Both the position numbers and the translations under genes were made by a program. A DNA stretch of 64,000 bases from Saccharopolyspora gloriosae (GTDB taxonomy: Bacteria; Actinomycetota; Actinomycetes; Mycobacteriales; Pseudonocardiaceae), in assembly GCF_022828475.1 (NCBI RefSeq), contig NZ_CP059557.1:3271470-3335469 (forward strand), written 5' to 3'. The stretch's first letter is position 1; each line of letters opens with the position of its first letter. The notes under the pieces are model-generated. The model was not told where the DNA came from, made no database searches, and saw only the letters and a program-made list of their open reading frames with translations. Below, piece after piece: positions 1-64,000 of the stretch.

Positions 1-846
1 CGGCACCTCGGCGGTGGCGCGGGCGGCGCCGGTCTCACCGTCGAGGATCGCCATGGACTGGTGGACGTCGTCCTCGGCGGTGAACTCCTCGCCGTCGCCG
101 AACACAACGCCGTTGGCGACGCGGACGGCGACCTCGGCGCGGCCGTCGCCATCGAGGTCCCGCACGGTCACGCCGTCCCAGTTTCCCACGTTGATCGCGG
201 CCGAGCCGCCTTCGATGTTGTCCTGGTTCTCGCTGTTGGGACCCATGTCGACCGACCAGAGGAACGTCCCGTCGTTGCGGTAGGCCTCCAGGGACTGCCG
301 CTCGGTTTGCCGGTCCAGCACGTAGTCGAACTCGCCGTCGCCGTCGAGGTCGCCGACCCAGGTGAACTTCACGTCACCGCCGTCGCGCAACGGGATCCGC
401 ACGACCGGTTCGGTGGCGTGGTCCGCGGTCAGCGTGAACGCCTCGCTCCCCTCCTGCTCCTCGCCGTCCACCACCGGCCGGACCAGGTAGCTGTTGTCCT
501 TGGTCAGGTCGGCGCCGTCGTCGGTGTGGTTGGTCCCGCCGGTGAGCGGTTCGTCGTTGAGCAGGGTGTACTCGCCACCGTCGGTGGAGCGGTAGACGTT
601 GAACCCGATGCCCTCCGGGTCCGCTCCGAGCAGACGCCAGGAGACGAGCACGTCGGTGTCGTTGCCCCGGACCGCCACGACGCCGCGGCCCAGGCGTTCC
701 ATCGGACGTGCTTCGGCGGCGGCCGAGTTCGAAGCCGTGGCGGTGCCGAGGCCGGTGGCGGGGGCCAGGACCGTGCAGATCGCCAGCACCGCCGATGCGG
801 TGACCGCCGCGCGACGGGTGTTCCTGGGCAGGTGTCTCATGTGCAT
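1..846 (-). CDS. Rhamnogalacturonan endolyase, PL11 family (3' end outside window)
   Basis: Reading on the minus strand from the ATG at 846 gives a secreted protein of which 282 residues lie in the window; the rest runs off at base 1. AAGGAGG sits 5 nt upstream of this ATG; an in-frame ATG at 840 is the alternative. Residues 1 to about 45 form a Tat/Sec-like signal (Arg-rich start, hydrophobic core, Ala-rich end). The mature part starts with the fibronectin-like fold of PL11 enzymes (VAVRGNDTDVLVSWRLLG), then carries Asp-rich calcium loops (DLDGDGEFDYV, DLDGDGRAEV). PL11 enzymes cleave the rhamnose-galacturonate backbone of pectin outside the cell by beta-elimination. It lies downstream of an ABC sugar-uptake operon on the same strand, which fits import of the products. 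The family call rests on recalled similarity to YesW/YesX-type lyases. Confidence 0.85.
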   Translation of the reverse strand, partial: MHMRHLPRNTRRAAVTASAVLAICTVLAPATGLGTATASNSAAAEARPMERLGRGVVAVRGNDTDVLVSWRLLGADPEGIGFNVYRSTDGGEYTLLNDEPLTGGTNHTDDGADLTKDNSYLVRPVVDGEEQEGSEAFTLTADHATEPVVRIPLRDGGDVKFTWVGDLDGDGEFDYVLDRQTERQSLEAYRNDGTFLWSVDMGPNSENQDNIEGGSAAINVGNWDGVTVRDLDGDGRAEVAVRVANGVVFGDGEEFTAEDDVHQSMAILDGETGAARATAEVP

Positions 847-959
847 GAAGACCTCCTTGGCTTCACTGGGTGTGCGAACGGGATCGGCGCCGGTACTCGA
901 CGTCGTTTGTCCACTGTGGTCAGATTTGTCGCGGGCGGGGATGCACGGCATCCGTGAGC

Positions 960-1742
960 TCACTCCGGGCGCCACCGGCGGAACCAGTCGCCCGCGGCGC
1001 GCAGCGGCTCCTGAACGGGCTGGATCGCCGGGTACCAGGCCTTCTCCCACTCCAAGGAGATCCAGCCGGACCACCCGCGCAGTGCTGCCCCGCACTCGTC
1101 GAGGGGCACACGTCCGGCACCCGGCGGTACCGGTGTCGGGTCCTCGGCGCAGCGGGCGTCCTTGACTTGGAAGTAACCGAGATGCTCGCCCAGCACCGCG
1201 CGGGTTCGCGCCGGCGGTTCTCCTGATCGCCACGGGTGCAGGGCGTCCCACAGCACCCCGACCCGCCCGGGATCGGCGAACGGAGCCGCCAGCCGCACCG
1301 CCGCCTCGCCGGTCGGGTGCGAATCGTGCGTTTCGATCAGCAGCCGCACCCCGCTCGCGGCGAGATCGGGCAGCACTGTGGCGATCCGGTCCGCCGCGGG
1401 GCCGTCCGCGCCGGGCTCGCCGCCGGGGAACACCCGCACGGAAGGCGCACCGAGCAGGGCGGCGGACTCGATCAGCGTGCGCAGCTGCGCGATCACCGGT
1501 GCGTCCGTGCCCGGCTCGCACACCCGCGCGTACCCGGCCAGGCAGGAGACGACCAGCCCGGCGTCCTCGATGCGGGACCGCAACGACGCCGCCCGCCGAA
1601 CCGGCAAGCTTGGGTGGACCTCCTCGTCCGGGTGCGAGCGGAGCTCCAGGCCGTCGCAGCCGTGCTCCACCGCCACCTCGACGGCCTCGCGCACCGGCGC
1701 ACCGGGCATGCCGAGGGTGCTCACGGCGAACTTCCAGCTCAT
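960..1742 (-). CDS. Sugar phosphate isomerase/epimerase (xylose isomerase-like TIM barrel)
   Basis: A 260-residue protein with the AP-endonuclease-2/xylose-isomerase barrel pattern. It begins with a strand (KFAVSTLGMPG), has CDGLELRS at strand 2, and carries the metal-ligand Glu in LLIETHD, the Asp/His pair in LWDALHP, and a final Glu in ISLEWEKAWYP. Such proteins isomerise or epimerise keto sugars or sugar acids in the cytoplasm with a divalent metal. It is the last gene of the minus-strand carbohydrate operon; its ATG is 4 bases after the DUF2264 stop, so the two are probably co-translated. The exact substrate cannot be read from the sequence; a rhamnogalacturonan-derived sugar acid is an inference from context. 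Confidence 0.88.
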   Translation of the reverse strand: MSWKFAVSTLGMPGAPVREAVEVAVEHGCDGLELRSHPDEEVHPSLPVRRAASLRSRIEDAGLVVSCLAGYARVCEPGTDAPVIAQLRTLIESAALLGAPSVRVFPGGEPGADGPAADRIATVLPDLAASGVRLLIETHDSHPTGEAAVRLAAPFADPGRVGVLWDALHPWRSGEPPARTRAVLGEHLGYFQVKDARCAEDPTPVPPGAGRVPLDECGAALRGWSGWISLEWEKAWYPAIQPVQEPLRAAGDWFRRWRPE

Positions 1743-1745
1743 CGC

Positions 1746-3614
1746 TCAACTTCCGGTATGGGTGACGGCGAAGGGGGAGAAGGAGATCGTGGTCCGGGCG
1801 CCGTCCTGCGCCCAGCGGACCTCGACGGCCTCGGCGGTCGCGTTCACCTCGGTGATGACCGAGCCGAGCTCGGCGGGCTCGGCCGAGAGCGCCGAGAGCG
1901 CGACGAACAGGGAAGCGGCCGCGCCGGTCAACCTGGGCATGCTCGCGGTCGGGGTGAATGCCGTGCCCGCGGACGCACGCACCTCGTCCTGCGAGGCCCA
2001 GCCGTGCAGCGGGCGGAGCGCTGAGAACAGCGGCTCGTCCGGACCGACCGCCCAACCGGTCGACTCCACCACCGCGCCCTCCGGGGCGCCGACCACCCGG
2101 TGCACCCGCAGCTCGAACTCGCCGCGCGCCACCACAACGCTCTCCACGCGCAGCGCCGGGAGCACGGGGGAGCCGTCGTCGAACACCGGCCGATGCCAGG
2201 ACGCCGCCCAGCCCCACCCTGCACCGCAGCCCGCGCCGAGCGGGTGGATGCGCCGCCGCGCGCTGCGCCGCCCGCGAAAGACCACCGCGATGTGGTTGTC
2301 GGCGAGGTCCGCAGCGGAGGTCGGCCCGGTCCCGGTGGAGTAGGCCTGGCGCGCGTATCCCGGGTCCTCGGCCGCCGCGGTTTCGGCCTCGTGCGGGCGA
2401 ATGTGGTCGCTGCCGTGGTTGTGCAGCCGGGCGATGCCGTCGGCGCCGGTGGTCTGGATCAGCAGGCCGGGTGCGGCGAGGGCGAGAACTCGATCCGGCC
2501 CCTCGCTCGGGGCCTCGCCCTCCACGGACGTCCACAATGGATGATCTGGTGGTGCCAGCAGGCAGAGGAACGCCTTGGACGCCCAGTAGGGCGAGGCCGG
2601 GCCGGAGTACGGCTGCACCGTCGGCTCGTGCGGCCTGTGCCAGCCGAGGCTCAGCAGCCCCTCATCGGAGAGCGCTCCCCGGTCGAGGAAGTACCGCAGG
2701 CTCCCGCTGAGCAACCGCCGCGACACACCGGGTGCTAGCGGAGTCAGCCCGGTGACCGCGCCGAGCGCCACCGCAGCCCCGGCGGCGAACCGGTAGGTCA
2801 TCGACCGCCCGTGGAACACCGGCGCACCGTCGCCGCCGAACAACGATGCGAAACCCGCCAAGTGCTCGCGGAGCCGCGGTCCGTGCACGGTGGGCTCACC
2901 CCGCAGGTGCGCGTCGAGCACCGGGTACAGGTGCAGTGCCCAGCCGTTGTAGTGGTCGAACGCGCGCCCGTCACCGTCGGAGTACCAGCCTTGCCCGCGA
3001 TACCACGCCTCCAGCAGCTCCAGCGCACGCCGCTGGACGCGCGCGGTGTCGGCGTCGCCGCGGCCGACGGAATCCAGGAAACCCGCCACGCTGAACGGGA
3101 ACAGGTACCAGTTGCTCGGCGCGGGAAGCGCATGCAGGGCTCCGCGCAGCCACGCCTCGACCCGGTCCTGGACGTCGGCGGAGAGCCGGTCCCACAGCCA
3201 CGGCCTGCACAGGCGCAGACCCAGCGCGATCGAGGCGGCCTCCACCATCGGCTGCCCCGCGACGTGGTGGTCCCGGATGATCGGCCAGGACTCGTGGGCT
3301 TCGGCGCCCGGCGTGCGGGTGCCCGCCGCCAGGCCTTCGGCATAGCGGTCCAGCCAGCCGTGCGGATCGTCGCCGCCCGCCCCGGCGACGCGGTAGGCGG
3401 CGGCGAGAAAAGTGCGCGCGTAGCCTTCCAGGCCGTCGGATCGCGGCCCGGCGATCGAGGCTTGGCCCGGCAGATCCAGCCGCGAGCCGCCCGGCCCCGC
3501 CCACCGCCACGCCGCGGTCAGCAGGCCGTCGGCGGCGGCCTCCCAATGGGCGCGGGTGTAGCCGGTGTGCGGGCTCAGGTCGCGATCCTCGTCCGGCAAC
3601 GGCAACGGGTTCAT
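1746..3614 (-). CDS. DUF2264 domain-containing protein
   Basis: A cytoplasmic protein of 622 residues, chosen to start at the ATG at 3614 because this ATG overlaps the stop of the upstream dehydrogenase (ATGA) and gives the usual family N terminus (NPLPLPDEDRDLSPHTGYTRAHWE). The first two thirds look like an alpha/alpha barrel, with Trp/Tyr-rich blocks typical of DUF2264 (SNWYLFPFSVAGFLD, GQGWYSDGDGRAFDHYNGWALHLYP). The last third is beta-rich. The biochemical function of DUF2264 is not established; it recurs next to pectin and rhamnogalacturonan genes in bacteria, so a glycoside or uronate-hydrolase role is plausible. It sits between the hydroxyacid dehydrogenase and the isomerase in one operon. 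Confidence 0.85.
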   Translation of the reverse strand: MNPLPLPDEDRDLSPHTGYTRAHWEAAADGLLTAAWRWAGPGGSRLDLPGQASIAGPRSDGLEGYARTFLAAAYRVAGAGGDDPHGWLDRYAEGLAAGTRTPGAEAHESWPIIRDHHVAGQPMVEAASIALGLRLCRPWLWDRLSADVQDRVEAWLRGALHALPAPSNWYLFPFSVAGFLDSVGRGDADTARVQRRALELLEAWYRGQGWYSDGDGRAFDHYNGWALHLYPVLDAHLRGEPTVHGPRLREHLAGFASLFGGDGAPVFHGRSMTYRFAAGAAVALGAVTGLTPLAPGVSRRLLSGSLRYFLDRGALSDEGLLSLGWHRPHEPTVQPYSGPASPYWASKAFLCLLAPPDHPLWTSVEGEAPSEGPDRVLALAAPGLLIQTTGADGIARLHNHGSDHIRPHEAETAAAEDPGYARQAYSTGTGPTSAADLADNHIAVVFRGRRSARRRIHPLGAGCGAGWGWAASWHRPVFDDGSPVLPALRVESVVVARGEFELRVHRVVGAPEGAVVESTGWAVGPDEPLFSALRPLHGWASQDEVRASAGTAFTPTASMPRLTGAAASLFVALSALSAEPAELGSVITEVNATAEAVEVRWAQDGARTTISFSPFAVTHTGS

Positions 3615-4588
3615 GCGATGCGCTCCAACTGCTCGCGGTGGACGGGGTGGGCGAATCCGGATCCGGCGGCCCAGCGGCGCAGTTCCGCCACCGCGTGCCG
3701 CGCCAGCCGCCGGCACTCGTTGCCCCTGGAGCCGGCCAGGTGCGGGGTGATCAGCACGTTCGGGCAGTGCCGCAACGGGTGATCCACCGCCAGCACCTCG
3801 GGTTCGGTGACGTCGAGGACCGCCCGGACGCGCCCGGCGGAGGCGGCGTCGAGCAGCGCGTCCTGGTCCAGGATGGCTCCCCGCGCGGTGTTGATCAGCA
3901 CCGCTGCCGGCCGCATCGACTCGATGAGCGCGCGTCCGACCAGCCCTCGGGTGGTGGGCAGCAGCGGCGTGTGCACGCTGACCACGTCGCTGCGCGCGAA
4001 CAGCTCGTCGAGCTCGACCGAGCGTGCGCCGAGCGCCTCGGCCTCGGCGGCGGTGACGTACGGGTCCGACAGCAGCACGTCGAAGTCGTGCGGCCGCAGC
4101 AGTTCGATCACCCGGCGCCCGATCAGCGACGCCGACAGGATCCCCACGGTGCGGCCGAAGTTGCCGATCGCCGCCGGCCCTTCACCCGGCGTCCGCCCGA
4201 GCACGTCCTTGCCGGTCAGCAGGATCATCGCGAGGGTGTACTCGGCGACCGGCACCGCGTTGGCCGCGGCCGCCGAGGACACCGCGATGCCGCGGTCCCA
4301 GCACTCCGAGGTGATGTGCCCGCGCACCGAACCGGCCGTGTGCACCACGGCCCGCAACCGCGGAGCGGCGGCGAGCACCTCGGCGGACAGCTCCGGGCAG
4401 CCCCATCCGGTGACCAGGACCTCCACGTCCCGCAGCACCTCCCGTGCCCGCGCGGTGGCGAGGTCGTCGAGCACCTCGTCGGAGCCGAGGGAACTGATCT
4501 CGTGTAGCTCGGCCAGCACCTCGTCGTCGAGCACGATCCGCGCGGCCTCTTGCGACATGGCCAGGGCCGTGCGCGGGCGGGCGCTCAC
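3611..4588 (-). CDS. D-2-hydroxyacid dehydrogenase (NAD-dependent, SerA/GhrB-like)
   Basis: The GTG at 4588 is preferred: it overlaps the stop of the permease upstream (GTGA) and gives the family start RPRTALAM; the ATG at 4558 would remove ten residues. The protein (325 residues) has the two-domain fold of D-isomer 2-hydroxyacid dehydrogenases. The NAD fold reads VGILSASLIGRRV, with Ser replacing one of the usual glycines. The catalytic Arg is in LINTARGAILDQ, the Glu in LDVTEPEVL, and the His in LITPHLAGSRGNE. These enzymes reduce 2-keto acids or oxidise 2-hydroxy acids, a step that fits sugar-acid catabolism. It is embedded in the ABC-transporter operon by overlaps at both ends. The substrate is unknown. 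Confidence 0.88.
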   Translation of the reverse strand: MSARPRTALAMSQEAARIVLDDEVLAELHEISSLGSDEVLDDLATARAREVLRDVEVLVTGWGCPELSAEVLAAAPRLRAVVHTAGSVRGHITSECWDRGIAVSSAAAANAVPVAEYTLAMILLTGKDVLGRTPGEGPAAIGNFGRTVGILSASLIGRRVIELLRPHDFDVLLSDPYVTAAEAEALGARSVELDELFARSDVVSVHTPLLPTTRGLVGRALIESMRPAAVLINTARGAILDQDALLDAASAGRVRAVLDVTEPEVLAVDHPLRHCPNVLITPHLAGSRGNECRRLARHAVAELRRWAAGSGFAHPVHREQLERIA

Positions 4589-5442
4589 TTGACCGCTCCG
4601 GCCGTGAGCCCGGATCGCCAGAACCGTTGCAGCAGCAGGAAAGCGGCCAGCAGCGGCAGCACCGCCAGCAGCGAACCCGTGATGACCACCGGGTAGTATT
4701 CGGGCGACACCGTCGCCGCGCTGTTCCAGCTGTAGAGGCCGAGGCTCACCGGGTAGAGCTCCTGATCCGACAACATCACCATGGGCAGGAAGAAGTTGTT
4801 CCAGATCGCGGTGAGCTGGAACAGGAACACGGTCACCAGCCCGGGTCCGAGCATCCGCAGCGCGACCCGGAAGTACGTGGCCAATTCGCCCGCGCCGTCC
4901 ATCCTGGCGGCCTCCAGGACCTCGCCGGGCACGTAGCCCTCGCTGAAGATCCGGCCCAAGTACACGCCGAACGGGTTGAACAGCACCGGCACGAACACCG
5001 CCCAGAACGTGTTGACGACACCGAGGTGCGAGGCGATCAGATACAGCGGCAACGCGAGCACGGTCTGCGGCACCATCACCGCGGCCAGCACCAGGCCGAA
5101 CAGCTTCTCCTTGTGCCGGAACCGGTATTTGTCGAACGCGTAGCCGCAGGCGGTGCTCACCAGCGCGCTCAGCGCCGCGCCGCAGACCGCGTAGAGCAGG
5201 CTGTTGAAGTACCAGCGGCCGTAGATGCCGTCGTCCATGGCGAACAGCTCCCGCAGGTTCGCCACCGGTGTGAAATCCCGCAGCGTCAGCAGATCGCTGC
5301 CGAACACCGCGTCGGCGCTCTTCGTGGCGGCCAGCACCAGCCACAGCACCGGCAGTAGCGTGTAGAGCACCGAGACACCGACCACGACGTTGACCACGGC
5401 ACGGCCCAGCAGCCGGGGCCGCAACGAGTGCGCGGAGTTCAT
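4585..5442 (-). CDS. Carbohydrate ABC transporter permease (MalG/UgpE type)
   Basis: A 285-residue inner-membrane protein with about six hydrophobic segments. The EAA loop that docks the ATPase is clear in the second half (EAARMDGAGELATYFRVAL). The ATG at 5442 overlaps the stop of the first permease (ATGA), and the gene's own stop overlaps the GTG of the dehydrogenase. It is the second permease of a family-1 carbohydrate importer. No ATPase gene is present in the operon; actinobacterial sugar importers often share one MsiK-type ATPase encoded elsewhere, which is the likely explanation. Confidence 0.93.
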   Translation of the reverse strand: MNSAHSLRPRLLGRAVVNVVVGVSVLYTLLPVLWLVLAATKSADAVFGSDLLTLRDFTPVANLRELFAMDDGIYGRWYFNSLLYAVCGAALSALVSTACGYAFDKYRFRHKEKLFGLVLAAVMVPQTVLALPLYLIASHLGVVNTFWAVFVPVLFNPFGVYLGRIFSEGYVPGEVLEAARMDGAGELATYFRVALRMLGPGLVTVFLFQLTAIWNNFFLPMVMLSDQELYPVSLGLYSWNSAATVSPEYYPVVITGSLLAVLPLLAAFLLLQRFWRSGLTAGAVK

Positions 5443-6389
5443 CGCGCCTCCCGGCCGGTGCGGTTGGCCCACCGGGTCACCAGGTACGACAGCCCTACGG
5501 TGCAGATCAGCAGCACCACCGAGGCGGCCGCCGCCAGGCCGTAGTTGTTCCGGGTGAACGCCGCGTCGAAGATGTACATGCTCGGCGAGAACCGCGAGTT
5601 GATCACCGGCGTCGAGTTGCTCAGCAGCATCGGCTCGGTGAACAACTGCAACGTCCACATGAGACTGAACAGCAGCACCATCACCACCGAGGAACGGATC
5701 AGCGGCGCCTTGATGCGCAGTGCGACGCGCACCGGCCCGGCGCCGTCGACCACCGCGGCCTCGGTCAGATCTCGCGGCACCGGCTGCAACGCCGCGTAGA
5801 AGACCACCGTGTTGTAGCCGAGGTTGGTCCACAGCGCGATGTTCACCATCGCCGGGATCACGGTCCGCACGCCGAGGAGGTTCACCTCGATGTCGGCCGC
5901 GCTGAGCAACGAGACCACCGGGCTGATCCCGGGCGTGTAGAGGTACAGCCAGATGATCGCGGCGATGATGCCGGGAACGGCGTGCGGCAGGAACAGCCCG
6001 AGCTGCGCCCAGGCGCGCAGCCGGGTCGCGCCGGAATCCAGCAGCAGCGCCAACGCCAGCGACCCCAGCACCAGCAGCGGCAGATACCCGAGGCAGAACG
6101 TGCCGACCACGATCAGCCCGCTGCGGAACGTCGGATCGCCGAACACCGCCAGGTAGCTGCGCAGCCCGACGAACGAGACCTGTTCCGGCCCGAAGCCCAG
6201 CCCTGACTGGTCGTCGGCGAACAGGCTCAGCCACAGCGCGGTGCCCGCGGGGGCGAGGAAGACCACTGCCAGCAGTGCGAAGAACGGTGCCATCAGCACC
6301 CCGCACGCGAAACCCTTGCCGTCCCACCGGAAAGCGCGGACGGCCGATGGGAAGGTGCGCGGCGACGTTGCGGGCGCGACCGGGACCAT
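5439..6389 (-). CDS. Carbohydrate ABC transporter permease (MalF/UgpA type)
   Basis: A 316-residue membrane protein with an N-terminal cytoplasmic stretch, a first transmembrane helix at about residues 30-53 and five further hydrophobic segments. The EAA loop reads DLTEAAVVDGAGPVRVALR. The ATG at 6389 has AGGAGGTGA about 6 nt upstream. It pairs with the permease that follows with a 4-base overlap. It imports an oligosaccharide delivered by the lipoprotein encoded directly upstream; given the flanking PL11 lyase, the cargo may be an unsaturated rhamnogalacturonan fragment, which is inference. Confidence 0.93.
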   Translation of the reverse strand: MVPVAPATSPRTFPSAVRAFRWDGKGFACGVLMAPFFALLAVVFLAPAGTALWLSLFADDQSGLGFGPEQVSFVGLRSYLAVFGDPTFRSGLIVVGTFCLGYLPLLVLGSLALALLLDSGATRLRAWAQLGLFLPHAVPGIIAAIIWLYLYTPGISPVVSLLSAADIEVNLLGVRTVIPAMVNIALWTNLGYNTVVFYAALQPVPRDLTEAAVVDGAGPVRVALRIKAPLIRSSVVMVLLFSLMWTLQLFTEPMLLSNSTPVINSRFSPSMYIFDAAFTRNNYGLAAAASVVLLICTVGLSYLVTRWANRTGREAR

Positions 6390-6426
6390 CGGATGTCACC
6401 TCCTGTCGTGAATGCGGGCGGTCCGG

Positions 6427-7743
6427 TCAGCCGGCGTGCTCGCTGATGGCCAGGCCCAGTGCTTCGAGGTCGGGAATGGTGCCGTCCTGCGCGGCGCGGA
6501 CCGCGTCGACCAGCGAGCCGCGCCCGGCGGCGGCGCGGGCGAAGTGGTCCTGCATCACCTGCAGGGTCGAGCTCATCCGGGGTCCCCACACCCAGTCGCC
6601 GCGGATCCGCGCGGCCTCCTGGTCGAACAGCCCGTAGACGTCCTGCCCGGCGTAGTAGCTCGCGTCCAGCGCCCGTCTGCCCACGTCGATCAGGTCCGGC
6701 ACCGCCGGGTACTGCACGCTGGTTCCGGCGGACAGCCGTGCGCGCAGCGCGTCGGGGTGCGAGACCTGCCACTCGATGAACTCCATGGCGGCCTCGGGCC
6801 GCTCGCTGCCCGCGGTGATCGCGAAGGTGGAGCCGCCGTGGTCGCCGAGGTCCGGCTGATCCGGATCCCACCGGGGCATCGGCGCGACGCCCCACGCACC
6901 GGCCTGGCCGGGCTGCTTCTTGATCTGGGCTCCGGCGTCCCACGCACCGCTGTGCCGGGTGAGCACCAGGCCGTCGCCGATCAGTGCGTTGTACTGCTGG
7001 CTGTCGGCCGCTCCGGTGAACACCACGTCCTCGTTGATGAGCCGCTGCCAGTAATCGGCGAGCCGTCGGGTCGGGGCGTCGGTCAGCGACACCTGCCACC
7101 GGCCGTCCCGGATGTCGAACCAGCGGGCGCCGATCTGGCAGGCGTGCGCGGCGAATTGGCTGCCACCGTCGGTCGGGAACAGCGTGATGCGGCGTTCCGG
7201 CAGCCGATCGCGCACGGTGCGTCCCAGCTCGGCGAATTCCGCCCAGGTGCGCGGAACGGGGAAGCCGTGTTGCTCGAACAGGTCCCGCCGGTAGTGCATG
7301 ACCATCGGTTCGATGTCCAGCGGAACGGCGAACACGCGGTCGTCGAAAGTGGTCCGCCGCAACGCTTGCGGCAGCAGCCGGCGCCGGAGCCGATCGCCGA
7401 TGAGCGCGGTGAGGTCGCGTGCCACGCCGTCGATGGCGAATCCGGGCAGCTGCGGGTATTCGATGGTGGCGACGTCGGGCGCGTTACCGGCGCGGGCGGC
7501 GTTGCTGAGCTTGGCGTACCCGCCTTGGCTGCCGGTCGGGATCTGCTCGAAGACGACCTCGATGCGGCGCTGCGACCGGTTGAACGCGGCCACGACCTGT
7601 TCACTGCCGCGCAGTGCCGACCAGAACGTGATCCGGGTTCGGCCGCCCGGTGCCCGAGCACCACCGCACGCTGCGAGTGCTCCGGAGATCGGGACGGCCA
7701 GCCCTGCGGCCAGTACGTGTCGACGACTCGGTAGGCCGGGCAT
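6427..7743 (-). CDS. ABC transporter substrate-binding lipoprotein (family 1 solute-binding)
   Basis: A 438-residue extracellular sugar-binding protein. The N terminus has a twin-arginine-like signal (SRRHVLAAGLAVP) ending in a lipobox (GALAAC), so it is probably lipid-anchored at the Cys. The mature start (RITFWSALRGSEQVVAAFN) is typical of family 1 binding proteins. The ATG at 7743 is chosen because GGAGG lies 5 nt upstream; an in-frame TTG at 7755 lies inside the hairpin that covers this site. It is the first gene of the operon and is 37 nt upstream of the first permease. The hairpin at 7750-7777 could control its translation. Confidence 0.92.
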   Translation of the reverse strand: MPGLPSRRHVLAAGLAVPISGALAACGGARAPGGRTRITFWSALRGSEQVVAAFNRSQRRIEVVFEQIPTGSQGGYAKLSNAARAGNAPDVATIEYPQLPGFAIDGVARDLTALIGDRLRRRLLPQALRRTTFDDRVFAVPLDIEPMVMHYRRDLFEQHGFPVPRTWAEFAELGRTVRDRLPERRITLFPTDGGSQFAAHACQIGARWFDIRDGRWQVSLTDAPTRRLADYWQRLINEDVVFTGAADSQQYNALIGDGLVLTRHSGAWDAGAQIKKQPGQAGAWGVAPMPRWDPDQPDLGDHGGSTFAITAGSERPEAAMEFIEWQVSHPDALRARLSAGTSVQYPAVPDLIDVGRRALDASYYAGQDVYGLFDQEAARIRGDWVWGPRMSSTLQVMQDHFARAAAGRGSLVDAVRAAQDGTIPDLEALGLAISEHAG

Positions 7744-7749
7744 CGGTGC

Positions 7750-7777
7750 CTCCAAGGTCCGTGACGAGACCTTGGAG
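7750..7777 (-). promoter_or_regulatory. Hairpin masking the ribosome-binding site of the binding-protein gene
   Basis: Perfect inverted repeat with 10-base arms (CTCCAAGGTC and GACCTTGGAG) and an 8-base loop. On the minus-strand mRNA the 3' arm contains most of the GGAGG used by the ATG at 7743, and the 5' arm is its exact complement. It could be an RNA switch that hides the ribosome-binding site or a DNA operator for the adjacent regulator. The sequence does not decide between them. Confidence 0.55.
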
Positions 7778-7824
7778 ATTCTGGCCTTATGAACGAATAT
7801 CGGTCAATAGAAAGAAAAAAGCGG

Positions 7825-8931
7825 TCAAACGATCAATTCGCGAGTGGAGCCGCGCACGACGAGCCGGGGCTGCACTTCGATCAGCCGCGGACTCCAGGTG
7901 GAGCCGGTCGCCTCGGTGGTCAACCGCTCCCGCAACAATTCCGCCGCCACCCGGCCCACTTCCGCCTTCGGCGGCGCGATGGCGGTCAACGGGGTCGCGC
8001 CGAGCGCGGCCACCACGTCGTCGTAAGCCACCACCGAGCAGTCCTCGGGCACGCGCGTCCCCGCCTCGGCGAGCTGCTGGGTCAGCATCAGCGCATCCAC
8101 ATCGCCGTGCAGCAGTGCGGCCGTGGCGCGGCGTTCGCGCAGCACCGCGGCGAGCCACCCCGGGTCGGCGAAGTCGGTCCCGTCGCCGAACTCCCCGTCC
8201 GCGTCGGAGTCCTGCGCGCTGAGCAGCACCGACCAGTCCTCGACTGCCGGGTTCGCGGCCGCGATCTCGGTGAACGCGGCGCGCAACGCTCGCGCCGTCG
8301 GGCTGTCGGCTCGGGCGGCGAGCACGATCCGCCGATGTCCCAGCGACACCAGGTGCTCCACCGCCAGCCGCACGCCGTGCCAGTGGTCGCTGCACACCGA
8401 ATCGACCGCGTGCAGCGGTCCGCCGCGCCGGGGTCGCCGCTCCGCGAGCACCATCGGCAGGTCGACCTCGGCCAGCCACCGGTAGTCCGCCTCCTCGGCG
8501 ACGGCGCTGCGCCACCGGGGTGCGATGAGCAGGCCGCCGACCTCGGCCGCCCGCACCCGGTCGACGATCGGGCGCTCCGCTCCGGACGCGTGCGGCGCGA
8601 GGTGCAGCACAACGCGGATTCCGGCCGCTTCCAAGGAGTTCCGCGCGCCGTGCACGACCTCGTTGAGGTAGGCGTGCCGCTCGGGGACCACCAGCGCCAC
8701 GGCCTGGCCGGTGCTCGGTGCGGCGGGAACGGCCTGCTCCGGCGGCACCAGGGAGCGGGCGACGCCGTGCCCGCGCCGGAGCTTGCCTTCCTGGCCCAGT
8801 TCCTCCACGTCCCGGCGCACCGTCACCACCGAGACCTCCAGCTCGGCGGCGAGGTCGGTGACCCGCACCGCTCCGCGAGCCTGCACGGCGGCCAAGATCC
8901 TGTTCCGCCGATCGCCGACCGCTTCCCGCAT
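7825..8931 (-). CDS. Transcriptional regulator: DeoR-type HTH fused to LacI-type sugar-sensor domain
   Basis: A 368-residue regulator. Residues 1-60 form a DeoR winged helix (RRNRILAAVQARGAVRVTDLAAELEVSVVTVRRDVEEL) in two consecutive parts: the ILAAV helix and the VSVVTVRRD recognition helix. From about residue 85 the protein is a periplasmic-binding-protein-like sensor (VALVVPERHAYLNEVVHGA, SDHWHGVRLAVEHLVSLGHRRIVL) as in LacI/GalR proteins. It most likely represses the ABC/pectin operon that starts 81 bases downstream on the same strand, with release by an imported sugar. The direct repeats of GACCG between the genes (about 7811-7832) are candidate sites. Confidence 0.87.
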   Translation of the reverse strand: MREAVGDRRNRILAAVQARGAVRVTDLAAELEVSVVTVRRDVEELGQEGKLRRGHGVARSLVPPEQAVPAAPSTGQAVALVVPERHAYLNEVVHGARNSLEAAGIRVVLHLAPHASGAERPIVDRVRAAEVGGLLIAPRWRSAVAEEADYRWLAEVDLPMVLAERRPRRGGPLHAVDSVCSDHWHGVRLAVEHLVSLGHRRIVLAARADSPTARALRAAFTEIAAANPAVEDWSVLLSAQDSDADGEFGDGTDFADPGWLAAVLRERRATAALLHGDVDALMLTQQLAEAGTRVPEDCSVVAYDDVVAALGATPLTAIAPPKAEVGRVAAELLRERLTTEATGSTWSPRLIEVQPRLVVRGSTRELIV

Positions 8932-8991
8932 GTCCGCACTCCTGCCCGTGTGATCGCTTGCGGGCAGCTTAACGATCGGAAACCGTGCAAC

Positions 8992-9021
8992 CGAAACCCC
9001 GTGATGGCGCTCGGGGCTTCG
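8992..9021. terminator. Possible terminator between glpD and the regulator gene
   Basis: Inverted repeat CGAAACCCCG / CGGGGCTTCG with one mismatch and a 10-base loop, located just after the minus-strand glpD stop and before the promoter region of the DeoR/LacI regulator. There is no T run, as is common in actinomycetes. Assigned from position and symmetry only. Confidence 0.35.
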
Positions 9022-9033
9022 CGGCGGGAGGTC

Positions 9034-10536
9034 TCAGCCCGCTCGCAGGGCCTCCTCGGCGGCATCGGTGGCGCGGTCGCGGTCCGCTGCGACCAGGCCG
9101 AGGCGGGTGCGGCGGTCGAGCAGGTCGGACACGTCGAGGGCGCCTTCGTGCCGGACGGCGAAGCGCAGCTCGGCCGGGGTGATGTCGAGCCCGTCGATCG
9201 GTTCGAGCAGCCGCGGGTCGTCGGCCTCGGCGATGACGGTCGCCGCTTCCGTTCCGTAGCGGGAGATCAAGCGATGCGGTGCATCCACAGTGGACAGATG
9301 TGCGGCCTTCGCCGCGCCGAGCAGCGGCAGCTTCCGCGTGCGGCACGGCCGATCGGTCAGCGCGGTGGCGTCCACGGCGTCCTGCGCCATCTTGCGGTAG
9401 GTCGTCAGCTTCCCGCCCACGACGCTGATCACGCCGTTGTCCCCGGTGAGTACCGCGTGTTCGCGGGACAGGTCGGAGCTCTGCCCGTCGCCGGCGTCCA
9501 GCAGCGGGCGCAGTCCGGAGTACGTGCCGAGCACGTCGTCCTCGCGGATCGGCCGCGCCAGCACGGAGTTGACGGTGTTGAGCAGGAAGGAGACCTCGTC
9601 GGCCGAAGCCTTCGGCACCTCCGGGATCGGACCGTCCTGCTCCTCGTCGGTGAGTCCGATGTAGACCCTGCCGTGCCCGGCGGGCAGCGCGAACACGAAC
9701 CGGTTGGTGGTGCCGGGAACCGGCACCGTGAGCCCCGCGTCCAGCCCGCCGAACACCGCGTCGGACACGACCAGGTGGGTGCCCCGGCTCGGCCGCAACC
9801 GCAGTCCGGGCGCCACCTCCCCGGCCCACACCCCGGCCGCGTTGATCACCTTCCGGGCGCGTACGTCGATCGCCTCACCGGTGAGCCGATCCCGCAGTAC
9901 GGCGCCGTCGCCGGTGACCTGCTCGGCCGCGCAGCGCGTCAAGATCCGCGCCCCGTGCGCCGCGGCCGTCCGCGCGATCCCGACGACCAGCCGCGCGTCG
10001 TCGACGAGCCGGCCCTCCCAGGACAGCAGCCCACCGCGCAGCCGGTCCTGCCGGACCGAGGGCACCATCCGCCGCGTCTCGACGCGGGACACCCGGCGCG
10101 GCGCGGGCAGCACGGACCCGGACGTCCCGGAGCCGCGGCGCAACAGGTCACCGGCGAGGAATCCGGCGGCCACCAGCGCCGCCTGCTTCGCCCCGACGCC
10201 CGAGACCAGCGGCACGAGCTGGGGGAGCGGGCGGATCAGGTGCGGGGCGGTGCGTTCCATCAGGATGCGGCGTTCGACGGCGCTCTCGTAGGCGATCCCG
10301 ACGTTGCCGGAGGCCAGGTAGCGCAGTCCGCCGTGCACCAGCTTCGAACTCCACCGGCTGGTGCCGAAGGCCAGATCGTGCTTCTCGGCCAGCACCACGC
10401 TCAGCCCGCGCGACGCGGCGTCCAGCGCGACGCCCGCGCCGGTCACGCCGCCTCCGACGACGAGCACGTCGACTTGACCGCCAGCGGCCAGTTCGGTCAG
10501 GTCCCTGGTGCGCCGGGCGGCGTTCAGCGAGGTCAT
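9034..10536 (-). CDS. glpD: Glycerol-3-phosphate dehydrogenase, FAD-dependent
   Basis: A 500-residue flavoprotein that oxidises sn-glycerol 3-phosphate to dihydroxyacetone phosphate at the membrane and passes electrons to quinone. The FAD motif is VLVVGGGVTGAGVALDAASRG with the GlpD signature FGTSRWSSKLVHGGLRYL soon after; GTYSGLRPLLDAG and VVGGKLTTYRKMAQDA mark the second half, and the C-terminal helical cap is present. The ATG at 10536 has AGGAG 8 nt upstream; a GTG at 10545 is possible. It follows the TetR gene on the same strand, overlapping it if the GTG is used. The glpD-tetR-flavoprotein-dagK order is, from memory, the same as Rv2249c-Rv2252 in Mycobacterium tuberculosis. Confidence 0.95.
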   Translation of the reverse strand: MTSLNAARRTRDLTELAAGGQVDVLVVGGGVTGAGVALDAASRGLSVVLAEKHDLAFGTSRWSSKLVHGGLRYLASGNVGIAYESAVERRILMERTAPHLIRPLPQLVPLVSGVGAKQAALVAAGFLAGDLLRRGSGTSGSVLPAPRRVSRVETRRMVPSVRQDRLRGGLLSWEGRLVDDARLVVGIARTAAAHGARILTRCAAEQVTGDGAVLRDRLTGEAIDVRARKVINAAGVWAGEVAPGLRLRPSRGTHLVVSDAVFGGLDAGLTVPVPGTTNRFVFALPAGHGRVYIGLTDEEQDGPIPEVPKASADEVSFLLNTVNSVLARPIREDDVLGTYSGLRPLLDAGDGQSSDLSREHAVLTGDNGVISVVGGKLTTYRKMAQDAVDATALTDRPCRTRKLPLLGAAKAAHLSTVDAPHRLISRYGTEAATVIAEADDPRLLEPIDGLDITPAELRFAVRHEGALDVSDLLDRRTRLGLVAADRDRATDAAEEALRAG

Positions 10537-10541
10537 CGGAG

Positions 10542-11107
10542 TCACTCCTGGGGGCGGAGGTAGGCGTCGAGCACGGTGCGCAGTTGCGCGTCGAGGCGTT
10601 CCGGGGCAGCGCTTCGGACACGATGCGGGCGGACATGACCGCTGACTGCACCAGCAGCAGGACCATCGCGGCGAGCTCGTCCGGGTCGCCGGAGCGGATC
10701 GTCCCGTCGGCCTGCCCGCTGCGGATCGAGGAGGTGAGCAGTTCGAGGATGCGGTGCTGGCTGGCGCCGAGCCGGTCGAACACGTAGGTGATCAGCAGTT
10801 CCGGATCGGTTTCGAGGATCTTGACGAACAGCGGGTGTTCCCGCGCGGCCGAGGCGGTGCGCACGATCCCGTTGATGCCGTGCTCGCGCGACCCGTCGCC
10901 GGTGTCGGCGGGCAGCAGCGAGACGAGTTCGCGGGTGAGCAGATCCGCGGACAGGGTTCGCACGTCCGGCCACCGCCGGTAGACCGTCGGGCGGCTCACC
11001 CCGGCTCGGCGGGCGATCTCCGCGAGCGTGGTGCGACGCATGCCGACCGCGAGCACGCACTGCTTCGCCGCGTCGAGGATCGCATCGTCGTTACGACGTG
11101 ACGTCAT
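10542..11107 (-). pseudogene. TetR-family regulator with a one-base frameshift
   Basis: The reading frame from the ATG at 11107 encodes a normal TetR N terminus (DDAILDAAKQCVLAVGMRRTTL, HTH RAGVSRPTVYRRW) and continues to SARIVSEAL. At the GGGG run at 10603-10606 (plus strand) the sense moves to the next frame, which then reads ERLDAQLRTVLDAYLRPQE and stops at 10542. Adding one base makes exactly 189 codons including the stop, so one G is missing from a run. The gene is probably the local regulator of glpD and the divergent flavoprotein. It could be a true pseudogene or a sequence error; the neighbour at 11125 shows the same kind of lesion. Confidence 0.8.
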
Positions 11108-11124
11108 GTGTAAAACTGTAACGT

Positions 11125-12725
11125 ATGACTGAGCTTGATCACCGCACCCAGGAGCAGGAGTGGAACGCCTGGGGCACCGCCGAGGCCGCGAGCCCCGTGC
11201 CCGAAGAGGTGCGCGCCCTGCTCGAACAGGGACTCGGTGTGGTGCGCCGCGACACGCCTTCGGTGGACCGGTCCGAAGTGCGCGTCGGGGAGTCGCGGCT
11301 GGCGGACGAGGTCCGGTCCGCGCTGGCCGGGATCGTCGGCGACGACGGAGTCCGCACCGACGACGACTCCCGGCTGCTGCACGCGGGCGGCAAGAGCACC
11401 CCGGACCTGCTGCGCCGGCGGGCGGGCGACGCGGAATCCGCGCCCGACGCCGTGGTGCTGCCCGGTTCGCACGAGCAGGTGTGCGAGCTGCTGGCGCGCT
11501 GCGCCGAGCACCGGGTGGCGGTGGTCCCCTTTGGGGTGGGACCAGCGTCGTCGGCGGTGTCGAGCCGGAGCGCGGCGGTTTCGGCTCGGTCGTCGCGCTG
11601 GACCTGCGGCGGCTGGACGGGCTGCTCGAAGTGGACGCCGAGTCGCAGACCGCGACCTTGCAGGCCGGGCTGCGCGGCCCGGAGGCCGAGGAACTGCTGG
11701 CCGGGCGCGGTTTCACCCTGGGGCATTTCCCGCAGAGCTTCGAGCACGCCAGCATCGGTGGCTTCGCGGCGACCCGTTCGTCGGGGCAGGCCTCGGCCGG
11801 GTACGGCCGGTTCGACGGCATGGTGGTGCGGCTGCGGGTGGCGACCCCGAGCGGTGAGCTCGACCTGGGCCGGGCGCCCGCGTCGGCGGCCGGACCGGAC
11901 CTGCGGCAGCTCTTCCTCGGTTCGGAGGGTGCGCTCGGGATCATCACCGAGGTGACCGTGCGGGTGCATCCGAAGCCGCGGGAGGTGGAGGCCGAAGCGT
12001 GGTCGTTCCCGGACTTCGCCACGGGCACGAAGGCGCTGCGCCTGCTGGCGCAGGACGGCGCGCTGCCCACCGTCGCCCGGCTCTCCGACGAAGCGGAGAC
12101 GATGATCAACCTCGCCACCGCCCGCGACGTCGGCGGCGGGGAGCAGTCCGGCGGCTGCCTGCTGATCACGCGCTACGAAGGCGGCCGGATCGCGGTGCGC
12201 GAGCGGACGCGGGAGCTGCTGGCCGAGGCGGGCGGGGCCTCGCTGGGCGCTGGTCCGGCGGAGAAGTGGGACCACGGCCGCTACCACGGCCCGTACCTGC
12301 GCGACGCGCTGCTGGACGTCAACGCGCTGGTGGAGACGTTGGAGACCGCGAGCACCTGGTCCCGGCTGGAGGAGACCCGCAACGCGGTGCGGGACTCGCT
12401 CACCGAGTCGCTGCAGGCGCAGGGCACTGCGCCGCTGGTCATGTGCCACATCTCGCACGTGTACCCGACGGGCGCGTCGCTGTACTTCACGGTGGCCTGC
12501 GGGCGCGGCGAGGATCCGGTGGCGCAGTGGCATGAGGCGAAGCGGGCGGCGGGCGACGCCATCAGCCGTTCCGGCGCCACCATCACCCACCACCACGCCG
12601 TGGGCCTGGATCACCGCGAGTGGCTGACCGATGAGATCGGCGAGCTCGGCGTGGCGGTGCTGCGCGCCGTCAAGTCCACTGTGGACCCGTCGGGAGTGCT
12701 CAACCCCGGCAAGCTGATCCCGTGA
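11125..12725 (+). pseudogene. Alkyl-DHAP synthase-like FAD-binding oxidase with a one-base frameshift
   Basis: The first part from the ATG at 11125 (EWNAWGTAEAA, then CAEHRVAVVPFG) and the second part in another frame (SVVGGVEPERGGFGSVVALD onward) join at the GGGG run at 11533-11536. With one extra G the text becomes the family's FAD-phosphate loop PFGGGTSVVGG and the length becomes 534 codons. The remaining FAD domain (FEHASIGGFAATRSSGQASAGYGRFD, FLGSEGALGIITEVTVRVHP) and C-terminal substrate domain (HHHAVGLDH) are intact. Family members are related to alkyldihydroxyacetone-phosphate synthase of ether-lipid synthesis. From memory, the mycobacterial counterpart (Rv2250A/Rv2251) is also split. 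The stop overlaps the start of the dagK-like gene. Confidence 0.85.
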
Positions 12726-13600
12726 TCACCGAGTTTTCGCTGCTGGTCAACCCGAAGGCGGGGCAGGGGCGCACCGCGGCGGCCGCGGTGCGCGCCGTGC
12801 GGTACCTGCGCGGGTCCGGGGTGTCGACAACCGTCCTGATCGGCCGCGACGAAGCGGATTCGCTGGCGCTCGCGCATCGGGCCGTCGCGGCGGGAACCGG
12901 CGCGCTGGTGGCCTGCGGCGGCGACGGGATCGTCAACGTCGCGCTGCAAGCGGTCGCCGGAACGGACACCCCGTTCGGCGTCATCCCGGCGGGAACGGGC
13001 AACGATCACGCCAGGATGCTCGGGATTCCGCGACACGATCCGGTCGCCGCAGCTCGCGTCGTGCGCGACGGGGCAGTGCGCCCGATCGACCTCGGCCGGG
13101 TGGGCGACCGCTGGTTCGGCACGGCGTTCGCCGGTGGGTTCGACGCCCTGGTGACCGAGCGGACGAACCGGCTGAAGTGGCCGCGCGGCAAGCTGCGCTA
13201 CAACCTCGCGGTGCTCGTCGAGCTGGCGGCGCTGCGCCCGCTGGACTACGTCCTCGAACTGGACGGCCGAACGGTCCCGACGCAGGCGATCCTGGTCGCG
13301 GTCGGCAACGGCCAGACCTACGGCGGAGGGATGCGGATCTGCCCGGACGCGGTGCCCGATGACGGCCTGTTCGACGTCACCGTCATCGGATCAGCCCGGC
13401 GGGACCAGATCGTGCGCCTGCTGCCCACGATCTACCCCGGGACGCACGTCGAGCACGCGCAGGTGACGACGTACCGGGCGAGCCGGGTCCGCCTGTCCAC
13501 ACCGGGCGTCACAGGGTACGCCGACGGCGAGCGCTTTCAGGAGCTGCCGGTGACGTGCGAGTGCGTTCCGCTCGCCGCCAACGCGCTGGTTCCGGCCTAG
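12722..13600 (+). CDS. Diacylglycerol/sphingosine kinase-family lipid kinase
   Basis: A 292-residue protein starting at the GTG at 12722, which overlaps the preceding stop (GTGA). The DAGK catalytic domain is complete: NPKAGQG phosphate loop, ALVACGGDGIVN, and VIPAGTGNDHARMLG. The second half is the beta-rich domain of the YegS/DgkB type (GNGQTYGGGMRICPDA, DGERF near the end). Such enzymes phosphorylate diacylglycerol or related lipids with ATP at the membrane. Together with GlpD and the alkyl-DHAP-synthase-like protein it forms a glycerophospholipid block; co-translation with the oxidase is likely. Confidence 0.92.
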   Translation: MITEFSLLVNPKAGQGRTAAAAVRAVRYLRGSGVSTTVLIGRDEADSLALAHRAVAAGTGALVACGGDGIVNVALQAVAGTDTPFGVIPAGTGNDHARMLGIPRHDPVAAARVVRDGAVRPIDLGRVGDRWFGTAFAGGFDALVTERTNRLKWPRGKLRYNLAVLVELAALRPLDYVLELDGRTVPTQAILVAVGNGQTYGGGMRICPDAVPDDGLFDVTVIGSARRDQIVRLLPTIYPGTHVEHAQVTTYRASRVRLSTPGVTGYADGERFQELPVTCECVPLAANALVPA

Positions 13601-13775
13601 GGGAGAGCCCTGAGCAAGTCCGGGACGACGTCGGATTTCCGGGCGTTGTCGGAGGGCGGCGGTACCGTCGCCGGAACTTCGACGTGCACGGCGCGAGCGA
13701 CTTGCTCGGAGTCGCGGAAGGACGGCCGTGACGTCGAGGCGACTCGCATTCCCACCCGGACCGGGAGGTCGCCCC

Positions 13776-14891
13776 ATGCCCTTCGCCGACGAACTGATCG
13801 GCGCGCACACCGTCCGAGAGCTCACCTCGGCGCTGCGAGTGGTCCTGCCGTCCGCGCCGCTGTCCGCGGTGCGCGCGGCGGGTTCGGCGCTGCCGCCGCT
13901 GGCGTTGCGGGAGCGCAGCGATCTCCTCCGGGACGCGCTGCTGGCGGATCTGCCCGACGGCTACGAGGAATTCGCGAGCACCGTGCGCACCGCGCGAGAC
14001 CGCGCGCCGACGTTCACGGGTTGGCTGATCTGGCCGGTGACCAGCGCGGTCGCGGCCAAGGCGATCGAGGACGGCGGTGCGGCGGCGTTCCAGGACGTGT
14101 TGGCGCTGCTGGCCGAACTGACCGACCGGCTCAGCTCGGAGTTCGCGCTGCGTTCCTTGCTCAACCACGACCTCGGCCGAGCACTGGGGACGATCTCCGG
14201 TTGGACGGCCTCGGACGACGAGCACGTGCGGCGGCTGGCCTCGGAGGGAACCCGCCCGTATCTGCCGTGGGCGGTGCGGATTCCGGCGGTCCTCGCCGAT
14301 CCTTCGTCGACGCTGCCGATCCTGGCGGATCTGTACCGGGACGACAGCGAGTACGTGCGGCGTTCGGTCGCCAACCACCTCAACGACCTGAGCCGGGTGG
14401 ACCCCGGCCTCGCTGTGGTGACCGCCGCGAAGTGGCTCGCCGCCCCCGATGCCAACACCGATCGCGTGGTGCGGCACGGTCTGCGGACCCTGGTGAAGCG
14501 CGGGCATCCGGAAGCGTTGCGGCTGCTGGGTTTCGCGCCTGCCCGCGTCGACGTGACCGGGCCGGACCTGGCCGCGACGACGGTGTCGATCGGCGAGGTC
14601 CTGACGTTCACGGCGGCGGTGCACAACCCGGAGCCCGAACCGGCGCGATTGGCGATCGACTACCTCGTGCACCACCGCAAGGCCGACGGGAGCCAGACGG
14701 CGAAGACCTTCAAGCTGACCACCAGGACCCTGGCTCCCGGTGAAACGGTGGAGCTGACCCGCGCGCACCCCTTCCGCGTGCTCACGACGCGGCGCTACCA
14801 CCCCGGACCGCACGGAATCGAACTGCAGGTCAACGGCGTCCGCTCCGGACGAACCGACTTCACCCTCCTGCCCGAGGGCGGACCGGCCTGA
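13776..14891 (+). CDS. alkC: DNA alkylation-repair glycosylase, AlkC-like
   Basis: A 371-residue protein starting at the ATG at 13776 with GGGAGG 8 nt upstream. Residues 1-250 are made of helical HEAT-like repeats (ERSDLLRDALLADLP, VRRLASEGTRPYLPWAVRIP, YVRRSVANHLNDLSRVDP), the fold shared by AlkC and AlkD. Residues from about 265 form an Ig-like beta domain (TVSIGEVLTFTAAVHNPEPEPARL, then HGIELQVNG), which distinguishes AlkC from AlkD. AlkC excises 3-methylcytosine and 3-methyladenine from DNA. The gene stands alone between dagK and a methyltransferase gene. The C-terminal Ig domain makes AlkC the better call. Confidence 0.85.
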   Translation: MPFADELIGAHTVRELTSALRVVLPSAPLSAVRAAGSALPPLALRERSDLLRDALLADLPDGYEEFASTVRTARDRAPTFTGWLIWPVTSAVAAKAIEDGGAAAFQDVLALLAELTDRLSSEFALRSLLNHDLGRALGTISGWTASDDEHVRRLASEGTRPYLPWAVRIPAVLADPSSTLPILADLYRDDSEYVRRSVANHLNDLSRVDPGLAVVTAAKWLAAPDANTDRVVRHGLRTLVKRGHPEALRLLGFAPARVDVTGPDLAATTVSIGEVLTFTAAVHNPEPEPARLAIDYLVHHRKADGSQTAKTFKLTTRTLAPGETVELTRAHPFRVLTTRRYHPGPHGIELQVNGVRSGRTDFTLLPEGGPA

Positions 14892-15209
14892 GCGCTCGAC
14901 CCTGTTGGTCTGCCGAGAACTCCGCCACGGCGGCGGGATCGTGGTCGACGTCGGTGGCGGTGGCCGCCCGAGCAGAACGATGTCCGGTTCGCGTCGCGCA
15001 TCCGAATCCGCTGGTCCGGTAGCGCGGACCTCGACCGGTCGGACCTCGACCGGGCGCCGCCCGGTAGTGATCGCGCACGGGTGATCGTGGGAAGCTGACC
15101 GTGCCCGGAGCGCCACGGTGAGCCCGCGTCCTGGAAGCGCGGCCTCCCGGGAGCCGCGGGCAGTGCCTGTCGGGGGCACCTGAGTGAGTCGGACGAAGGT
15201 GGGAGCACG
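14892..15209. other. Intergenic stretch without a gene
   Basis: About 320 bases between AlkC and the methyltransferase. No convincing coding sequence. It holds a short tandem duplication: the 13-mer GGACCTCGACCGG at 15026-15038 and again at 15041-15053. The promoter of the downstream methyltransferase should lie here but I cannot point to it. Confidence 0.5.
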
Positions 15210-16028
15210 ATGACGGACGGGAACTCGCGCCCGGATGCGGACCTGCGCACGGATCGCGCGCACGGTGCGCGGATCTACGACTACATCCTCGGCGGCAAGG
15301 ACAACTACGCCGTCGATCGGGCCGCGGGCGAGGCCGGCCTGCAAGTCTGGCCGGCGCTGGGCGTGCACATGCGGGCGAACCGGACGTTCATGCACCGAGC
15401 AGGCCGTTTCCTTGCGCAGGAGTGCGGCGTCCGCCAGTTCCTCGACATCGGCACCGGCATCCCCACCTCGCCCAACCTGCACGAGATCGTGCAGGAGGCG
15501 GCGCCCGAAACGAGGGTCGTCTACACCGACAACGACCCCATCGTGCTGGCGCACGCCCGTGCGCTGATGACCAGCGCGGAGCGCGGGCGCACCGCCTACC
15601 CCCAGTCGGACATGCGCGATCCCGAGGCGCTGCTGTCCGCCCCGGAGGTGCTCGAGACGCTCGACCTGGATCGTCCGGTCGGCCTGATGCTCATCGGGAT
15701 AGTGCACTTCATCGAGGACGACGAGGAGGCGCTGGCGGTGGTGCGCCGGATCATCGACGCCATGCCGTCGGGAAGCTACGTGGCGGCGACGGTCGCGACC
15801 GACGACTTCGCTCCGGAGCTGCTGGCCAAGGTCGCCGACACCTACCACGAACACGGCGAGACCCTGCGATTTCGGAGCAAGGCCGATTCGGAGCGGTTCT
15901 TCGACGGCCTGGAGTTGGTCGCCCCGGGCCTCGTCCAGATGCACAAGTGGCGCCCGGACGACGACGAGCACCTGGCGCTGGACGAGGCGGACATCGCGAT
16001 GTACGGCGGAATCGGCCGCAAGCCCTGA
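15210..16028 (+). CDS. SAM-dependent methyltransferase, SAV2177/DUF574 family
   Basis: A 272-residue protein of the Methyltransf_19 family, abundant in actinomycetes. The N-terminal signature ARIYDYILGGKDNYAVDR is diagnostic, followed by the SAM-binding strand FLDIGTGIPTSPNLHEIVQ and the second acidic strand VVYTDNDPIVLAHARAL. The ATG at 15210 follows GGTGGGAGCACG. Substrates are unknown for nearly all members. It is on the same strand as the lasso cluster but 336 bases upstream of the precursor with an AT-rich gap, so it is probably a separate unit; O-methylation of the peptide cannot be excluded, and lasso-tailoring methyltransferases belong to other families. Confidence 0.92.
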   Translation: MTDGNSRPDADLRTDRAHGARIYDYILGGKDNYAVDRAAGEAGLQVWPALGVHMRANRTFMHRAGRFLAQECGVRQFLDIGTGIPTSPNLHEIVQEAAPETRVVYTDNDPIVLAHARALMTSAERGRTAYPQSDMRDPEALLSAPEVLETLDLDRPVGLMLIGIVHFIEDDEEALAVVRRIIDAMPSGSYVAATVATDDFAPELLAKVADTYHEHGETLRFRSKADSERFFDGLELVAPGLVQMHKWRPDDDEHLALDEADIAMYGGIGRKP

Positions 16029-16364
16029 CCGACCGTTCCATCCGCATTCAGAACCCGGTGCCGGGCACGTGCGGTACGGCGATCGTGCCGGACCCGAACG
16101 CGACGGGACCGACTTTCGGATGTCCCGAATGCACGAGAATACGTCGAAAGCCTTACGGCTAAATAGTGAACGGGCGCAGTTCGTGAATTGAAAAATTTCA
16201 GCGGATCATAGTTGTTGACTTGATTTCTTCAAATGGCCTCGAGATGCCGAGTTGAACTTGTTCACTCGGATGTGCTCTTGCGGCGAGGAGAATCGCATCG
16301 CCAAACTGAGTTGGCCGGCAAGTGCATCGGCACCGCTCAATGAGAGGTTTGGTGAGATAATCCA
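16029..16364 (+). promoter_or_regulatory. AT-rich leader/promoter region of the lasso cluster
   Basis: About 336 bases without a gene, clearly richer in A and T than the rest of the window, especially 16155-16260. This is the expected place for the promoter of the lasso operon. I do not see a confident -35/-10 pair. An in-frame TGA at 16353-16355 limits the precursor start to the ATG at 16365 or a later Met. The possible ribosome-binding site is GGTGAG at 16351-16356. Confidence 0.5.
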
Positions 16365-16532
16365 ATGGATCCCAGCAAAGAAATGGAAACGAGTATCGGT
16401 GTGAACGATCAGCGGATGGCCTACGAGCCGCCCATGCTGTCGAACATCGGCGATTACTCCGAGCTGACGACCGGCTGTGGTTTCAACTTCTTCGAAGCCC
16501 CGGCCCAGCACAGCAATTGCAGCAATTGGTGA
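16365..16532 (+). CDS. Lasso peptide precursor
   Basis: A 55-residue peptide. The leader holds the YxxPxL motif recognised by the leader-binding B1 protein (Tyr20, Pro23, Leu25 in YEPPML). Thr35 fits the conserved Thr at the penultimate leader position, so cleavage after Thr36 gives the 19-residue core GCGFNFFEAPAQHSNCSNW. Gly1 to Glu8 would form the macrolactam ring. Cys2 lies in the ring and Cys16 in the tail, so one ring-to-tail disulfide is possible (the class III arrangement of BI-32169). The alternative cut after Gly37 gives Cys1 and a 7-residue ring to Glu7. Starts at 16365 or 16383 (ATG) are possible. The stop overlaps the GTG of the cyclase gene. Confidence 0.9.
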   Translation: MDPSKEMETSIGVNDQRMAYEPPMLSNIGDYSELTTGCGFNFFEAPAQHSNCSNW

Positions 16533-18397
16533 GCAAGTCCACCATCGCAGGTTGCCGTCAGAGCTGGTATCTGATCCTTCCGGATACGGATGCCGCTCTG
16601 GCGGTAGCCGGCATCCTCGGTGTGGAGCGACTCCAAGCGCTCCACCACCCCTCCGGGCGGCCGTGGGTGCTCGGGCGGTGGGCGCAGAATCAAATGACCT
16701 GCTTCGCGGACGCCCGATGTGCGACGGCGCTGCTCGGTGAGGCGTCCATCAGCGCGCACGTTCTCGAAGACATGTCCGCGAATCTTCGGAATGTGAACGA
16801 TGCGGACCGTTTCAGCAGTGAAGTCCCGGGCAGTTATCACCTCATGGTATCGATCTCGGGCCAGAGTCGAGTGCAAGGTTCCGTTTCCGGATTCCGCAGG
16901 ATCTTCTACGCGGATTTCGGCGGAGTGGCCGTGGGGTGCTCCCATTCCGACGTGCTGGCCGAACTCTCGGACGCAACGGTGGACGAGGAGGTGCTGGCGG
17001 CGAATTTGATGGCGCCCGCAGTTCCTTACCCGGTGGCCGATCGCTCCGTGTGGAGCGGCATCCGGAGCGTGCCCGAGGACTGCTGCCTCGAGATGGACGG
17101 AGTCGGCCGGCCCCGGCTGAGGCGGCGGTGGATTCCTCCCGAACCTGTGCTGACGCTGGAAGAGGGTGCGCCCCGGCTGGCTGAAGCGCTCAAGGATGCC
17201 GTCGCCGTCCGAACTCAGGGCGGCGGAGTGGTGAGCGCGGATCTGTCCGGCGGCATGGATTCGACATCGGTGTGCTTCCTCGCCGATCAAGGCCCGGCGA
17301 AGTTGGTGACCTTCACCCGCCTGAGCGCCGACACGGCGAACGACGACGAAAGCTGGGCGAAACAAGCAGCGGCCCAGCTCGATTGCGAAGATCACCTGTT
17401 CGCTCATCCGGACGACTTGCCCGGATTTCACGCGGACCTCCTGCACGCCGGCGAAGGCATGGACGAACCGGTGCTGAGCGGGCGTGTGCGCGGCGAGTAC
17501 CAGAAGGCGGCCGGATGGTTCAGGGCCGAAGGGTCGCGTGTGCACATGTCGGGAGAAGGCGGCGACCAGATCCTGCAGGCACGCCCTTCCTACATGCACA
17601 CGACCATTCGCCGCTTCCCCATCGCGGGGCTGCGACACGTGCGGGGAAATCTCGCGCAGAACCGGTGGGGATGGATGTCCACGCTGGGCGCGTTGGCGGA
17701 CAACCGGAGCTTCGGTCGCTGGCTGTCGGACTCGGCGGCCGACCTGTCCCCGAAACCGCTGTTCTCGAAGAGCGCGCAGATCGGCTGGCAAGCACCGGCA
17801 CAACTACCCCCGTGGGCCACGCCCGCCGCTGTCGACACCGTGTCGCGCCTGATGCGACGTGAGGCCGTCAACGCTCCGCCGCTGGCCCCGGACCGGGGGC
17901 AGCACAGCGTGCTGGGGTCCATCCGAGGCGGAGCCCGGCTGGACCGGCATTTGTGCGAACTCACCGCATCGCAGGGGGTACCGACCAGTTTCCCCTTCTA
18001 CGACGACAAAGTCATCGAAGCGGCGTTGGCGGTACGGCTGCACGAACGTACCGACCCCGCCAAGTACAAGCCGCTGCTCGTCGGCGCGATGGGCGGAACG
18101 GTCCCGGACGGCTTGCTCGGCCGCAGCACCAAAGGCGAGTACAGCACCGATTTGCGGCAAGGTCTGCTGGCTCGTCGGGACGAACTCGGCTCGCTGCTGG
18201 ATCGTCCCGTCCTGGCCGAACTGGGGTTGATCGACGCGGACCTGTTTCGCAGCGCTTGCTTCGGCCTGTATCCGCCTCGCCTGTCCCTCGTCGCCCTGGA
18301 ATCCACGTTGCTCCTGGAGTGCTGGGTGCGTTCGCACGTCGGGAGGCAAGGTCCTCCCGAACTCGTCCCCGTTCGAGGATCGGAGAAGCGCCCATGA
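16529..18397 (+). CDS. Lasso peptide macrolactam synthetase (asparagine synthetase-like C protein)
   Basis: 622 residues if started at the GTG at 16529, which overlaps the precursor stop (GTGA); a TTG at 16517 would add four residues. The protein has a degenerate N-terminal glutaminase-like half and a C-terminal ATP-pyrophosphatase domain with the PP-loop SGGMDSTS at residues 240-247. MSGEGGDQIL and YKPLLVGAMGGTVP are typical of lasso cyclases. The enzyme adenylates the ring Glu of the core and joins it to the freed N terminus. Its stop overlaps the B2 ATG (ATGA), so precursor, C and B2 are translationally chained. Confidence 0.93.
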   Translation: MSKSTIAGCRQSWYLILPDTDAALAVAGILGVERLQALHHPSGRPWVLGRWAQNQMTCFADARCATALLGEASISAHVLEDMSANLRNVNDADRFSSEVPGSYHLMVSISGQSRVQGSVSGFRRIFYADFGGVAVGCSHSDVLAELSDATVDEEVLAANLMAPAVPYPVADRSVWSGIRSVPEDCCLEMDGVGRPRLRRRWIPPEPVLTLEEGAPRLAEALKDAVAVRTQGGGVVSADLSGGMDSTSVCFLADQGPAKLVTFTRLSADTANDDESWAKQAAAQLDCEDHLFAHPDDLPGFHADLLHAGEGMDEPVLSGRVRGEYQKAAGWFRAEGSRVHMSGEGGDQILQARPSYMHTTIRRFPIAGLRHVRGNLAQNRWGWMSTLGALADNRSFGRWLSDSAADLSPKPLFSKSAQIGWQAPAQLPPWATPAAVDTVSRLMRREAVNAPPLAPDRGQHSVLGSIRGGARLDRHLCELTASQGVPTSFPFYDDKVIEAALAVRLHERTDPAKYKPLLVGAMGGTVPDGLLGRSTKGEYSTDLRQGLLARRDELGSLLDRPVLAELGLIDADLFRSACFGLYPPRLSLVALESTLLLECWVRSHVGRQGPPELVPVRGSEKRP

Positions 18398-18906
18398 GCA
18401 CACCGGTCTCGTTGGCATCCCGCGATCCCCTGCCGTGGTACCAGGGTCTGCGGGTGAAGCCGATCATCGCGGTCGCTCACCTGATCGGCCGGATGCGGCC
18501 ACGGCGGATTCGCCAGGTCCTCCGGCTTTGCGCGAGAAACGCTCGTCCTGCCGGGCGTGCGGAAGCCGAACGGGCTCGAAAGCTGGTCGTGGCCGCGAGC
18601 ATCCGGTGCGCGGGAGATGGGTGCGTACCGCGTTCGATCGCGACCGCACTGCTGTGCCGGACCAGGGGAACGTGGCCGACGTGGCAGAGCGGTGTGCGCA
18701 CCAATCCCTTTCTCGCCCACGCTTGGGTCGAAGTCGACGGCCACCCGGTCGACGAACCGGCGACCACCCTGGGCGTGCACCCCTTGATCACGGTACCGCC
18801 GGGTGCGGGACGGCTGCGGAACGTGCAGACGGCGCAACGGCTTTCCCGAGGAAATCACGACGATCCGCCGCGCGGATCGCCGGAACGACCAGTGCCGAAG
18901 GGCTGA
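18394..18906 (+). CDS. Lasso peptide leader peptidase B2 (transglutaminase-like)
   Basis: 170 residues from the ATG at 18394, which overlaps the stop of the C gene. The lasso B2 motif with nucleophile Cys77 is present (GDGCVPRSIATALLCR), with the catalytic His109 in NPFLAHAWVEVDGHPVDE and Asp115 or Asp120 as third residue. It removes the leader peptide so that the cyclase can act on the new N terminus. The N-terminal 50 residues are basic and amphipathic. B2 is encoded separately from B1, as is usual in actinobacteria, with the B1 gene 5 bases downstream. The order A-C-B2-B1 places B1 last. Confidence 0.9.
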   Translation: MSTPVSLASRDPLPWYQGLRVKPIIAVAHLIGRMRPRRIRQVLRLCARNARPAGRAEAERARKLVVAASIRCAGDGCVPRSIATALLCRTRGTWPTWQSGVRTNPFLAHAWVEVDGHPVDEPATTLGVHPLITVPPGAGRLRNVQTAQRLSRGNHDDPPRGSPERPVPKG

Positions 18907-18911
18907 TCCAC

Positions 18912-19166
18912 ATGTCTCTGGAACTTCGAAACCACGTCACCACCGCGGACGCTGACGACGGTGTCGCGTTGCTCGACGAAATCTCGGGCCAGTACTGGCA
19001 GTTGAACGGGTCGGGTGCCCAGGTCCTGCGGTTGATGCTCGACGGAGCGACGCAACAGGACGCCGTAGACCTGCTCACGAGCCGATATCGGGTGACGCGG
19101 GAACGAGCGGACGAGGACGTCACCTTGCTCATCGCCTCCCTCCAAGAGGCGGGGCTGGCCCAGTAG
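18912..19166 (+). CDS. Lasso peptide leader-recognition protein B1 (PqqD-like RRE)
   Basis: 84 residues. It is a PqqD-like RiPP recognition element: GVALLDEISGQYWQLNGSGAQVLRLML followed by a helical end that closes the winged helix. The conserved LLDExSGxYWQLN pattern is what binds the Tyr-Pro leader motif seen in the precursor. B1 delivers the precursor to the B2 peptidase. The ATG at 18912 lies 5 nt after the B2 stop, with GGGCTGATCC as the upstream stretch, so coupling with B2 is likely. Confidence 0.9.
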   Translation: MSLELRNHVTTADADDGVALLDEISGQYWQLNGSGAQVLRLMLDGATQQDAVDLLTSRYRVTRERADEDVTLLIASLQEAGLAQ

Positions 19167-19248
19167 CGGCCGGCTCGCTCGATTCGCGGTACGTCCACTC
19201 ACCGCGCCGGGGCTCGGCCGCCGCGGCACGGAACGGAAGGATCAGCAG

Positions 19249-20793
19249 GTGGAACGGAAGCAGACGACGGCCGAGTTGGACCATCGGCTTTCGACGTCCA
19301 AGCCCTTCGGCGACAGTGCCCACATACGCGATCAGTTCGAGTCGAACCAGAAGCTCAGGTTGGACAGGCTCGGGACGAGGTACCCAGCCGCCGCGTCACT
19401 TCTTGACGCTCTGCAGGAGGCCGAGCCGGACGCCCGGCACGAGGTGATCGGTGATCCGGCGCTGCGGTCGGTCATCATGAGGATGGGGGAGCCGGCGGCG
19501 CAGCCGGACCGCAGTGATCTCCCGGATGAGCAGGAGCGAGTCCTCCGGCAGGCGGTCGCGCACCTCGCGGAAGCTCGCCGCCACGGCCTTCTGGGTGAAG
19601 GAGGTTCCTCGAACGGCAGGTTGGGATCCGATGGGCGGCACGGCTGGGTGTGGCGGGAGTCCGACTCAGACGGTCCCGCCGAGAGCGCCTTCCGCGAGGC
19701 CGTTCGGGAACACTCCGGGATGCCGCTGCGCGCTCCGGAATCCGCCGACCTGGACATGTTGCGGCGAGGTGCCGAACTGCTCGCGGTGCTGCTTCCGAAG
19801 ATCTCCGCCGGAGTGCTGAGTCATGCGCACGTGGTCGCTGTGATCTCATCGGCCGGTCGGTGGAGCGGCGTTCGCTCCAATTCGCTGTTCCGGATCGGTG
19901 GTGCCGTCTTCCTCGGGAACGAGGCGATTCGGAACCCGTGGGTCGTGGCGGAATACCTGCTCCACGAGTCCCTGCACCAGAAGCTCTACGAGTTCCGGCA
20001 CGCGCACTCGTTGCTGAAGCGGGACCTGAACCCGACGCCGGACGGGACGGACCCGGCCCAGCAGCCTGCTGTCGTGGTGCCGTGGCGGCCACCCGGCGGG
20101 AACCGGGCGAACGAGTGGGACGTTTTTCGCGCCCTGGCGGCCTTCCACGTCTACGTGCACCTCGCGGTGTTGGCGGACGCCGCGGAGACGCGGGCGCAGG
20201 AACTCGAGGATGACTACGGGTGCCTGCACGACGCTCAACCGAGGATGACGAGCTCCCGCACCGCGACCCACCGGGCTCATTTCCTGGCCGATGGCATCCG
20301 GCGATCCTGCTGGGAAGAGCTGGGGCAGGCAGGGCGGCTGATGGTCGGGTGGCTGAACAGCGTGCTGCGCGACTTCGATCCGAACCCGCCGCCACCAGGA
20401 GCCGAGTTCCACCTGCTCATGGATCGCTACCTGGATGAAGCCCGCAGGCTCGAAACCCGAACCATGTCGGCGCGATCCCAAAGTCGGCTCCGGCCGTTGA
20501 TGGCGGACGAGATCCGACACGCCCAGCGCATCCTCGCCACCGCCGGACACCGGGCGGGCCGGGAGAAGTTCGACGAGGCGGTCACCCACCTCCAGCAGGG
20601 CGAGGACAAGCAGAGGTTCTGCCAGGCGCGAGCGCTGATCGCGGATTCGCTCCGGAGCTTGTCGCCGGACGGGTACGTGTTGCGGCCCGCCCCCGGTGGG
20701 TCCGACGAGCCCGGCGAAGCTCTGCGGAACATGATCGACGGTTCCAGCGAGAAGCTCACCGCAGTGGTCCTCGCGGACCCGCGGAGTTCCTGA
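19249..20793 (+). CDS. HExxH-motif protein, putative peptide-tailoring hydroxylase
   Basis: 514 residues from a GTG at 19249 with GGAAGGA 8 nt upstream, 82 bases after B1 on the same strand. The central block has HESLH at residues 239-243 and, about 35 residues later, VVPWRPP (PWR at 278-280) and a helix FRALAAFHVYVHLAVLA. HExxH plus PWR is the pattern of the mod_HExxH family found next to RiPP genes; some relatives are iron/2-oxoglutarate peptide beta-hydroxylases. In relatives as I recall them a Leu-His-Gly precedes the helix; here it reads Phe-Arg-Ala, so the third ligand may differ. No transmembrane or signal segment. Seen: motif and position. Inferred: action on the lasso peptide. Confidence 0.7.
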   Translation: MERKQTTAELDHRLSTSKPFGDSAHIRDQFESNQKLRLDRLGTRYPAAASLLDALQEAEPDARHEVIGDPALRSVIMRMGEPAAQPDRSDLPDEQERVLRQAVAHLAEARRHGLLGEGGSSNGRLGSDGRHGWVWRESDSDGPAESAFREAVREHSGMPLRAPESADLDMLRRGAELLAVLLPKISAGVLSHAHVVAVISSAGRWSGVRSNSLFRIGGAVFLGNEAIRNPWVVAEYLLHESLHQKLYEFRHAHSLLKRDLNPTPDGTDPAQQPAVVVPWRPPGGNRANEWDVFRALAAFHVYVHLAVLADAAETRAQELEDDYGCLHDAQPRMTSSRTATHRAHFLADGIRRSCWEELGQAGRLMVGWLNSVLRDFDPNPPPPGAEFHLLMDRYLDEARRLETRTMSARSQSRLRPLMADEIRHAQRILATAGHRAGREKFDEAVTHLQQGEDKQRFCQARALIADSLRSLSPDGYVLRPAPGGSDEPGEALRNMIDGSSEKLTAVVLADPRSS

Positions 20794-20824
20794 AGAGCCG
20801 GGGTGTGGTTCGACCGCGGCCGTG

Positions 20825-20860
20825 CCGTTGATCCCAGGGCGACCCCGCGGCGGTCAACGG
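20825..20860. terminator. Possible bidirectional terminator after the HExxH gene
   Basis: Inverted repeat CCGTTGA / TCAACGG with a GC-rich 22-base loop, in the 94-base gap between two convergent genes (HExxH, plus strand; F420-type reductase, minus strand). Position and symmetry only; no T tract. Confidence 0.35.
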
Positions 20861-20887
20861 ACGAGCCGTGGCTCCACCCGGAACGGG

Positions 20888-21394
20888 TCAGCGCGGCGTC
20901 GGGCTCGTCGTGTCGAGGCGGAGTTCGAGTACCGGTAGTGCGGTGTCCTGCTCGCTGATCGCCGTGCCGAGCGTGTTCTCCAGGACGTTCTTGAACTTCG
21001 CCCATGCCCGAGGGTGCTTGCGCGCGTAGGCCGTGAGCGCGGCGTCGGCCTCGCCCGTCGGCAGCCGCCGGGCGGTGGCGGGGGAGGAGTGGTGACCGGC
21101 GACCGAGACGCGGACCTGCGGGTTCGCCATCAGGTTGCGGTACCACTGGGCCTGCGAGCCGAACCCGGACGCGATGACGTAAACGTCCGGTGCGGGATGG
21201 CCGATGACCTCCAGCACGACGCGGCGCACGGCACCGGATTTGCGGCCGAGGTGCTCCAGCATGAGCAACCGCGAACCGAACAGGAATCCGAGGCGTGCGC
21301 GATAAAGCCAGATCGGCGCGCGCATCAACGCCCGGTTCCTGAGCAGCGCCGCACCGTATCGGCCGATCGCGGTCGTCCCGGTGGGGTCGGACAT
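20888..21394 (-). CDS. Deazaflavin (F420)-dependent nitroreductase family protein
   Basis: 168 residues of the DDN/FDOR-A split-barrel family. Key blocks are MLEHLGRKSGAVRRVVLEVI, the start of the barrel, and YVIASGFGSQAQWYRNLMANPQVRVSV, the cofactor-binding signature with Gln-Trp-Tyr. ARRLPTGEADAAL and a final helix complete the fold. Such enzymes reduce quinones or other substrates with F420H2. The ATG at 21394 is chosen over a TTG at 21400. It is convergent with the lasso operon and I see no reason to assign it to lasso synthesis. Confidence 0.9.
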   Translation of the reverse strand: MSDPTGTTAIGRYGAALLRNRALMRAPIWLYRARLGFLFGSRLLMLEHLGRKSGAVRRVVLEVIGHPAPDVYVIASGFGSQAQWYRNLMANPQVRVSVAGHHSSPATARRLPTGEADAALTAYARKHPRAWAKFKNVLENTLGTAISEQDTALPVLELRLDTTSPTPR

Positions 21395-21604
21395 GACCAA
21401 CCTCGTTTCCTCCGTTGCGGCGAACGTGCCGTTCGTGATGTCGGTGGCAAGGTATGTGAACCCGGTTGCGCGGGCGGCGAGCTGAGCCGCCGCTGGACGA
21501 CCCGCCCGACATCACCGTAGCCGCCGGTAGCGGTCGACCGGCTTGGGCACACAGGTCCGCGAGATCCCCTACCCGACCGCGACGTGGGCGGGTCGGTCTG
21601 GTTG

Positions 21605-21955
21605 GGCACGACGAGTCGGCGCCGTCCCGCAGGGTTGCTGCGGCGAGCAGGAGTCCGGCGAGCGCGCTACCGGTGCTGCGGATGATCTGGTTGATCGAGA
21701 GCACGCCGGCCGTCTCTGCCTGGGGCACACCGACGAGGACGAGCTTCGCTCATCCGCTCAGCCATGGCGCGAAGGCAGCAGTCACCAACCACCAACTACA
21801 TGCCCGTGCTCCGCCGCCCGCTGAGCCCGGACGGAAGCATGCTCCCCGCCCAGAACGGCTACCTCACGGCCGCTCTGTGGGCGGTGCCGCCACTCGCAGC
21901 CAGCGCGCTCATCATCGCCGCGATCCGACCTGCTCAAGCGTCAGCAACGTCCTGA
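21605..21955. pseudogene. Broken MFS transporter remnant with inverted pieces
   Basis: Two fragments on opposite strands look like neighbouring parts of one DHA2-type drug transporter. On the minus strand, about 21752 down to 21605, the text reads VPQAETAGVLSINQIIRS and then GSALAGLLLAAATL, as at helices 10-11. On the plus strand, 21819 to 21955, it reads QNGYLTAALWAVPPLAASAL then IIAAIRP, as at the last helix. Neither has a plausible start. A gene that was cut and partly inverted explains both. The flanks of this gap (21395-21604 and 21956-22017) hold nothing I can support. Confidence 0.4.
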
Positions 21956-22017
21956 CCCGAGACAGCCGGCTCAGCCCGGAGGCGTGGGGACCACGTACGC
22001 GATTTCGGGCAGAAGCG

Positions 22018-22776
22018 CTACGGCCGCCGACGGGGCTTTCCCGGCTTTCCGCGCTTCCCGCCCTTGGGGGCACCGGAGCCCGGGCGGGCCTTACCACTCG
22101 CGGGTTTGCGGGCGGGGGACTTCTTCCCGTCGCCGCCGGAACGTTTCGCCGGGGCCGGTTCCTGCCGTCGGCCGCGAGTGCTGTTGACCGTGCGCCCGCG
22201 CACCACCCCGATGAACTCCTCCATCAGGTCGGTGGTCTCCTCCTCCGGCCAGGACAGCGCGACCCGGGACTGCGGTACGTCCGTCAGCGGCCGATAAGTG
22301 AGGTCCTTGCGGTGGTGCAGCCGGGCCAGCGACTGCGGGACCACGAGCAGCCCGACTCCCGCCGCCACCAGTTCGATCGCGTCGCCGGTGGTGGCGGGCC
22401 GTTCGATGGCGGGGCGGCCCGGCGGCCGTTCCCAGTCGAGCGTGTCGTCCAGCGGGTGCAGCACGACCTCGTCGGCGAGGTCCTCGGGCGTGACCTCGTC
22501 GGCGGCGGTCACCACGTGGTCTTTCGCAACGACGACCACGGTCGTCTCGGTGTAGAGCGGAATCGCGTGCAGCCCGGTGCGATCGGTGGGAAGCCGCAAC
22601 AGCACCGCGTCGACCTCGCCGTCGCGCACCAGGCCTGCCGCGTCGGCGGCGGAGGTGTCCACGAGGTTCAGCGGCACTTCCGGCAACCGTTCGTTCCAGA
22701 TCCGCACCCATTTGCCGGGCGTCACTCCTGGCACGAACGCGAGTGCGAACGACGATGATCCGACCGAGCCTGCCAC
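22018..22776 (-). CDS. LysR-type substrate-binding domain protein without HTH, basic tail
   Basis: 252 residues starting at the GTG at 22776. Residues 1-195 are a LysR effector domain (FALAFVPGVTPGKWVRIWNERLP, DGEVDAVLLRLP, GVGLLVVPQSLARL) but the DNA-binding helix-turn-helix is absent, and the start is too close to the divergent gene to hide it. Residues from about 198 are a Lys/Arg/Pro/Gly-rich tail (GKKSPARKPASGKARPGSGA and more) like histone H1 or AT-hook tails. The tail may bind nucleic acid non-specifically. It is divergent from the DUF5997 gene, 60 bases away; this pairing is, from memory, frequent in actinobacteria. Confidence 0.85.
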   Translation of the reverse strand: MAGSVGSSSFALAFVPGVTPGKWVRIWNERLPEVPLNLVDTSAADAAGLVRDGEVDAVLLRLPTDRTGLHAIPLYTETTVVVVAKDHVVTAADEVTPEDLADEVVLHPLDDTLDWERPPGRPAIERPATTGDAIELVAAGVGLLVVPQSLARLHHRKDLTYRPLTDVPQSRVALSWPEEETTDLMEEFIGVVRGRTVNSTRGRRQEPAPAKRSGGDGKKSPARKPASGKARPGSGAPKGGKRGKPGKPRRRP

Positions 22777-22836
22777 CAGGCCAGGCTACCGGGCGTCACC
22801 GCAGGTACCGCACGCCCGGTCGATACCCTGGAGCCC

Positions 22837-23223
22837 ATGACGTCGCAAAAGACCTCCCAGACGATGAAGCCCGCGACCGCGGCGAAGAAACTGAACGTGT
22901 ACCTCGAAGCCACCCCCGCGGAGTTCCAGGAGGGTGTCGTCTCGCGCGACGAGCTCAACGCCCTGCAGACCGATCCGCCCGAATGGCTCAAGGAGCTGCG
23001 CCGCAACGGACCCCATCCGCGCCAGGTGGTCGCGGCGAGGCTGGGCGTCTCCATCGGCGGTCTCGCCCGCGGCGGGATCACCGACCCGCTCACCACCGAG
23101 CAGATCGAGGCGCTGAAGGCCGAGGCCCCGGACTGGCTCGAACAGGAACGCGCCACCCAGGCGGAGGTCCGCAAGGAGAACGCCCGCGCGAAGCAGAAGG
23201 CGACCGAAGACCGCGAATCCTGA
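22837..23223 (+). CDS. DUF5997 family protein
   Basis: 128 residues. It starts with a basic stretch (MKPATAAKKLNVYL), contains conserved PAEFQEGVVSRDELNALQ and DPPEWLKELRRNGPHPRQVV, and has a short HTH-like pair of helices (VVAARLGVSIGGLARGG). The C terminus is a charged helix rich in Lys and Glu. Function unknown. It is divergent from a LysR-type sensor domain lacking a DNA-binding part, and the two might form a split regulator; that is inference. The ATG at 22837 could be replaced by the ATG at 22864. Confidence 0.85.
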   Translation: MTSQKTSQTMKPATAAKKLNVYLEATPAEFQEGVVSRDELNALQTDPPEWLKELRRNGPHPRQVVAARLGVSIGGLARGGITDPLTTEQIEALKAEAPDWLEQERATQAEVRKENARAKQKATEDRES

Positions 23224-23340
23224 TCGCGGAGCCGATGGCCATCCGGCCCTGACCAGGTCGGACGAGCCGCCGATCGTTCGCGGTCGACGTGGTGCCGCGC
23301 AGCGGTCGTTCGGCGACGGGCGAGCGGTGCGCATGACGAG

Positions 23341-23370
23341 CTCGGCCCCGTCCGGATGGACGGGACCGAG
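23341..23370. terminator. Bidirectional terminator hairpin
   Basis: Near-perfect inverted repeat: CTCGGCCCCGTCC, loop GGAT, GGACGGGACCGAG, with one C/A mismatch. It lies between the DUF5997 gene (plus) and the convergent dehydrogenase (minus), where a two-way terminator is expected. No T run. Confidence 0.6.
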
Positions 23371-23395
23371 CGGGCCGGTGAGTTCGGCCGGTGGG

Positions 23396-24997
23396 TCAGT
23401 GCTTGCCGAGCTCGCCGTCGACTCGGCGCCAGATCTTCTCCGGGTTGCCGTCGGCGAGGACTCCGGGCAGGAGCTCGGCGGGCACGTCCTGGTACGCCAC
23501 GGGCCGTACGAACCGGTCGATGGCCAAGGTCCCCACCGAGGTCGTGCGGGAATCCGATGTGGACGGGAACGGGCCGCCGTGCACCATGGCGTGGCCCACT
23601 TCGACGCCCGTGGGCCAGCCGTTGAACAGGATCCGCCCGGCCTTGCGCTCCAGCGTCGGCAGCAGCGCGCCGGCCTCGCCGGTGTCCTCGGCGGTGGCGT
23701 GCACGGTCGCCGTGAGCTGACCTTCGAGCCCGGCGGCGACCAGGCGGAGCTGGTCGGTGTCGCGGCAGCGGATCACCAGCGAGGACGAACCGAACACCTC
23801 CCCGTCCAGCCCGTCGCCGTTGAGGAACGCGTCGGCGTCGGTGACCAGCAGCGCGGCCCGGCAGGACTGCGGAGCGTCGGATTCCTGGCCGCGCGCCAGC
23901 ACGGTCACCTCGCCCTTGTCCTCCAGCGCCTGGACCCCGGCCGCGTAGGAGCGGGCGATGCCGGGGGTGAGCATCGGGGTCGGTGCGGACGCGGTGACCG
24001 CTTCGGAGGCACTGTCGAGGAAGGTCGTGAGCTCGGGGCCGTCCACGGCGACGACCAGGCCGGGGTTGGTGCAGAACTGGCCGGAACCCATGGTCAGCGA
24101 ACCGACGAACGCCCCGCCGAGCTCCGCGGCCCGCGAGGCGAGCGCGCCCGGCAGCAGGAACACCGGGTTCACGCTGCTCATCTCCGCGTAGACCGGGATC
24201 GGTTGCGGACGGCTCTGGGCCGCGGCGGTCAGTGCCAGCCCGGCGCCGCGCGAGCCGGTGAATCCGACGGCCTGAATCCGCGGATCCGTGACCAGCGCGG
24301 TGCCCAGACCGGGGCCACTGCCGAACAGCAGCGAGAACGTGCCCGCCGGGAGTCCGCAGGACGCTGCGGCGTCGCTGATCGCGCGCGCCACGAGCTCGCA
24401 GGTGCCGGGGTGCGCGTCGTGCGCCTTGACGACGACGGGGCATCCGGCGGCCAGCGCCGAGGCGGTGTCGCCGCCCGCGACGGAGAAGGCGAGCGGGAAG
24501 TTGCTGGCTCCGAACACGGCGACCGGACCCAGCGGGATCTTGCGCTGGCGGATGTCGGCGCGCGGTGCGGGCGCGCGGTCCGGCTGCGCCGGGTCGATCC
24601 GGGCGCCGGTGAAGCTGCCCTCGCGGACGACCTGCGCGAACAAGCGCAGCTGCCCGGTGGTGCGGCCACGTTCACCGGTGGTGCGGGCCAGCGGCAGGCC
24701 GCTTTCGGCGTGCGCACGGGCGGAAAGGGTCTCGCCGATCGCCTCGATGTTGTCGGCGATGGTCTCCAGGAACACCGCGCGCTGCTCGAACGTGGTGGCC
24801 CGGTAGATCTCGAAGGCCGTTTCTGCCGCCGCGCACGCGCGTTCGACTTCGGCCTGTCCGCCGTACCCGTAGGCCGGTTCCAGCTCGGCGCCGGTGCCGG
24901 GGTCGATCGCGCGGATCTGCTCGCCGTCGCCGAAAACCGGGGTGCCCGCGATCAGCATCCGCCCGGTCAGGTCGGTGGCGGTGGTGCCTGTGGTCAT
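23396..24997 (-). CDS. 2-Ketoglutarate semialdehyde dehydrogenase (2,5-dioxovalerate dehydrogenase)
   Basis: 533 residues from the ATG at 24997 (GGAGG about 9 nt upstream). It is an aldehyde dehydrogenase of the long KGSADH type: start TGRMLIAGTPV, GPVAVFGASNFPLAFSVAGG for NAD(P) binding, catalytic Glu in VYAEMSSVNPVFLLPGA, catalytic Cys in MGSGQFCTNPG and the late block HGGPFPSTSDSRTTSVGT. It oxidises 2-oxoglutarate semialdehyde to 2-oxoglutarate, the last step of pentose, glucarate/galactarate or hydroxyproline catabolism. It is divergent from a LysR gene with paired palindromes between. The aldolase and amidase beyond LysR may belong to the same regulon. Confidence 0.92.
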   Translation of the reverse strand: MTTGTTATDLTGRMLIAGTPVFGDGEQIRAIDPGTGAELEPAYGYGGQAEVERACAAAETAFEIYRATTFEQRAVFLETIADNIEAIGETLSARAHAESGLPLARTTGERGRTTGQLRLFAQVVREGSFTGARIDPAQPDRAPAPRADIRQRKIPLGPVAVFGASNFPLAFSVAGGDTASALAAGCPVVVKAHDAHPGTCELVARAISDAAASCGLPAGTFSLLFGSGPGLGTALVTDPRIQAVGFTGSRGAGLALTAAAQSRPQPIPVYAEMSSVNPVFLLPGALASRAAELGGAFVGSLTMGSGQFCTNPGLVVAVDGPELTTFLDSASEAVTASAPTPMLTPGIARSYAAGVQALEDKGEVTVLARGQESDAPQSCRAALLVTDADAFLNGDGLDGEVFGSSSLVIRCRDTDQLRLVAAGLEGQLTATVHATAEDTGEAGALLPTLERKAGRILFNGWPTGVEVGHAMVHGGPFPSTSDSRTTSVGTLAIDRFVRPVAYQDVPAELLPGVLADGNPEKIWRRVDGELGKH

Positions 24998-25093
24998 GCG
25001 GTGAATCCTCCTTGGTCCGGCCGGCCTTGACGGCGGTTCAGCGCGCCTCGGTGACCGGTGGCGCGCACAACTCGCCAGTCGGGACGTTAGGAT

Positions 25094-25138
25094 CATCGAT
25101 CGATGCGTGTCCAACTCCAATCGAGCATCGACCGATGC
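25094..25138. promoter_or_regulatory. Paired LysR operator palindromes
   Basis: Two near-identical palindromes: CATCGATCGATG at 25094-25105 and GCATCGACCGATGC at 25125-25138. Their centres are 32 bases apart, about three helical turns on one face. They lie in the 172-base gap between divergent dehydrogenase and LysR genes, the standard place for LysR-type control. Consensus half-site is GCATCG. Confidence 0.6.
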
Positions 25139-25169
25139 GGGAAACGCATCGAGCAGCGGGAGGCGACGC

Positions 25170-26045
25170 ATGTTCACGCTCAACCAGCTCGCCGGATTCG
25201 TCGCGGTCGCCGAGGAACTGCACTACGGCCGGGCGGCCGCGCGGCTGCGCATGACTCAACCACCGTTGAGCCGTCAGATCCAGCTGCTGGAACGAGATCT
25301 TCAGGTGCGGCTGTTCGACCGCAGCGGCCGCGCGGTGCGGCTCACCCCGGCGGGGCAGGCGTTCCTGCGCGATGCCCGCAGGTTGTTGCACGAGGCGGAG
25401 AACGCGACGCTGGCGGTGCGGCGGGTGCCCGGCGGTGAAGCCGGGGTGGTGCGCGTCGGGTTCACGGCGACCTCGGCGTACGGGATGCTCGGCGGCGTGC
25501 TGGAGACCGCGCGGGACCGGTTGCCGCACGTGGACGTGGTGCTGCGTGAGCTGGTGACTCGGGAGCAGCTGGACATGCTCTCCTCCGGCGCGCTGGACCT
25601 GGGGCTGGTGCGGCCGCCGATCACCCGTCCGGAACTGGAGTCGAGCCGGCTGCTGGCGGAGCCGCTGCTGGCCGCGCTGCCGGTCGGCCACCCGCTGGCG
25701 GCGGTGGAGGAGCCGTTGAGCCCGGCCGATTTCGACGCGGCCGAGGTCGTCATGTACTCGCCGACGGAGGCGCGCTACTTCCACGAGTTGCTGGTGAGCG
25801 TGTTCCGCGAAGCCCACGTCTCACCGCACTACACCCAGCACGTCAGCCAGGTGCACACGGTCCTCGCGCTGGTGCGCGCCGGGCTCGGCATCGCCCTGGT
25901 GCCGTCGACGGCGACGCTGCTGCGGTTCGACGGCGTGGTGTTGCGCCCGGTGACGTTGCCGGATCCGGAGCCGGTGGAACTGCACTTGGCGTGGCGGAGC
26001 GCCAACGACAATCCGGCGCTGGGCGCGCTGCTGGCATTGCTGTGA
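25170..26045 (+). CDS. LysR family transcriptional regulator
   Basis: 291 residues from the ATG at 25170 with GGGAGG 6 nt upstream. The N-terminal HTH is standard (FTLNQLAGFVAVAEELHYGR, AARLRMTQPPLSRQIQLLERDL). The effector domain (VRVGFTATSAYGMLGGVLE, RPPITRPELES, LVRAGLGIALVPSTATLL) resembles the CatR/BenM-like type. It probably controls the divergent ketoglutarate-semialdehyde dehydrogenase through the palindromes at 25094-25138, and perhaps the downstream aldolase. Confidence 0.92.
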   Translation: MFTLNQLAGFVAVAEELHYGRAAARLRMTQPPLSRQIQLLERDLQVRLFDRSGRAVRLTPAGQAFLRDARRLLHEAENATLAVRRVPGGEAGVVRVGFTATSAYGMLGGVLETARDRLPHVDVVLRELVTREQLDMLSSGALDLGLVRPPITRPELESSRLLAEPLLAALPVGHPLAAVEEPLSPADFDAAEVVMYSPTEARYFHELLVSVFREAHVSPHYTQHVSQVHTVLALVRAGLGIALVPSTATLLRFDGVVLRPVTLPDPEPVELHLAWRSANDNPALGALLALL

Positions 26046-26066
26046 GCTGAGCGCGACCTGCGGCCA

Positions 26067-26082
26067 CACTATGTCCATAGTG
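26067..26082. promoter_or_regulatory. Palindromic operator candidate upstream of the aldolase
   Basis: Perfect inverted repeat CACTATGTCCATAGTG (7-base arms, 2-base centre) in the 158-base gap between LysR and the aldolase gene, 120 bases before the aldolase ATG and in a locally AT-richer stretch. Its sequence differs from the LysR-type palindromes, so another regulator (for example GntR or IclR type) may bind. Confidence 0.4.
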
Positions 26083-26203
26083 GACTTTGATACTCCTTCC
26101 GGTGGAAATCGGTGGTACAGGACCAGATCGGAGCAGTACCGAGCACCTCGACGGGTGCTTCAATCGACCGGCCAATGCGGGAACGCCGACGAACAGGAGC
26201 CGC

Positions 26204-26962
26204 ATGACCGCCGATTTCGTGCGCAAGATCCGTGCCGGGGAGCCCGCGCTCGGCTACTGGGTGATGCTCGACGCCCCGGCCTCGACCGAGCGGCTCGCGA
26301 GGGCGGGCTACGACTACGTGTGCTTGGACGGGCAGCACGGCCTGCTCGGTTATCAGGGCATTCTCAACGGGCTCATCGCGATCGACGCCGCGGCCGGTGC
26401 CACCGGTATCGTGCGGGTCGCCTCGCATGACCGGGCCGCGATCTGTCGCGCGCTCGACGCGGGTGCGCGCGGCATCATCGTTCCGCTGGTGGACGACGCG
26501 GAACAGGCGGCCGCCGTGGTCGCGGCCACCCGCTACCCGCCGAACGGCGTGCGTTCGTACGGCCCGATGCGATCGAGCCTGCGCATCGGGCCGGTGCCCG
26601 CGGAGGCCGACGCGAGCGTCGTGGTGCTGGCGATGATCGAGACGCCGCAGGGATTGGCGAACGTCGAGTCGATCAGCGCGACGCCCGGCCTGGACGGGGT
26701 GTACATCGGCCCGGCGGACATGGCGCTCGCGGTGGGGGCGTCGTATCCGGGTGATCCGGCCGTCGCCGCCGAGTTCGACGCCGCGCTGGCCAGGGTCCGG
26801 GCCGCGGCCGACGCCGCCGGGATCGCCGTCGGCATCCACACTCCTGACGGGGCGACGGCGGCCCGTCGGCTGGCGGAGGGGTTCACCTTCGCCAGCGTGT
26901 CCTCGGACCTGGAACACCTGGAGCAGGTCGCCCGCGCGCACCTGGACGACGCCCGAGGGTGA
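26204..26962 (+). CDS. HpcH/HpaI family aldolase
   Basis: 252 residues from the ATG at 26204, with AGGAG 4 nt upstream. Class II pyruvate-dependent aldolase barrel: GYWVMLDAPASTERLARAGY, DYVCLDGQHGLLGY, the conserved GARGIIVPLVDDAEQA, the metal-ligand Glu in LAMIETPQGL and Asp in GVYIGPADMALAVG. The usual Glu in the DxEH loop is Gln here (DGQHG), a known variation. These enzymes cleave 2-keto-3-deoxy sugar acids or 4-hydroxy-2-oxo acids to pyruvate and an aldehyde. Together with the ketoglutarate-semialdehyde dehydrogenase it suggests sugar-acid catabolism. The amidase gene follows after 165 bases. Confidence 0.9.
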   Translation: MTADFVRKIRAGEPALGYWVMLDAPASTERLARAGYDYVCLDGQHGLLGYQGILNGLIAIDAAAGATGIVRVASHDRAAICRALDAGARGIIVPLVDDAEQAAAVVAATRYPPNGVRSYGPMRSSLRIGPVPAEADASVVVLAMIETPQGLANVESISATPGLDGVYIGPADMALAVGASYPGDPAVAAEFDAALARVRAAADAAGIAVGIHTPDGATAARRLAEGFTFASVSSDLEHLEQVARAHLDDARG

Positions 26963-27127
26963 GCGCGGATCGGTACTCCGGGTGTCACCCGGAGTGATCG
27001 ACGGGAAAAACGGGTCGGCCGCGGATCGCGCGGTCGGTTCCGGCCTCGGGATGAGCTTGCCTTGTGCGGTCGACGTCAGCGAAGGTAAAAGTCTGACAAT
27101 TGCCTGCCGCGCGGTGAGGAGAGCTCT

Positions 27128-28444
27128 GTGACGTCGATCCGGGACCTCGTCGAGGCACGGCTTGAAACCGTCGACACCTTGGATTCCGCCCTGCACGCGC
27201 TGATCACCGTGCTCGACGAGCAGGCGCTGCGGCAGGCGGACCGGCTGGACGCGGCGACCGGACCGCAGGGGGCGTTGCACGGGCTCCCGGTCACCATCAA
27301 GGACAACATCGACGTCGCCGGGGTGGTCAGCACCGCGGGCTCGGCGCATCACGGCGGTGAGCGCGCGACCGCCGACGCCACCGCGACCCGGCTGTTGCGG
27401 GAGGCCGGTGCGGTCGTCCTGGCGAAGAACAACATGGCCGAGTTCGCGATGGGCGTCACCGGCCGCAACGACGCCTTCGGCGACTGCCGCAACGCCCGGG
27501 ACGACACGCGGATCTCGGGTGGTTCCAGCAGTGGTTCCGCGGTGGCCGTGGCGAGCGGAATGTGCGCGGCCTCGCTGGGAACCGACACCGGAGGCTCAGG
27601 ACGGATTCCCGCCGCGGTCAACGGGATCGTCGGCGTCCGGCCGACCCTGGGCCGGGTCTCGAACGCGGGCGTGTTCCCGGTGAGCCCGTCCTTCGACGCC
27701 GTGTCACCGATGGCGGTGGACGTGCGCACGGCGGCCGCGGTCCTCGCCGCGCTGGACTGGTGGGACCCGGCCGATCCGACGTCGGTGGACGCCGACCGGA
27801 TTCCGGTGGAGTCCGCGCTCGGGGGAGCCGCCGGCCTGCGCATCGGTGTGCCCGCGAACGCCTTCTTCGACGACGTCGATCCGGGGGTGGCGACCGTGCT
27901 CGAACCGGTGCCCGGCGCGCTGCGCGAGGTCTGCGGTGAGCAGCGGCGGGTGAAGATCCCGGACGTGGAGATCGCGCAGGATCGGATGCTCGAGGTGATG
28001 TACCCGGAGGCGGCCGCCGTGCACGAGCAACGCGTGCGGCTCCGGCCGGACACCATCGACCCCGACGTGCTGCGCAGAATCCGGCTAGGGCAAGAGATTC
28101 CGGCGGAACTCGCCGGCCGATCCCGGCAGTGGCGCGGCGAGTTCCAGCGCCGGGTGGACGAGGTGTTCACCGAGGTCGACGTCATCGCGACCCCGACGAT
28201 CCCGGTCGACGTGCCGCGGCGTGCCGCGGTGGACCTCGCGGATTCCACCAGGAGCATCGCCAGATTCACCTACGTCTGGTCGATGTACGGCGGACCGTCG
28301 GTCAGCGTTCCCTGCGGCCGCCACCCCGATTCGGGCATGCTGATCGGGCTCCAGCTGACCGCGGCTCGCTGGCAGGACCACCTCGCACTCGGCGCGGCGC
28401 TCGCGGTCGAGGAACTGGGAACCGAAGACCTGGCGGCCGGGTAG
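27128..28444 (+). CDS. Amidase (amidase-signature family)
   Basis: 438 residues from a GTG at 27128 (GAGGAGAGCTCT just upstream). The catalytic triad of the family is present: Lys58 in GLPVTIKDN, the cis-Ser in ISGGSSSGSAVAVASG and the nucleophile Ser in LGTDTGGSGRIPAAVNG. The family hydrolyses amides to acid plus ammonia, and some members act on ureido or allophanate-like compounds. It is on the same strand as the aldolase, with a 165-base gap. Specificity cannot be read. A degraded copy of its 3' end lies directly downstream at 28464-28576. Confidence 0.92.
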   Translation: MTSIRDLVEARLETVDTLDSALHALITVLDEQALRQADRLDAATGPQGALHGLPVTIKDNIDVAGVVSTAGSAHHGGERATADATATRLLREAGAVVLAKNNMAEFAMGVTGRNDAFGDCRNARDDTRISGGSSSGSAVAVASGMCAASLGTDTGGSGRIPAAVNGIVGVRPTLGRVSNAGVFPVSPSFDAVSPMAVDVRTAAAVLAALDWWDPADPTSVDADRIPVESALGGAAGLRIGVPANAFFDDVDPGVATVLEPVPGALREVCGEQRRVKIPDVEIAQDRMLEVMYPEAAAVHEQRVRLRPDTIDPDVLRRIRLGQEIPAELAGRSRQWRGEFQRRVDEVFTEVDVIATPTIPVDVPRRAAVDLADSTRSIARFTYVWSMYGGPSVSVPCGRHPDSGMLIGLQLTAARWQDHLALGAALAVEELGTEDLAAG

Positions 28445-28463
28445 CGGTGATTCGCGCGCCACC

Positions 28464-28576
28464 GGTCGATGTTCGGTGGGGCCGTCGATCGTGGTCTCCC
28501 TGCGGCGGTCATCCCGATTCGGGGGTGCCGAACGGGATGCGGCTGATCGTGGCTCGTCGGCCGCATGAGGCCGGGG
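28464..28576 (+). pseudogene. Decayed duplicate of the amidase 3' region
   Basis: The DNA from 28464 matches the amidase gene from 28278 at most positions for about 95 bases: both start GGTCGATGTxCGG and share CCCGATTCGGG. Translated, CGGHPDSGVPNGMRLIVARR matches the intact CGRHPDSGMLIGLQLTAARW. An extra base before the shared Cys puts the first part in another frame, so it cannot be functional. The rest of the gap to 28741 shows nothing I can support. It looks like the leftover end of a second amidase gene. Confidence 0.5.
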
Positions 28577-28741
28577 GCGTCGACCTGCGGGAACCGGCGG
28601 CGGATGTCCTCCGGGGTCGCCATGGCGGTTCTGTTGAACACGAAGCGGGCATTCGGGAGTTCCGCGTGGATCAGGTTGCCGAGGGCCTGATCCACAACTC
28701 GGCCACCGATGCCCCCGCGATCCGAGCCGAACTCGTGGTCG

Positions 28742-29644
28742 TTACCGCGGATTCGCCGTGCGCACCACAAGAATCGGGCACGGCGCGTGGTGGATCAGGG
28801 CCTGACTGGTCGATCCGAGCAGCATCCCGGTGAACCCGCCGCGACCTCGCGCGCCCACGATGATGAGCCGAGCCTGCTCGGCATGGCCGAGCAGCTCCGC
28901 CGCGGCCGACCCGCGAGAGACGAAATGGCGCACGGCCACGTCGGGATACCGCTCGCTCCAGCCGCCCAGCAGTTCGGACATCAGCCGTTCCTCGCCCGCT
29001 TGGATCTCATTGGCCGCCAATCCGACGCGCATCCGCCGCACGTCCACGCCCACGAGGTTCCAGGTGTGCACGACGTGCAGCGGCGCGTCGTAGTCGGCCG
29101 CCGCGTCGAACCCGTGCGGGAGGAGCTGCTCGGCCTGCCGTGATCCGTCGAGCCCCACGACCACCGGGCCGTGCGTCGAGCTCTGCTCGTGCCCGTTTCG
29201 CGCGCGCACCACCGCCGTCGAGCTGTGGCCGTGCGCGGCGACGGCCACGGCGACCGAGCCCGCGAGCAACCCGGTGAAGCCGCCGAGCCCTCGGTCGCCG
29301 ACCACCACCAGACCCGCTCGGCTCGATTCGTTGATCAGGACCGACGCCGGGGATCCGGGCAGCGACACGGCCTCCACGGTGATCTCCGGGCTTTCTCGCC
29401 GGGCGGCTTCGGCGGCCTCCGCCAGCAATGTCTCCACATCGGCGCGGACCGGGCCGGGCTGTGGGGGAGTCGTTCGCCGGCCGCGGATTCCGGGCAGCAG
29501 GGGCGCGGCGAACACGTCGCCGTAGACGATTCGCAGTCCCACGTGCCTGCGAGCTGCTTCACGAGCAGCCCACCGGAGGGCTCGCCGGGCGGTCCCGGAT
29601 CCGTCGATGCCGACCACCACCGGGTCGGCCTGGGCCTTGTTCAT
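28742..29644 (-). CDS. Universal stress protein, two tandem UspA domains
   Basis: 300 residues from the ATG at 29644. Domain 1 (residues 1-145) has PVVVGIDGSGTARRALRWAAREA and the ATP-binding GDRGLGGFTGLLAGSVAVAVAAH. Domain 2 has GPVVVGLDGSRQAEQLL and GARGRGGFTGMLLGSTSQALIHHAPCPILVVR, with the full G-2x-G-9x-GS/T nucleotide motif. Tandem Usp proteins are common in actinomycetes and respond to hypoxia or stationary phase. It appears monocistronic; the convergent neighbour is the amidase remnant. Confidence 0.92.
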   Translation of the reverse strand: MNKAQADPVVVGIDGSGTARRALRWAAREAARRHVGLRIVYGDVFAAPLLPGIRGRRTTPPQPGPVRADVETLLAEAAEAARRESPEITVEAVSLPGSPASVLINESSRAGLVVVGDRGLGGFTGLLAGSVAVAVAAHGHSSTAVVRARNGHEQSSTHGPVVVGLDGSRQAEQLLPHGFDAAADYDAPLHVVHTWNLVGVDVRRMRVGLAANEIQAGEERLMSELLGGWSERYPDVAVRHFVSRGSAAAELLGHAEQARLIIVGARGRGGFTGMLLGSTSQALIHHAPCPILVVRTANPR

Positions 29645-29755
29645 CTCGCCCCCCGCGTCACGCCACCGGTCTCTGCGTCCGACTGTGCAGCAGGTTCGGT
29701 GGACCGGCGACGTCAACTCCGCCGCGAGTGCCCGGTCAGGCCGGGCGCCGGGTGA

Positions 29756-29962
29756 TCAGACCGTGAGGGTGCACCGGAGCATGCCGTCCTCGTCGCGGCT
29801 GGTGTCCGGGTTCGTCCGCACCATCCGCAAAGTCGCCTCGTCGAGGCGCTGGAAGCCCAAGAACTCCAGGCCGGTCCCGCCGGTTCGGTACACGGCCGCC
29901 CAGCCGTGCGTGTCATCGCAGGTCAAGTGATAGGTGAGCGTCGGCGGAGCCAAGGTCGGCAC
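29756..29962 (-). CDS. Small hypothetical protein
   Basis: 68 residues from a GTG at 29962 with TGGAGGA 6 nt upstream. I do not recognise the family. The text reads LTYHLTCDDTHGWAAVYRTG then GLEFLGFQRLDEATLRMVR, which looks like a small compact beta-alpha protein, and ends in LRCTLTV. No signal peptide or membrane helix. It lies 111 bases upstream of the Usp gene on the same strand. A 6-base inverted repeat (29982-29996) lies 20 bases upstream of its start. The ribosome-binding site and codon pattern support a real gene. Confidence 0.55.
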   Translation of the reverse strand: MPTLAPPTLTYHLTCDDTHGWAAVYRTGGTGLEFLGFQRLDEATLRMVRTNPDTSRDEDGMLRCTLTV

Positions 29963-29981
29963 GGAAAATCCTCCAGTTGTG

Positions 29982-29996
29982 AACACGAAACGTGTT
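29982..29996. promoter_or_regulatory. Short palindrome upstream of the small gene
   Basis: AACACGAAACGTGTT, perfect 6-base arms around AAA, within an AT-richer stretch between the small gene (minus) and the luciferase-like gene (plus). Could be an operator for either direction; no regulator gene is adjacent. Confidence 0.35.
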
Positions 29997-30147
29997 GATT
30001 GAAAGCAGAGAGTATCCGCATCCGGGTTGCTGCTCCATTCGGGGTAGTTTCACTCATCTGTTCGGCAGCGCCGGGGGCGTCCGTGCGGGATCGAGGTCTC
30101 GGCGGGCGGCGGGAATCCGGTCGCGGCCCGGTGGCGTTGGGATCGGT

Positions 30148-31143
30148 GTGACCGCACCGCTGCGCTTTTCCGTCCTGGATCGCTCGCTCGTCCGGCGCGG
30201 GCGGAAACCCGCGGAGTCGTTGACGCGCACCATCCGGTTCGCGACCGAGGTGGAGGAGCTCGGCTACCACCGGTTCTGGGTGGCCGAACACCACGCGGTT
30301 CCCGGGGTGGCGGGGTCGGCTCCGGCGGTCCTGGCGGCGGCGGTGGCGGCGGCGACCTCGCGCATCCGGGTCGGCACGGGCGGCGTGATGCTGCCCAACC
30401 ACCGACCGCTGGTGGTGGCCGAGCAGTTCGGCGTGCTCGAGTCGCTGCATCCGGGACGGATCGACCTGGGGCTGGGGAGGTCGCTCGGGTTCACCTCGGA
30501 GGTGCGGCGGGCGCTCGGGCATGGCCGGGAGTCGGCGGAGCGCTTCGGCGAGCAGTTGGCCGAGCTACTCGGCTACTTCGCGGGCGAGCCCGGCTCCGCG
30601 GTGCGTGCGATGCCGTCGCAGGGACTTCGGATCCCGGTGTTCGTGCTGGCCACCGGGGCGGGTGCCGGGTACGCCGCCGAGGCGGGACTGCCACTGGTGA
30701 TCGCCGCCGTGCGCGGAGACGACGCGCTGCGACGCTCGGTCGACGACTATCGGGAGCGGTTCCGCCCGTCGTCGTGGTCGGAGCGGCCGTATGTGGTGCT
30801 GTCCCGGTCCGTCGCGGTCGCCGAGACCGCTGAGCGAGCTCGCCGCATCCTCGTGCCGGAGGCCTGGTCGACCGCGTATTCACGGGTGCACGGAGTCTTC
30901 CCGCCCCTGGAGTCCGCGGCCGAGGTCCTCGCCCGGCAGCCGAGCGGCAAGGAGCGGGCGCAGTTCGAGCGGGCGATGCAGGGGCACGTGTTCGGCACCG
31001 AGGAGCAGGTCGGTGACCAGCTGCAGTCCATTGTGGATGACGTGGATGCGGACGAGTTGCTGATCACCACCAGCGGCCACGACGAGGACGCCTTGCTCGA
31101 TTCCTACCGCCGCCTGGCACGGCTGATCCCCGGATCTCGCTGA
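30148..31143 (+). CDS. LLM-class flavin-dependent oxidoreductase (luciferase-like)
   Basis: 331 residues from the GTG at 30148. The bacterial-luciferase barrel is clear: LRFSVLDRSLVRRG, TEVEELGYHRFWVAEHHAVPGVAGSAPAVL, TSRIRVGTGGVMLPNHRPLVVAEQFGVLESLHPGRIDLGLGR in consecutive stretches, and a C-terminal VFGTEEQVGDQL. This subgroup is often called MsnO8 or YceB-like in actinomycetes. The enzymes use FMN or F420 to oxidise small molecules; substrate unknown. The gene is convergent with the NACHT gene with only 11 bases between stops. Upstream in-frame starts exist (29992) but lack the family N terminus. Confidence 0.9.
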   Translation: MTAPLRFSVLDRSLVRRGRKPAESLTRTIRFATEVEELGYHRFWVAEHHAVPGVAGSAPAVLAAAVAAATSRIRVGTGGVMLPNHRPLVVAEQFGVLESLHPGRIDLGLGRSLGFTSEVRRALGHGRESAERFGEQLAELLGYFAGEPGSAVRAMPSQGLRIPVFVLATGAGAGYAAEAGLPLVIAAVRGDDALRRSVDDYRERFRPSSWSERPYVVLSRSVAVAETAERARRILVPEAWSTAYSRVHGVFPPLESAAEVLARQPSGKERAQFERAMQGHVFGTEEQVGDQLQSIVDDVDADELLITTSGHDEDALLDSYRRLARLIPGSR

Positions 31144-31154
31144 TCACCGCGCGG

Positions 31155-33635
31155 TCAGGGTTTCGCCGCGCTCGGCGTCGCCGGATCGGATTCGGTTTTC
31201 CCTTCTCCGGAGCCGGAGTCCGCCGCGTCGCCGGACGACGCCGACGTGGGCGAGTTCGGCTTCGGAGGTTCCTGCCCACCACCGGAACCGGCTTCGCCGG
31301 TGCCGGATGAGTCCTCCACTGCCGCCGGTTCGGCCGAGGCCCCCGACGCACCTTCGTCGCTCGCGGCAGGTTCCGGCTTCTTTCCCGCCTTCCGCTCATA
31401 TCCGAGCAGGTGATCGCGCAGCTGCAGGTGGGTGAACCGATAGCCGCCCTCCACGCGGGACAACATGCTGTGCTCCGCCAGCCCGCGCAGCAGCCGAGCC
31501 CGGCGCACCGGCAGTTCGCTCAACGCCATCGCTCGCGCCAGCCATTCGGAGGCGGCGTTCTTCGCGGTGTCGAAGGGGAACACGTCGGCGTGCCAGGCGG
31601 CGGGCGCGGCGAGTCCGGCGACGAGCAGGCCGAGGCCCGCGTCCAGCGCCCGTTCGTCGAGCAGCGTCCCGCTGAACAGCACCGGCAGCACACCGAGCAG
31701 TCCGGCGGCCCCCACCAGGGGAGCGGAGTTCCGCAGCAGCTTGGAACCCTGCCCGTCGAACGCCTCGTACTGGTCCTCGCCGAACTGCCACCACACCTCG
31801 TCGCGGGCGGCAGTGGTGAGTCCGGCGACGATGCCCAGCACCGCGCCGATCCCCATCGAGGTCAGCAGCTCCTGCGGCCCGATCCAGAACATGGAGACGC
31901 CGACCAGCACCGCCCCGGCTGCACCGAGCGCGGCGCTGTTGCCCGGCATCTTCGACCACGCCTCGACCGCGCTCATGATGGTCAGGAACGCCGCGACGAT
32001 CACCGCCGGAACCCCGACCCACAGCGGCTGGTCCGCGAGCCAGTTCGTGGCGGGCGTGGTGAGCCCGACGAGGGCCAGGCTCACCACCAGACCGAGCACG
32101 TAGCCGCAGGCCGCGGTGATCCAGCCTTGCGGAATGGTCCCGGCCTTCTGCGCGGGCCGGACCCACGGCAGCGTCGAGAGGTGGTCGAGGAACGCGACGT
32201 AGCCGACCAGCAGCACCGCCGTCACGAGAGCGGCGGCCGGGCCGAGCAGCATGCCCATCGCCAGCGTCGTGCCCGTGACGGATCCGGCGAGCACCCCGGG
32301 AAGTCCGCGCCCGAACACGTGCACCAGCGTGCTCGACGGCAGGAAGCGCGCCCATGCGACGAGACTCGGCAGGCGGGTGCGGGCGGTGAGGTCGTTGCAC
32401 AGCGGGCTGGCCGAGACTCGTGCCAGGAACCGCAGCGTTCGCAACACCTTCTCCGGTGGGTAGCCGAGGTTTTCGGCCTGCCGGGTGGGAACGGCGGTGA
32501 GGTAGGCGTCGAACACTTCGCGGCGCCGTTGCTCGAGCGTGCCGGTGAGATCGACCTCCGACGGCGGCCGGTCCTGGTAGGCCAGCGCCATCAGGCTCAG
32601 CATCAGCGGCGAGTCCAGCAGTCGCCACAGCTCCGGATCGGTGCGCAGCGCGGCGCGCACGCCGTCCACGCGCGGGCCGAGGCGGGTGAAGAATTCCACG
32701 ACCTGCTTGCGCGTGAGCGGGTTGATGGTGACGGAACTGTTGAGCTGCAGCGGCGTGGTGAGCGCTTCGTGCTCCTCATCGCGGCAGCACACGACGAGCT
32801 CGCGGATGAGGAAGGCGTCCCGCACGTTGTTGATCTCGTTGACGCAGCGTTCCTGGTATTCGGGCGGAACTTCGTCGAGCCCGTCGAGCATCAGCCCGAT
32901 TTTGCCCTGCTCGAGCCAGATCCGGCCGAGCGACGGGTGGATGGTGTAGCGGCGTTCGATCTCGCGCAGCAGCCACTTCTGGAAATCGCCGGGCGGTGCG
33001 GGCCTGCGGTTGTCCCACCGCCAGCCGGACATCGCCCACGACCCGAGATCGATGATCAGCGGAATCGGATGCTTCTGGTCGCCCGTGGCCCGCAGCGCCA
33101 GCGCGCGGGTCAGTTCGAGCAGCAGCGTGGACTTGCCGGAGCCGGGCGCACCGAGGATCAGCAGCGAGCCGTGTGCGTCGTCGAGAGTCTTCGGCAGGTC
33201 GGCGTGCGCGGGCAGCCGAGATTTTCCGCCTTGGCCCAATTGCACGATCACGTCGGCGGGACGGGCGACCGTCGGGGGCACCTCGTCGACGTCGAGCAGC
33301 CGCGTGACGTGCTCGGCGAGGGAGCCGTCGATCCGTTCGCGCGCGTAGCGCTCGGCGCTTTGCACGGAGCGTTCACGGTTCGACGGGGAGTTGAGCCGGC
33401 GCGCGGTGATGGGCTTGTCGGTGTTGGTGACCCGCTCCCACCCGGCCAGCGCGACGGCGAACAGCAGGAACACGATGACCAGCGGCCACAGGAACGTCGC
33501 GAGCGGCTGCAGGAATCCGGGCAGGTGACCGCCGGTTCCGATGCTGATGGCGGTGGGGACGAGGACCAGCGTGACCGCACCGCCGGCTCCGATGAGCAGT
33601 GCCGTCCGCACCGTGCGGGCGAGCCTGTTCTGCAT
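31155..33635 (-). CDS. Membrane-anchored NACHT domain NTPase
   Basis: 826 residues. Two N-terminal membrane helices (about residues 11-31 and 45-66), then a NACHT ATPase: Walker A GAPGSGKST at 162-170 and Walker B LMLDGLDE at 248-255, with PLIIDLGSW between. After the ATPase and its helical part come about seven hydrophobic segments (roughly residues 450-670), then a soluble winged-helix-like piece (RGLAEHSMLSRVEGGYRFTHLQLRDHLLGYE). The last 75 residues are Ser/Gly/Pro/Glu-rich and disordered. NACHT proteins are STAND-type switches; several bacterial ones act in phage defence, but membrane forms such as this are common in actinomycetes and uncharacterised. No nuclease, protease or TIR effector is fused. 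Confidence 0.9.
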   Translation of the reverse strand: MQNRLARTVRTALLIGAGGAVTLVLVPTAISIGTGGHLPGFLQPLATFLWPLVIVFLLFAVALAGWERVTNTDKPITARRLNSPSNRERSVQSAERYARERIDGSLAEHVTRLLDVDEVPPTVARPADVIVQLGQGGKSRLPAHADLPKTLDDAHGSLLILGAPGSGKSTLLLELTRALALRATGDQKHPIPLIIDLGSWAMSGWRWDNRRPAPPGDFQKWLLREIERRYTIHPSLGRIWLEQGKIGLMLDGLDEVPPEYQERCVNEINNVRDAFLIRELVVCCRDEEHEALTTPLQLNSSVTINPLTRKQVVEFFTRLGPRVDGVRAALRTDPELWRLLDSPLMLSLMALAYQDRPPSEVDLTGTLEQRRREVFDAYLTAVPTRQAENLGYPPEKVLRTLRFLARVSASPLCNDLTARTRLPSLVAWARFLPSSTLVHVFGRGLPGVLAGSVTGTTLAMGMLLGPAAALVTAVLLVGYVAFLDHLSTLPWVRPAQKAGTIPQGWITAACGYVLGLVVSLALVGLTTPATNWLADQPLWVGVPAVIVAAFLTIMSAVEAWSKMPGNSAALGAAGAVLVGVSMFWIGPQELLTSMGIGAVLGIVAGLTTAARDEVWWQFGEDQYEAFDGQGSKLLRNSAPLVGAAGLLGVLPVLFSGTLLDERALDAGLGLLVAGLAAPAAWHADVFPFDTAKNAASEWLARAMALSELPVRRARLLRGLAEHSMLSRVEGGYRFTHLQLRDHLLGYERKAGKKPEPAASDEGASGASAEPAAVEDSSGTGEAGSGGGQEPPKPNSPTSASSGDAADSGSGEGKTESDPATPSAAKP

Positions 33636-34090
33636 GATCTCTCTCCACGAGTCGGCGACCGCGCGTGCGCCTTCAAACTATGGTCCGGCGGGCACGGACT
33701 GTAAACGCTCCATTCCGGTCGGTGTGGCCGAGTGTGATCAGTGACGCGATGAACGGCACCGATCGAACGCCGGGCCGAAGCGGGTGGGTTACAGCTTCAC
33801 CAACGCTGCCACGGGGACCGGCGATCGGAAACGGGCGGGCGAGGTGCGGCACGACTCGGTCCGCCGCGCGAAGAGCGCCGAGCAGCCCGCTTCCTGCGGC
33901 GACGGCGCGCACTACGTGGTGATGTTTCCGTTCTCGGCGCCGGATGCTGATACGTCGGGCGCCGAATCGGCGGACGAGAGGGCGGATGGGGATCCGCCTG
34001 CCGGGGAACTGGTCCGGGTGATGGCCGAGCGTGCCGTCGCCGAAGGGTCGAGGCCGATGATCCTTACCTGATCGGCGGATACCGCCAGGG
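33636..34090. other. Intergenic stretch without a convincing gene
   Basis: About 455 bases between the NACHT gene and the aldo/keto reductase gene. A plus-strand frame from 33784 to 34071 (95 codons) is open, but it lacks a clear ribosome-binding site and family similarity that I can recognise. The NACHT promoter should lie near 33650-33720, where the sequence is AT-richer (CTTCAAACTATGG). Confidence 0.4.
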
Positions 34091-35026
34091 TCATCCGGCG
34101 ATGATGTCGCCCCGCTTGGACGGGATCGCGTCGAGCGACGCGAGGATCTCCTCGTCGAGGGAGATCGCACCGGCGGCGATGTTCTCTTCGAGGTGTCCGA
34201 GGGTGGCGGTACCGCGGATCAGGTGCACGTTCGGGGCGTGGTGCAGCAGCCAGGCGAGGCCGATCTGCGAAGGGGTGCTGCCCAGCGAGCGGGCCGCGGC
34301 GATGACGGCGGGTTCGTCGGTCACCTTCGGCATGCCGGGGAAGGCGCCGCCCAGCGGGAAGTAGGGCACCCAGGCGATGTTCTCGGCCACGCAGAGCTGG
34401 AGGAGATCCTCGCCGTCGCGGGTCACCAGGCTGTAAGCGTTCTGCACGCAGGCGATGCCCGCCGGGAGCGCTCGGCGCAGGTCGTCGGCGGTGACGGTGC
34501 TGAGGCCGATCTCGCCGATCTTGCCTTCCTCGCGCAGCGCGATGAGCACCGCGAGCTGGTCGTCGATGTCGACCCGCTGGTCGCCTTCGGCGATCAGGCC
34601 GGGGCCGACGTCCGCGCGGCGCAGGTTGACCAGGGGGATCTGGTCGAGCCCGAGGCTGGTGAGGTTGGCATCGAGGTCGGCTCGCAGTTCCTCCGGTCGC
34701 TGCGCGAGCCGCAGCGGGAGCGGACCGCCGGAGGCGGGGGTGGCGCCGATCTTGCTGGCGATGAGCACGCCGTCGCCCGCCGCCTCGCGGATGAGCTCGT
34801 TGGCCAGGCCGTTCCCGTAGAACTGAGCGGTGTCGATGTGGTCGACGCCGAGTTCGAGGGCACGGCGCAGGATCGCGAGGCCTGCGGCGCGATCGTCGTG
34901 CAGCCGTTCGAGTTGCATCGCTCCGTATCCGACCCGGGCCACCGTGCGGCCGGCGAGGTGGGCGGCGCCGCCGGGCCGTGTCGCGCCGGTGGTCGCGGGA
35001 TCGGAGGAAGGGGTGGGTGAAGTCAT
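34091..35026 (-). CDS. Aldo/keto reductase
   Basis: 311 residues from the ATG at 35026. Typical AKR barrel: VARVGYGAMQLERLHDD, catalytic Asp and Tyr in VDHIDTAQFYGNGLANELIREA, Lys in VLIASKIG, and NADPH-binding LIRGTATLGHLEENIAA near the end. The usual catalytic His after strand 4 is replaced: the text reads PLVNLRRADVG, a variant seen in an actinobacterial AKR subgroup as I recall. It is divergent from a TetR gene with two palindromes between them (35065-35112), so repression by that TetR is likely. Substrate unknown; probably a reactive aldehyde or quinone-like inducer. Confidence 0.92.
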   Translation of the reverse strand: MTSPTPSSDPATTGATRPGGAAHLAGRTVARVGYGAMQLERLHDDRAAGLAILRRALELGVDHIDTAQFYGNGLANELIREAAGDGVLIASKIGATPASGGPLPLRLAQRPEELRADLDANLTSLGLDQIPLVNLRRADVGPGLIAEGDQRVDIDDQLAVLIALREEGKIGEIGLSTVTADDLRRALPAGIACVQNAYSLVTRDGEDLLQLCVAENIAWVPYFPLGGAFPGMPKVTDEPAVIAAARSLGSTPSQIGLAWLLHHAPNVHLIRGTATLGHLEENIAAGAISLDEEILASLDAIPSKRGDIIAG

Positions 35027-35064
35027 GGTGGGTCCTGTTCGAGTGAGATGATGGAACGAGAGGC

Positions 35065-35112
35065 GGAGGAGCCTCCGGTAATGACGACGGTAGCACAGAC
35101 GGAGGTGCCTCC
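35065..35112. promoter_or_regulatory. Paired TetR operators overlapping the TetR ribosome-binding site
   Basis: Two palindromes, GGAGGAGCCTCC at 35065-35076 and GGAGGTGCCTCC at 35101-35112, centres 36 bases apart, in the 89-base gap between the divergent reductase and TetR genes. The second includes the GGAGG used by the TetR TTG start at 35116. This suggests autorepression of TetR together with control of the reductase. Confidence 0.65.
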
Positions 35113-35115
35113 ACT

Positions 35116-35700
35116 TTGAGTGATCTCGAGCCGACGCGCGCCCGCCCCGCCCGCGCCGATGCGCGGCGCAACCGCGAGAAGGTCCTCGCGGCCGCCTGCG
35201 CCGCGTTCACCGCCAGCGGCGGAACCGTCTCGCTGGAAGCCGTCGCGCGCGAAGCGGGTGTCGGGATCGGCACCCTCTACCGCCACTTCCCAACTCGGGA
35301 GGCGCTCGTTGAGGCCGTGTACGCGGCCGAGCTCGACGACGTGGTCGCCAGCGCCGCCGAACTGCTCGACGAACTGCCGCCCGACGCGGCGCTGCGAGCG
35401 TGGATGGAGCGCTACGCGGCCTTCGTCGCGGCGAAGCGCGGGATGTTCGACACGCTTCGCGCCGGTTGGGAATCCGGCAGCATGGCGCAACCCGCCACGC
35501 GAGAGCGGATCACCGCCGCGGTCGCGACGATTCTCGAGGCCGGAGCGCGAACGGGTTCGCTGCGCGCGGACGTCCCGGCCGACGACGTCGTCGCCATGCT
35601 GCTGGGGGTGTTCTTCTCCGCGACGTCCGGGAACGCCCCGGAGCAGACGACCCGGCTGCTCGACCTCATCCTCGACGCCGTGCGAGCTCCCACCAGGTGA
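35116..35700 (+). CDS. TetR family transcriptional regulator
   Basis: 194 residues. HTH: RREKVLAAA-type helix 1 (RRNREKVLAAACAAFTASGG), then SLEAVAREAGVGIGTLYRHFPTREALVEAVY. The C-terminal half (WMERYAAFVAAKRGMFDTLR, VPADDVVAMLLGVFFS) is the TetR_C / SACE_7040-like ligand domain. The start is a TTG at 35116 with GGAGGT 9 nt upstream inside the operator; a later ATG is not available before the HTH. It is divergent from the aldo/keto reductase and likely represses it. Its stop is within an inverted repeat shared with grpE. Confidence 0.92.
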   Translation: MSDLEPTRARPARADARRNREKVLAAACAAFTASGGTVSLEAVAREAGVGIGTLYRHFPTREALVEAVYAAELDDVVASAAELLDELPPDAALRAWMERYAAFVAAKRGMFDTLRAGWESGSMAQPATRERITAAVATILEAGARTGSLRADVPADDVVAMLLGVFFSATSGNAPEQTTRLLDLILDAVRAPTR

Positions 35701-35749
35701 ACGGACCGCTTGACCGGTCCCTCGGGGCAAAAGCGACATTCACCTGGTG
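35691..35749. terminator. Bidirectional terminator between TetR and grpE
   Basis: Perfect 11-base inverted repeat CACCAGGTGAA (35691-35701) / TTCACCTGGTG (35739-35749) spanning both convergent stop codons. The loop holds a second hairpin GGACCG..CGGTCC. The inner part (GTGAACGGACCG) resembles the palindromic repeats at 45057-45306. Confidence 0.55.
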
Positions 35750-36417
35750 CTGCACTGCCCGACGCGCACCAGGGCGGGGCGGATCAGGTGGCCGTGGACG
35801 CGGTAACCGGGGCGGAGCACTTCGGTGATCCGGGCGCCCGGCTCGACTTCCTTGTGGTGCAACGGGATCACGGTGTGCGGCTCGGGATGTTCGGGTGGGG
35901 CGGCCTCGTGCTCGACCGGGTCGAACGGTTCGTCGAGCGGGTCGATGCGGTGCAGGCCCTCGGCGGCGAGGGTCTGCTGCAGTTGCTTGTGCACCGCGTT
36001 CAGCGCCTCCGGGTGGTGGCGGGCGCCGATCTCGACGGCGTCGAGCACCGGAAGCAGTTGGGAGAGCACGTTCTCCGCCGCGCGGTCCAGGTGCGTGGTC
36101 TGCTCTCGGAGCATGCGCTTGCGGTAGTTGTCGAAATCGGCCGTCACCCGGCGCAGCGTTTCCAGGTGCGCGTCGCGTTCTCCCTGGAGCCGGGTGATCT
36201 GCTCGGGATCCGTTGGCGCACTTTCGATCCGGGTGGGGTTCGCAGAGTCATCGGCAGCCCCGGAATCCGTACCGGGACGGGAATCCGAGGTCGTCGGTGG
36301 CTCTGCGGAATCGGCGTCCACGCGGGGAGGAGCCACGACGTGCGGCCTGGCGGGGCGTCGCTCCGCGGGCATCGGGAGCGCGTTCCGGGGTGGGCCGCCG
36401 GGACGGTCGTCGTCCAT
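35740..36417 (-). CDS. grpE: GrpE nucleotide exchange factor
   Basis: 225 residues. Residues 1-70 are an acidic, disordered extension; then come the long helix (LQGERDAHLETLRRVTADFDNYRKRM), the four-helix part (NVLSQLLPVLDAVEIGARHHP, AVHKQLQQTLAAEGLHRID) and the beta wing (GARITEVLRPGYRVHGHLIRPALVRVGQ). It exchanges ADP on DnaK. The ATG at 36417 lies 3 bases after the dnaK stop. Order dnaK-grpE matches actinobacteria but dnaJ and hspR do not follow, so this may be a paralogous pair. Confidence 0.95.
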   Translation of the reverse strand: MDDDRPGGPPRNALPMPAERRPARPHVVAPPRVDADSAEPPTTSDSRPGTDSGAADDSANPTRIESAPTDPEQITRLQGERDAHLETLRRVTADFDNYRKRMLREQTTHLDRAAENVLSQLLPVLDAVEIGARHHPEALNAVHKQLQQTLAAEGLHRIDPLDEPFDPVEHEAAPPEHPEPHTVIPLHHKEVEPGARITEVLRPGYRVHGHLIRPALVRVGQCSTR

Positions 36418-36420
36418 CGC

Positions 36421-38316
36421 TCACTCCTTGTCGCCGCCGGGCTCGTCGACGATCTCCGCGTCCACCACGTCGTCGTCGGACCCCGAGCCACCGGAACCTG
36501 AGGAAGCGCCGGAACCCGAACCGCCCGAACCCGAGCCCGCGGCGGAACCGCCGGCCCCGCCGTCGCCCGCGGCTCCGGTGTCGCTGTAAAGCGCCTGGCC
36601 GAGCGCTTGGGACTCGGTGGCGAGCTTCTCCGCCGCCGTCTGGATCGCGGCGACGTCCTGCCCGCGCAACGCCTCGTTGGTCTCGCCGATCGCCGCGCGC
36701 ACCCGGTCCTTGACGTCGGCGGGCAGCTGCGCGTCGTTGTCGGTGAGGACCTTCTCCGTTTGGTAGACGAGGGTTTCGGCCTGGTTGCGGGCCTCGGCCT
36801 CTTCACGACGCTGCTTGTCCTCGTCGGCGTGCGCCTCGGCGTCGGAGACCATCCGGTCGATGTCCTCCTTCGGCAGCGCGGAGCCCCCGGAGATCTGGAT
36901 GGACTGCTCTTTGCCGGTGCCGAGGTCCTTGGCGTTGACGTGCACGATGCCGTTGGCGTCGATGTCGAAGGACACCTCGATCTGCGGCACCCCGCGCGGG
37001 GAAGGCGGCAGGCCCGTCAAGTCGAAGCTGCCGAGCTTCTTGTTGTGCGCCGCGATCTCGCGCTCGCCCTGGAAGACCTGGATCTGCACCGAGGGCTGGT
37101 TGTCGTCGGCCGTGGTGAACGTTTCGGAGCGCTTCGTGGGGATCGTGGTGTTGCGCTCGATCAGCTTGGTCATGATGCCGCCCTTGGTCTCGATGCCCAG
37201 GGACAGCGGGGTGACGTCCAGCAGCAGGACGTCCTTGACCTCACCGCGCAGCACACCGGCCTGCAGGGCGGCGCCGACGGCGACGACCTCATCGGGGTTC
37301 ACGCCCTTGTGGGGTTCCTTGCCGTCGGTGAGTTCCTTGACGAGCTCGGTGACGGCGGGCATCCGGGTGGAGCCGCCGACGAGCACCACGTGGTCGACGT
37401 CCTGCACCGAGATCCCCGCGTCGCGCACCGCGTTCTCGAACGGTTTGCGGGTGCGTTCCAGCAGGTCGGAGGTGATGCGCTCGAACTCGGCTCGGGACAG
37501 CGTCTCGTCGAGGAACATCGGGTTCTTCTCGGCGTCCACCGTGATGTACGGCAGGTTGATGTTCGTGGTGGAGGAGCTGGAGAGCTCGATCTTGGCCTTC
37601 TCTGCGGCTTCCTTGATCCGCTGCAAGGCCATCTTGTCCTTGGTGAGGTCGATGCCCGACGACGCCTTGAACCGCTCCACGAGCCAGTCCACGATCCGCT
37701 GGTCCCAGTCGTCGCCGCCGAGGTCGGTGTCCCCGGACGTCGCCTTCACCTCGACCAGGCCTTCGCCCACGTCCAGCAGCGACACGTCGAACGTGCCGCC
37801 GCCCAGGTCGAACACGAGGATGGTCTGCTCCTTCTCGCCCTTCTCCAGGCCGTAAGCGAGCGCGGCCGCGGTGGGCTCGTTGATGATCCGCAGCACGTTG
37901 AGCCCGGCGATCTGGCCGGCCTCCTTCGTGGTCTGGCGCTGCGCGTCGTCGAAGTAGGCCGGGACGGTGACCACCGCGTCGGTGACCTCCTCGCCGACGT
38001 ACGTTTCCGCGTCGCGCTTGAGCTTCATCAGGACCCGGGCGCTGATCTCCTGCGCGGTGTAGTTCTTGTCGTCGATCGTCGTCTTCCAGTCGGTGCCCAT
38101 GTGGCGCTTGACCGACCGGATGGTGCGGTCGACGTTCGTCACCGCCTGGTTCTTCGCCGGCTGCCCGGTCAGCAGCTCACCGCTGCGCGCGAAGGCCACC
38201 ACCGACGGCGTGGTGCGCGCCCCCTCCGAGTTCGCGATGACCGTCGCGTCGCCGCCTTCGAGCACGGCCACCACGGAGTTCGTCGTGCCCAGGTCGATGC
38301 CCACCGCTCGCCCCAT
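36421..38316 (-). CDS. dnaK: Chaperone DnaK (Hsp70)
   Basis: 631 residues from the ATG at 38316. ATPase signatures [36 protein letters not shown] and [17 protein letters not shown] are intact, as is the interdomain linker [18 protein letters not shown]. The substrate domain is complete and the C-terminal lid ends in a Gly/Ser-rich tail with [14 protein letters not shown]. It is followed by grpE on the same strand. I do not see the HspR inverted repeat (CTTGAGT-N7-ACTCAAG) or a CIRCE element in the 197 bases upstream. An upstream extension of the open frame to 39342 has no family similarity. Confidence 0.97.
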
Positions 38317-38513
38317 TGCGCCTCCTCGCCTCGGCCACACCGCAGCCCGGCCGTGCGGCGTCACCACATGACTCCTCACTCCAGGCTCGGAGGTGGGCGC
38401 GGTCCACCGGTAGGGGAGAACGGCCCTGGTGGGGTGGCGCCGCGCCGGGTTTCCGCGACGCGCCGAGCGCTTCCGCCGCAGTGGTGCGACAACGGCACCG
38501 AGCTCGCAGGCGG

Positions 38514-39053
38514 TCAGGAGTCGGCGAGTGCCAGCAGCCGGGTCACCGTGGTCCAGTTGCGCGCGGTGGTCCGCAATCCGAGGCGGCGCTCCCACCAGGA
38601 CTGCGGCACTCGCGAGTTCCGCACTCCGTCCGGGCACCACACGTAGATCTCGCGCTCCCCGAAGCGCACCTCGTCCGGAGCGAACGCAGCCGGGTCGAGC
38701 TCGGCGAGCACCGCGGGATCGGGCCGCGCGGACAGGAACGTGACCAGGTACCGCGCCGGAATCGTCGCCACCTCGGCCAGCGGATCGGTGGCCACCACTT
38801 CGGCCAGTTCGTCGCGGGTCCGGACCACCACGGGCACGTCGAGCCCGAACTCCTGGCTGATGCCCGCCGAGATCACCCGCTCCGACTCCCCGGCGGGCAT
38901 GGTGGCGGAGAACACAACGTTGCCGCTCTGCAGGTGCGTGGCGACCTCGTCGAAGCCGAGCCCGGCCATCGCGGCGCGCAACCGCTGCATCGGAATCCTG
39001 TTGTGTTTGCCCAGGTTGACGCCTCGGAGCAAGGCGATCTGCCGGTGCCGCAC
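38514..39053 (-). CDS. DUF1697 domain-containing protein
   Basis: 179 residues from a GTG at 39053 with GGGGAGGA 5 nt upstream; an open frame extends further up to 39149 without family similarity. DUF1697 signature: [36 protein letters not shown] and the late [36 protein letters not shown]. The family has a ferredoxin-like fold; function unknown. It lies upstream of dnaK on the same strand with a 197-base gap. The divergent neighbour is a metallo-hydrolase gene. Confidence 0.9.
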
Positions 39054-39202
39054 CGAATCCTCCCCAGTCCTGTCGCCGACGCCGCTCGACGGCGTGCCGG
39101 GATCGAGCGGAGCCGCGTTCGCCACGAGCATGCCTTCCGCCCACGACAACGTCTCCTACAGTCCGGCGCAGCACCCGCACCGTCGCGAGGAAGAGGCAGA
39201 CC

Positions 39203-40363
39203 GTGGACACCAGCGGCCTCAAGGTGACCGGAACCCGGCAACGAGAAGCGTGGGCGGAGAAAGTGCTGCCGCCGGTGGAGAAGGTCCGCGACGGCCTGTG
39301 GTCCATCCCGGTGCCGATCCCGGACAACCCGCTGCGGTACACGCTGATCTACGCGTTGGAACTGCCCGGCGGGGTGGCGCTCGTCGACGCGGGCTGGGAC
39401 CACGAGGACTCGTGGCTCGCGCTGGTCGCGGGCCTGGCGGCCGCGGGTTACGAACCGGCCGACGTGCGCGCGGTGCTGGTCACCCACGTGCACCCGGACC
39501 ACTTCGGGCTCGCCGGACGCGTGCGGGAGGCGTCCGGTGCCTGGATCGGGATGCACGCCGCCGACGCCGAGCTGGTGCGGCCGGACGACGTGCTCACCGG
39601 GGTCGCCGCCGAACGCGCTCGGCAGCAGCTGCGCGCCACGGGCGCACCGCCGCACGTGCTCGACGAACCGCGCGAGGGCGCCCGCGCGCACCTGCTCGAC
39701 GACGCCGCCGAACGGCTCATCGCCGACCACGATCGCGTGGACCTGCCGGGCTGGGACCTGCGCGCGGTGTGGACTCCGGGGCACACGCCCGGCCACCTGT
39801 GCTTCCACGAACGCGAGCACGGACTGCTGCTCTCCGGTGATCACGTGCTGCCGCGGATCAGCCCGAACATCTCGCTTTATCCGGGACATGCGGCGGATCC
39901 GTTATCCGATTACCTCGAATCGCTGCGCAAAGTCGGGGACATCAACGCCGAGGAGGTGCTTCCCGCGCACGAATACCGGTTCAGCGGGCTGCGATTCCGC
40001 ACCGACGCGCTGCGCGCGCACCACGGTGAACGGCTCGCCGAGATCGAGCGCGCCGTCGCCGACCGGCCCGGCAGCACCTGCTGGGACGTGACTTCCGGTC
40101 TCAGCTGGTCCCGGCCGTTCGAGACGCTCTCGGAGTTCCAGATGCGGATCGCGTTGCGGGAATCCTTGGCGCACCTCGTGCTGCTGGACAGGCGTGAGCG
40201 GGTGCGGAAGTCGGATGAGACGATCCCCAGGTGGTTCCCGGCTTGGGAGCCCGATCAGAATGACCTGCGCAGCGGGTCCTCGGCGGCTCCGCGGTTGACA
40301 GGACAACAATGGAAAGGGCCGTTCCGCGAGAACCGGTTCCCGACCGGGAACGGTCTGGCTTGA
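39203..40363 (+). CDS. MBL-fold metallo-hydrolase
   Basis: 386 residues from the GTG at 39203 (GAGGAAGAGGCAGACC upstream). The metallo-beta-lactamase metal site is complete: [15 protein letters not shown] (HxHxDH), the next His in [14 protein letters not shown], and Asp in [15 protein letters not shown], with the final His in VLPAHEYRF. The C-terminal region ([31 protein letters not shown]) is an alpha-helical tail typical of a group of actinobacterial hydrolases often near acyl-CoA genes; a thioesterase-like role is possible. It is followed by a crotonase gene 85 bases downstream on the same strand. Confidence 0.9.
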
Positions 40364-40447
40364 CTGTTTTTCCCGGCGCGGGTAACACTCCAAGTTCAGG
40401 CCCACCACCGGCGAGGCCGATTCCCTCGGCGAACAGAGGAGAACAGC

Positions 40448-41212
40448 GTGAGCGACAGCGTCCGCACCGAATTCGGCGACGGCATCGCCGTGATCACCAT
40501 CGACCGGCCGGAGGCGCGCAACGCCGTCGACACGTCCGTGGCCGAGGGCATCGCGGCCGCCATCGACGAGTTCGAGTCCCGCAGCGATCTTGTCATCGCC
40601 ATCCTCACCGGCGCCGGTGGCACGTTCTGCGCAGGTATGGACCTCAAAGCTTTCACCCGTGGTGAGAAGCCCTCGCTGCCCGGCCGCGGCTTCGGCGGGC
40701 TCACCGAGGCGCCGCCGCAGAAGCCGCTGATCGCCGCCGTCGAAGGCTGGGCGCTGGCCGGGGGTTGCGAGCTGGCGCTGTCGGCCGACCTCATCGTGGC
40801 CTCACGGGAAGCGAAGTTCGGGCTGCCCGAGGTCAAGCGCGGCCTGGTCGCCGCCGCCGGTGGACTGCTGCGGCTGCCGAAGACGCTGCCGTACCAGCTG
40901 GCGATGGAGATCGCGCTGACCGGCGACCCGCTCACCGCGGAGAAGGCGCACTCGCACGGCCTGATCAACACCCTCACCGAACCGGGCGGCGCGCTCGACG
41001 GTGCGAAGGAACTCGCCGCGCGCGTCGCGGCCAACGGCCCGCTGGCGGTGCGCGCCACCAAGCAGATCGTCTCCGGTGCGGTGCGCTGGACCGACGCCGA
41101 GGCGTTCACCGCGCAAGCGGACCTGGTCCGGCCGGTATTCGAGTCGGCCGACGCGCAGGAAGGTGCTCGCGCGTTCGCGGAGAAGCGCGCGCCCGTCTGG
41201 CGCGGTGAGTGA
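40448..41212 (+). CDS. Enoyl-CoA hydratase (crotonase family)
   Basis: 254 residues from the GTG at 40448 with GAGGAGAACAGC upstream. Crotonase fold: IAVITIDRPEARNAVD, oxyanion-hole LTGAGGTFCAGMDLKAF and AVEGWALAGGCELALSADLIVAS. Both hydratase glutamates are present: in FGLPEVKRGLV and in QLAMEIALTG. It adds water to trans-2-enoyl-CoA in beta-oxidation. A strong hairpin (41237-41268) follows its stop. It is in a small cluster with the MBL hydrolase and the thioesterase. Confidence 0.93.
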   Translation: MSDSVRTEFGDGIAVITIDRPEARNAVDTSVAEGIAAAIDEFESRSDLVIAILTGAGGTFCAGMDLKAFTRGEKPSLPGRGFGGLTEAPPQKPLIAAVEGWALAGGCELALSADLIVASREAKFGLPEVKRGLVAAAGGLLRLPKTLPYQLAMEIALTGDPLTAEKAHSHGLINTLTEPGGALDGAKELAARVAANGPLAVRATKQIVSGAVRWTDAEAFTAQADLVRPVFESADAQEGARAFAEKRAPVWRGE

Positions 41213-41227
41213 CCGGATGCCGGCGAC

Positions 41228-42013
41228 ATGAGAAATCGGCTCCGCAGCGGGAAAACGCTGCGGAGCCGCCACCCCGGCAAGATCAGCAAGGAGAGCACCG
41301 CCATCGCTGCGTACCGCCAGTCCGACGCCGAGAGCGAACCCGAGGGCTCCGGCCAGGACCGAGACCAGGACCGAGCCCGCGCCGCGCGCGAACTCGGCGA
41401 CGCACTGCGCGAACTCACCGCCGCCGCGACCAGCACCGAGGTGGACGCCGCGACACTGCGCAAGATCGCCGACCAGGCCCGGGACCTGGCAGGCCCGCTC
41501 AGCGCGGCCACTCGCGACCGGCACACGCCGCCGTCCGTCGACGAGGCCAAGCCCGGCAGGCGGATGTACAACCCGGCCGTCGGGCCGGGAAATCCGATCG
41601 CACCACCGATGCGGGTCGAAGTCGGCGACGGTGTCGTCGTCGGCACCTGCACACTCGGGCTCGCCTACGAAGGGCCGCACAGCTACACCCACGGCGGGGT
41701 GAGCGCGATGCTGATCGACCAGATCCTCGGGCACGCGCACGCCGCGCTGGGGCGGCCCGGCATGACCGTGGCGCTGTCGCTGCGGTACCGCAAACCCGTT
41801 CCGCTGGAGACGCCGCTGCGGCTGACCGGCTGGGTGCCGGAGGAGTCCGTCTCCGACCGCCGCACCGGGCCGAAAGCCACCATCACCACCGCGGCCGAAC
41901 CGGACAAGGTGCTGGTGGAGGCTTCCGGCGTGTTCGTCGTGCCGAGCGCCGAGCAGGCCAGCCGCATCTTCGGTGACTCCCGGCCTCCGCACTGGCAGCG
42001 GGATCGGTACTGA
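41228..42013 (+). CDS. PaaI-family thioesterase (hotdog fold)
   Basis: 261 residues if the ATG at 41228 is used. The C-terminal 150 residues are a hotdog domain: EGPHSYTHGGVSAMLIDQILGHAHAALG, SLRYRKPVPLETPLRLTGW and PDKVLVEASGVFVVPS; the THGG motif is the PaaI active-site block. The N-terminal part is charged and helical (RELGDALRELTAAA). The start is doubtful: the first codons form the hairpin at 41237-41268. AAGGAG lies at 41288-41293, and the in-frame codon at the right spacing is ATC at 41303, a rare start. No ATG, GTG or TTG lies between. It likely hydrolyses acyl-CoA. Confidence 0.85.
   Translation: MRNRLRSGKTLRSRHPGKISKESTAIAAYRQSDAESEPEGSGQDRDQDRARAARELGDALRELTAAATSTEVDAATLRKIADQARDLAGPLSAATRDRHTPPSVDEAKPGRRMYNPAVGPGNPIAPPMRVEVGDGVVVGTCTLGLAYEGPHSYTHGGVSAMLIDQILGHAHAALGRPGMTVALSLRYRKPVPLETPLRLTGWVPEESVSDRRTGPKATITTAAEPDKVLVEASGVFVVPSAEQASRIFGDSRPPHWQRDRY
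41237..41268 (+). terminator. Strong hairpin after the crotonase gene
   Basis: Perfect inverted repeat with 13-base arms (CGGCTCCGCAGCG / CGCTGCGGAGCCG) and a GGAAAA loop, 25 bases after the crotonase stop. It looks like a terminator lacking a T run. It overlaps the first codons of the longest frame of the thioesterase gene, which questions that start. Confidence 0.65.
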
Positions 42014-42018
42014 TCGTC

Positions 42019-42345
42019 GTGGAAGTCGAAGACTTCGACGAACGCCTGGTGTGCGAGGAGAACGACCAGCCCACGTTCCAGGCGGAACTGTGGTCGTGGC
42101 ACGTGGACGCTCACGGGGCACGCGGCGGCACCGTCAGGTCCGGGCACCTGCTCACCGGCTGCGAGGTCCACGAGGCCCTGGACTGGTGTGAGCGGAACGT
42201 GTGGGAACCCGGTTGTTTCGTGCTGCACGCGGGAACCTGGACGAACTGCGGATTCGTGCGGACGGTGCGCCTGTCCGGGAGGCCGCCCGGCTACGGAGAG
42301 CCCGGCCGCGATGAAAGCTCGGCTGTCGTGACCTTCGAGGTCTGA
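42019..42345 (+). CDS. Hypothetical protein
   Basis: 108 residues from a GTG at 42019, 5 bases after the thioesterase stop, so probably co-translated. I do not recognise the family. Rich in Trp and Cys: ELWSWHVDAHGARGG, EALDWCERNVWEPGCFVLHA, TWTNCGFVRTVRL. It is acidic overall and has no membrane helix. The three Cys are spread, without a zinc-binding pattern. It is convergent with the acyl-CoA ligase gene. Confidence 0.7.
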   Translation: MEVEDFDERLVCEENDQPTFQAELWSWHVDAHGARGGTVRSGHLLTGCEVHEALDWCERNVWEPGCFVLHAGTWTNCGFVRTVRLSGRPPGYGEPGRDESSAVVTFEV

Positions 42346-42360
42346 CGGCCTCCCGGGAGC

Positions 42361-43938
42361 TCAGGCGTCGGGCAGGCTGCCGGATTCCCGGTCGGCGCGC
42401 AGGCGGGTCTTGAGGACCTTCCCGCTGGGATTTCGGGGCAGTTCCGGCAGAATCGTGATGTGGCGCGGGCGCTTGTAGCCGGCCAGGTGCTCGCGGCAGT
42501 ACTGCTCCACGTCCTGCGAGGTCGGCGGGTCGGCCGGGTCGCGGGCGACGAGCACCGCCAGCGGCGTCTCACCCCACTTCTCGTCCGGCACGCCGATCAG
42601 CGCGACCTCGGCGACCTTCGGATGCCCGGCGAGCACGTCCTCGACCTCGGCGCAGTAGATGTTCTCGCCGCCGGAGATGATCATGTCCTTCTTCCGGTCG
42701 ACCACGTAGTAGTAGCCGTCCTCGTCCTCGCGCACCAGGTCTCCGGAGTGGAACCAGCCGCCCGCGAACGCGTCCGCGGTCTCGGCGGGTTTGCCCCAGT
42801 ACTCCCGCATCACCGTCGGGCCGCGGTAGACGATCTCGCCGATCTCGCCGCGCGGCACGTCGTTCATCTCGGTGTCCACCACGCGCACCTCGACGTTGAG
42901 CATCGGCGTGCCCACCGAGCCGATCTTGCGCAGCGCGTCCTGTCCGCGCAGCAACGTGGTCACCGGACTGCACTCGGTCTGGCCGAACGAGGTCACCACC
43001 TCGGCCTGCGGGAACGTGTCGAGCATGGCGCGCAGCAGCGTGGTCGACGCGGGCGCCGCGCCCCAGGAGATGCGGTGCAGAGCGGACAGATCGCGCTCGG
43101 CGATGCCCGGCACCGCGCAGATCGCCTGCCACTGCGCGGGCACGAAGAAGCAGTCCGTGACGCGTTCGCGCTCCAGCACGTCCACGATCTCCGCCGGATC
43201 GAACCGGCCGGAGCGCGACAGCACCGTTTTCCCGCCCAGCAAGATGTTCGGCAGCATCCCGGACACGCCGGCGATGTGGAACAGCGGTGCGCCGGAGATG
43301 CCGACGCGTTCACCGATGGGCGTGCCGAGGTGCGCCATCATGCTGAACGAGTGCAGCAGCAGGTTGTGGTGGGTGAGCACCGCTCCCTTCGGGCGGCCCG
43401 TGGTCCCGGAGGTGTACATGATGTACGCGGGGTCGCGTTCGTCCACGTTGATGCCCGGATGTTCCGGATCCGCGGCCGCGAGGGCGTCCTCGTAGCCCGT
43501 CGCGCCCGGTCCGGCTTCCGCGGTGCCCTCGCCGATGACCAGACGCACGTCCGGCGCCGACTCGCGGGCCTTGCCCAGCACCGGTGCGAGCGTCGTGTCG
43601 ACGATGACGGCGGCGGCTCCGCTGTCGGTGAGCGCGTAGGCGACCTCGTCGGCCACCAGCCGGAAGTTGATCGGCACGCAGATCGCGCCGAGCCGCCCGC
43701 AGGCGTGGTAGGCCTCCACGACCTCGATGCCGTTGAGGCCGAGCACCGCGACCCGATCTCCCGGCGCCACGCCACGCGCCAGCAGTGCGTTCGCGAGCCT
43801 GCTGAGCCGCTCGTCGAGTTCCCGGTAGGTGCGCTGGTCCTGCTCGAACCGCAGGGCGATCGTGTCCGGGATCGTGCGCGCGTGCCGCGCGATCTGGTCG
43901 CTGCTGGTCATGCCGGTACCTGCGAGGGTCGTGTTCAT
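42361..43938 (-). CDS. AMP-forming acyl-CoA ligase (FadD-like)
   Basis: 525 residues from the ATG at 43938 (GAGGAAACGCCG upstream). ANL-superfamily signatures: P-loop [50 protein letters not shown], the hinge VVDRKKDMIISGGENIYCAEVED and catalytic Lys in RNPSGKVLKTRLR. It activates a carboxylic acid to its CoA ester using ATP. It is divergent from an SDR gene; two copies of the CAGTCA-N4-TGACTG palindrome lie between. Chain length or ring substrate cannot be inferred. Confidence 0.93.
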   Translation of the reverse strand: MNTTLAGTGMTSSDQIARHARTIPDTIALRFEQDQRTYRELDERLSRLANALLARGVAPGDRVAVLGLNGIEVVEAYHACGRLGAICVPINFRLVADEVAYALTDSGAAAVIVDTTLAPVLGKARESAPDVRLVIGEGTAEAGPGATGYEDALAAADPEHPGINVDERDPAYIMYTSGTTGRPKGAVLTHHNLLLHSFSMMAHLGTPIGERVGISGAPLFHIAGVSGMLPNILLGGKTVLSRSGRFDPAEIVDVLERERVTDCFFVPAQWQAICAVPGIAERDLSALHRISWGAAPASTTLLRAMLDTFPQAEVVTSFGQTECSPVTTLLRGQDALRKIGSVGTPMLNVEVRVVDTEMNDVPRGEIGEIVYRGPTVMREYWGKPAETADAFAGGWFHSGDLVREDEDGYYYVVDRKKDMIISGGENIYCAEVEDVLAGHPKVAEVALIGVPDEKWGETPLAVLVARDPADPPTSQDVEQYCREHLAGYKRPRHITILPELPRNPSGKVLKTRLRADRESGSLPDA

Positions 43939-44130
43939 CGGCGTTTCCTCGGCGTTGAGGGCGGGCGAATCCGGGGGACGTCAGGACAACGAGGTGAGGG
44001 GCCGTGATGTGTCGGCCGTGTTCGCGTGAACGGACTGTTCGTCCGGTGCGGTGGAACCGTTCGGTTGCCGCGGCACCGGGTCGAGGAGTGCGTGAGCCGG
44101 ATGCTGCCAGTGTTGCGATCGCCACTGCGG

Positions 44131-44146
44131 CGGTCAACCCTGACTG
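44131..44146. promoter_or_regulatory. TetR-type operator, copy 1
   Basis: CGGTCAACCCTGACTG: 11 of 12 arm bases of the CAGTCA-N4-TGACTG palindrome. Located 193 bases upstream of the ligase start. Probable site for the TetR at 45347-46012. Confidence 0.5.
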
Positions 44147-44191
44147 CTCTCGGGGGTTCTTGCGGCGCGCGCCTCCCTTGCCGTAGAAGAA

Positions 44192-44207
44192 CAGTCATCA
44201 CTGACTG
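44192..44207. promoter_or_regulatory. TetR-type operator, copy 2
   Basis: CAGTCATCACTGACTG, perfect palindromic arms with a 4-base centre, 38 bases upstream of the SDR ATG. Same pattern as 47821-47836. Confidence 0.6.
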
Positions 44208-44245
44208 CTCGGGGCCGGTTGGTCCCGTCGGGCGAGGAGGAACGC

Positions 44246-45010
44246 ATGGACATCGCGGGTGGCGTCGCCGTCATCACCGGGGGAGCCTCCGGGCTCGGAC
44301 TGGCCACCGCCAAGCGGCTGGTGGCGGCGGGCGGCAGCGTCGTGCTGCTGGACCTCCCGACTTCGCCGGGCGAGCAGGTCGCGGCCGATCTCGGCTCCGC
44401 CGCCCGGTTCGCTGCCGCCGACGTCACCGACGAGACCCAGGTCGCCGCCGCGCTGGACGTGGCCGACGAGGTCGGACCGGTGCGCGCCGTCGTCAACTGC
44501 GCGGGCCTCGGCAACGCGCTGCGGGTCGTGAGCCGTAAGCGCGGACCGTTCCCGCTGGAGGCGTTCACGAAGATCATCAACATCAACTTGATCGGCACGT
44601 TCAACGTGCTGCGCCTCGGGGCGGAACGGATGCTCGCGCACGAACCGGTCGGGGAGGAGCGCGGCGTCATCATCAACACCGCCTCCGCCGCCGCGTTCGA
44701 CGGCCAGGTCGGGCAGGCCGCCTACTCGGCGTCGAAGGGCGGCGTGGTCGGCATGACGCTGCCGATCGCCCGCGACCTCGCCGAACACCACATCCGGGTC
44801 GTCACCATCGCGCCCGGCCTGTTCAACACGCCGCTGCTGGCCGGGGCGTCCGAAGAGGTCAAAGCCTCACTGGGCGAGCAGGTACCGCACCCCTCGCGGC
44901 TCGGCGAACCCGACGAATTCGGCGCGCTGGCCGAGCACATCGTCGCCAACCCGATGCTCAACGGCGAAGTCATCCGCCTCGACGGAGCCATCCGCATGGC
45001 CCCCCGCTGA
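44246..45010 (+). CDS. 3-Hydroxyacyl-CoA dehydrogenase, SDR type (HSD10-like)
   Basis: 254 residues from the ATG at 44246 with GAGGAGGAACGC upstream. Short-chain dehydrogenase: [20 protein letters not shown] for NAD, Asp after strand 2 (VVLLDLPTS) for NAD preference, [11 protein letters not shown], and catalytic Ser/Tyr/Lys in [24 protein letters not shown]. Insert and C-terminal [17 protein letters not shown] match type II 3-hydroxyacyl-CoA dehydrogenases. It oxidises 3-hydroxyacyl-CoA to 3-ketoacyl-CoA, the step before the thiolase. Palindromic operator upstream and repeat hairpins downstream. Confidence 0.9.
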
Positions 45011-45056
45011 CGGCGAAGCCGACGCCCCCGGGCGCACCACCGGGTGCCGGACCGGA

Positions 45057-45306
45057 GTGAACGGACCGTTCGTCCAACGGGATTGGTCGAACGGTCCGTT
45101 CACCCATTCCAACTCGGCGAGGTTCCACCGCCACGGCTCCGCAGGCTGGAGTGAACGGACCGTTCGCCCAATCTAGTTGGACGAACGGTCCGTTGACTCA
45201 TCTCGATTTCCGGAGGCGGCGTTGTCGTCGGGTGCGTGTGCGGCCGGGTGGGGTGAGTGAGCGGACCGTTCGCCCAATCCCGTTGGGCGAACGGTCCGTT
45301 GACTCC
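45057..45306. repeat. Three palindromic REP-like repeats
   Basis: Three hairpins of one family at 45057-45103, about 45149-45199 and about 45253-45306. The first has perfect 16-base arms (GTGAACGGACCGTTCG / CGAACGGTCCGTTCAC) and an inner CCAA/TTGG stem. The other two keep GGACCGTTCGCCCAA and its complement. They fill the 336-base gap between SDR and TetR genes, which holds no gene. Related pieces occur at 35691-35749, about 44025 and 51640-51725. They may act as terminators. Confidence 0.75.
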
Positions 45307-45346
45307 AGCTGGGATTCGCCCCCGAACCGGGCCGTGGCGTCGGTGG

Positions 45347-46012
45347 TCAGGTCTCGTCGTAGAGCAGGCGGTGCGCCAGGGTCTTCCACAGCGCCAGGTG
45401 CGGGTCGGTGGCGGGGGAGCGGTCCTCGAAGGCGTATGGCATCGCGGCGCCGCGCATGCTGGTGAACAGCAGTTCGCGCAGCAGGTGGTACTGCGGGTGC
45501 TCGCGCACGGCCGGTCCCCAGATTCCGTCGGTGACGTCGCGGATCGCGGCGCGCAGACCGCGTTCCTCGGGAAGCAGCGCGGCACCGAGCGCGGGGTTGG
45601 TGCGGGCCGCGGTCCACAGTTCGATCGCGGCCCAGAAGTGGGGTTCCTGGAAGGTCTCCCACAGCAGTTCGATGCACCGGTCGACGCGCGCCGGGCCTTC
45701 GGGTTCGTCGGCGAGTTTCCGCTCTGCGTGCACCTGAGTCTGGGCGAGCCGGGTGTTCGCCAGGTGCTGCGCGGCGGCGACGAGCAGCCCGTCCCGGGAC
45801 GGGAAGTGGTGCAGCAGCCGCCCTCGCGAAACTCCGGCCTTCGCCTGGATCACGAGGGTGGAGGCGCCGGAGTAGCCGTGTTCGATGAGGCAGTCGACGG
45901 CGGCGTCGAGGATGAGCGCTCTGCTGTCGGCGGTGCGTTCCTCCCGCGTGCGGGGTGTCGCCCCGGCCGGGCTGCCGGGGCCTTTCGCGTTCGCCGTCTC
46001 GGACTCGACCAC
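45347..46012 (-). CDS. TetR family transcriptional regulator of the acyl-CoA genes
   Basis: 221 residues from a GTG at 46012. The N terminus is a disordered 25-residue tail, then the HTH: DSRALILDAAVDCLIEHGYSG, STLVIQAKAGVSRGRLLHHFPSRDGLLVAAA. The ligand domain is helical (RCIELLWETFQEPHFWAAIELW). It is divergent from an acyl-CoA ligase. The palindrome 46055-46070 between them and the same motif at three other promoters make it the likely repressor of this locus, responsive to an acyl-CoA. Confidence 0.9.
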   Translation of the reverse strand: MVESETANAKGPGSPAGATPRTREERTADSRALILDAAVDCLIEHGYSGASTLVIQAKAGVSRGRLLHHFPSRDGLLVAAAQHLANTRLAQTQVHAERKLADEPEGPARVDRCIELLWETFQEPHFWAAIELWTAARTNPALGAALLPEERGLRAAIRDVTDGIWGPAVREHPQYHLLRELLFTSMRGAAMPYAFEDRSPATDPHLALWKTLAHRLLYDET

Positions 46013-46054
46013 CGGGACAGCGTACCCGCTGGTGGCTCGAACACGTCCCGGAAC

Positions 46055-46070
46055 CAGTCGGCATTGACCG
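46055..46070. promoter_or_regulatory. TetR-type operator, copy 3 (degenerate)
   Basis: CAGTCGGCATTGACCG: 10 of 12 arm bases of the CAGTCA-N4-TGACTG pattern, between divergent TetR and ligase genes, 43 bases upstream of the TetR start. Suggests autoregulation. Confidence 0.45.
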
Positions 46071-46234
46071 TTGCCGTGCGGCGGTGCCAGGCTCGGTTGG
46101 TCCGGGGCGCCCGAGCGGGGTGCGTCGGGCCGTGGTGGCCTCCGCCGCGGCGCCGGGCTGCGGGCGCCCGCGTGGAGGCTCGCGGCGAGGCGCGGCCGGT
46201 CGCCCGGTGAGGTCGAGGTTCAAGGAGGAACCGC

Positions 46235-47776
46235 GTGTATCCAGGTGCCCACGCCGCGACCGACCCGGACAAGCCCGCCGTGATCATGGCGGGCTCCGGT
46301 GCCCGGCTGACTTACCGGGAGCTGGAGGAGCGGTCGAGTCGCCTGGCGCATTCGCTGCGCGAATCGGGCCTGGGGCGCGGTGACGTGGTGGCGTTGCTGA
46401 CGGACAACGCGCTGCCCGCGTTCGAGGTCTACTGGGCGGCCGTGCGGTCGGGTCTTTACATCACGGCGGTCAACAGCCACCTCACGCCGGCGGAGATCTC
46501 CTACATAGTCGACGATTCCGGCGCGACCGCGCTGATCGTGTCCGCCGCGCTGGCCGGCACGGCCGCGGAAGTGGCCGAGAGCGTGCCGGGAGCACGGGTT
46601 CGCCTGGCCTTCGGCGGCTCGGTCGCGGGCTACGACGATTATGATGCGGCGCTGGCGGAGTCCTCGCCGGTGGCTCCAGCGGATCAGCCGCGGGGCGCCG
46701 ACATGCTGTACTCCTCGGGAACCACGGGCCGCCCCAAGGGAATCCGCCCGGAACTGCCGGATCGCCAGGTCGGCGAGGAAGGCGACATCCTGGTGGCGGT
46801 CGTCTCGCAGCTCTACGGGCTCGGTCCGGATTCGGTGTACCTCTCGCCCGCGCCGATCTACCACGCGGCGCCGTTGCGCTACTGCGCCTCGACGCACGCG
46901 CTGGGCGGCACGGTGGTGCTGATGGAGAAGTTCGAGCCGGAGCAGGCGTTGCGGGCGATCGAGCGCTACGGCGCCACGCACAGCCAGTGGGTGCCGACGA
47001 TGTTCATCCGCATGCTGAAGCTGCCGGAGCAGGTCCGGAACCGTTACGACCTCTCCAGCCACCAGGTCGCGGTGCACGCCGCAGCGCCGTGTCCGGCCGA
47101 GGTGAAGCAGGCGATGATCGACTGGTGGGGGCCGGTGCTCTACGAGTACTACTCCTCGACCGAGGGCATCGGCATGACGTTCATCGATTCCGCCCAGTGG
47201 CGGCGCAAACCCGGTTCGGTGGGCAAGTCGGTGCTCGGCACGGTGCGGATCTGCGACGACGAGGGCGCCGAGCTGCCGGTGGGGCAGGTGGGCACGGTGT
47301 ACTTCGACCGCGAGGAGCAGACGTTCGAGTACTGGGGTGACGTCGACAAGACGCGTGCCGCTCGGCATCCGGAGCACGAGAACTGGGCGACCGTCGGCGA
47401 CGTGGGCTACCTGGACGACGAGGACTTCCTGTTCCTCACCGACCGCAAAGCCTTCATGATCATCTCAGGTGGGGTGAACATCTACCCGCAGGAGATCGAG
47501 GACCTGCTGGCGCTGCACCCCCGCATCGCCGACGTCGCGGTGATCGGCGTGCCGGATCCGGAAATGGGCGAATCGGTGAAGGCGGTGGTGCAACCCGCTT
47601 CCGGTGTCGTTCCCGGCCCCGAGCTGGAGCGGGAGCTGCTGGAGTTCGTGCGCGCCCGGATCGCGCACTACAAGGTGCCGCGCAGCGTGGACTTCCTCGA
47701 CGAGCTGCCGCGCACGCCGACCGGCAAGCTCGTCAAAGGGACGCTGAAAGCCCGCTATGCGGCCGAATCCGTCTGA
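46235..47776 (+). CDS. AMP-forming acyl-CoA ligase (FadD4-like)
   Basis: 513 residues from the GTG at 46235, with AAGGAGGAACC upstream. ANL signatures: [27 protein letters not shown] (a typical motif of this actinobacterial subgroup), [24 protein letters not shown] and the catalytic Lys in [12 protein letters not shown]. The start [21 protein letters not shown] is typical as well. It activates an acid for beta-oxidation; thiolase and dehydrogenase genes follow on the same strand. In other actinobacteria such ligases often belong to steroid or cyclic-acid clusters, but no steroid-specific gene is seen here. Confidence 0.93.
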
Positions 47777-47820
47777 TCCGGGTTCGTTCGGCGTAACACC
47801 GAACGGCCTCACCTCGTTTA

Positions 47821-47836
47821 CAGTCAGAGTTGACTG
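47821..47836. promoter_or_regulatory. TetR-type operator, copy 4
   Basis: CAGTCAGAGTTGACTG, perfect palindromic arms with a 4-base centre, 24 bases upstream of the thiolase ATG. Same pattern as 44192-44207. Confidence 0.6.
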
Positions 47837-47859
47837 CTTATCTCGGCGGGAGGGAAGCC

Positions 47860-49005
47860 ATGCGTGATGCGGTGATCGTGGAGGCCGTGCGCACTCCGGT
47901 GGGCAAGCGGAACGGGGCGCTGTCCGGAGTGCACCCGGTCGACCTGTCGGCCCAGGTGCTCGACGCGCTCGTGGCGCGGACCGGCGTCGACCCCGGCGTG
48001 GTCGAGGACGTGGTGTGGGGCTGCGTCGGCCAGGGCGGTGAACAGACTCTGGACATCGCGCGCAACGCGGTGCTCGCCGCGGGCTGGCCGGACACCGTGA
48101 CCGGCGTGACGGTGGACCGCCAATGCGGGTCTTCGCAGCAGTCGGTGCACTTCGCCGCCGCCGGGCTGGTCGCCGGGCACTACGACGTGGTCGTGGCGGG
48201 CGGCATCGAGTCGATGAGCCGGGTTCCGATGGGCAGCACCGTCAACGGCGCCGACCCGTTCGGGACGCGGTTGATGGAGCGGTACGGCGGCACCCCGCCG
48301 AACCAGGGCATCGGCGCGGAGATGATCGCGCAGCGCTGGGGCTTCAGCCGCGCCCGGCTCGACGAGTTCAGCATCGGCTCGCACGAGAAGGCCGCCGCCG
48401 CACAGGACGCCGGTGCTTTCGACGCTCAGATCGCGCCGATCACGCTGCCCGACGGCACCGTCGTGGACAAGGACGAGGGCATCCGTCGCGGTGGCACGGT
48501 GGACAAGCTCGGTGGGCTCAAGCCCGCGTTCCGCGAGGACGGGGTGATCACCGCCGCGAACAGCTCGCAGATCAGCGACGGTTCCGCCGCGTTGCTGATG
48601 ATGACCGGGGAGAAGGCCGCGCAGCTCGGCCTGCGCCCGCTCGCCCGGGTGCACACCGCCGTGCTCGCCGGGGACGACCCGGTGATCATGCTGACGGCCC
48701 CGATCCCGGCGACGAAGAAGGCCTTGCGCCGCAGCGGATTGTCCGTGGACCGCATCGGTGCGTTCGAGGTGAACGAGGCGTTCGCGCCGGTGCCGCTGGC
48801 CTGGCTCGCCGAGCTCGGCGCCGACGTGAAGTCCCTCAACCCCCTGGGCGGCGCCATCGCGCTGGGCCACCCGCTCGGTGCCAGCGGGGCGCGCATCATG
48901 ACCACGCTGGTGCACCACTTGCAGGACAGCGGCGCCGAATTCGGCCTGCAGACCATGTGCGAGGGCGGCGGCCAGGCGAACGCCACGATCTTGGAAAGGT
49001 TGTGA
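47860..49005 (+). CDS. Acetyl-CoA acetyltransferase (thiolase)
   Basis: 381 residues from the ATG at 47860 with GGGAGGGAAGCC upstream. Thiolase catalytic residues: nucleophile Cys in TVDRQCGSSQQSVHFAAAGL, His in NPLGGAIALGHPLGASGAR and the second Cys in QTMCEGGGQANATILERL. DAVIVEAVRTPVGKRNGALSG is the family start. It cleaves a 3-ketoacyl-CoA to acetyl-CoA, the end of a beta-oxidation round. It has its own operator-like palindrome. The next dehydrogenase gene begins 265 bases downstream; no gene seen in that gap. Confidence 0.93.
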   Translation: MRDAVIVEAVRTPVGKRNGALSGVHPVDLSAQVLDALVARTGVDPGVVEDVVWGCVGQGGEQTLDIARNAVLAAGWPDTVTGVTVDRQCGSSQQSVHFAAAGLVAGHYDVVVAGGIESMSRVPMGSTVNGADPFGTRLMERYGGTPPNQGIGAEMIAQRWGFSRARLDEFSIGSHEKAAAAQDAGAFDAQIAPITLPDGTVVDKDEGIRRGGTVDKLGGLKPAFREDGVITAANSSQISDGSAALLMMTGEKAAQLGLRPLARVHTAVLAGDDPVIMLTAPIPATKKALRRSGLSVDRIGAFEVNEAFAPVPLAWLAELGADVKSLNPLGGAIALGHPLGASGARIMTTLVHHLQDSGAEFGLQTMCEGGGQANATILERL

Positions 49006-49269
49006 CCGGTGGCCTGCGCAGTGGGTCGGGACGCGCAACTTCAGCGGCTTCCGCGCTGCGGGATCCATTTCTCATTCAGCCTCCTGCACGGCGAAATCGG
49101 GGATGGGCTGCCGTCCTCACGAGGATGATGCTGAGAACTCGGCGGTGGTCGGCCTGCTCTAGCCGGTCACTGCTCATCGGCTTCGCCGCTGACACGGCGC
49201 AGAGCTGACGAGACACCGAGCTGACCCGGCACAGAGCTGACGAGCACAGAAGGACTACGGACGAGGACG

Positions 49270-50520
49270 GTGGCGAAGATGGCGGAGACGACTGACTCCG
49301 GCGGGGCGGCCGGCTCCGCTTCGCTTGGCGAATTCTCCCGCCGTGCGCGGGAATTTCTGGAATCGGCGATCCCGGCGAACTGGTCGGAACTGGGACCGGC
49401 CGAATTGATCCCGGTGGCGCGGGAGTTCCAGGCCGCGTTGTACGACGCCGGTTTCGCCGGGATCACTTGGCCCGCCGAGTGCGGCGGCCAGGGCGGGTCC
49501 GCCGGTCAGGAGCAGGCCTTCCGGGAGCGGGCGGCAGGATACGACCTGCCCACCGGTCCGTTCGTGATCGGGCTCGGGATGTGCGGGCCGACGCTGGTCG
49601 ACCTCGGCACCGAACGGCAGCGGTCGCGCTACGTGCGGCCGCTGCTGCGCGGTGAGGAGATCTGGTGCCAGCTGTTCTCCGAACCTGACGCCGGGTCGGA
49701 TGTGGCGAGCCTGCGCACGAAAGCCGTCCGCGACGGTGACGACTGGATCATCAGCGGGCAGAAGGTGTGGACCTCCGGCGCGCGTTTCGCCGATTTCGGG
49801 GCGCTGCTGGCCCGCACCGACCCGGACGTGCCCAAGCACGCGGGCCTGACGATGTTCATCGTGGACATGCGGGCGCCGGGCGTCACGGTGCGCCCGTTGC
49901 GGGACATGACCGGGAAGAGCCCGTTCAACGAGGTGCACTTCGACCAGGTGCGGCTGCCCGCGGACGCGGTGCTCGGCGAGATCGGCGCGGGCTGGCGCGC
50001 GGCGGTCACCATGCTCGGCCACGAGCGCGTCTCCCTCGGCGGGGCCACCCGGCGCCGCGACGAGCCGTTGGGCGCGGCGAACCTGGCCAGGCTGGCGGGC
50101 GAGAACGGCGCCGGCGCCGATCCCCAGGTGCGTGCCGAACTGGCCGGGCTGCACGCGGCGGAACGGGCGTTGGAGCTGTTCAGCGTGCGGCTTCGGCAAG
50201 AAGCGGAGTCCGGGACCCCGCCGGGCGCGCGCGGCTCTGTGGGCAAGCTCGGCGGCGCCATGCTGCTGTGGCAGGCGTTGCACGCGGCCGGGGAGATCGC
50301 CGGAACCGATGCGGTGGCCTGGGAGCCCGGTGACGAGGCCGCGGAGGAACTGGCGGTGGCGATCAACGCCGTGCCCGCCTCCAGCATCGCGGGCGGAACG
50401 AACAACGTGCAGCGCAACATCATCGGCGAACGGATCCTCGGCCTGCCGAAGGAACCCCAGGTCGATCGGGACGTGCCGTTCCGGGAGCTCCGCGTCGGCA
50501 CCCAGCGTGAAACCAGCTGA
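49270..50520 (+). CDS. Acyl-CoA dehydrogenase, subunit with FAD-contact C terminus
   Basis: 416 residues from the GTG at 49270 (ATG at 49279 possible). ACAD fold: AGFAGITWPAECGGQGGS, IWCQLFSEPDAGSDVASLRTKAVRDGDDWIISGQKVWTSGA in two conserved blocks, and the C-terminal IAGGTNNVQRNIIGERILGLP. The next gene is a shorter dehydrogenase (50537), a few bases downstream. Such long/short pairs form alpha2-beta2 heterotetramers in actinobacterial steroid degradation (FadE28-29 type), with only one subunit catalytic. I infer the same here. Confidence 0.9.
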   Translation: MAKMAETTDSGGAAGSASLGEFSRRAREFLESAIPANWSELGPAELIPVAREFQAALYDAGFAGITWPAECGGQGGSAGQEQAFRERAAGYDLPTGPFVIGLGMCGPTLVDLGTERQRSRYVRPLLRGEEIWCQLFSEPDAGSDVASLRTKAVRDGDDWIISGQKVWTSGARFADFGALLARTDPDVPKHAGLTMFIVDMRAPGVTVRPLRDMTGKSPFNEVHFDQVRLPADAVLGEIGAGWRAAVTMLGHERVSLGGATRRRDEPLGAANLARLAGENGAGADPQVRAELAGLHAAERALELFSVRLRQEAESGTPPGARGSVGKLGGAMLLWQALHAAGEIAGTDAVAWEPGDEAAEELAVAINAVPASSIAGGTNNVQRNIIGERILGLPKEPQVDRDVPFRELRVGTQRETS

Positions 50521-50536
50521 ATCGGGGAGTGCGCTC

Positions 50537-51610
50537 ATGCGATTGGTGTTGACCGGGCAGCAAGAGGACCTGCGCGCGGCGGTGCGGGATTTCCTAGCCG
50601 ACAAGTCCGGGCCGGAGCGGGTCCGGGCCGTGCTGGACACCGACGACGGGTTCGATCGGGAGTTGTGGCGTCGCGCCGGTGCGGAGCTGGGAGTGCTGGG
50701 GCTCGTCGTCGCCGAGGAGCACGGAGGGGCGGGAGCCGGTCACGTTGAACGGTCCGTCGTCGCGGAGGAACTCGGGGCCACGCTGGTGCCCTCGCCGTTC
50801 CTCGCTTCGGCGGTGCTGGCGATCGACGTGCTCAACGCCGTCGACGATGCCGAAGCACGGGACCGGTGCCTGCCTGCGCTGGCATCGGGAGAGCTGATCG
50901 GCACCGTCGCGCACGGCGCCGACGCCACCGAAAGCGACGGCTGGCGGCTGACCGGACGGCTGGCTCCGGTGATCTCCGGTGATGTGGCCGATGTGGTGCT
51001 GGTGCACGCGTCGACTCCGGACGGCACCGGCTGGTTCGCGATCGACGCGACGGCTGCGGGAGTCCGGCGCACGACGTTGCGCACGCTCGACCCGACGCGG
51101 CGACTCGCCCGGATCGACCTCGCCGGCACTCCGGCGCGGCGCTTGGCGACGAAGAATCCCGGCGCAGTGAGGTCCACAGTGGACGACCTGGCCGCGGTGG
51201 CGTTGGCCGCCGAGCAGGTCGGCGGGATGCGGCGGGTGCTGGAGATGACCTCCGACTACGCCAAGGCCCGGGTGCAGTTCGGCAGGCAGATCGGTTCGTA
51301 CCAGGGTGTGAAGCACGCGCTGGCGGATCTCTACGGCTCCTGGGAGCAGGCGGTCTCCGTGGTCCGCCACGCCGCGTGGGCCGCCGACGAGGATCCGGAG
51401 GAGCTGCCGGTGGCCGCCGCTATCGCCCAGGTCCACTGCGCTCCCGCCGCGTTCCGGGCGGCCGCCGATGGCGTCGTGCTGCACGGAGGCATCGGCTACA
51501 CCTGGGAGCACGACGCGCACCTGTACTACAAGCGCGCCAAGACCTCCGAGCTCCTGTTCGGCTCCGACCGAGCCCGCCGCCTCCACCTGGCCGACCTGAT
51601 GGGCATCTGA
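50537..51610 (+). CDS. Acyl-CoA dehydrogenase, partner subunit
   Basis: 357 residues from the ATG at 50537 with GGGGAG upstream. Signatures: GAELGVLGLVVAEEHGGAGAG, a middle region that has lost part of the usual beta domain, and GVVLHGGIGYTWEHDAHLYYKRAKT, which contains the likely catalytic-base region. VQFGRQIGSYQGVKHALADLY is the classical late motif. It lies 16 bases after the stop of the longer dehydrogenase, so it is its likely partner. Substrate not inferable; a branched or ring-bearing acyl-CoA is plausible for this pair type. Confidence 0.9.
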   Translation: MRLVLTGQQEDLRAAVRDFLADKSGPERVRAVLDTDDGFDRELWRRAGAELGVLGLVVAEEHGGAGAGHVERSVVAEELGATLVPSPFLASAVLAIDVLNAVDDAEARDRCLPALASGELIGTVAHGADATESDGWRLTGRLAPVISGDVADVVLVHASTPDGTGWFAIDATAAGVRRTTLRTLDPTRRLARIDLAGTPARRLATKNPGAVRSTVDDLAAVALAAEQVGGMRRVLEMTSDYAKARVQFGRQIGSYQGVKHALADLYGSWEQAVSVVRHAAWAADEDPEELPVAAAIAQVHCAPAAFRAAADGVVLHGGIGYTWEHDAHLYYKRAKTSELLFGSDRARRLHLADLMGI

Positions 51611-51743
51611 GGTCAATGCCCTTTCCGACCGGAAGGACCGGTCGAACGGGCCGTTCACCCCACTGGCACCGAGATGAACGGCCCATCTGACCGGTGGGAT
51701 CGGTCGAACGGGCCTTCACCCGACTTGGGATGAGGAGTGCGGA
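51611..51743. repeat. Degenerate palindromic repeats between dehydrogenase and crotonase genes
   Basis: Two imperfect copies related to the 45057-45306 family: CGAACGGGCCGTTCACCCC near 51643 and GATGAACGGCCC...CGGTCGAACGGGCC at about 51673-51714. They form hairpins with CCGGTGGGATCGG in the loop. They may end transcription before the crotonase gene. Confidence 0.55.
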
Positions 51744-52607
51744 TTGAGCTTTCGGGAGATCTCCTACGAGGTGCACGAGCGGATCGCCACGATCACGCTG
51801 AACCGTCCGGACAAGCTCAACGCGTTCACCGATGTGATGCGCCGCGAGCTGCTCGACGCGTTCGACGCCGTCGACGCCGACGACGAGGTCCGGGTGGTGA
51901 TCCTCACCGGGGCCGGCCGGGCGTTCTGCGCCGGAGCGGACCTCAGCAGCGGCGCAGGCACTTTCGACTACGACGCACGGGATCCGGAGGCGCGAGCCAC
52001 CGGCCTGACCGAGGACGGGGTGCCGCGCGACGGCGGCGGCACCTGTTCGCTGCGCATCGCCGCGTCGAAGAAACCGGTGATCGCCGCCGTCAACGGTGCC
52101 GCAGTCGGAGTGGGCGCGACGATGCTGCTGCCCGCCGACATCCGGCTCGCGGCCGAGGCCGCGCGGTTCGGGTTCGTGTTCGCCCGCCGCGGACTGGTGC
52201 CGGAGGCCGCGTCGACGTGGTTCCTGCCGCGCCTGGTCGGCATCTCGCAGGCGATGGAGTGGGCTGCGACCGGCCGCGTCTTCGGGGCTACCGAGGCCGA
52301 GTCGGGCGGGCTGGTGTCCCGCGTGGTCGCGGACGCGGACCTGCTCGCCACCGCACGGGAGATCGCGCTGGAGATCGCGCACAACACCGCTCCGGTGTCG
52401 GTCGCGGCGACCCGCAGGCTGATGTGGAGCATGCTCGGCGCGGAGAACCCCTTCGAGGCGCACCGCCTCGATTCCCGCGCCATCCACAGCCTCGGCGCAG
52501 GTCCGGACGCGGCGGAAGGCGTGTCGGCGTTCCTGGAGAAGCGCCCGGCCGAGTTCCCCGGCAAGGTCAGCGCCGACTTCCCGGAGTTCCTCCCGCCCTG
52601 GCCGTGA
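51744..52607 (+). CDS. Enoyl-CoA hydratase/isomerase
   Basis: 287 residues from a TTG at 51744 with GAGGAGTGCGGA upstream. Crotonase signatures: HERIATITLNRPDKLNAFTDV, VILTGAGRAFCAGADLSS, AAVNGAAVGVGATMLLPADIRLAAEAARF. In place of the usual first hydratase glutamate it has ARRGLVPEAASTWFLPRLVG, the pattern of a subgroup that keeps one Glu. It may be a hydratase or an isomerase. It follows the dehydrogenase pair on the same strand after palindromic repeats. The next gene is convergent. Confidence 0.9.
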   Translation: MSFREISYEVHERIATITLNRPDKLNAFTDVMRRELLDAFDAVDADDEVRVVILTGAGRAFCAGADLSSGAGTFDYDARDPEARATGLTEDGVPRDGGGTCSLRIAASKKPVIAAVNGAAVGVGATMLLPADIRLAAEAARFGFVFARRGLVPEAASTWFLPRLVGISQAMEWAATGRVFGATEAESGGLVSRVVADADLLATAREIALEIAHNTAPVSVAATRRLMWSMLGAENPFEAHRLDSRAIHSLGAGPDAAEGVSAFLEKRPAEFPGKVSADFPEFLPPWP

Positions 52608-52637
52608 GCCGTCGCCCTCGTTGCACGGGTGTGCGGG

Positions 52638-53831
52638 TTACGGGGTGGTGGCGCGGCTGGACCAGGAGGACTTCGCCTTGCGGGTGGCGGATTGCCAGAG
52701 CCGGTACCGCTGGACGTCGGCGGTCCCGGCCGGAGCCCTGAGGTGCTGGAGGTCGCGGGTGAGCCGCTGGATGGACTCATTCGCACGCAGCGCGCGGGCG
52801 CCGAAGACCTCTTGGGAAAGTCCTACCGAATCCATGCCGCGCTCGATGGCGACGTGTTTGGCGTTGAACAACTCCGCGTCGCAGTCACCGCCCCGGTCGA
52901 GCAACCAGGCGGCGTAGTGGACGATTTGCCGGGCGGTCATGTAGTTGGACTTGATCTGCCCGACTCGCTGCTGGACGGTTTCGTGCCGGGACAGCCGGGA
53001 ATGCCCTCCGGCGTAGTCGACGGTGACCTCCAGCAGACTGTGGTGCAGGCCGAGGGCGACGGCGGCGATGGCCAGGCGGCCGTGAACGACGCTCGCGAGG
53101 TGGGCCGCGTCGAGTCCGTCTCCTTGCGCGCCGAGCCTGGCGGTGGCGGGCACGCGGACATCGTCGAAGTCGAGATCGCCGAACGAGAATCCACGCAAAC
53201 CGAGGCTGGGCTCGTTGGACCGAACAGTGAGTCCGGGGCTGCGGGCATCGACGCCGAACACGCTGAGTTCGTTCTCGCCGGTGCGGGCGACTACCGCATG
53301 GACGTCGGCGATGTGCGAGTTGCCGATGAAGCATTTTCGTCCGTTGATGAGGTAATCCTCGCCATCTCGGACGGCGGTGGTGTCCATTTCGAGCACGTTT
53401 CCGCCGGAATGGGATTCGGTCACCGCGATCGTGGCGAGTACGCGCCCGTCCGCCAGGGCGGGAAGCCAGCACTGTTGTTGTTCAGCGGTGGCGATCCACC
53501 GGAATATCGCTACGGGAATGTCGCCGGCCTGCGCGGCGGCGCCGATCGCTCCGGAGATGCGGGAGAGCCGTTCGATGATGATCACTTTGGCGCGATGGTC
53601 CATCCCCTGTCCGCCGTAGGCGGTGGGAATGGTCGCACCGAGCCAGCCGAGCCGAGCGATCTCTCGCACCAAATCGTGGTCGGCCTGCCCCGACGCTTCC
53701 AGCTCTGGGATTCGAGGTCTGATGTGCCGGTCGGCGAATTCGGCGACCGCCTCGGCGAGCGCGTGATGGTGGTACGACAGCAAGTCGCGGTCGATCTCAT
53801 CGTCACGGTGATGGCTTCGTCTGTCGAACAT
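52638..53831 (-). CDS. Acyl-CoA dehydrogenase family protein (orphan)
   Basis: 397 residues from the ATG at 53831 with GGGAG 5 nt upstream. ACAD blocks: AVAEFADRHIRPRIPELEASG, LGATIPTAYGGQGMDH, TIAVTESHSGGNVLEMDTTAVRDGEDYLINGRKCFIGNSH in sequence, and AKHVAIERGMDSVGLSQEVFGARAL near the end. It lacks the usual GYTxExP/ERxxRD pattern. The closest type, as recalled, is dehydrogenases in polyketide or hydroxylamine-type chemistry. It reads AT-richer than its neighbours and stands alone on the minus strand; it may have arrived separately. Confidence 0.85.
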   Translation of the reverse strand: MFDRRSHHRDDEIDRDLLSYHHHALAEAVAEFADRHIRPRIPELEASGQADHDLVREIARLGWLGATIPTAYGGQGMDHRAKVIIIERLSRISGAIGAAAQAGDIPVAIFRWIATAEQQQCWLPALADGRVLATIAVTESHSGGNVLEMDTTAVRDGEDYLINGRKCFIGNSHIADVHAVVARTGENELSVFGVDARSPGLTVRSNEPSLGLRGFSFGDLDFDDVRVPATARLGAQGDGLDAAHLASVVHGRLAIAAVALGLHHSLLEVTVDYAGGHSRLSRHETVQQRVGQIKSNYMTARQIVHYAAWLLDRGGDCDAELFNAKHVAIERGMDSVGLSQEVFGARALRANESIQRLTRDLQHLRAPAGTADVQRYRLWQSATRKAKSSWSSRATTP

Positions 53832-54283
53832 CAGCACTCCCTGGCAAGGCCGCGGCTTTAGGGATCCTCGCAGAATGATCTTTTGATCTTTGTCTTGTCA
53901 GTGGCGGATCCGCTCAGCAGCGACCCGCTTGAGAAGGTCGTCCAGAGATTGTGCGTCACTCTTGAACCATAAGCCGAACGCCCCGACGAGAAATTGCACG
54001 CGTGCACGAAGGAAACACCCGAAATCCGCTCGACCTGCCGCTCTTCCGAACAGCGTCGCAACTCATCCTTCGGGCGCGGTCGGTGCCTCCCGGATTTCTC
54101 CTCGCCCCGCGTCCCAACGGGGACCTGCGGGCTCAGCATCGAACACCGACCCCATTACCCGAGCGGACGTTCGGTGCGGAGGTGATGCGGCGGTTCGGGG
54201 GCTGTTCCGGCGGGAGGTCGTGACGCAGACTGGGGGTGATCGTGATGCCGGCCGGTCGATGCGGACCGGGGAGGAGTCGCTGC
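53832..54283. other. Intergenic stretch between divergent dehydrogenase and ligase genes
   Basis: About 450 bases, AT-richer than average near 53870-53960. No convincing gene. It holds repeated GATCTTT units (53877-53892: GATCTTTTGATCTTTG), possibly part of the orphan dehydrogenase promoter. The ligase's ribosome-binding site is GGGGAGGAG near 54269. Confidence 0.45.
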
Positions 54284-55939
54284 ATGCTGGATCGGGAGCG
54301 TCTGCTGGCGGAGTTCACCGGCCCCGGCGGGGAGTTCGAACTGGTCCCGCGCGACGTGCGCGGCATCCCGATGCGGGTCTACGCGACCGGCCCGCAGACC
54401 CTGCGCGACGTGCTGCTCAGCACCGCGGTGCACGGCGACGCCGACTACCTCGTGTTCGGCGAGCAGCGTTGGACGTTCACCGAGCACCTGCGGGTCGCCA
54501 CCGGGTTGGCGAACGGTCTGCGCACCGATTTCGGCTTGAGCCAGGGCGATCGGGTCGCGATCGCGATGCGGAACTACCCGGAGTGGGCGCCGATCTTCTG
54601 GGCCGTGCAGGCCGCCGGTCTCGTCGCGGTGCCGCTCAACGCTTGGTGGACGGGTCCGGAACTGCGCTTCGCGCTGGAGGATTCCGGGGCACGAGTGCTG
54701 TTCGCCGATCCTGAGCGGGTGTCCAGGCTCGCACCCGACTTCGGTGCGCTCGACGTCGTGCAGGTTCGCGGTGACAGCCCGCCGGAAGGGGTGCGCTGCT
54801 GGGCGGAACTGCTCGCCGGACTCGACTTCGACGCGAAGTTGCCGGAAATGGCGGTGGATCCGGACGACGACGCCACGATCATGTACACCTCGGGGACCAC
54901 GGGCCGCCCGAAGGGTGCCGTGGCCAGTCACCGCAACCACTGCACGAATCTGTGGAACATGGCGCTGGGACGTCGCGTGGCGCAGGCGGCGGCGGGAGTG
55001 GAACCCGATCCGGACGCGAGAGCGGGCGTGCTGCTCACCTTCCCGATCTTCCACATCGCGGGCCTGTCCGGTCTGTGCTCGACGACGCTGGCGGGCGGGA
55101 AACTGGTGACCATGTACCGGTGGGAACCGGGCGAGGCGATCCACCTGGTGCGCGACGAGCGGCTGAACACCATCGCCGGAGTGCCCACCGTGCTGCGGGA
55201 CCTGGCGCGGCACGCCGACGGTGGTCTGTCGACCGTGGAGGCGGTGAACATGGGCGGGGCGCCGATCCCGCCTGACTTGGTGGGTCTGGTGCACACCTCG
55301 TTCACCGCGAACGTGGCGCCCGGCAACGGGTACGGGCTCACCGAGACGACCTCGGCGGTCGTGAACAACACCGGCGCCGAATACGTCGCCCACCCCGACA
55401 GCGTGGGCCGCTGCGTGCCCGGCGCCGATCTGCGCGTCGTTGATCCCGCCCTGGAAGAGGACGTGGCGAGCGGTGAGATCGGGGAGTTGTGGTTCCGCGG
55501 CCCGAACGTCGTGCGCGGTTATTGGAACGATCCGAAGGCCACCGGGGAGGCGTTCGTCGACGGCTGGTTCCGCACCGGCGACCTCGGCTACGTCGCCGAC
55601 GGCCTGGTGCACGTGGTGGACCGGCTCAAGGACATCGTGATCCGTGGCGGCGAGAACGTGTACTGCGCCGAAGTGGAGGCTGCGCTGTTCGAGCACCCGG
55701 CGGTCGCCGACGTGGCCGTGGTGGGCGTGCCGCACCGGGAACTCGGCGAGCAGGTCGCCGCGATCGTGCAGGTCCAGGAGGGCGCGGAGGTCGACCCCGA
55801 CGAGCTGCGCCACCACGTCGGCGAGCGGCTGGCCGCGTTCAAGATCCCGGACGTGGTGCAGCTGCGCACCGGCACGATTCCCCGCACCAGCACCGGAAAG
55901 GTCCTCAAGCGAGACCTCCGCCGCGAGCTGACGGCCTGA
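54284..55939 (+). CDS. AMP-forming acyl-CoA ligase
   Basis: 551 residues from the ATG at 54284. ANL signatures: [79 protein letters not shown] and catalytic Lys in RTSTGKVLKRDLRRELTA. The first 30 residues precede the usual start (MLDRERLLAEFTGPGGEFEL). It stands on the plus strand and is convergent with the dehydrogenase operon that follows. It is the third AMP-forming ligase in this region, so more than one acid is likely handled. Confidence 0.93.
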   Translation: MLDRERLLAEFTGPGGEFELVPRDVRGIPMRVYATGPQTLRDVLLSTAVHGDADYLVFGEQRWTFTEHLRVATGLANGLRTDFGLSQGDRVAIAMRNYPEWAPIFWAVQAAGLVAVPLNAWWTGPELRFALEDSGARVLFADPERVSRLAPDFGALDVVQVRGDSPPEGVRCWAELLAGLDFDAKLPEMAVDPDDDATIMYTSGTTGRPKGAVASHRNHCTNLWNMALGRRVAQAAAGVEPDPDARAGVLLTFPIFHIAGLSGLCSTTLAGGKLVTMYRWEPGEAIHLVRDERLNTIAGVPTVLRDLARHADGGLSTVEAVNMGGAPIPPDLVGLVHTSFTANVAPGNGYGLTETTSAVVNNTGAEYVAHPDSVGRCVPGADLRVVDPALEEDVASGEIGELWFRGPNVVRGYWNDPKATGEAFVDGWFRTGDLGYVADGLVHVVDRLKDIVIRGGENVYCAEVEAALFEHPAVADVAVVGVPHRELGEQVAAIVQVQEGAEVDPDELRHHVGERLAAFKIPDVVQLRTGTIPRTSTGKVLKRDLRRELTA

Positions 55940-55940
55940 C

Positions 55941-56927
55941 TCACGCCGGGGCGGTGAGCTCGTCCCACACGCCGTCCTGGCCGACGATGACCGCCGTGCG
56001 GCCGAGCCGGCTCGACCATTCGCGCTCGCTGCCGTGCTCGTCGCGCCAGGCCCACAGCTTGCGGGTGACGTGGTGCAGCGAGTGCTCCCGCGTCACGCCC
56101 ATCGCTCCGTGCAGTTGGTGCGCGGAGCGGGCGACGGACGTGGCGGCGTGGGCCGCGCGGATCTTCACCGTCGCGGTCGCCGCCTCCGCACGTGCGGGAT
56201 CAGCGGTGTGCACGTCGCAGGCGCGGTCGAGCGCGGCTTGGGTGGACACGAGCTCGGTGCGCATCCCGGCGAGGGCGTTGGCGACCGCTTTCACCGCGAT
56301 GAGCGGGCGGCCGAACTGGTTGCGCCGCGTCACGTGGGTCCGGGTGATCTCGTGCGCCCCGCGTGCCGCCCCGGTGATCGCGGCGGCGGTGAGCAGCGCC
56401 GCGCGGGAGGTCGCGGCCGAACGCGCGGGCGCTTCGGGAAGGGGAGTGCGCGCGTCGTCCGGAACGGTGACGGTGTCCCTCGGTTCCGCTGCCAGGTTAG
56501 CGCCGGGTTCGACGAGCACACCCGGCGCCGTGAGATCGACCAGGTATGGCGTCCCGTTCCGGGGCCACACCAGCAGATTCCGCGCGTGCCGCGCCCAGGC
56601 GACCCCGCGCAGCGCGCCGGTGGAATCCTCCCACGCGGGCACGACCAGGCCCGGCAGGTCCGCCCGTTCGGTTCCGGCCAGCGCCCAGCGGGCGAGCGCG
56701 GCTTCCGCCAGCGGCGCGCTCACCCCGTGCTCGGCCACCGCACCGACCAGCGCCAGCAGGTCCGCCAGGCACCCGCCCGAGCCACCGGAGTTCTCCGGGA
56801 TCGACACCAGCGGCCATCCCAGTTCGGCGATCGTCGCCCACACCTCGGGCAGGTGACCGTCGGCGTCCTGCGGGGTGACGGGAGCAAGCACGTCGGCCGC
56901 TACCTCTGCGAGCAGCGTGTCGTTCAC
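55941..56927 (-). CDS. Acyl-CoA dehydrogenase, short partner subunit
   Basis: 328 residues from the GTG at 56927, which overlaps the stop of the longer dehydrogenase upstream (GTGA). Blocks: WPLVSIPENSGGSGGCLADLLALVGAV, LTAAAITGAARGAHEITRTHVTRRNQFGRPLIAVKAVA in two parts, and SAHQLHGAMGVTREHSLHHVTRKLWAWRDE with the likely catalytic region. The middle beta domain is shortened, as in beta subunits of alpha2-beta2 dehydrogenases. It is the last gene of the five-gene operon from 62239. Together with its partner it would desaturate the activated acid. Confidence 0.9.
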   Translation of the reverse strand: MNDTLLAEVAADVLAPVTPQDADGHLPEVWATIAELGWPLVSIPENSGGSGGCLADLLALVGAVAEHGVSAPLAEAALARWALAGTERADLPGLVVPAWEDSTGALRGVAWARHARNLLVWPRNGTPYLVDLTAPGVLVEPGANLAAEPRDTVTVPDDARTPLPEAPARSAATSRAALLTAAAITGAARGAHEITRTHVTRRNQFGRPLIAVKAVANALAGMRTELVSTQAALDRACDVHTADPARAEAATATVKIRAAHAATSVARSAHQLHGAMGVTREHSLHHVTRKLWAWRDEHGSEREWSSRLGRTAVIVGQDGVWDELTAPA

Positions 56928-58018
56928 GGCGCCTCCTGCTTGGCGAGAATGGACAGCAGCACCTCGGAGGACCCGCCGCGGATGCTGAATCCCGGCGCGG
57001 CCAGGATCGCCCCGCCCAGCGGGTCGTCCGGCGCGAGCACGCCGGGATTCGCCGCTGTGCGGGCGAATTCGAGCACGTCGCGTTCGAACTCGGTGCCCAG
57101 GTACTTGAGCGTCGCCGCCTCCCGGACGGGCGCCACGCCGGTGTCGAGCGCCTCGGCGACTCGCACGCACATCGCCCGCAACACCCCCAGCCGAGCCACC
57201 AGCTCTCCGAGCTCCACCAGCAGGCCCGCATCGAGCTCGGCCGTCGCGTCCAGCAGCCCGGCCAGCACCGGATACGTCGAGAGCACCCGTTCCGGCCCGC
57301 CGCGCTCATGGGCGAGCTGCTCGGTGACCTGCCGCCAGCCCTGCCCCGCCACGCCGATGACGCGGCCCGCCGGGACGAACACGTCCTCGAACACCACCTC
57401 GTTGAAATGGTGCGAGCCCGCCATGTCCACGATCGGCGTCACCGTGACACCACGCGAGTCCATGTCCACCACGAACTCGGTGAGCCCGTCGTGCTTGCGC
57501 TCGGTCCGCTCGGTGCGCGCGAGCAGGTAGGAGTGCGTGGCGCGGTGGGCGTGGCTGGTCCAGATCTTGCGTCCGTTGACCCGCCAGCCGCCGTCGGTGC
57601 GCTCAGCGGTGGTGCGCACGGCCGCGAGATCCGAACCGGCCTCGGGCTCGCTCATTCCCAGGCACAGCACGTGATCCCCGGAACTGATGCCGGGCAGGAT
57701 CTCCCGCTGCAACTCGGGCGTCCCGTGGCGCAGGATCGACGGGCCGATCTGACGGTCCCCGATCCAGTGCGCCGCCACCGGTGCTCCGGCGCGCAGCAAC
57801 TCCTCGGTGACGACCAACCGATCCACATTGGACTGTTCGGCGCCGCCGAGGTGTCGTGGCCAGGTCATGCCGATCCAGCCCCGCCGGGCCAGCTCGCGGG
57901 AGAAGTCCAGGTCGAACGAGCGCAGCCACGCGTCCGGCCGAGGCCGGTAACGCCCCTCGTCCTGCCACCCGCGGCACAGGTCGCGCACCCGGTGGCGCAG
58001 TTCGGTGCGGTCGGTCAT
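56924..58018 (-). CDS. Acyl-CoA dehydrogenase, long partner subunit
   Basis: 364 residues from the ATG at 58018, overlapping the transporter stop (ATGA). Blocks: LARRGWIGMTWPRHLGGAEQSN, LCLGMSEPEAGSDLAAVRTTAERTDGGWRVNGRKIWTSHA in sequence, VTEQLAHERGGPERVLSTYPVL and IRGGSSEVLLSILAKQ at the end, the FAD-contact tail. Paired with the next gene by a 4-base overlap. It acts after the CoA ligase of the same operon. Confidence 0.92.
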   Translation of the reverse strand: MTDRTELRHRVRDLCRGWQDEGRYRPRPDAWLRSFDLDFSRELARRGWIGMTWPRHLGGAEQSNVDRLVVTEELLRAGAPVAAHWIGDRQIGPSILRHGTPELQREILPGISSGDHVLCLGMSEPEAGSDLAAVRTTAERTDGGWRVNGRKIWTSHAHRATHSYLLARTERTERKHDGLTEFVVDMDSRGVTVTPIVDMAGSHHFNEVVFEDVFVPAGRVIGVAGQGWRQVTEQLAHERGGPERVLSTYPVLAGLLDATAELDAGLLVELGELVARLGVLRAMCVRVAEALDTGVAPVREAATLKYLGTEFERDVLEFARTAANPGVLAPDDPLGGAILAAPGFSIRGGSSEVLLSILAKQEAP

Positions 58019-59349
58019 GTCACCTTCTCCTCGTCCGCGTCGAGTTCCGCTCTGCTCAGCGCCGCGGTCCGCGTCTCGGGCATCGCCAGGTACACGACGA
58101 GCGAGAACAGCGCGCATCCCGAGACGTAGAAGAAGAAGTAGTGCTCGTGCCCGGCGCCGCGGAAGGCCAGCGCGATGTACTCGGCGGTGCCGCCGAAGAT
58201 CGCTTGTGCCAGCGCGTACGGGATCGCCACGCCCACGGTGCGCACGCTGGTGGGGAACAGCTCCGCCTTCACGCACGCGTTCACCGAGGAGTAGCCGCAC
58301 ACGATGGTCAGCGCCAGCATCGTCAGCGCCAGCGCGACCCCGACCGAAGGCCAGCGCTGCATCGCGGTGAGGATCGGATAGGTGCCCAGCGTGGTGCCGA
58401 CGCCGAAGAAGATCAGCACCGGCCGCCGCCCGATCCGATCCGAGATCGCACCACCCACCGGAAGCAGCACGGCGAACAGGCACAACGCCAGGAACATCAC
58501 CATCGAAGCGTCCGATTTGGACAGTCCTACCGAGTTCGCCAGGTACTTCGTCAGGTACGTCGTGTAGGTGTAGAATGCGACGCTGCCGCCGATGGTCAGC
58601 GCGAACACCAGCAGCGCCGCCCGGCGGTGCCGCCACACCTCCCGCAACGTGCCACGGCGCTGCGCCTCGTCGTGCGAGGCCTCTTCCCGGTACGCGTCGG
58701 TTTCCTGCAATCGGCGTCGCAGGTAGAACACGACGACCGCCGCGACCGCGCCGATCACGAACGGAATCCGCCAGCCCCACGCGGTCAGCTGCTGCTCGGT
58801 CATCGTCGCCTGCAACACCATGAGCACTGCCAGCCCGAGCAGCTGGCCCAGCGTCACCGAGACGTACTGGAAGCTTGATCCGAGACCGCGATGCCCGCGG
58901 CGGGACGCCTCGGTGAGGTAGGAGGCGCTGGCCGCGTACTCGCCGCCGACGCTGAGGCCCTGCAGGACGCGGGCCACCACCAGGATCACCGCGCCCAGGT
59001 ATCCGGCCCGGTCGTGCGTGGGCGCGACGGCGATCATCAGCGCACTGACCGACATCATGCTCACCGACAACGTGAGGCCGAACTTCCGGCCCTTCCGGTC
59101 GGCGATCCTGCCCAGCAACCAGCCGCCCAGCGGGCGGGCCAGGAAACCGACCGCGAACACCGCGGCCGTGTTCATCAACTGCGCCGTCGCATCGCCCTCC
59201 GGGAAGAACCGCCCGGCGAAGTACAACGCGAAGCTGGCGTAGACGAACCAGTCGTACCACTCGACGAGGTTCCCGATCGAGCCGCCGATCACCGCCCGCA
59301 CGTGCGAACGATGCTCGCGGGGCGCCTTCGGCCCGCGCATCGTGGTCAT
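58015..59349 (-). CDS. MHS-family MFS transporter (carboxylate:proton symporter)
   Basis: 444 residues with 12 predicted membrane helices. MHS signatures: GGSIGNLVEWYDWFVYASFALYF, LARPLGGWLLGRIADRKGRKFGL and LQGLSVGGEYAASASYLTEAS, as in KgtP and ShiA. The ATG at 59349 has GGAGG 7 nt upstream. It lies between the NDP-forming ligase and the dehydrogenase pair in one operon, so it probably imports the acid that the operon degrades. The substrate is unknown. Confidence 0.93.
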   Translation of the reverse strand: MTTMRGPKAPREHRSHVRAVIGGSIGNLVEWYDWFVYASFALYFAGRFFPEGDATAQLMNTAAVFAVGFLARPLGGWLLGRIADRKGRKFGLTLSVSMMSVSALMIAVAPTHDRAGYLGAVILVVARVLQGLSVGGEYAASASYLTEASRRGHRGLGSSFQYVSVTLGQLLGLAVLMVLQATMTEQQLTAWGWRIPFVIGAVAAVVVFYLRRRLQETDAYREEASHDEAQRRGTLREVWRHRRAALLVFALTIGGSVAFYTYTTYLTKYLANSVGLSKSDASMVMFLALCLFAVLLPVGGAISDRIGRRPVLIFFGVGTTLGTYPILTAMQRWPSVGVALALTMLALTIVCGYSSVNACVKAELFPTSVRTVGVAIPYALAQAIFGGTAEYIALAFRGAGHEHYFFFYVSGCALFSLVVYLAMPETRTAALSRAELDADEEKVT

Positions 59350-59362
59350 CTTCCGGCCTCCG

Positions 59363-61450
59363 TCAGTCCAGGGGACCGGTGCTCGTGAGCACCAGGTCCA
59401 CCGCGGTCGCTCCCTCGCCGTCGGGATGCACGATCAGCGGGTTGATCTCGAATTCGGCGAGGCGGTCGCCGAACGCGGCGGCGGCGCGCGACAGTGCCGC
59501 GATCGCGGTGGCCGCGGCCCGCAGGTCGGCGGGTGGGCGAGCGCGGAATCCGGTGAGCAGCGGTGCACCGCGCAGTGACCGCAGCATCGCCTCGGCGCCC
59601 GGGGCGTCGATCGGGGCGAGCGCGGTGGTGACGTCGGCGTAGAGCTCAGCGGTGACACCGCCGAAGCCGACGGTGAGCACCGGCGGGTAGCCGTCGCGGG
59701 AGCCCCGCACGCCGACCAGCAGCTCGACCCCCGGCGGGGCGAGTTCCTGCACGAGGACGCCGTCGATGCGGGCGTGCGGTGCGGCCCGCTCGACCGCGCG
59801 CAGGATGCGTTTCGCCGCTTCCCCTGCTTCAGCAGCGGGTATTCCGATGAGGACTCCGCCCGCATCTGTCTTGTGCGGCAGGTCCGGTGACTGGACCTTG
59901 AGCACCAGTTCGCCGCTCAACTCACGAGCGATCAACTCGGTCTCTCCGGCGTCGGCGGCGAGCTCCCCGCGCGGCCTGGTCACTCCGATCGCGTCCAGCA
60001 GCGCCGCGCCCGCGGCCTCCGTGAGCGTGCCGGTGGGCAGCTGCGCTTCCAGGCCGGGCAGCGGAGCCGTGGTGACGGTGCGGCAGGGTCGTGGCAGCAG
60101 CCGGGTCAGCAGGGTGAGGGCCGCGCCGCTCGTCGTGACCACCGGGATTCCGGCGCGGCGCAATCGCCCCGCGGGCGCGGCGATCTCGGCGTGCGAGTAC
60201 TGCCAGGCCACCACGTACGGCTTGGCGGTCGCGCGGGAGGCCTGCAAGATCGACTCGGCGATCAGTTCCGCGGTGCGCCCGCCGAGCGTGGTCAGCAGCA
60301 CCAGAACCGCGTCGACTTCCTCGTCGGCGGCGACCGCCTCGCACACCCGGCCGAGCGCGCTCGCGTCGTTGATCACCTGTGCGGTCACGTCCACCGGGTT
60401 GGCCAGGCTGCCGAACGGCGGGATCAACGGCGCGAGAGCGTCCTGCGTGGACCGAGCGAGTTCCGGCAACCGCAACCCGGTGGGCTCGGCCTGATCCGCC
60501 GCGAGACCGCCCGCACCGCCGGAACTGGTCACCACCCCGATCCGCCCGCCGACCGGGCGTGGACCGCCCAGTGCGATCGCGGTGTCGAGCAGTTCGTCGA
60601 TGTCGTCCACGAGCACCGCGCCGGACCGCTCGGCGACCAGGTCGAACGCCGCGCCCGAGCGGACCAGCGCCCCGGTGTGCGAGGCCACCGCCCGCCTGCC
60701 CGCCTCCGAACGCCCCGAACGCAGCACCACCAGGTGCTTGCCCAGCTCCGCGACCCGATCGGTCAACCGCGCCCAGGCGGCGCCGTCCGGCAATTGCTCC
60801 AGGTAGCAGGCCAGCACCCGGATCGCCGGATCCTCCAGCAGCAACGCCGTCGCCTCGGTGGCGGTGACGTCGGCCTGGTTGCCGACACTGACCCACGCGG
60901 TGAGCCCGACGCCCCGATCGGCCGCCATGCCGAGCACGCTGCCGCCGAGCGCGCCGCTCTGCCCGATGTAGGCGATGCCGCCGGTCTCCACGGGTGGGGC
61001 GGAGATGAGGCCCGCGCCGGAGCTGAACGTCGCGGTCAACTCGGCGGGACGGTAGAGCAGCCCTTGGCAGTTCGGTCCGAGGACGCGAATTCCGTGCCGC
61101 AGTGCCGTTTCCGCCAACTCTTCCTGCAACGCCGCGCCGTCCGGGCCGACCTCGGCGAACCCGGAGGACAGCACGATCGCCAGTCGCGCGCCTGCTCGCG
61201 CGGAGTCCGCGACGACCTCGGCCACCCGTTGCGCCGGCACCATGATCAGCACCAGGTCCACGGGGCCGGGGAGCCGGTCCAGCGCCGGGTAGCAGGTCAG
61301 GCCGTGCACCTGCTCGTAGCGCGGATTCACCGGATACACCGCGCCGGTGAACCCGCCGTCGAGCAGGAAGCGGGTCAGTCTGGCGGCCATCGTCTTGCGC
61401 TCGGAGGCGCCGACGACGGCCACCGCGGACGGGCTCAGTAATGAGTCCAT
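59363..61450 (-). CDS. Acyl-CoA synthetase, NDP-forming (acetate-CoA ligase family)
   Basis: 695 residues. Order: CoA-binding domain (SPSAVAVVGASERKTMAARL, PVNPRYEQVHGL), ligase-CoA domains with the phospho-His loop (GRRAVASHTGALVRSG, and VVTSSGGAGGLAADQAE), then an ATP-grasp domain (LVLKVQSPDLPHKTDAGGVLIGI, GVRGSRDGYPPVLTVGFGG, LAEFEINPLIVHPDG). This fused type makes acyl-CoA from a carboxylate with ATP to ADP and phosphate. It follows the crotonase by 6 bases and precedes the transporter by 13. It likely activates the imported acid. Confidence 0.93.
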   Translation of the reverse strand: MDSLLSPSAVAVVGASERKTMAARLTRFLLDGGFTGAVYPVNPRYEQVHGLTCYPALDRLPGPVDLVLIMVPAQRVAEVVADSARAGARLAIVLSSGFAEVGPDGAALQEELAETALRHGIRVLGPNCQGLLYRPAELTATFSSGAGLISAPPVETGGIAYIGQSGALGGSVLGMAADRGVGLTAWVSVGNQADVTATEATALLLEDPAIRVLACYLEQLPDGAAWARLTDRVAELGKHLVVLRSGRSEAGRRAVASHTGALVRSGAAFDLVAERSGAVLVDDIDELLDTAIALGGPRPVGGRIGVVTSSGGAGGLAADQAEPTGLRLPELARSTQDALAPLIPPFGSLANPVDVTAQVINDASALGRVCEAVAADEEVDAVLVLLTTLGGRTAELIAESILQASRATAKPYVVAWQYSHAEIAAPAGRLRRAGIPVVTTSGAALTLLTRLLPRPCRTVTTAPLPGLEAQLPTGTLTEAAGAALLDAIGVTRPRGELAADAGETELIARELSGELVLKVQSPDLPHKTDAGGVLIGIPAAEAGEAAKRILRAVERAAPHARIDGVLVQELAPPGVELLVGVRGSRDGYPPVLTVGFGGVTAELYADVTTALAPIDAPGAEAMLRSLRGAPLLTGFRARPPADLRAAATAIAALSRAAAAFGDRLAEFEINPLIVHPDGEGATAVDLVLTSTGPLD

Positions 61451-61456
61451 GCGGAG

Positions 61457-62239
61457 TCACCGGCCCTGGAAGTCAGGGCGGCGCTTGTCCCGGAAGGCGC
61501 TCAGCGCCTCGGCCGAGTCCTCAGTGGACTGGACGATCGCCTGGTGCGAGGAGATGAGGTCGAGCGAAGTGCGCAGGTCGCAGCGCGCCGACTGGTACAG
61601 CGCACGTTTGATCGCCCGGATCGCCACCGGCGGACCCGACGCGAGCTTGCGGGCGAACTCGGCGGTCCGCTCGGGCAGCTCGGCGTCCGGGTAGCGGTAG
61701 CTGGCGATGCCGAGCTCCACCGCCGTGGCGGAGTCCACGAAATCGCCCGTCCACAGCAACTCCAACGCCTTCGCCGTGCCCACCAGCCGGGGCAGGAAGT
61801 AGCAACCGCCGTCACCCGGAACCAGGCCGACCCGCACGTAGCCCTCCGAGAAGCGCGCGGACTCGGCGACCAGCCGGATGTCGCACATCAGCGCCATGTC
61901 CATGCCCGCGCCGACCGCGACGCCGTTGACCGCCGCGAGCACCGGCTTGTCCATGTCCTCCAGCGCGAGCGCCACCTGGTGCACGCGATCGGTGAGCACC
62001 GTCTTGTTCTGCAGCACGGATTTCTGCTCGCCGGTGAAGTCGTCCAGGTCGACTCCGGAGCAGAACGCGTCCCCGGCTCCGGTGACCACCAGCACCCGCA
62101 CGTCCGGGTCGGCGTGGGCTCGGCGGATCGCCTGCGCCCACTGATCGACCATCTCCAAGGTGAAGGCGTTCTTGCGCTCCGGCCGATTGAGCAGAATCGT
62201 GCCCACTCCCTCGGAGACCCGGTACTCCAAATCCGCCAT
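61457..62239 (-). CDS. Enoyl-CoA hydratase/isomerase (crotonase family)
   Basis: 260 residues from the ATG at 62239, GGAAGGG 7 nt upstream. Blocks: EGVGTILLNRPERKNAFTLEM, VVTGAGDAFCSGVDLDDFTG, AAVNGVAVGAGMDMALMCDIRLVAESARF and VGLVPGDGGCYFLPRLVG. The Gly-Asp-Gly-Gly block replaces the usual hydratase Glu region, so hydratase or isomerase activity is open. It is the first gene of the operon crotonase-ligase-transporter-dehydrogenase-dehydrogenase, just downstream of a GntR gene; the palindrome 62315-62326 lies before it. Confidence 0.92.
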   Translation of the reverse strand: MADLEYRVSEGVGTILLNRPERKNAFTLEMVDQWAQAIRRAHADPDVRVLVVTGAGDAFCSGVDLDDFTGEQKSVLQNKTVLTDRVHQVALALEDMDKPVLAAVNGVAVGAGMDMALMCDIRLVAESARFSEGYVRVGLVPGDGGCYFLPRLVGTAKALELLWTGDFVDSATAVELGIASYRYPDAELPERTAEFARKLASGPPVAIRAIKRALYQSARCDLRTSLDLISSHQAIVQSTEDSAEALSAFRDKRRPDFQGR

Positions 62240-62314
62240 GCCGTCGCCCTTCCCGTCGCCGCCACCGTGCGCAGACGGAGTGAACCACGTCACCGAACGA
62301 GAAGTCCATGTAAA

Positions 62315-62326
62315 ATTGAATACAAT
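62315..62326. promoter_or_regulatory. GntR-type operator candidate
   Basis: ATTGAATACAAT, 4-base perfect arms around AATA, in an AT-rich patch (62308-62327) within the 150-base gap between the GntR gene and the crotonase operon. On the minus strand it reads ATTGTATTCAAT, like the ATTGTATNCAAT boxes of FCD-type GntR regulators. It lies about 76 bases before the crotonase ATG, a suitable repressor site. Confidence 0.55.
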
Positions 62327-62389
62327 CCACCGCTCGGCTGATCGATCGGATCAGCCCCGGCGAGCAGTCCCGCACCTGGTTCGGACGGT

Positions 62390-63091
62390 TCAGGTGGGTG
62401 GAGTGGGAGTGGGCGAGAGGGAGGGGGCGAGGTGATCGCGGGTGGCGTCGCGGTGAGCGTTCATGAGCTCCACGGCGCGGTCGGTGTCGCCGCGGCGCAG
62501 GGCGGTGATCAGCCTGCGGTGTTCGCGGACGATGCGCCGCCGGGACGCCTCGTCGTAGAGGTACACCGTCCGGTACACCTCGGTGCGCTGCCACACCCGC
62601 TCGATCTCGGCCACCACCAGGTTCAGTCCGGAATGGCGGAACACCGCGAAGTGGAACTCGTGATTGAGCTCCAGCATCACCGCCACGTCCGGTGTCGCGG
62701 CCGCCTCCGCGATCCGCTCGTTGATGGCGGTGAGCTCGGCGAGCTGCTCGGAGGTGAGTCGCGGAACCTCCCGCAGCACCACCGTTTCCAGCGCGGCCCG
62801 CATCAGGTACGCCTGTCGCAGTTCGTCCGCGGACAACCGGGCCACCGTGTACCCGACGTTCGGCCGGTGGTGCAGAACGCCTTCGCCCTCCAGCGCTTTC
62901 AGCGCCTCCCGCACCGGAACCCGGCTCACGCCGAGCCGTTCGGCCAAGGCCTCCTGCCGCAGCGATTGCCCGGGGAGCAGTTCCTGGCTGCGCAGCATCC
63001 GCCGGATCTGGTCGATGGCACGGCGTACCGAACTGGGCCTGCCGCCCGCCGTGACGACCCCCGGAGTGTCGATGCGTCCCGATGTCCCCAT
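62390..63091 (-). CDS. GntR family regulator, FCD subgroup
   Basis: 233 residues from the ATG at 63091 (GGGGCGC upstream). Winged helix: VRRAIDQIRRMLRSQELLPGQ, LRQEALAERLGVSRVPVREALKALEGEGVL. The FCD ligand domain has the metal-binding pattern (AYLMRAALETVVLREV, MLELNHEFHFAVFRHSG, REHRRLITALRRGDTDRAVELMNAHRD). It is upstream of the crotonase/ligase/transporter operon on the same strand and likely controls it, sensing a carboxylate. Confidence 0.92.
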   Translation of the reverse strand: MGTSGRIDTPGVVTAGGRPSSVRRAIDQIRRMLRSQELLPGQSLRQEALAERLGVSRVPVREALKALEGEGVLHHRPNVGYTVARLSADELRQAYLMRAALETVVLREVPRLTSEQLAELTAINERIAEAAATPDVAVMLELNHEFHFAVFRHSGLNLVVAEIERVWQRTEVYRTVYLYDEASRRRIVREHRRLITALRRGDTDRAVELMNAHRDATRDHLAPSLSPTPTPPT

Positions 63092-63230
63092 GCGCCCCGT
63101 CGTCCCCGGCTCGTCGTGCGGGCTCGTGCCCGCCCGGACACCACGGCACGCGGGCGATCCGGAGCTCCGCGCACCGGCGGAAGTATCGGCGCACCCGTCG
63201 TGCCGTGCTGATCCATCGTACGGGGGCGGC

Positions 63231-63551
63231 TCAGTCGGCCATCTTCGGCAGGTTCGTGATGGGCGGAACGTCGCGGTCGATCTTGCCCACCCCGGCGGCA
63301 CCGCCGGGGGAGCCGAGTTCGATGAAGAACTCGGCGTTCGCCTGGGTGTAGGCCTGGTATTCCTCGGGGACGTCGTCCTCGTAGTAGATCGCCTCCACCG
63401 GGCACACCGGTTCGCAGGCACCGCAGTCGATGCACTCGTCTGGATGGATGTAGAGCATCCGGCCGCCCTCGTAGATGCAGTCGACCGGGCACTCGTCGAT
63501 GCAGGACCGGTCGAGCACGTCCACGCACGGTTCGCTGATCACATAGGTCAC
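63231..63551 (-). CDS. fdxA: 7Fe ferredoxin (FdxA type)
   Basis: 106 residues from the GTG at 63551 with AGGAGACGAT upstream; a longer frame to 63596 is less likely. Two cluster motifs: SEPCVDVLDRSCIDECPVDCIYEGG for the [3Fe-4S]/[4Fe-4S] pair and ECIDCGACEPVCPVEAIYYEDD. The C-terminal extension (FFIELGSPGGAAGVGKIDRDVP) is that of the 107-residue actinobacterial ferredoxin. It is a soluble electron carrier. It is 63 bases after a flavoprotein gene on the same strand, a possible electron-transfer partner. Confidence 0.95.
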   Translation of the reverse strand: MTYVISEPCVDVLDRSCIDECPVDCIYEGGRMLYIHPDECIDCGACEPVCPVEAIYYEDDVPEEYQAYTQANAEFFIELGSPGGAAGVGKIDRDVPPITNLPKMAD

Positions 63552-63613
63552 ATCGTCTCCTGCCGCGAAGCGGTTGCGTCCCTCGGCGTTCCCCACCCGC
63601 GAGCGGTTTGAAA

Positions 63614-64000
63614 CTAGACGTCGATCTCGTCCACCGCCGAGCTGATGGCGCGGTGGAACGTCGGGTAGGCGTAGATCATCCGCCGCAGCACGGAGATCGG
63701 TACCTCGGCGTGCACCGCCACCGCCAGCGCGCCCAGGACCTCCCCGCCGCCGGGGGCGACGGCGGTCGCGCCGACGAGCACGCCGCGATCGGCATCGGCC
63801 ACCACCTTGATCAGCCCGTCGTTGCCGGACTTGTGGATCCAGCCGCGCACCGCGGACCGAATCTCGGCGACGCCGGTGCGCACTCGCAGGCCGCGCGCGG
63901 TGGCGGCCTGCTCGGTGAGCCCCACCATGCCGACCTCGGGGTCGGTGAAGGTGACCGACGGAACCGCGCGGTAGTCGGCCGCAGCGCTGTCCCGGCCGAG
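63614..64000 (-). CDS. Pyridine nucleotide-disulfide oxidoreductase (C-terminal part)
   Basis: The C-terminal 128 residues are in the window; the rest lies beyond base 64000. The dimerisation domain of the glutathione/mercuric reductase family is plain: PSVTFTDPEVGMVGLTEQAA, GLIKVVADADRGVLVGATAVAPGGGEVLG and MIYAYPTFHRAISSAV, where His is in the place of the catalytic His-Glu pair (the Glu is Ala-Ile here). It may be a flavoprotein disulfide reductase or mycothione-reductase relative; the active-site Cys pair is outside the window. Confidence 0.85.
   Translation of the reverse strand, partial: LGRDSAAADYRAVPSVTFTDPEVGMVGLTEQAATARGLRVRTGVAEIRSAVRGWIHKSGNDGLIKVVADADRGVLVGATAVAPGGGEVLGALAVAVHAEVPISVLRRMIYAYPTFHRAISSAVDEIDV

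Follow-up and report, generated by a model that had tools for sequence, protein, structure and literature searches.

Class III lasso peptides are few in number, and little is known about how they are made (PMC9266682). The earlier note had correctly placed its candidate in a class of few members; the same source names BI-32169 and 9401-LP1 (PMC9266682). We compare these here with a locus in a 64,000-nucleotide stretch of Saccharopolyspora gloriosae DNA, hereafter the window. BI-32169, like the core predicted for the window, has 19 residues starting with Gly1, and it carries one ring-to-tail disulfide; its sequence, GLPWGCPSDIPGWNTPWAC, differs in its 9-residue ring, its ring Cys at position 6 and its tail Cys, which is the final residue (PMC12427821). 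In PMC9266682 its gene cluster is given as not identified. 9401-LP1, from Streptomyces, shares with the window one ring Cys, one tail Cys and a similar leader (YEPPALxxxG...T), whereas its core, AFGPCVENDWFAGTAWIC, begins with Ala and has its ring Cys at residue 5 (PMC5974421). Its single disulfide was measured, as a gain of 2 Da upon reduction (PMC5974421). According to PMC9266682 its cluster consists of A-D only, to which the window adds a further gene, H. A127-LP is termed type III in a table of PMC9266682, yet both of its Cys residues are in the tail.

Lasso precursors can be modified by additional enzymes. The cluster-encoded iron/2-oxoglutarate enzyme CanE beta-hydroxylates the linear precursor of canucin A, aided by B1; CanE is described there as a non-haem Fe/2OG enzyme, in a description that leaves HExxH unmentioned, whereas H is of the HExxH type, and canucin is a 14-mer with a core unlike that of the window (PMC9266682). 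The RES-701-3/-4 system has, like the window, an extra gene (resE) after the B genes and a C-terminal Trp, and the RES product is hydroxylated; unlike the H cluster, its product is class II, and the role of ResE, a 209-aa protein with no known domain, is a proposal (PMC7280977). We discarded homology between H and a ResE-like Trp hydroxylase on this size and description, having compared the two by description only. PosC, PflC, PesO and ChlH are HExxH-type peptide oxygenases that adjoin RiPP genes, as H does, but in the accounts of PMC12636437 and PMC13060819 none acts on a lasso precursor, and the family model matches H only distantly. Residues hydroxylated by characterised HExxH enzymes are His, Asp, Phe, Gln and Pro (PMC13060819, PMC12636437), and no case of HExxH-type oxidation of a lasso peptide was found in the open-licence papers searched.

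A five-gene lasso cluster and its relatives

The lasso genes lie on the + strand. Precursor gene A (16365..16532, +) encodes 55 aa and is matched by lasso_leader_L3 at 28.3 bits (cut-off 19). It is followed by C (16517..18397, +), an asparagine-synthase-like lasso cyclase with an SGGMDS motif that scores 116.5 bits against Pfam PF00733 (Asn_synthase; cut-off 21); the best NCBIfam model for C is macrolact_Ik_Al at 240.5 bits, under its cut-off of 300. The more likely start of C is the GTG at 16529, within the final precursor codons and overlapping the precursor stop (TGGTGA). B2 (18394..18906, +) is a transglutaminase-like leader peptidase (Transglut_core3, PF13471, 87.8 bits, cut-off 26; lasso_biosyn_B2, NF033537, 102.5 bits, cut-off 33) with Cys77 and His109 invariant in all 109 aligned sequences. 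B1 (18912..19166, +), an RRE/PqqD-like leader-binding protein, scored 95.5 bits against lasso_PqqD_Strm (NF033530; cut-off 70) from a translation one codon short and 56.2 bits against PF05402 from the full protein. The order A-C-B2-B1 and the positions of all four genes thus agree with the earlier note, which had placed the unit at 16365-19166; that span takes in the four genes but not the whole unit, which continues to 20793 and includes gene H (19249..20793, +), which the note had missed. The order C-B2-B1 is in the minority, being found at 8 of 122 cyclases including that of the window, against 93 with C-B1-B2, in a survey set that by our count left out 19 cyclase matches, mostly the weakest; the idea that this order is unique was therefore discarded.

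All five genes sit in an accessory segment (16032..20890, ends approximate, no strand) that is absent at the same locus in two genomes of the genus, G003 and G004. Beyond A, C, B2, B1 and H no other gene was recognised within it. Short ORFs are present upstream of the precursor. The upstream SAM methyltransferase gene (15210-16028) and the downstream F420-dependent reductase gene (20888-21400) were rejected as tailoring genes, since in G003 and G004 they adjoin each other without lasso genes. A phage origin of the cluster is unsupported: none of A, H and B2 was assigned to a PHROGs family, and searching IMG/VR with the pair of precursors turned up no relative.

The precursor comprises a 36-aa leader (YxxPxLxxxG, penultimate Thr) and a 19-aa core, GCGFNFFEAPAQHSNCSNW (16473..16529, +), with a predicted Gly1-Glu8 ring that contains Cys2 and a tail that contains Cys16. 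As the earlier note had suspected, the core has no match among the described lasso peptides searched. The core family has six members including the window. The candidate ring acceptor, expected to be an acidic residue (Asp or Glu) within core positions 7-9, is Glu8 in the window and its 5 relatives, and each of the 6 cores has exactly one ring Cys, Cys2, and one tail Cys, Cys16. Because Glu8, Cys2 and Cys16 are kept in 6/6 cores while the leaders have diverged, this invariant Cys/Glu pattern supports a class III-like product, with a putative disulfide and threaded topology, and it agrees with the 8-residue ring and the Cys placement proposed earlier.

The relative in a second genus, G116, matches the window core at 16 of 19 residues (10 codons identical, 6 synonymous) and the last leader stretch at 10 of 17. 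The four Streptomyces-type members have neither H nor the tail [SG][NS]W; by sequence their cores terminate at Cys16, and a three-residue extension past Cys16 is found in 2/2 H-bearing and 0/4 H-less members. Six weaker precursor matches (loci L218-L223) were other lasso types and were excluded from the family. The contig scan for the precursor demanded exact CGFNFFE or YE[PA]PM[LM][SC]N, which made Asp5 variants invisible to it; the contig scan for H, in which two exact words were demanded, found nothing.

Gene H and its retention beside the lasso genes

H encodes a 514-aa homologue of alpha-ketoglutarate/HExxH-type peptide oxygenases. Its match to TIGR04267 (E 1.1e-7, 32.1 bits) falls under the curated cut-off of 40, and we therefore treat it as distantly related to the alpha-KG-HExxH peptide beta-hydroxylases, outside the family as filed. 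The model is matched by 4/4 members of H's aligned clade, with E up to 0.001 and 3.6e-11 at best. The HExxH motif of H is HESLH (residues 239-243), and H239, E240, H243, W279, H300 and R342 are kept in 31 to 33 of 33 aligned sequences, with H300, W279 and R342 common to 32; in this alignment the motif is missing only from the two ORFs that come from one locus (L013). A PDB sequence search with H alone gave one chance-level match (E 0.39), and a four-member profile gave none. The AlphaFold2 model of H, made from the single sequence without an alignment, had a mean pLDDT of 42.4 and was unusable. Homologues of H were seen in a Nonomuraea lanthipeptide cluster (LanB and LanC by Pfam), in a Streptomyces goshikiensis lanthipeptide cluster (by annotation), next to a small peptide that contains a His5-Asp3 run and, at 40% identity, outside any annotated lasso cluster.

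The order A-C-B2-B1-H is identical in G116, where the cyclase and H are 64% and 49% identical to those of the window, and blastn of 18 kb of the G116 locus against the window gave zero matches outside the cluster. Among five genomes of the window's genus, the site is empty in G003 and G004, which lack H there as well as the lasso genes, G005 has lost the lasso genes and retains a decayed 3' end of H, and two were not comparable. Thus, the same order in a second genus with unrelated flanks, together with joint absence or decay within the genus, indicates that H is part of the unit and that the five genes are co-inherited. H is present in 2 of 116 lasso loci, absence here referring to the examined flanks (median 5.9 kb per side, down to 0.4 kb where a contig ended); these two clusters, the only ones found, are each other's closest relatives.

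We conclude that the product of the five-gene unit is very likely a lasso peptide able to be pinned by one disulfide and, given that H is a homologue of iron-dependent oxidising enzymes, that it probably bears an extra chemical modification. H probably oxidises precursor A, considering its place in the unit and the lack of the [SG][NS]W tail in H-less members. HExxH-type oxidation of some sort on this lasso peptide is likely. Alternatively, the cluster could make a plain class III-like lasso peptide, with H a neighbour gene acting on another substrate: the four relatives have near-identical cores and no H was found in their loci or whole genomes, H scores under its family cut-off, and its homologue at 40% identity lies outside any annotated lasso cluster. 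Of those genome searches, that of S. adelaidensis had G116 as a positive, while those for the other members had no positive genome in the set, so that their empty answer is uninformative. However, the same position and order amid unrelated flanks in G116, and the absence or decay of H at the sites in the genus that lack the lasso genes, speak against a mere neighbour, which we regard as unlikely. Judging from the four related lasso clusters without it, H is dispensable for the lasso itself, although this comparison of 2 with 4 related clusters is a single contrast without an independent replicate.

Proposed route, tail and cysteines

By homology, B1 would bind the leader, B2 would cleave after Thr36 and the cyclase would link the Gly1 amino group to the Glu8 side chain around the threaded tail; Cys2 and Cys16 could then form one disulfide. 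H, an iron/alpha-ketoglutarate HExxH-type enzyme, would oxidise precursor A at one residue, most likely as a beta-carbon hydroxylase acting in the C-terminal half of the linear precursor before cleavage. This joint reading, a five-gene operon for a class III-like lasso peptide with a Cys2-Cys16 disulfide and a precursor oxidised by H, seems to us reasonably probable. The product mass expected by the earlier note, core minus 18 or 20 Da, is probably incomplete, as that note had missed the oxygenase gene; since H probably oxidises the precursor, the finished product probably differs in mass from core minus 20 Da. The monoisotopic masses computed from the sequence are 2114.836 for the linear core, 2096.826 for the lasso, 2094.810 for the lasso with its putative disulfide and 2110.805 for that form with one added oxygen; a disulfide-bearing product of residues 1-16 would have 1707.656 as the acid or 1706.672 as the amide.

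A different action of H would be to trim the tail, by alpha-carbon hydroxylation at residue 17 (Ser or Gly), with loss of the last three residues and an amide end at Cys16. The restriction of the extension to H-bearing members (2/2 against 0/4) fits such a step, and PosC and PflC oxidatively cut C-terminal tails at Ala (Gly in a PosC variant) to leave an amide (PMC12636437). If true, the disulfide-pinned lasso would end at Cys16, the same end point as in the H-less relatives. However, Ser at the PosC cleavage position is oxidised without cleavage (PMC12636437), and residue 17 of the window core is Ser; in both H clusters the codon for the final Trp overlaps a cyclase start codon (TGGTGA), so that gene overlap may itself account for the extension; and there are two cases only. 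We consider trimming improbable. The same codon overlap weakens the C-terminal Trp as proof of the target of H.

A core start shifted by one, giving a 7-residue Cys1-Glu7 ring, might be entertained given that the leader ends in Thr-Thr-Gly, so that either Thr could be penultimate, and that class I lassos begin with Cys (PMC9266682). The Gly-to-Thr spacing favours Gly1: in 106 of 108 precursors (those with a ring acid, from 110 candidates at lasso loci) the penultimate Thr of the leader is the fifth residue after the leader Gly, as in precursor A. The Gly1 start fits this spacing, in keeping with the cleavage position first proposed, and a Cys1 start is very improbable. Equally slight is the chance that H or another step uses one Cys for a different bond, so that Cys2 and Cys16 would not pair with each other, as an alpha-ketoglutarate enzyme making a Cys-Tyr crosslink (PMC12636437) and the failure of profile searches to recognise a thiol oxidase gene in the accessory segment might suggest, for both Cys are retained in the H-less relatives and other lasso disulfides seem to arise without a dedicated enzyme (PMC9266682).

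A single conserved two-Cys core is thus shared by six natural clusters, of which two carry the oxygenase gene and four lack it, which makes the same scaffold comparable with and without a tailoring enzyme. If H acts on the precursor, alpha-KG-HExxH chemistry would reach lasso peptides, and the paired clusters would make the target residue directly testable.

Lasso genes and predicted core

Family matches for the precursor (A), cyclase (C), leader peptidase (B2) and RRE protein (B1) confirmed the earlier note's observation of a lasso core in the window, which had been read as encoding a class III-like two-Cys product, and its gene order, A-C-B2-B1, was correct. Precursor gene A (16365-16532) encodes a standard lasso leader (lasso_leader_L3 match) and is followed on the same strand, almost gaplessly, by the genes for the cyclase, B2 and B1, each matching its family. 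Because the GTG at 16529, in the cyclase frame, lies within the TGGTGA that also closes the precursor, A and C are probably translationally coupled; the identical overlap is present in a cluster from another genus (G116). Among 116 lasso loci, 8 of the 122 cyclases, the window's included, show the A-C-B2-B1 order, and 93 show C-B1-B2. For the window the automatic reading came out as B2-C-B1, an effect of overlap between adjoining genes.

From the lasso loci, 110 candidate precursors were read by script, 108 of them with a ring acid. The script was checked against described peptides and reproduced two cores exactly: A127-LP at two loci, L116 and L120 (compared with the table in the available text of PMC5974421), and felipeptin A2 at L155 (compared with the table in PMC12427821). 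Since the five-residue leader spacing of the window occurs in 106 of the 108 ring-acid precursors, the window core is predicted to be GCGFNFFEAPAQHSNCSNW, with a Gly1-Glu8 ring.

A single Cys in the ring together with a single one in the tail was found in 5/108 cores: those of the window, G116, Streptomyces adelaidensis, L159 and L183. The last two belong to other clusters and have class III-like cores (GACSRTPEGRPRLYYFDC and WVCVGWVPDFFCTFGG). The described class III lassos named in the available portions of PMC9266682, PMC5974421 and PMC12427821 are BI-32169 and 9401-LP1, whose cores differ from that of the window. No similar sequence was present in the PMC12427821 table, and the strings GCGFNFFE, GCGFDFFE, CGFNFFE and CGFDFFE occurred in none of the open-licence papers searched, a scope that could miss a description in a subscription journal.

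Other precursors were also observed. The window's own genome holds two further lasso cyclase loci, L172 (C1:4205000-4218500; core HSRPAKKDKAGRRRPRHILL) and L173 (C1:915500-929000), in which the script found no core. At L187, near a cyclase at 5323, three precursors each contain three Cys (SNCGRTWEWVFCGESRC, GPCGNQWEWIACGTEC, GGQGCNWEWIGCGWC), and this odd count places them outside the four disulfide classes. L218, L220 and L221 have paired precursors with adjacent ring Cys (ITCCGRWIDNIWVSAWFDF, FGCCGRWLDNPFGYGWFDF and similar), differing mainly in the tail. L083, L093 and L095 have cores that start with Cys1, contain three or four Cys and end in a His/Trp-rich stretch (e.g. CGKCGWGRDRYCRRGHHHWCW), and the single cluster at L219 has three different precursors, all after the B genes.

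A family of two-Cys cores

A cyclase search of 390 genomes of the same taxonomic family yielded a single close relative, that of G116 (about 65% identity; the next, 44%). A word-limited precursor-pair scan of an 84,980-species collection added S. adelaidensis, and 392 genomes of its genus gave three further strong matches; six weak matches there are other lasso types and were excluded. The six family cores, GCGFNFFEAPAQHSNCSNW, GCGFNFFEWPAQHSNCGSW, GCGFNFFEMPAQHNIC, GCGFDFFEMPAQHNIC (found twice) and GCGFDFFEIPAQHNIC, all keep Cys2, Glu8, Cys16 and PAQH. The window and G116 cores are identical at 16/19 residues (10 codons identical, 6 synonymous), and in the leader stretch adjoining the core just 10 of 17 residues agree.

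A quick maximum-likelihood tree built from 131 cyclase rows pairs the window and G116 clusters (SH-aLRT 100) and groups the four Streptomyces-type clusters (SH-aLRT 100); both lie within one seven-row set (97) along with L070, which has a different core type.

Gene H and the lasso unit

The reading in the earlier note was right in its core but incomplete, as it missed gene H downstream (19249-20793; 514 aa). H matched NCBIfam TIGR04267 (alpha-KG-HExxH peptide beta-hydroxylase) with E 1.1e-7, but its score of 32.1 bits does not reach the cut-off of 40, and no Pfam family matched; it carries the HExxH motif and other residues common to its homologues. Full-length relatives occur in G116 (about 50% identity), on Streptomyces xanthophaeus plasmid NZ_CP116356.1 (40%; stand-alone gene, L089 7641-9527), adjoining a 67-aa peptide with HHHHHDDD (GGHHHHHDDDEPD), and in Nonomuraea gerenzanensis (32%), adjoining LanC and LanB genes; a partial relative in S. 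goshikiensis adjoins an annotated lanthipeptide. Given these neighbours, the clade looks like one of RiPP-modifying enzymes. Because HExxH enzymes are reported to act on His and Asp, the L089 gene and peptide may be an undescribed RiPP pair. Some HExxH match was found in 32/390 same-family genomes, a wider set than the relatives whose neighbours were placed.

Three lines of evidence tie H to the lasso unit: conserved order, empty or decayed sites in relatives, and rarity elsewhere. G116 has A-C-B2-B1-H as in the window, and blastn of the window against 18 kb of the G116 region gave no similarity outside the cluster. In two same-genus genomes the site is empty, the left and right flanks of the cluster lying ~250 bases (G003; to 16028 and from 20898) or ~11 bases apart (G004; to 16031 and from 20919). 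In a third, G005, the left flank is followed, shortly past a methyltransferase gene, by a frame-shifted 3' H remnant (L075 9738-10138) and then the right flank, without A, C, B1 or B2; this is a decayed copy of the window's cluster. In G001 and G002 the two flanks had no match at one common place, so these genomes do not bear on the comparison. The empty sites would be compatible with gain of the cluster in the window lineage or with loss in relatives.

H-type genes lie near lasso genes in 2 of the 116 loci. The one further match of an expanded model, a weak one at L107, proved to be that cluster's B1 (111.9 bits with the B1 model vs 20.4). Nine additional loci of the S. adelaidensis genus contained none, and the sole H match of that later set, L224, had been chosen for its H gene. 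An ABC transporter gene (Pfam) follows B2 in the H-less cluster L215, and two ORFs in L085 are read as the same pair. No transporter was recognised in the window's five-gene segment or among the few G116 neighbours scanned.

Possible role of H

HExxH enzymes are reported, in the available text of PMC12636437 and PMC13060819, to hydroxylate His, Asp, Phe, Gln and Pro and, in two cases, to remove C-terminal tails oxidatively, leaving an amide. The accessible portions of these open-licence papers and of PMC12452194 describe no lasso peptide modified by such an enzyme, and HExxH does not occur in a 2026 review (PMC13352647). The lasso hydroxylase CanE works on the linear precursor, aided by B1 (PMC9266682, available text); by analogy, H would be expected to act on the linear precursor with the help of B1.

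Ser14-Asn15 and the tail [SG][NS]W are present in both members with H and in 0/4 without it. In PMC13060819 (available text), a residue found only alongside the encoded enzyme was taken to point to the enzyme's target. In the present family such a pattern is a lead only, because the two clusters are related and the codon of the final Trp overlaps a cyclase start codon.

What is noteworthy goes beyond the two Cys: the lasso family that shares them is small and conserved, and one of its branches carries an HExxH oxygenase gene.
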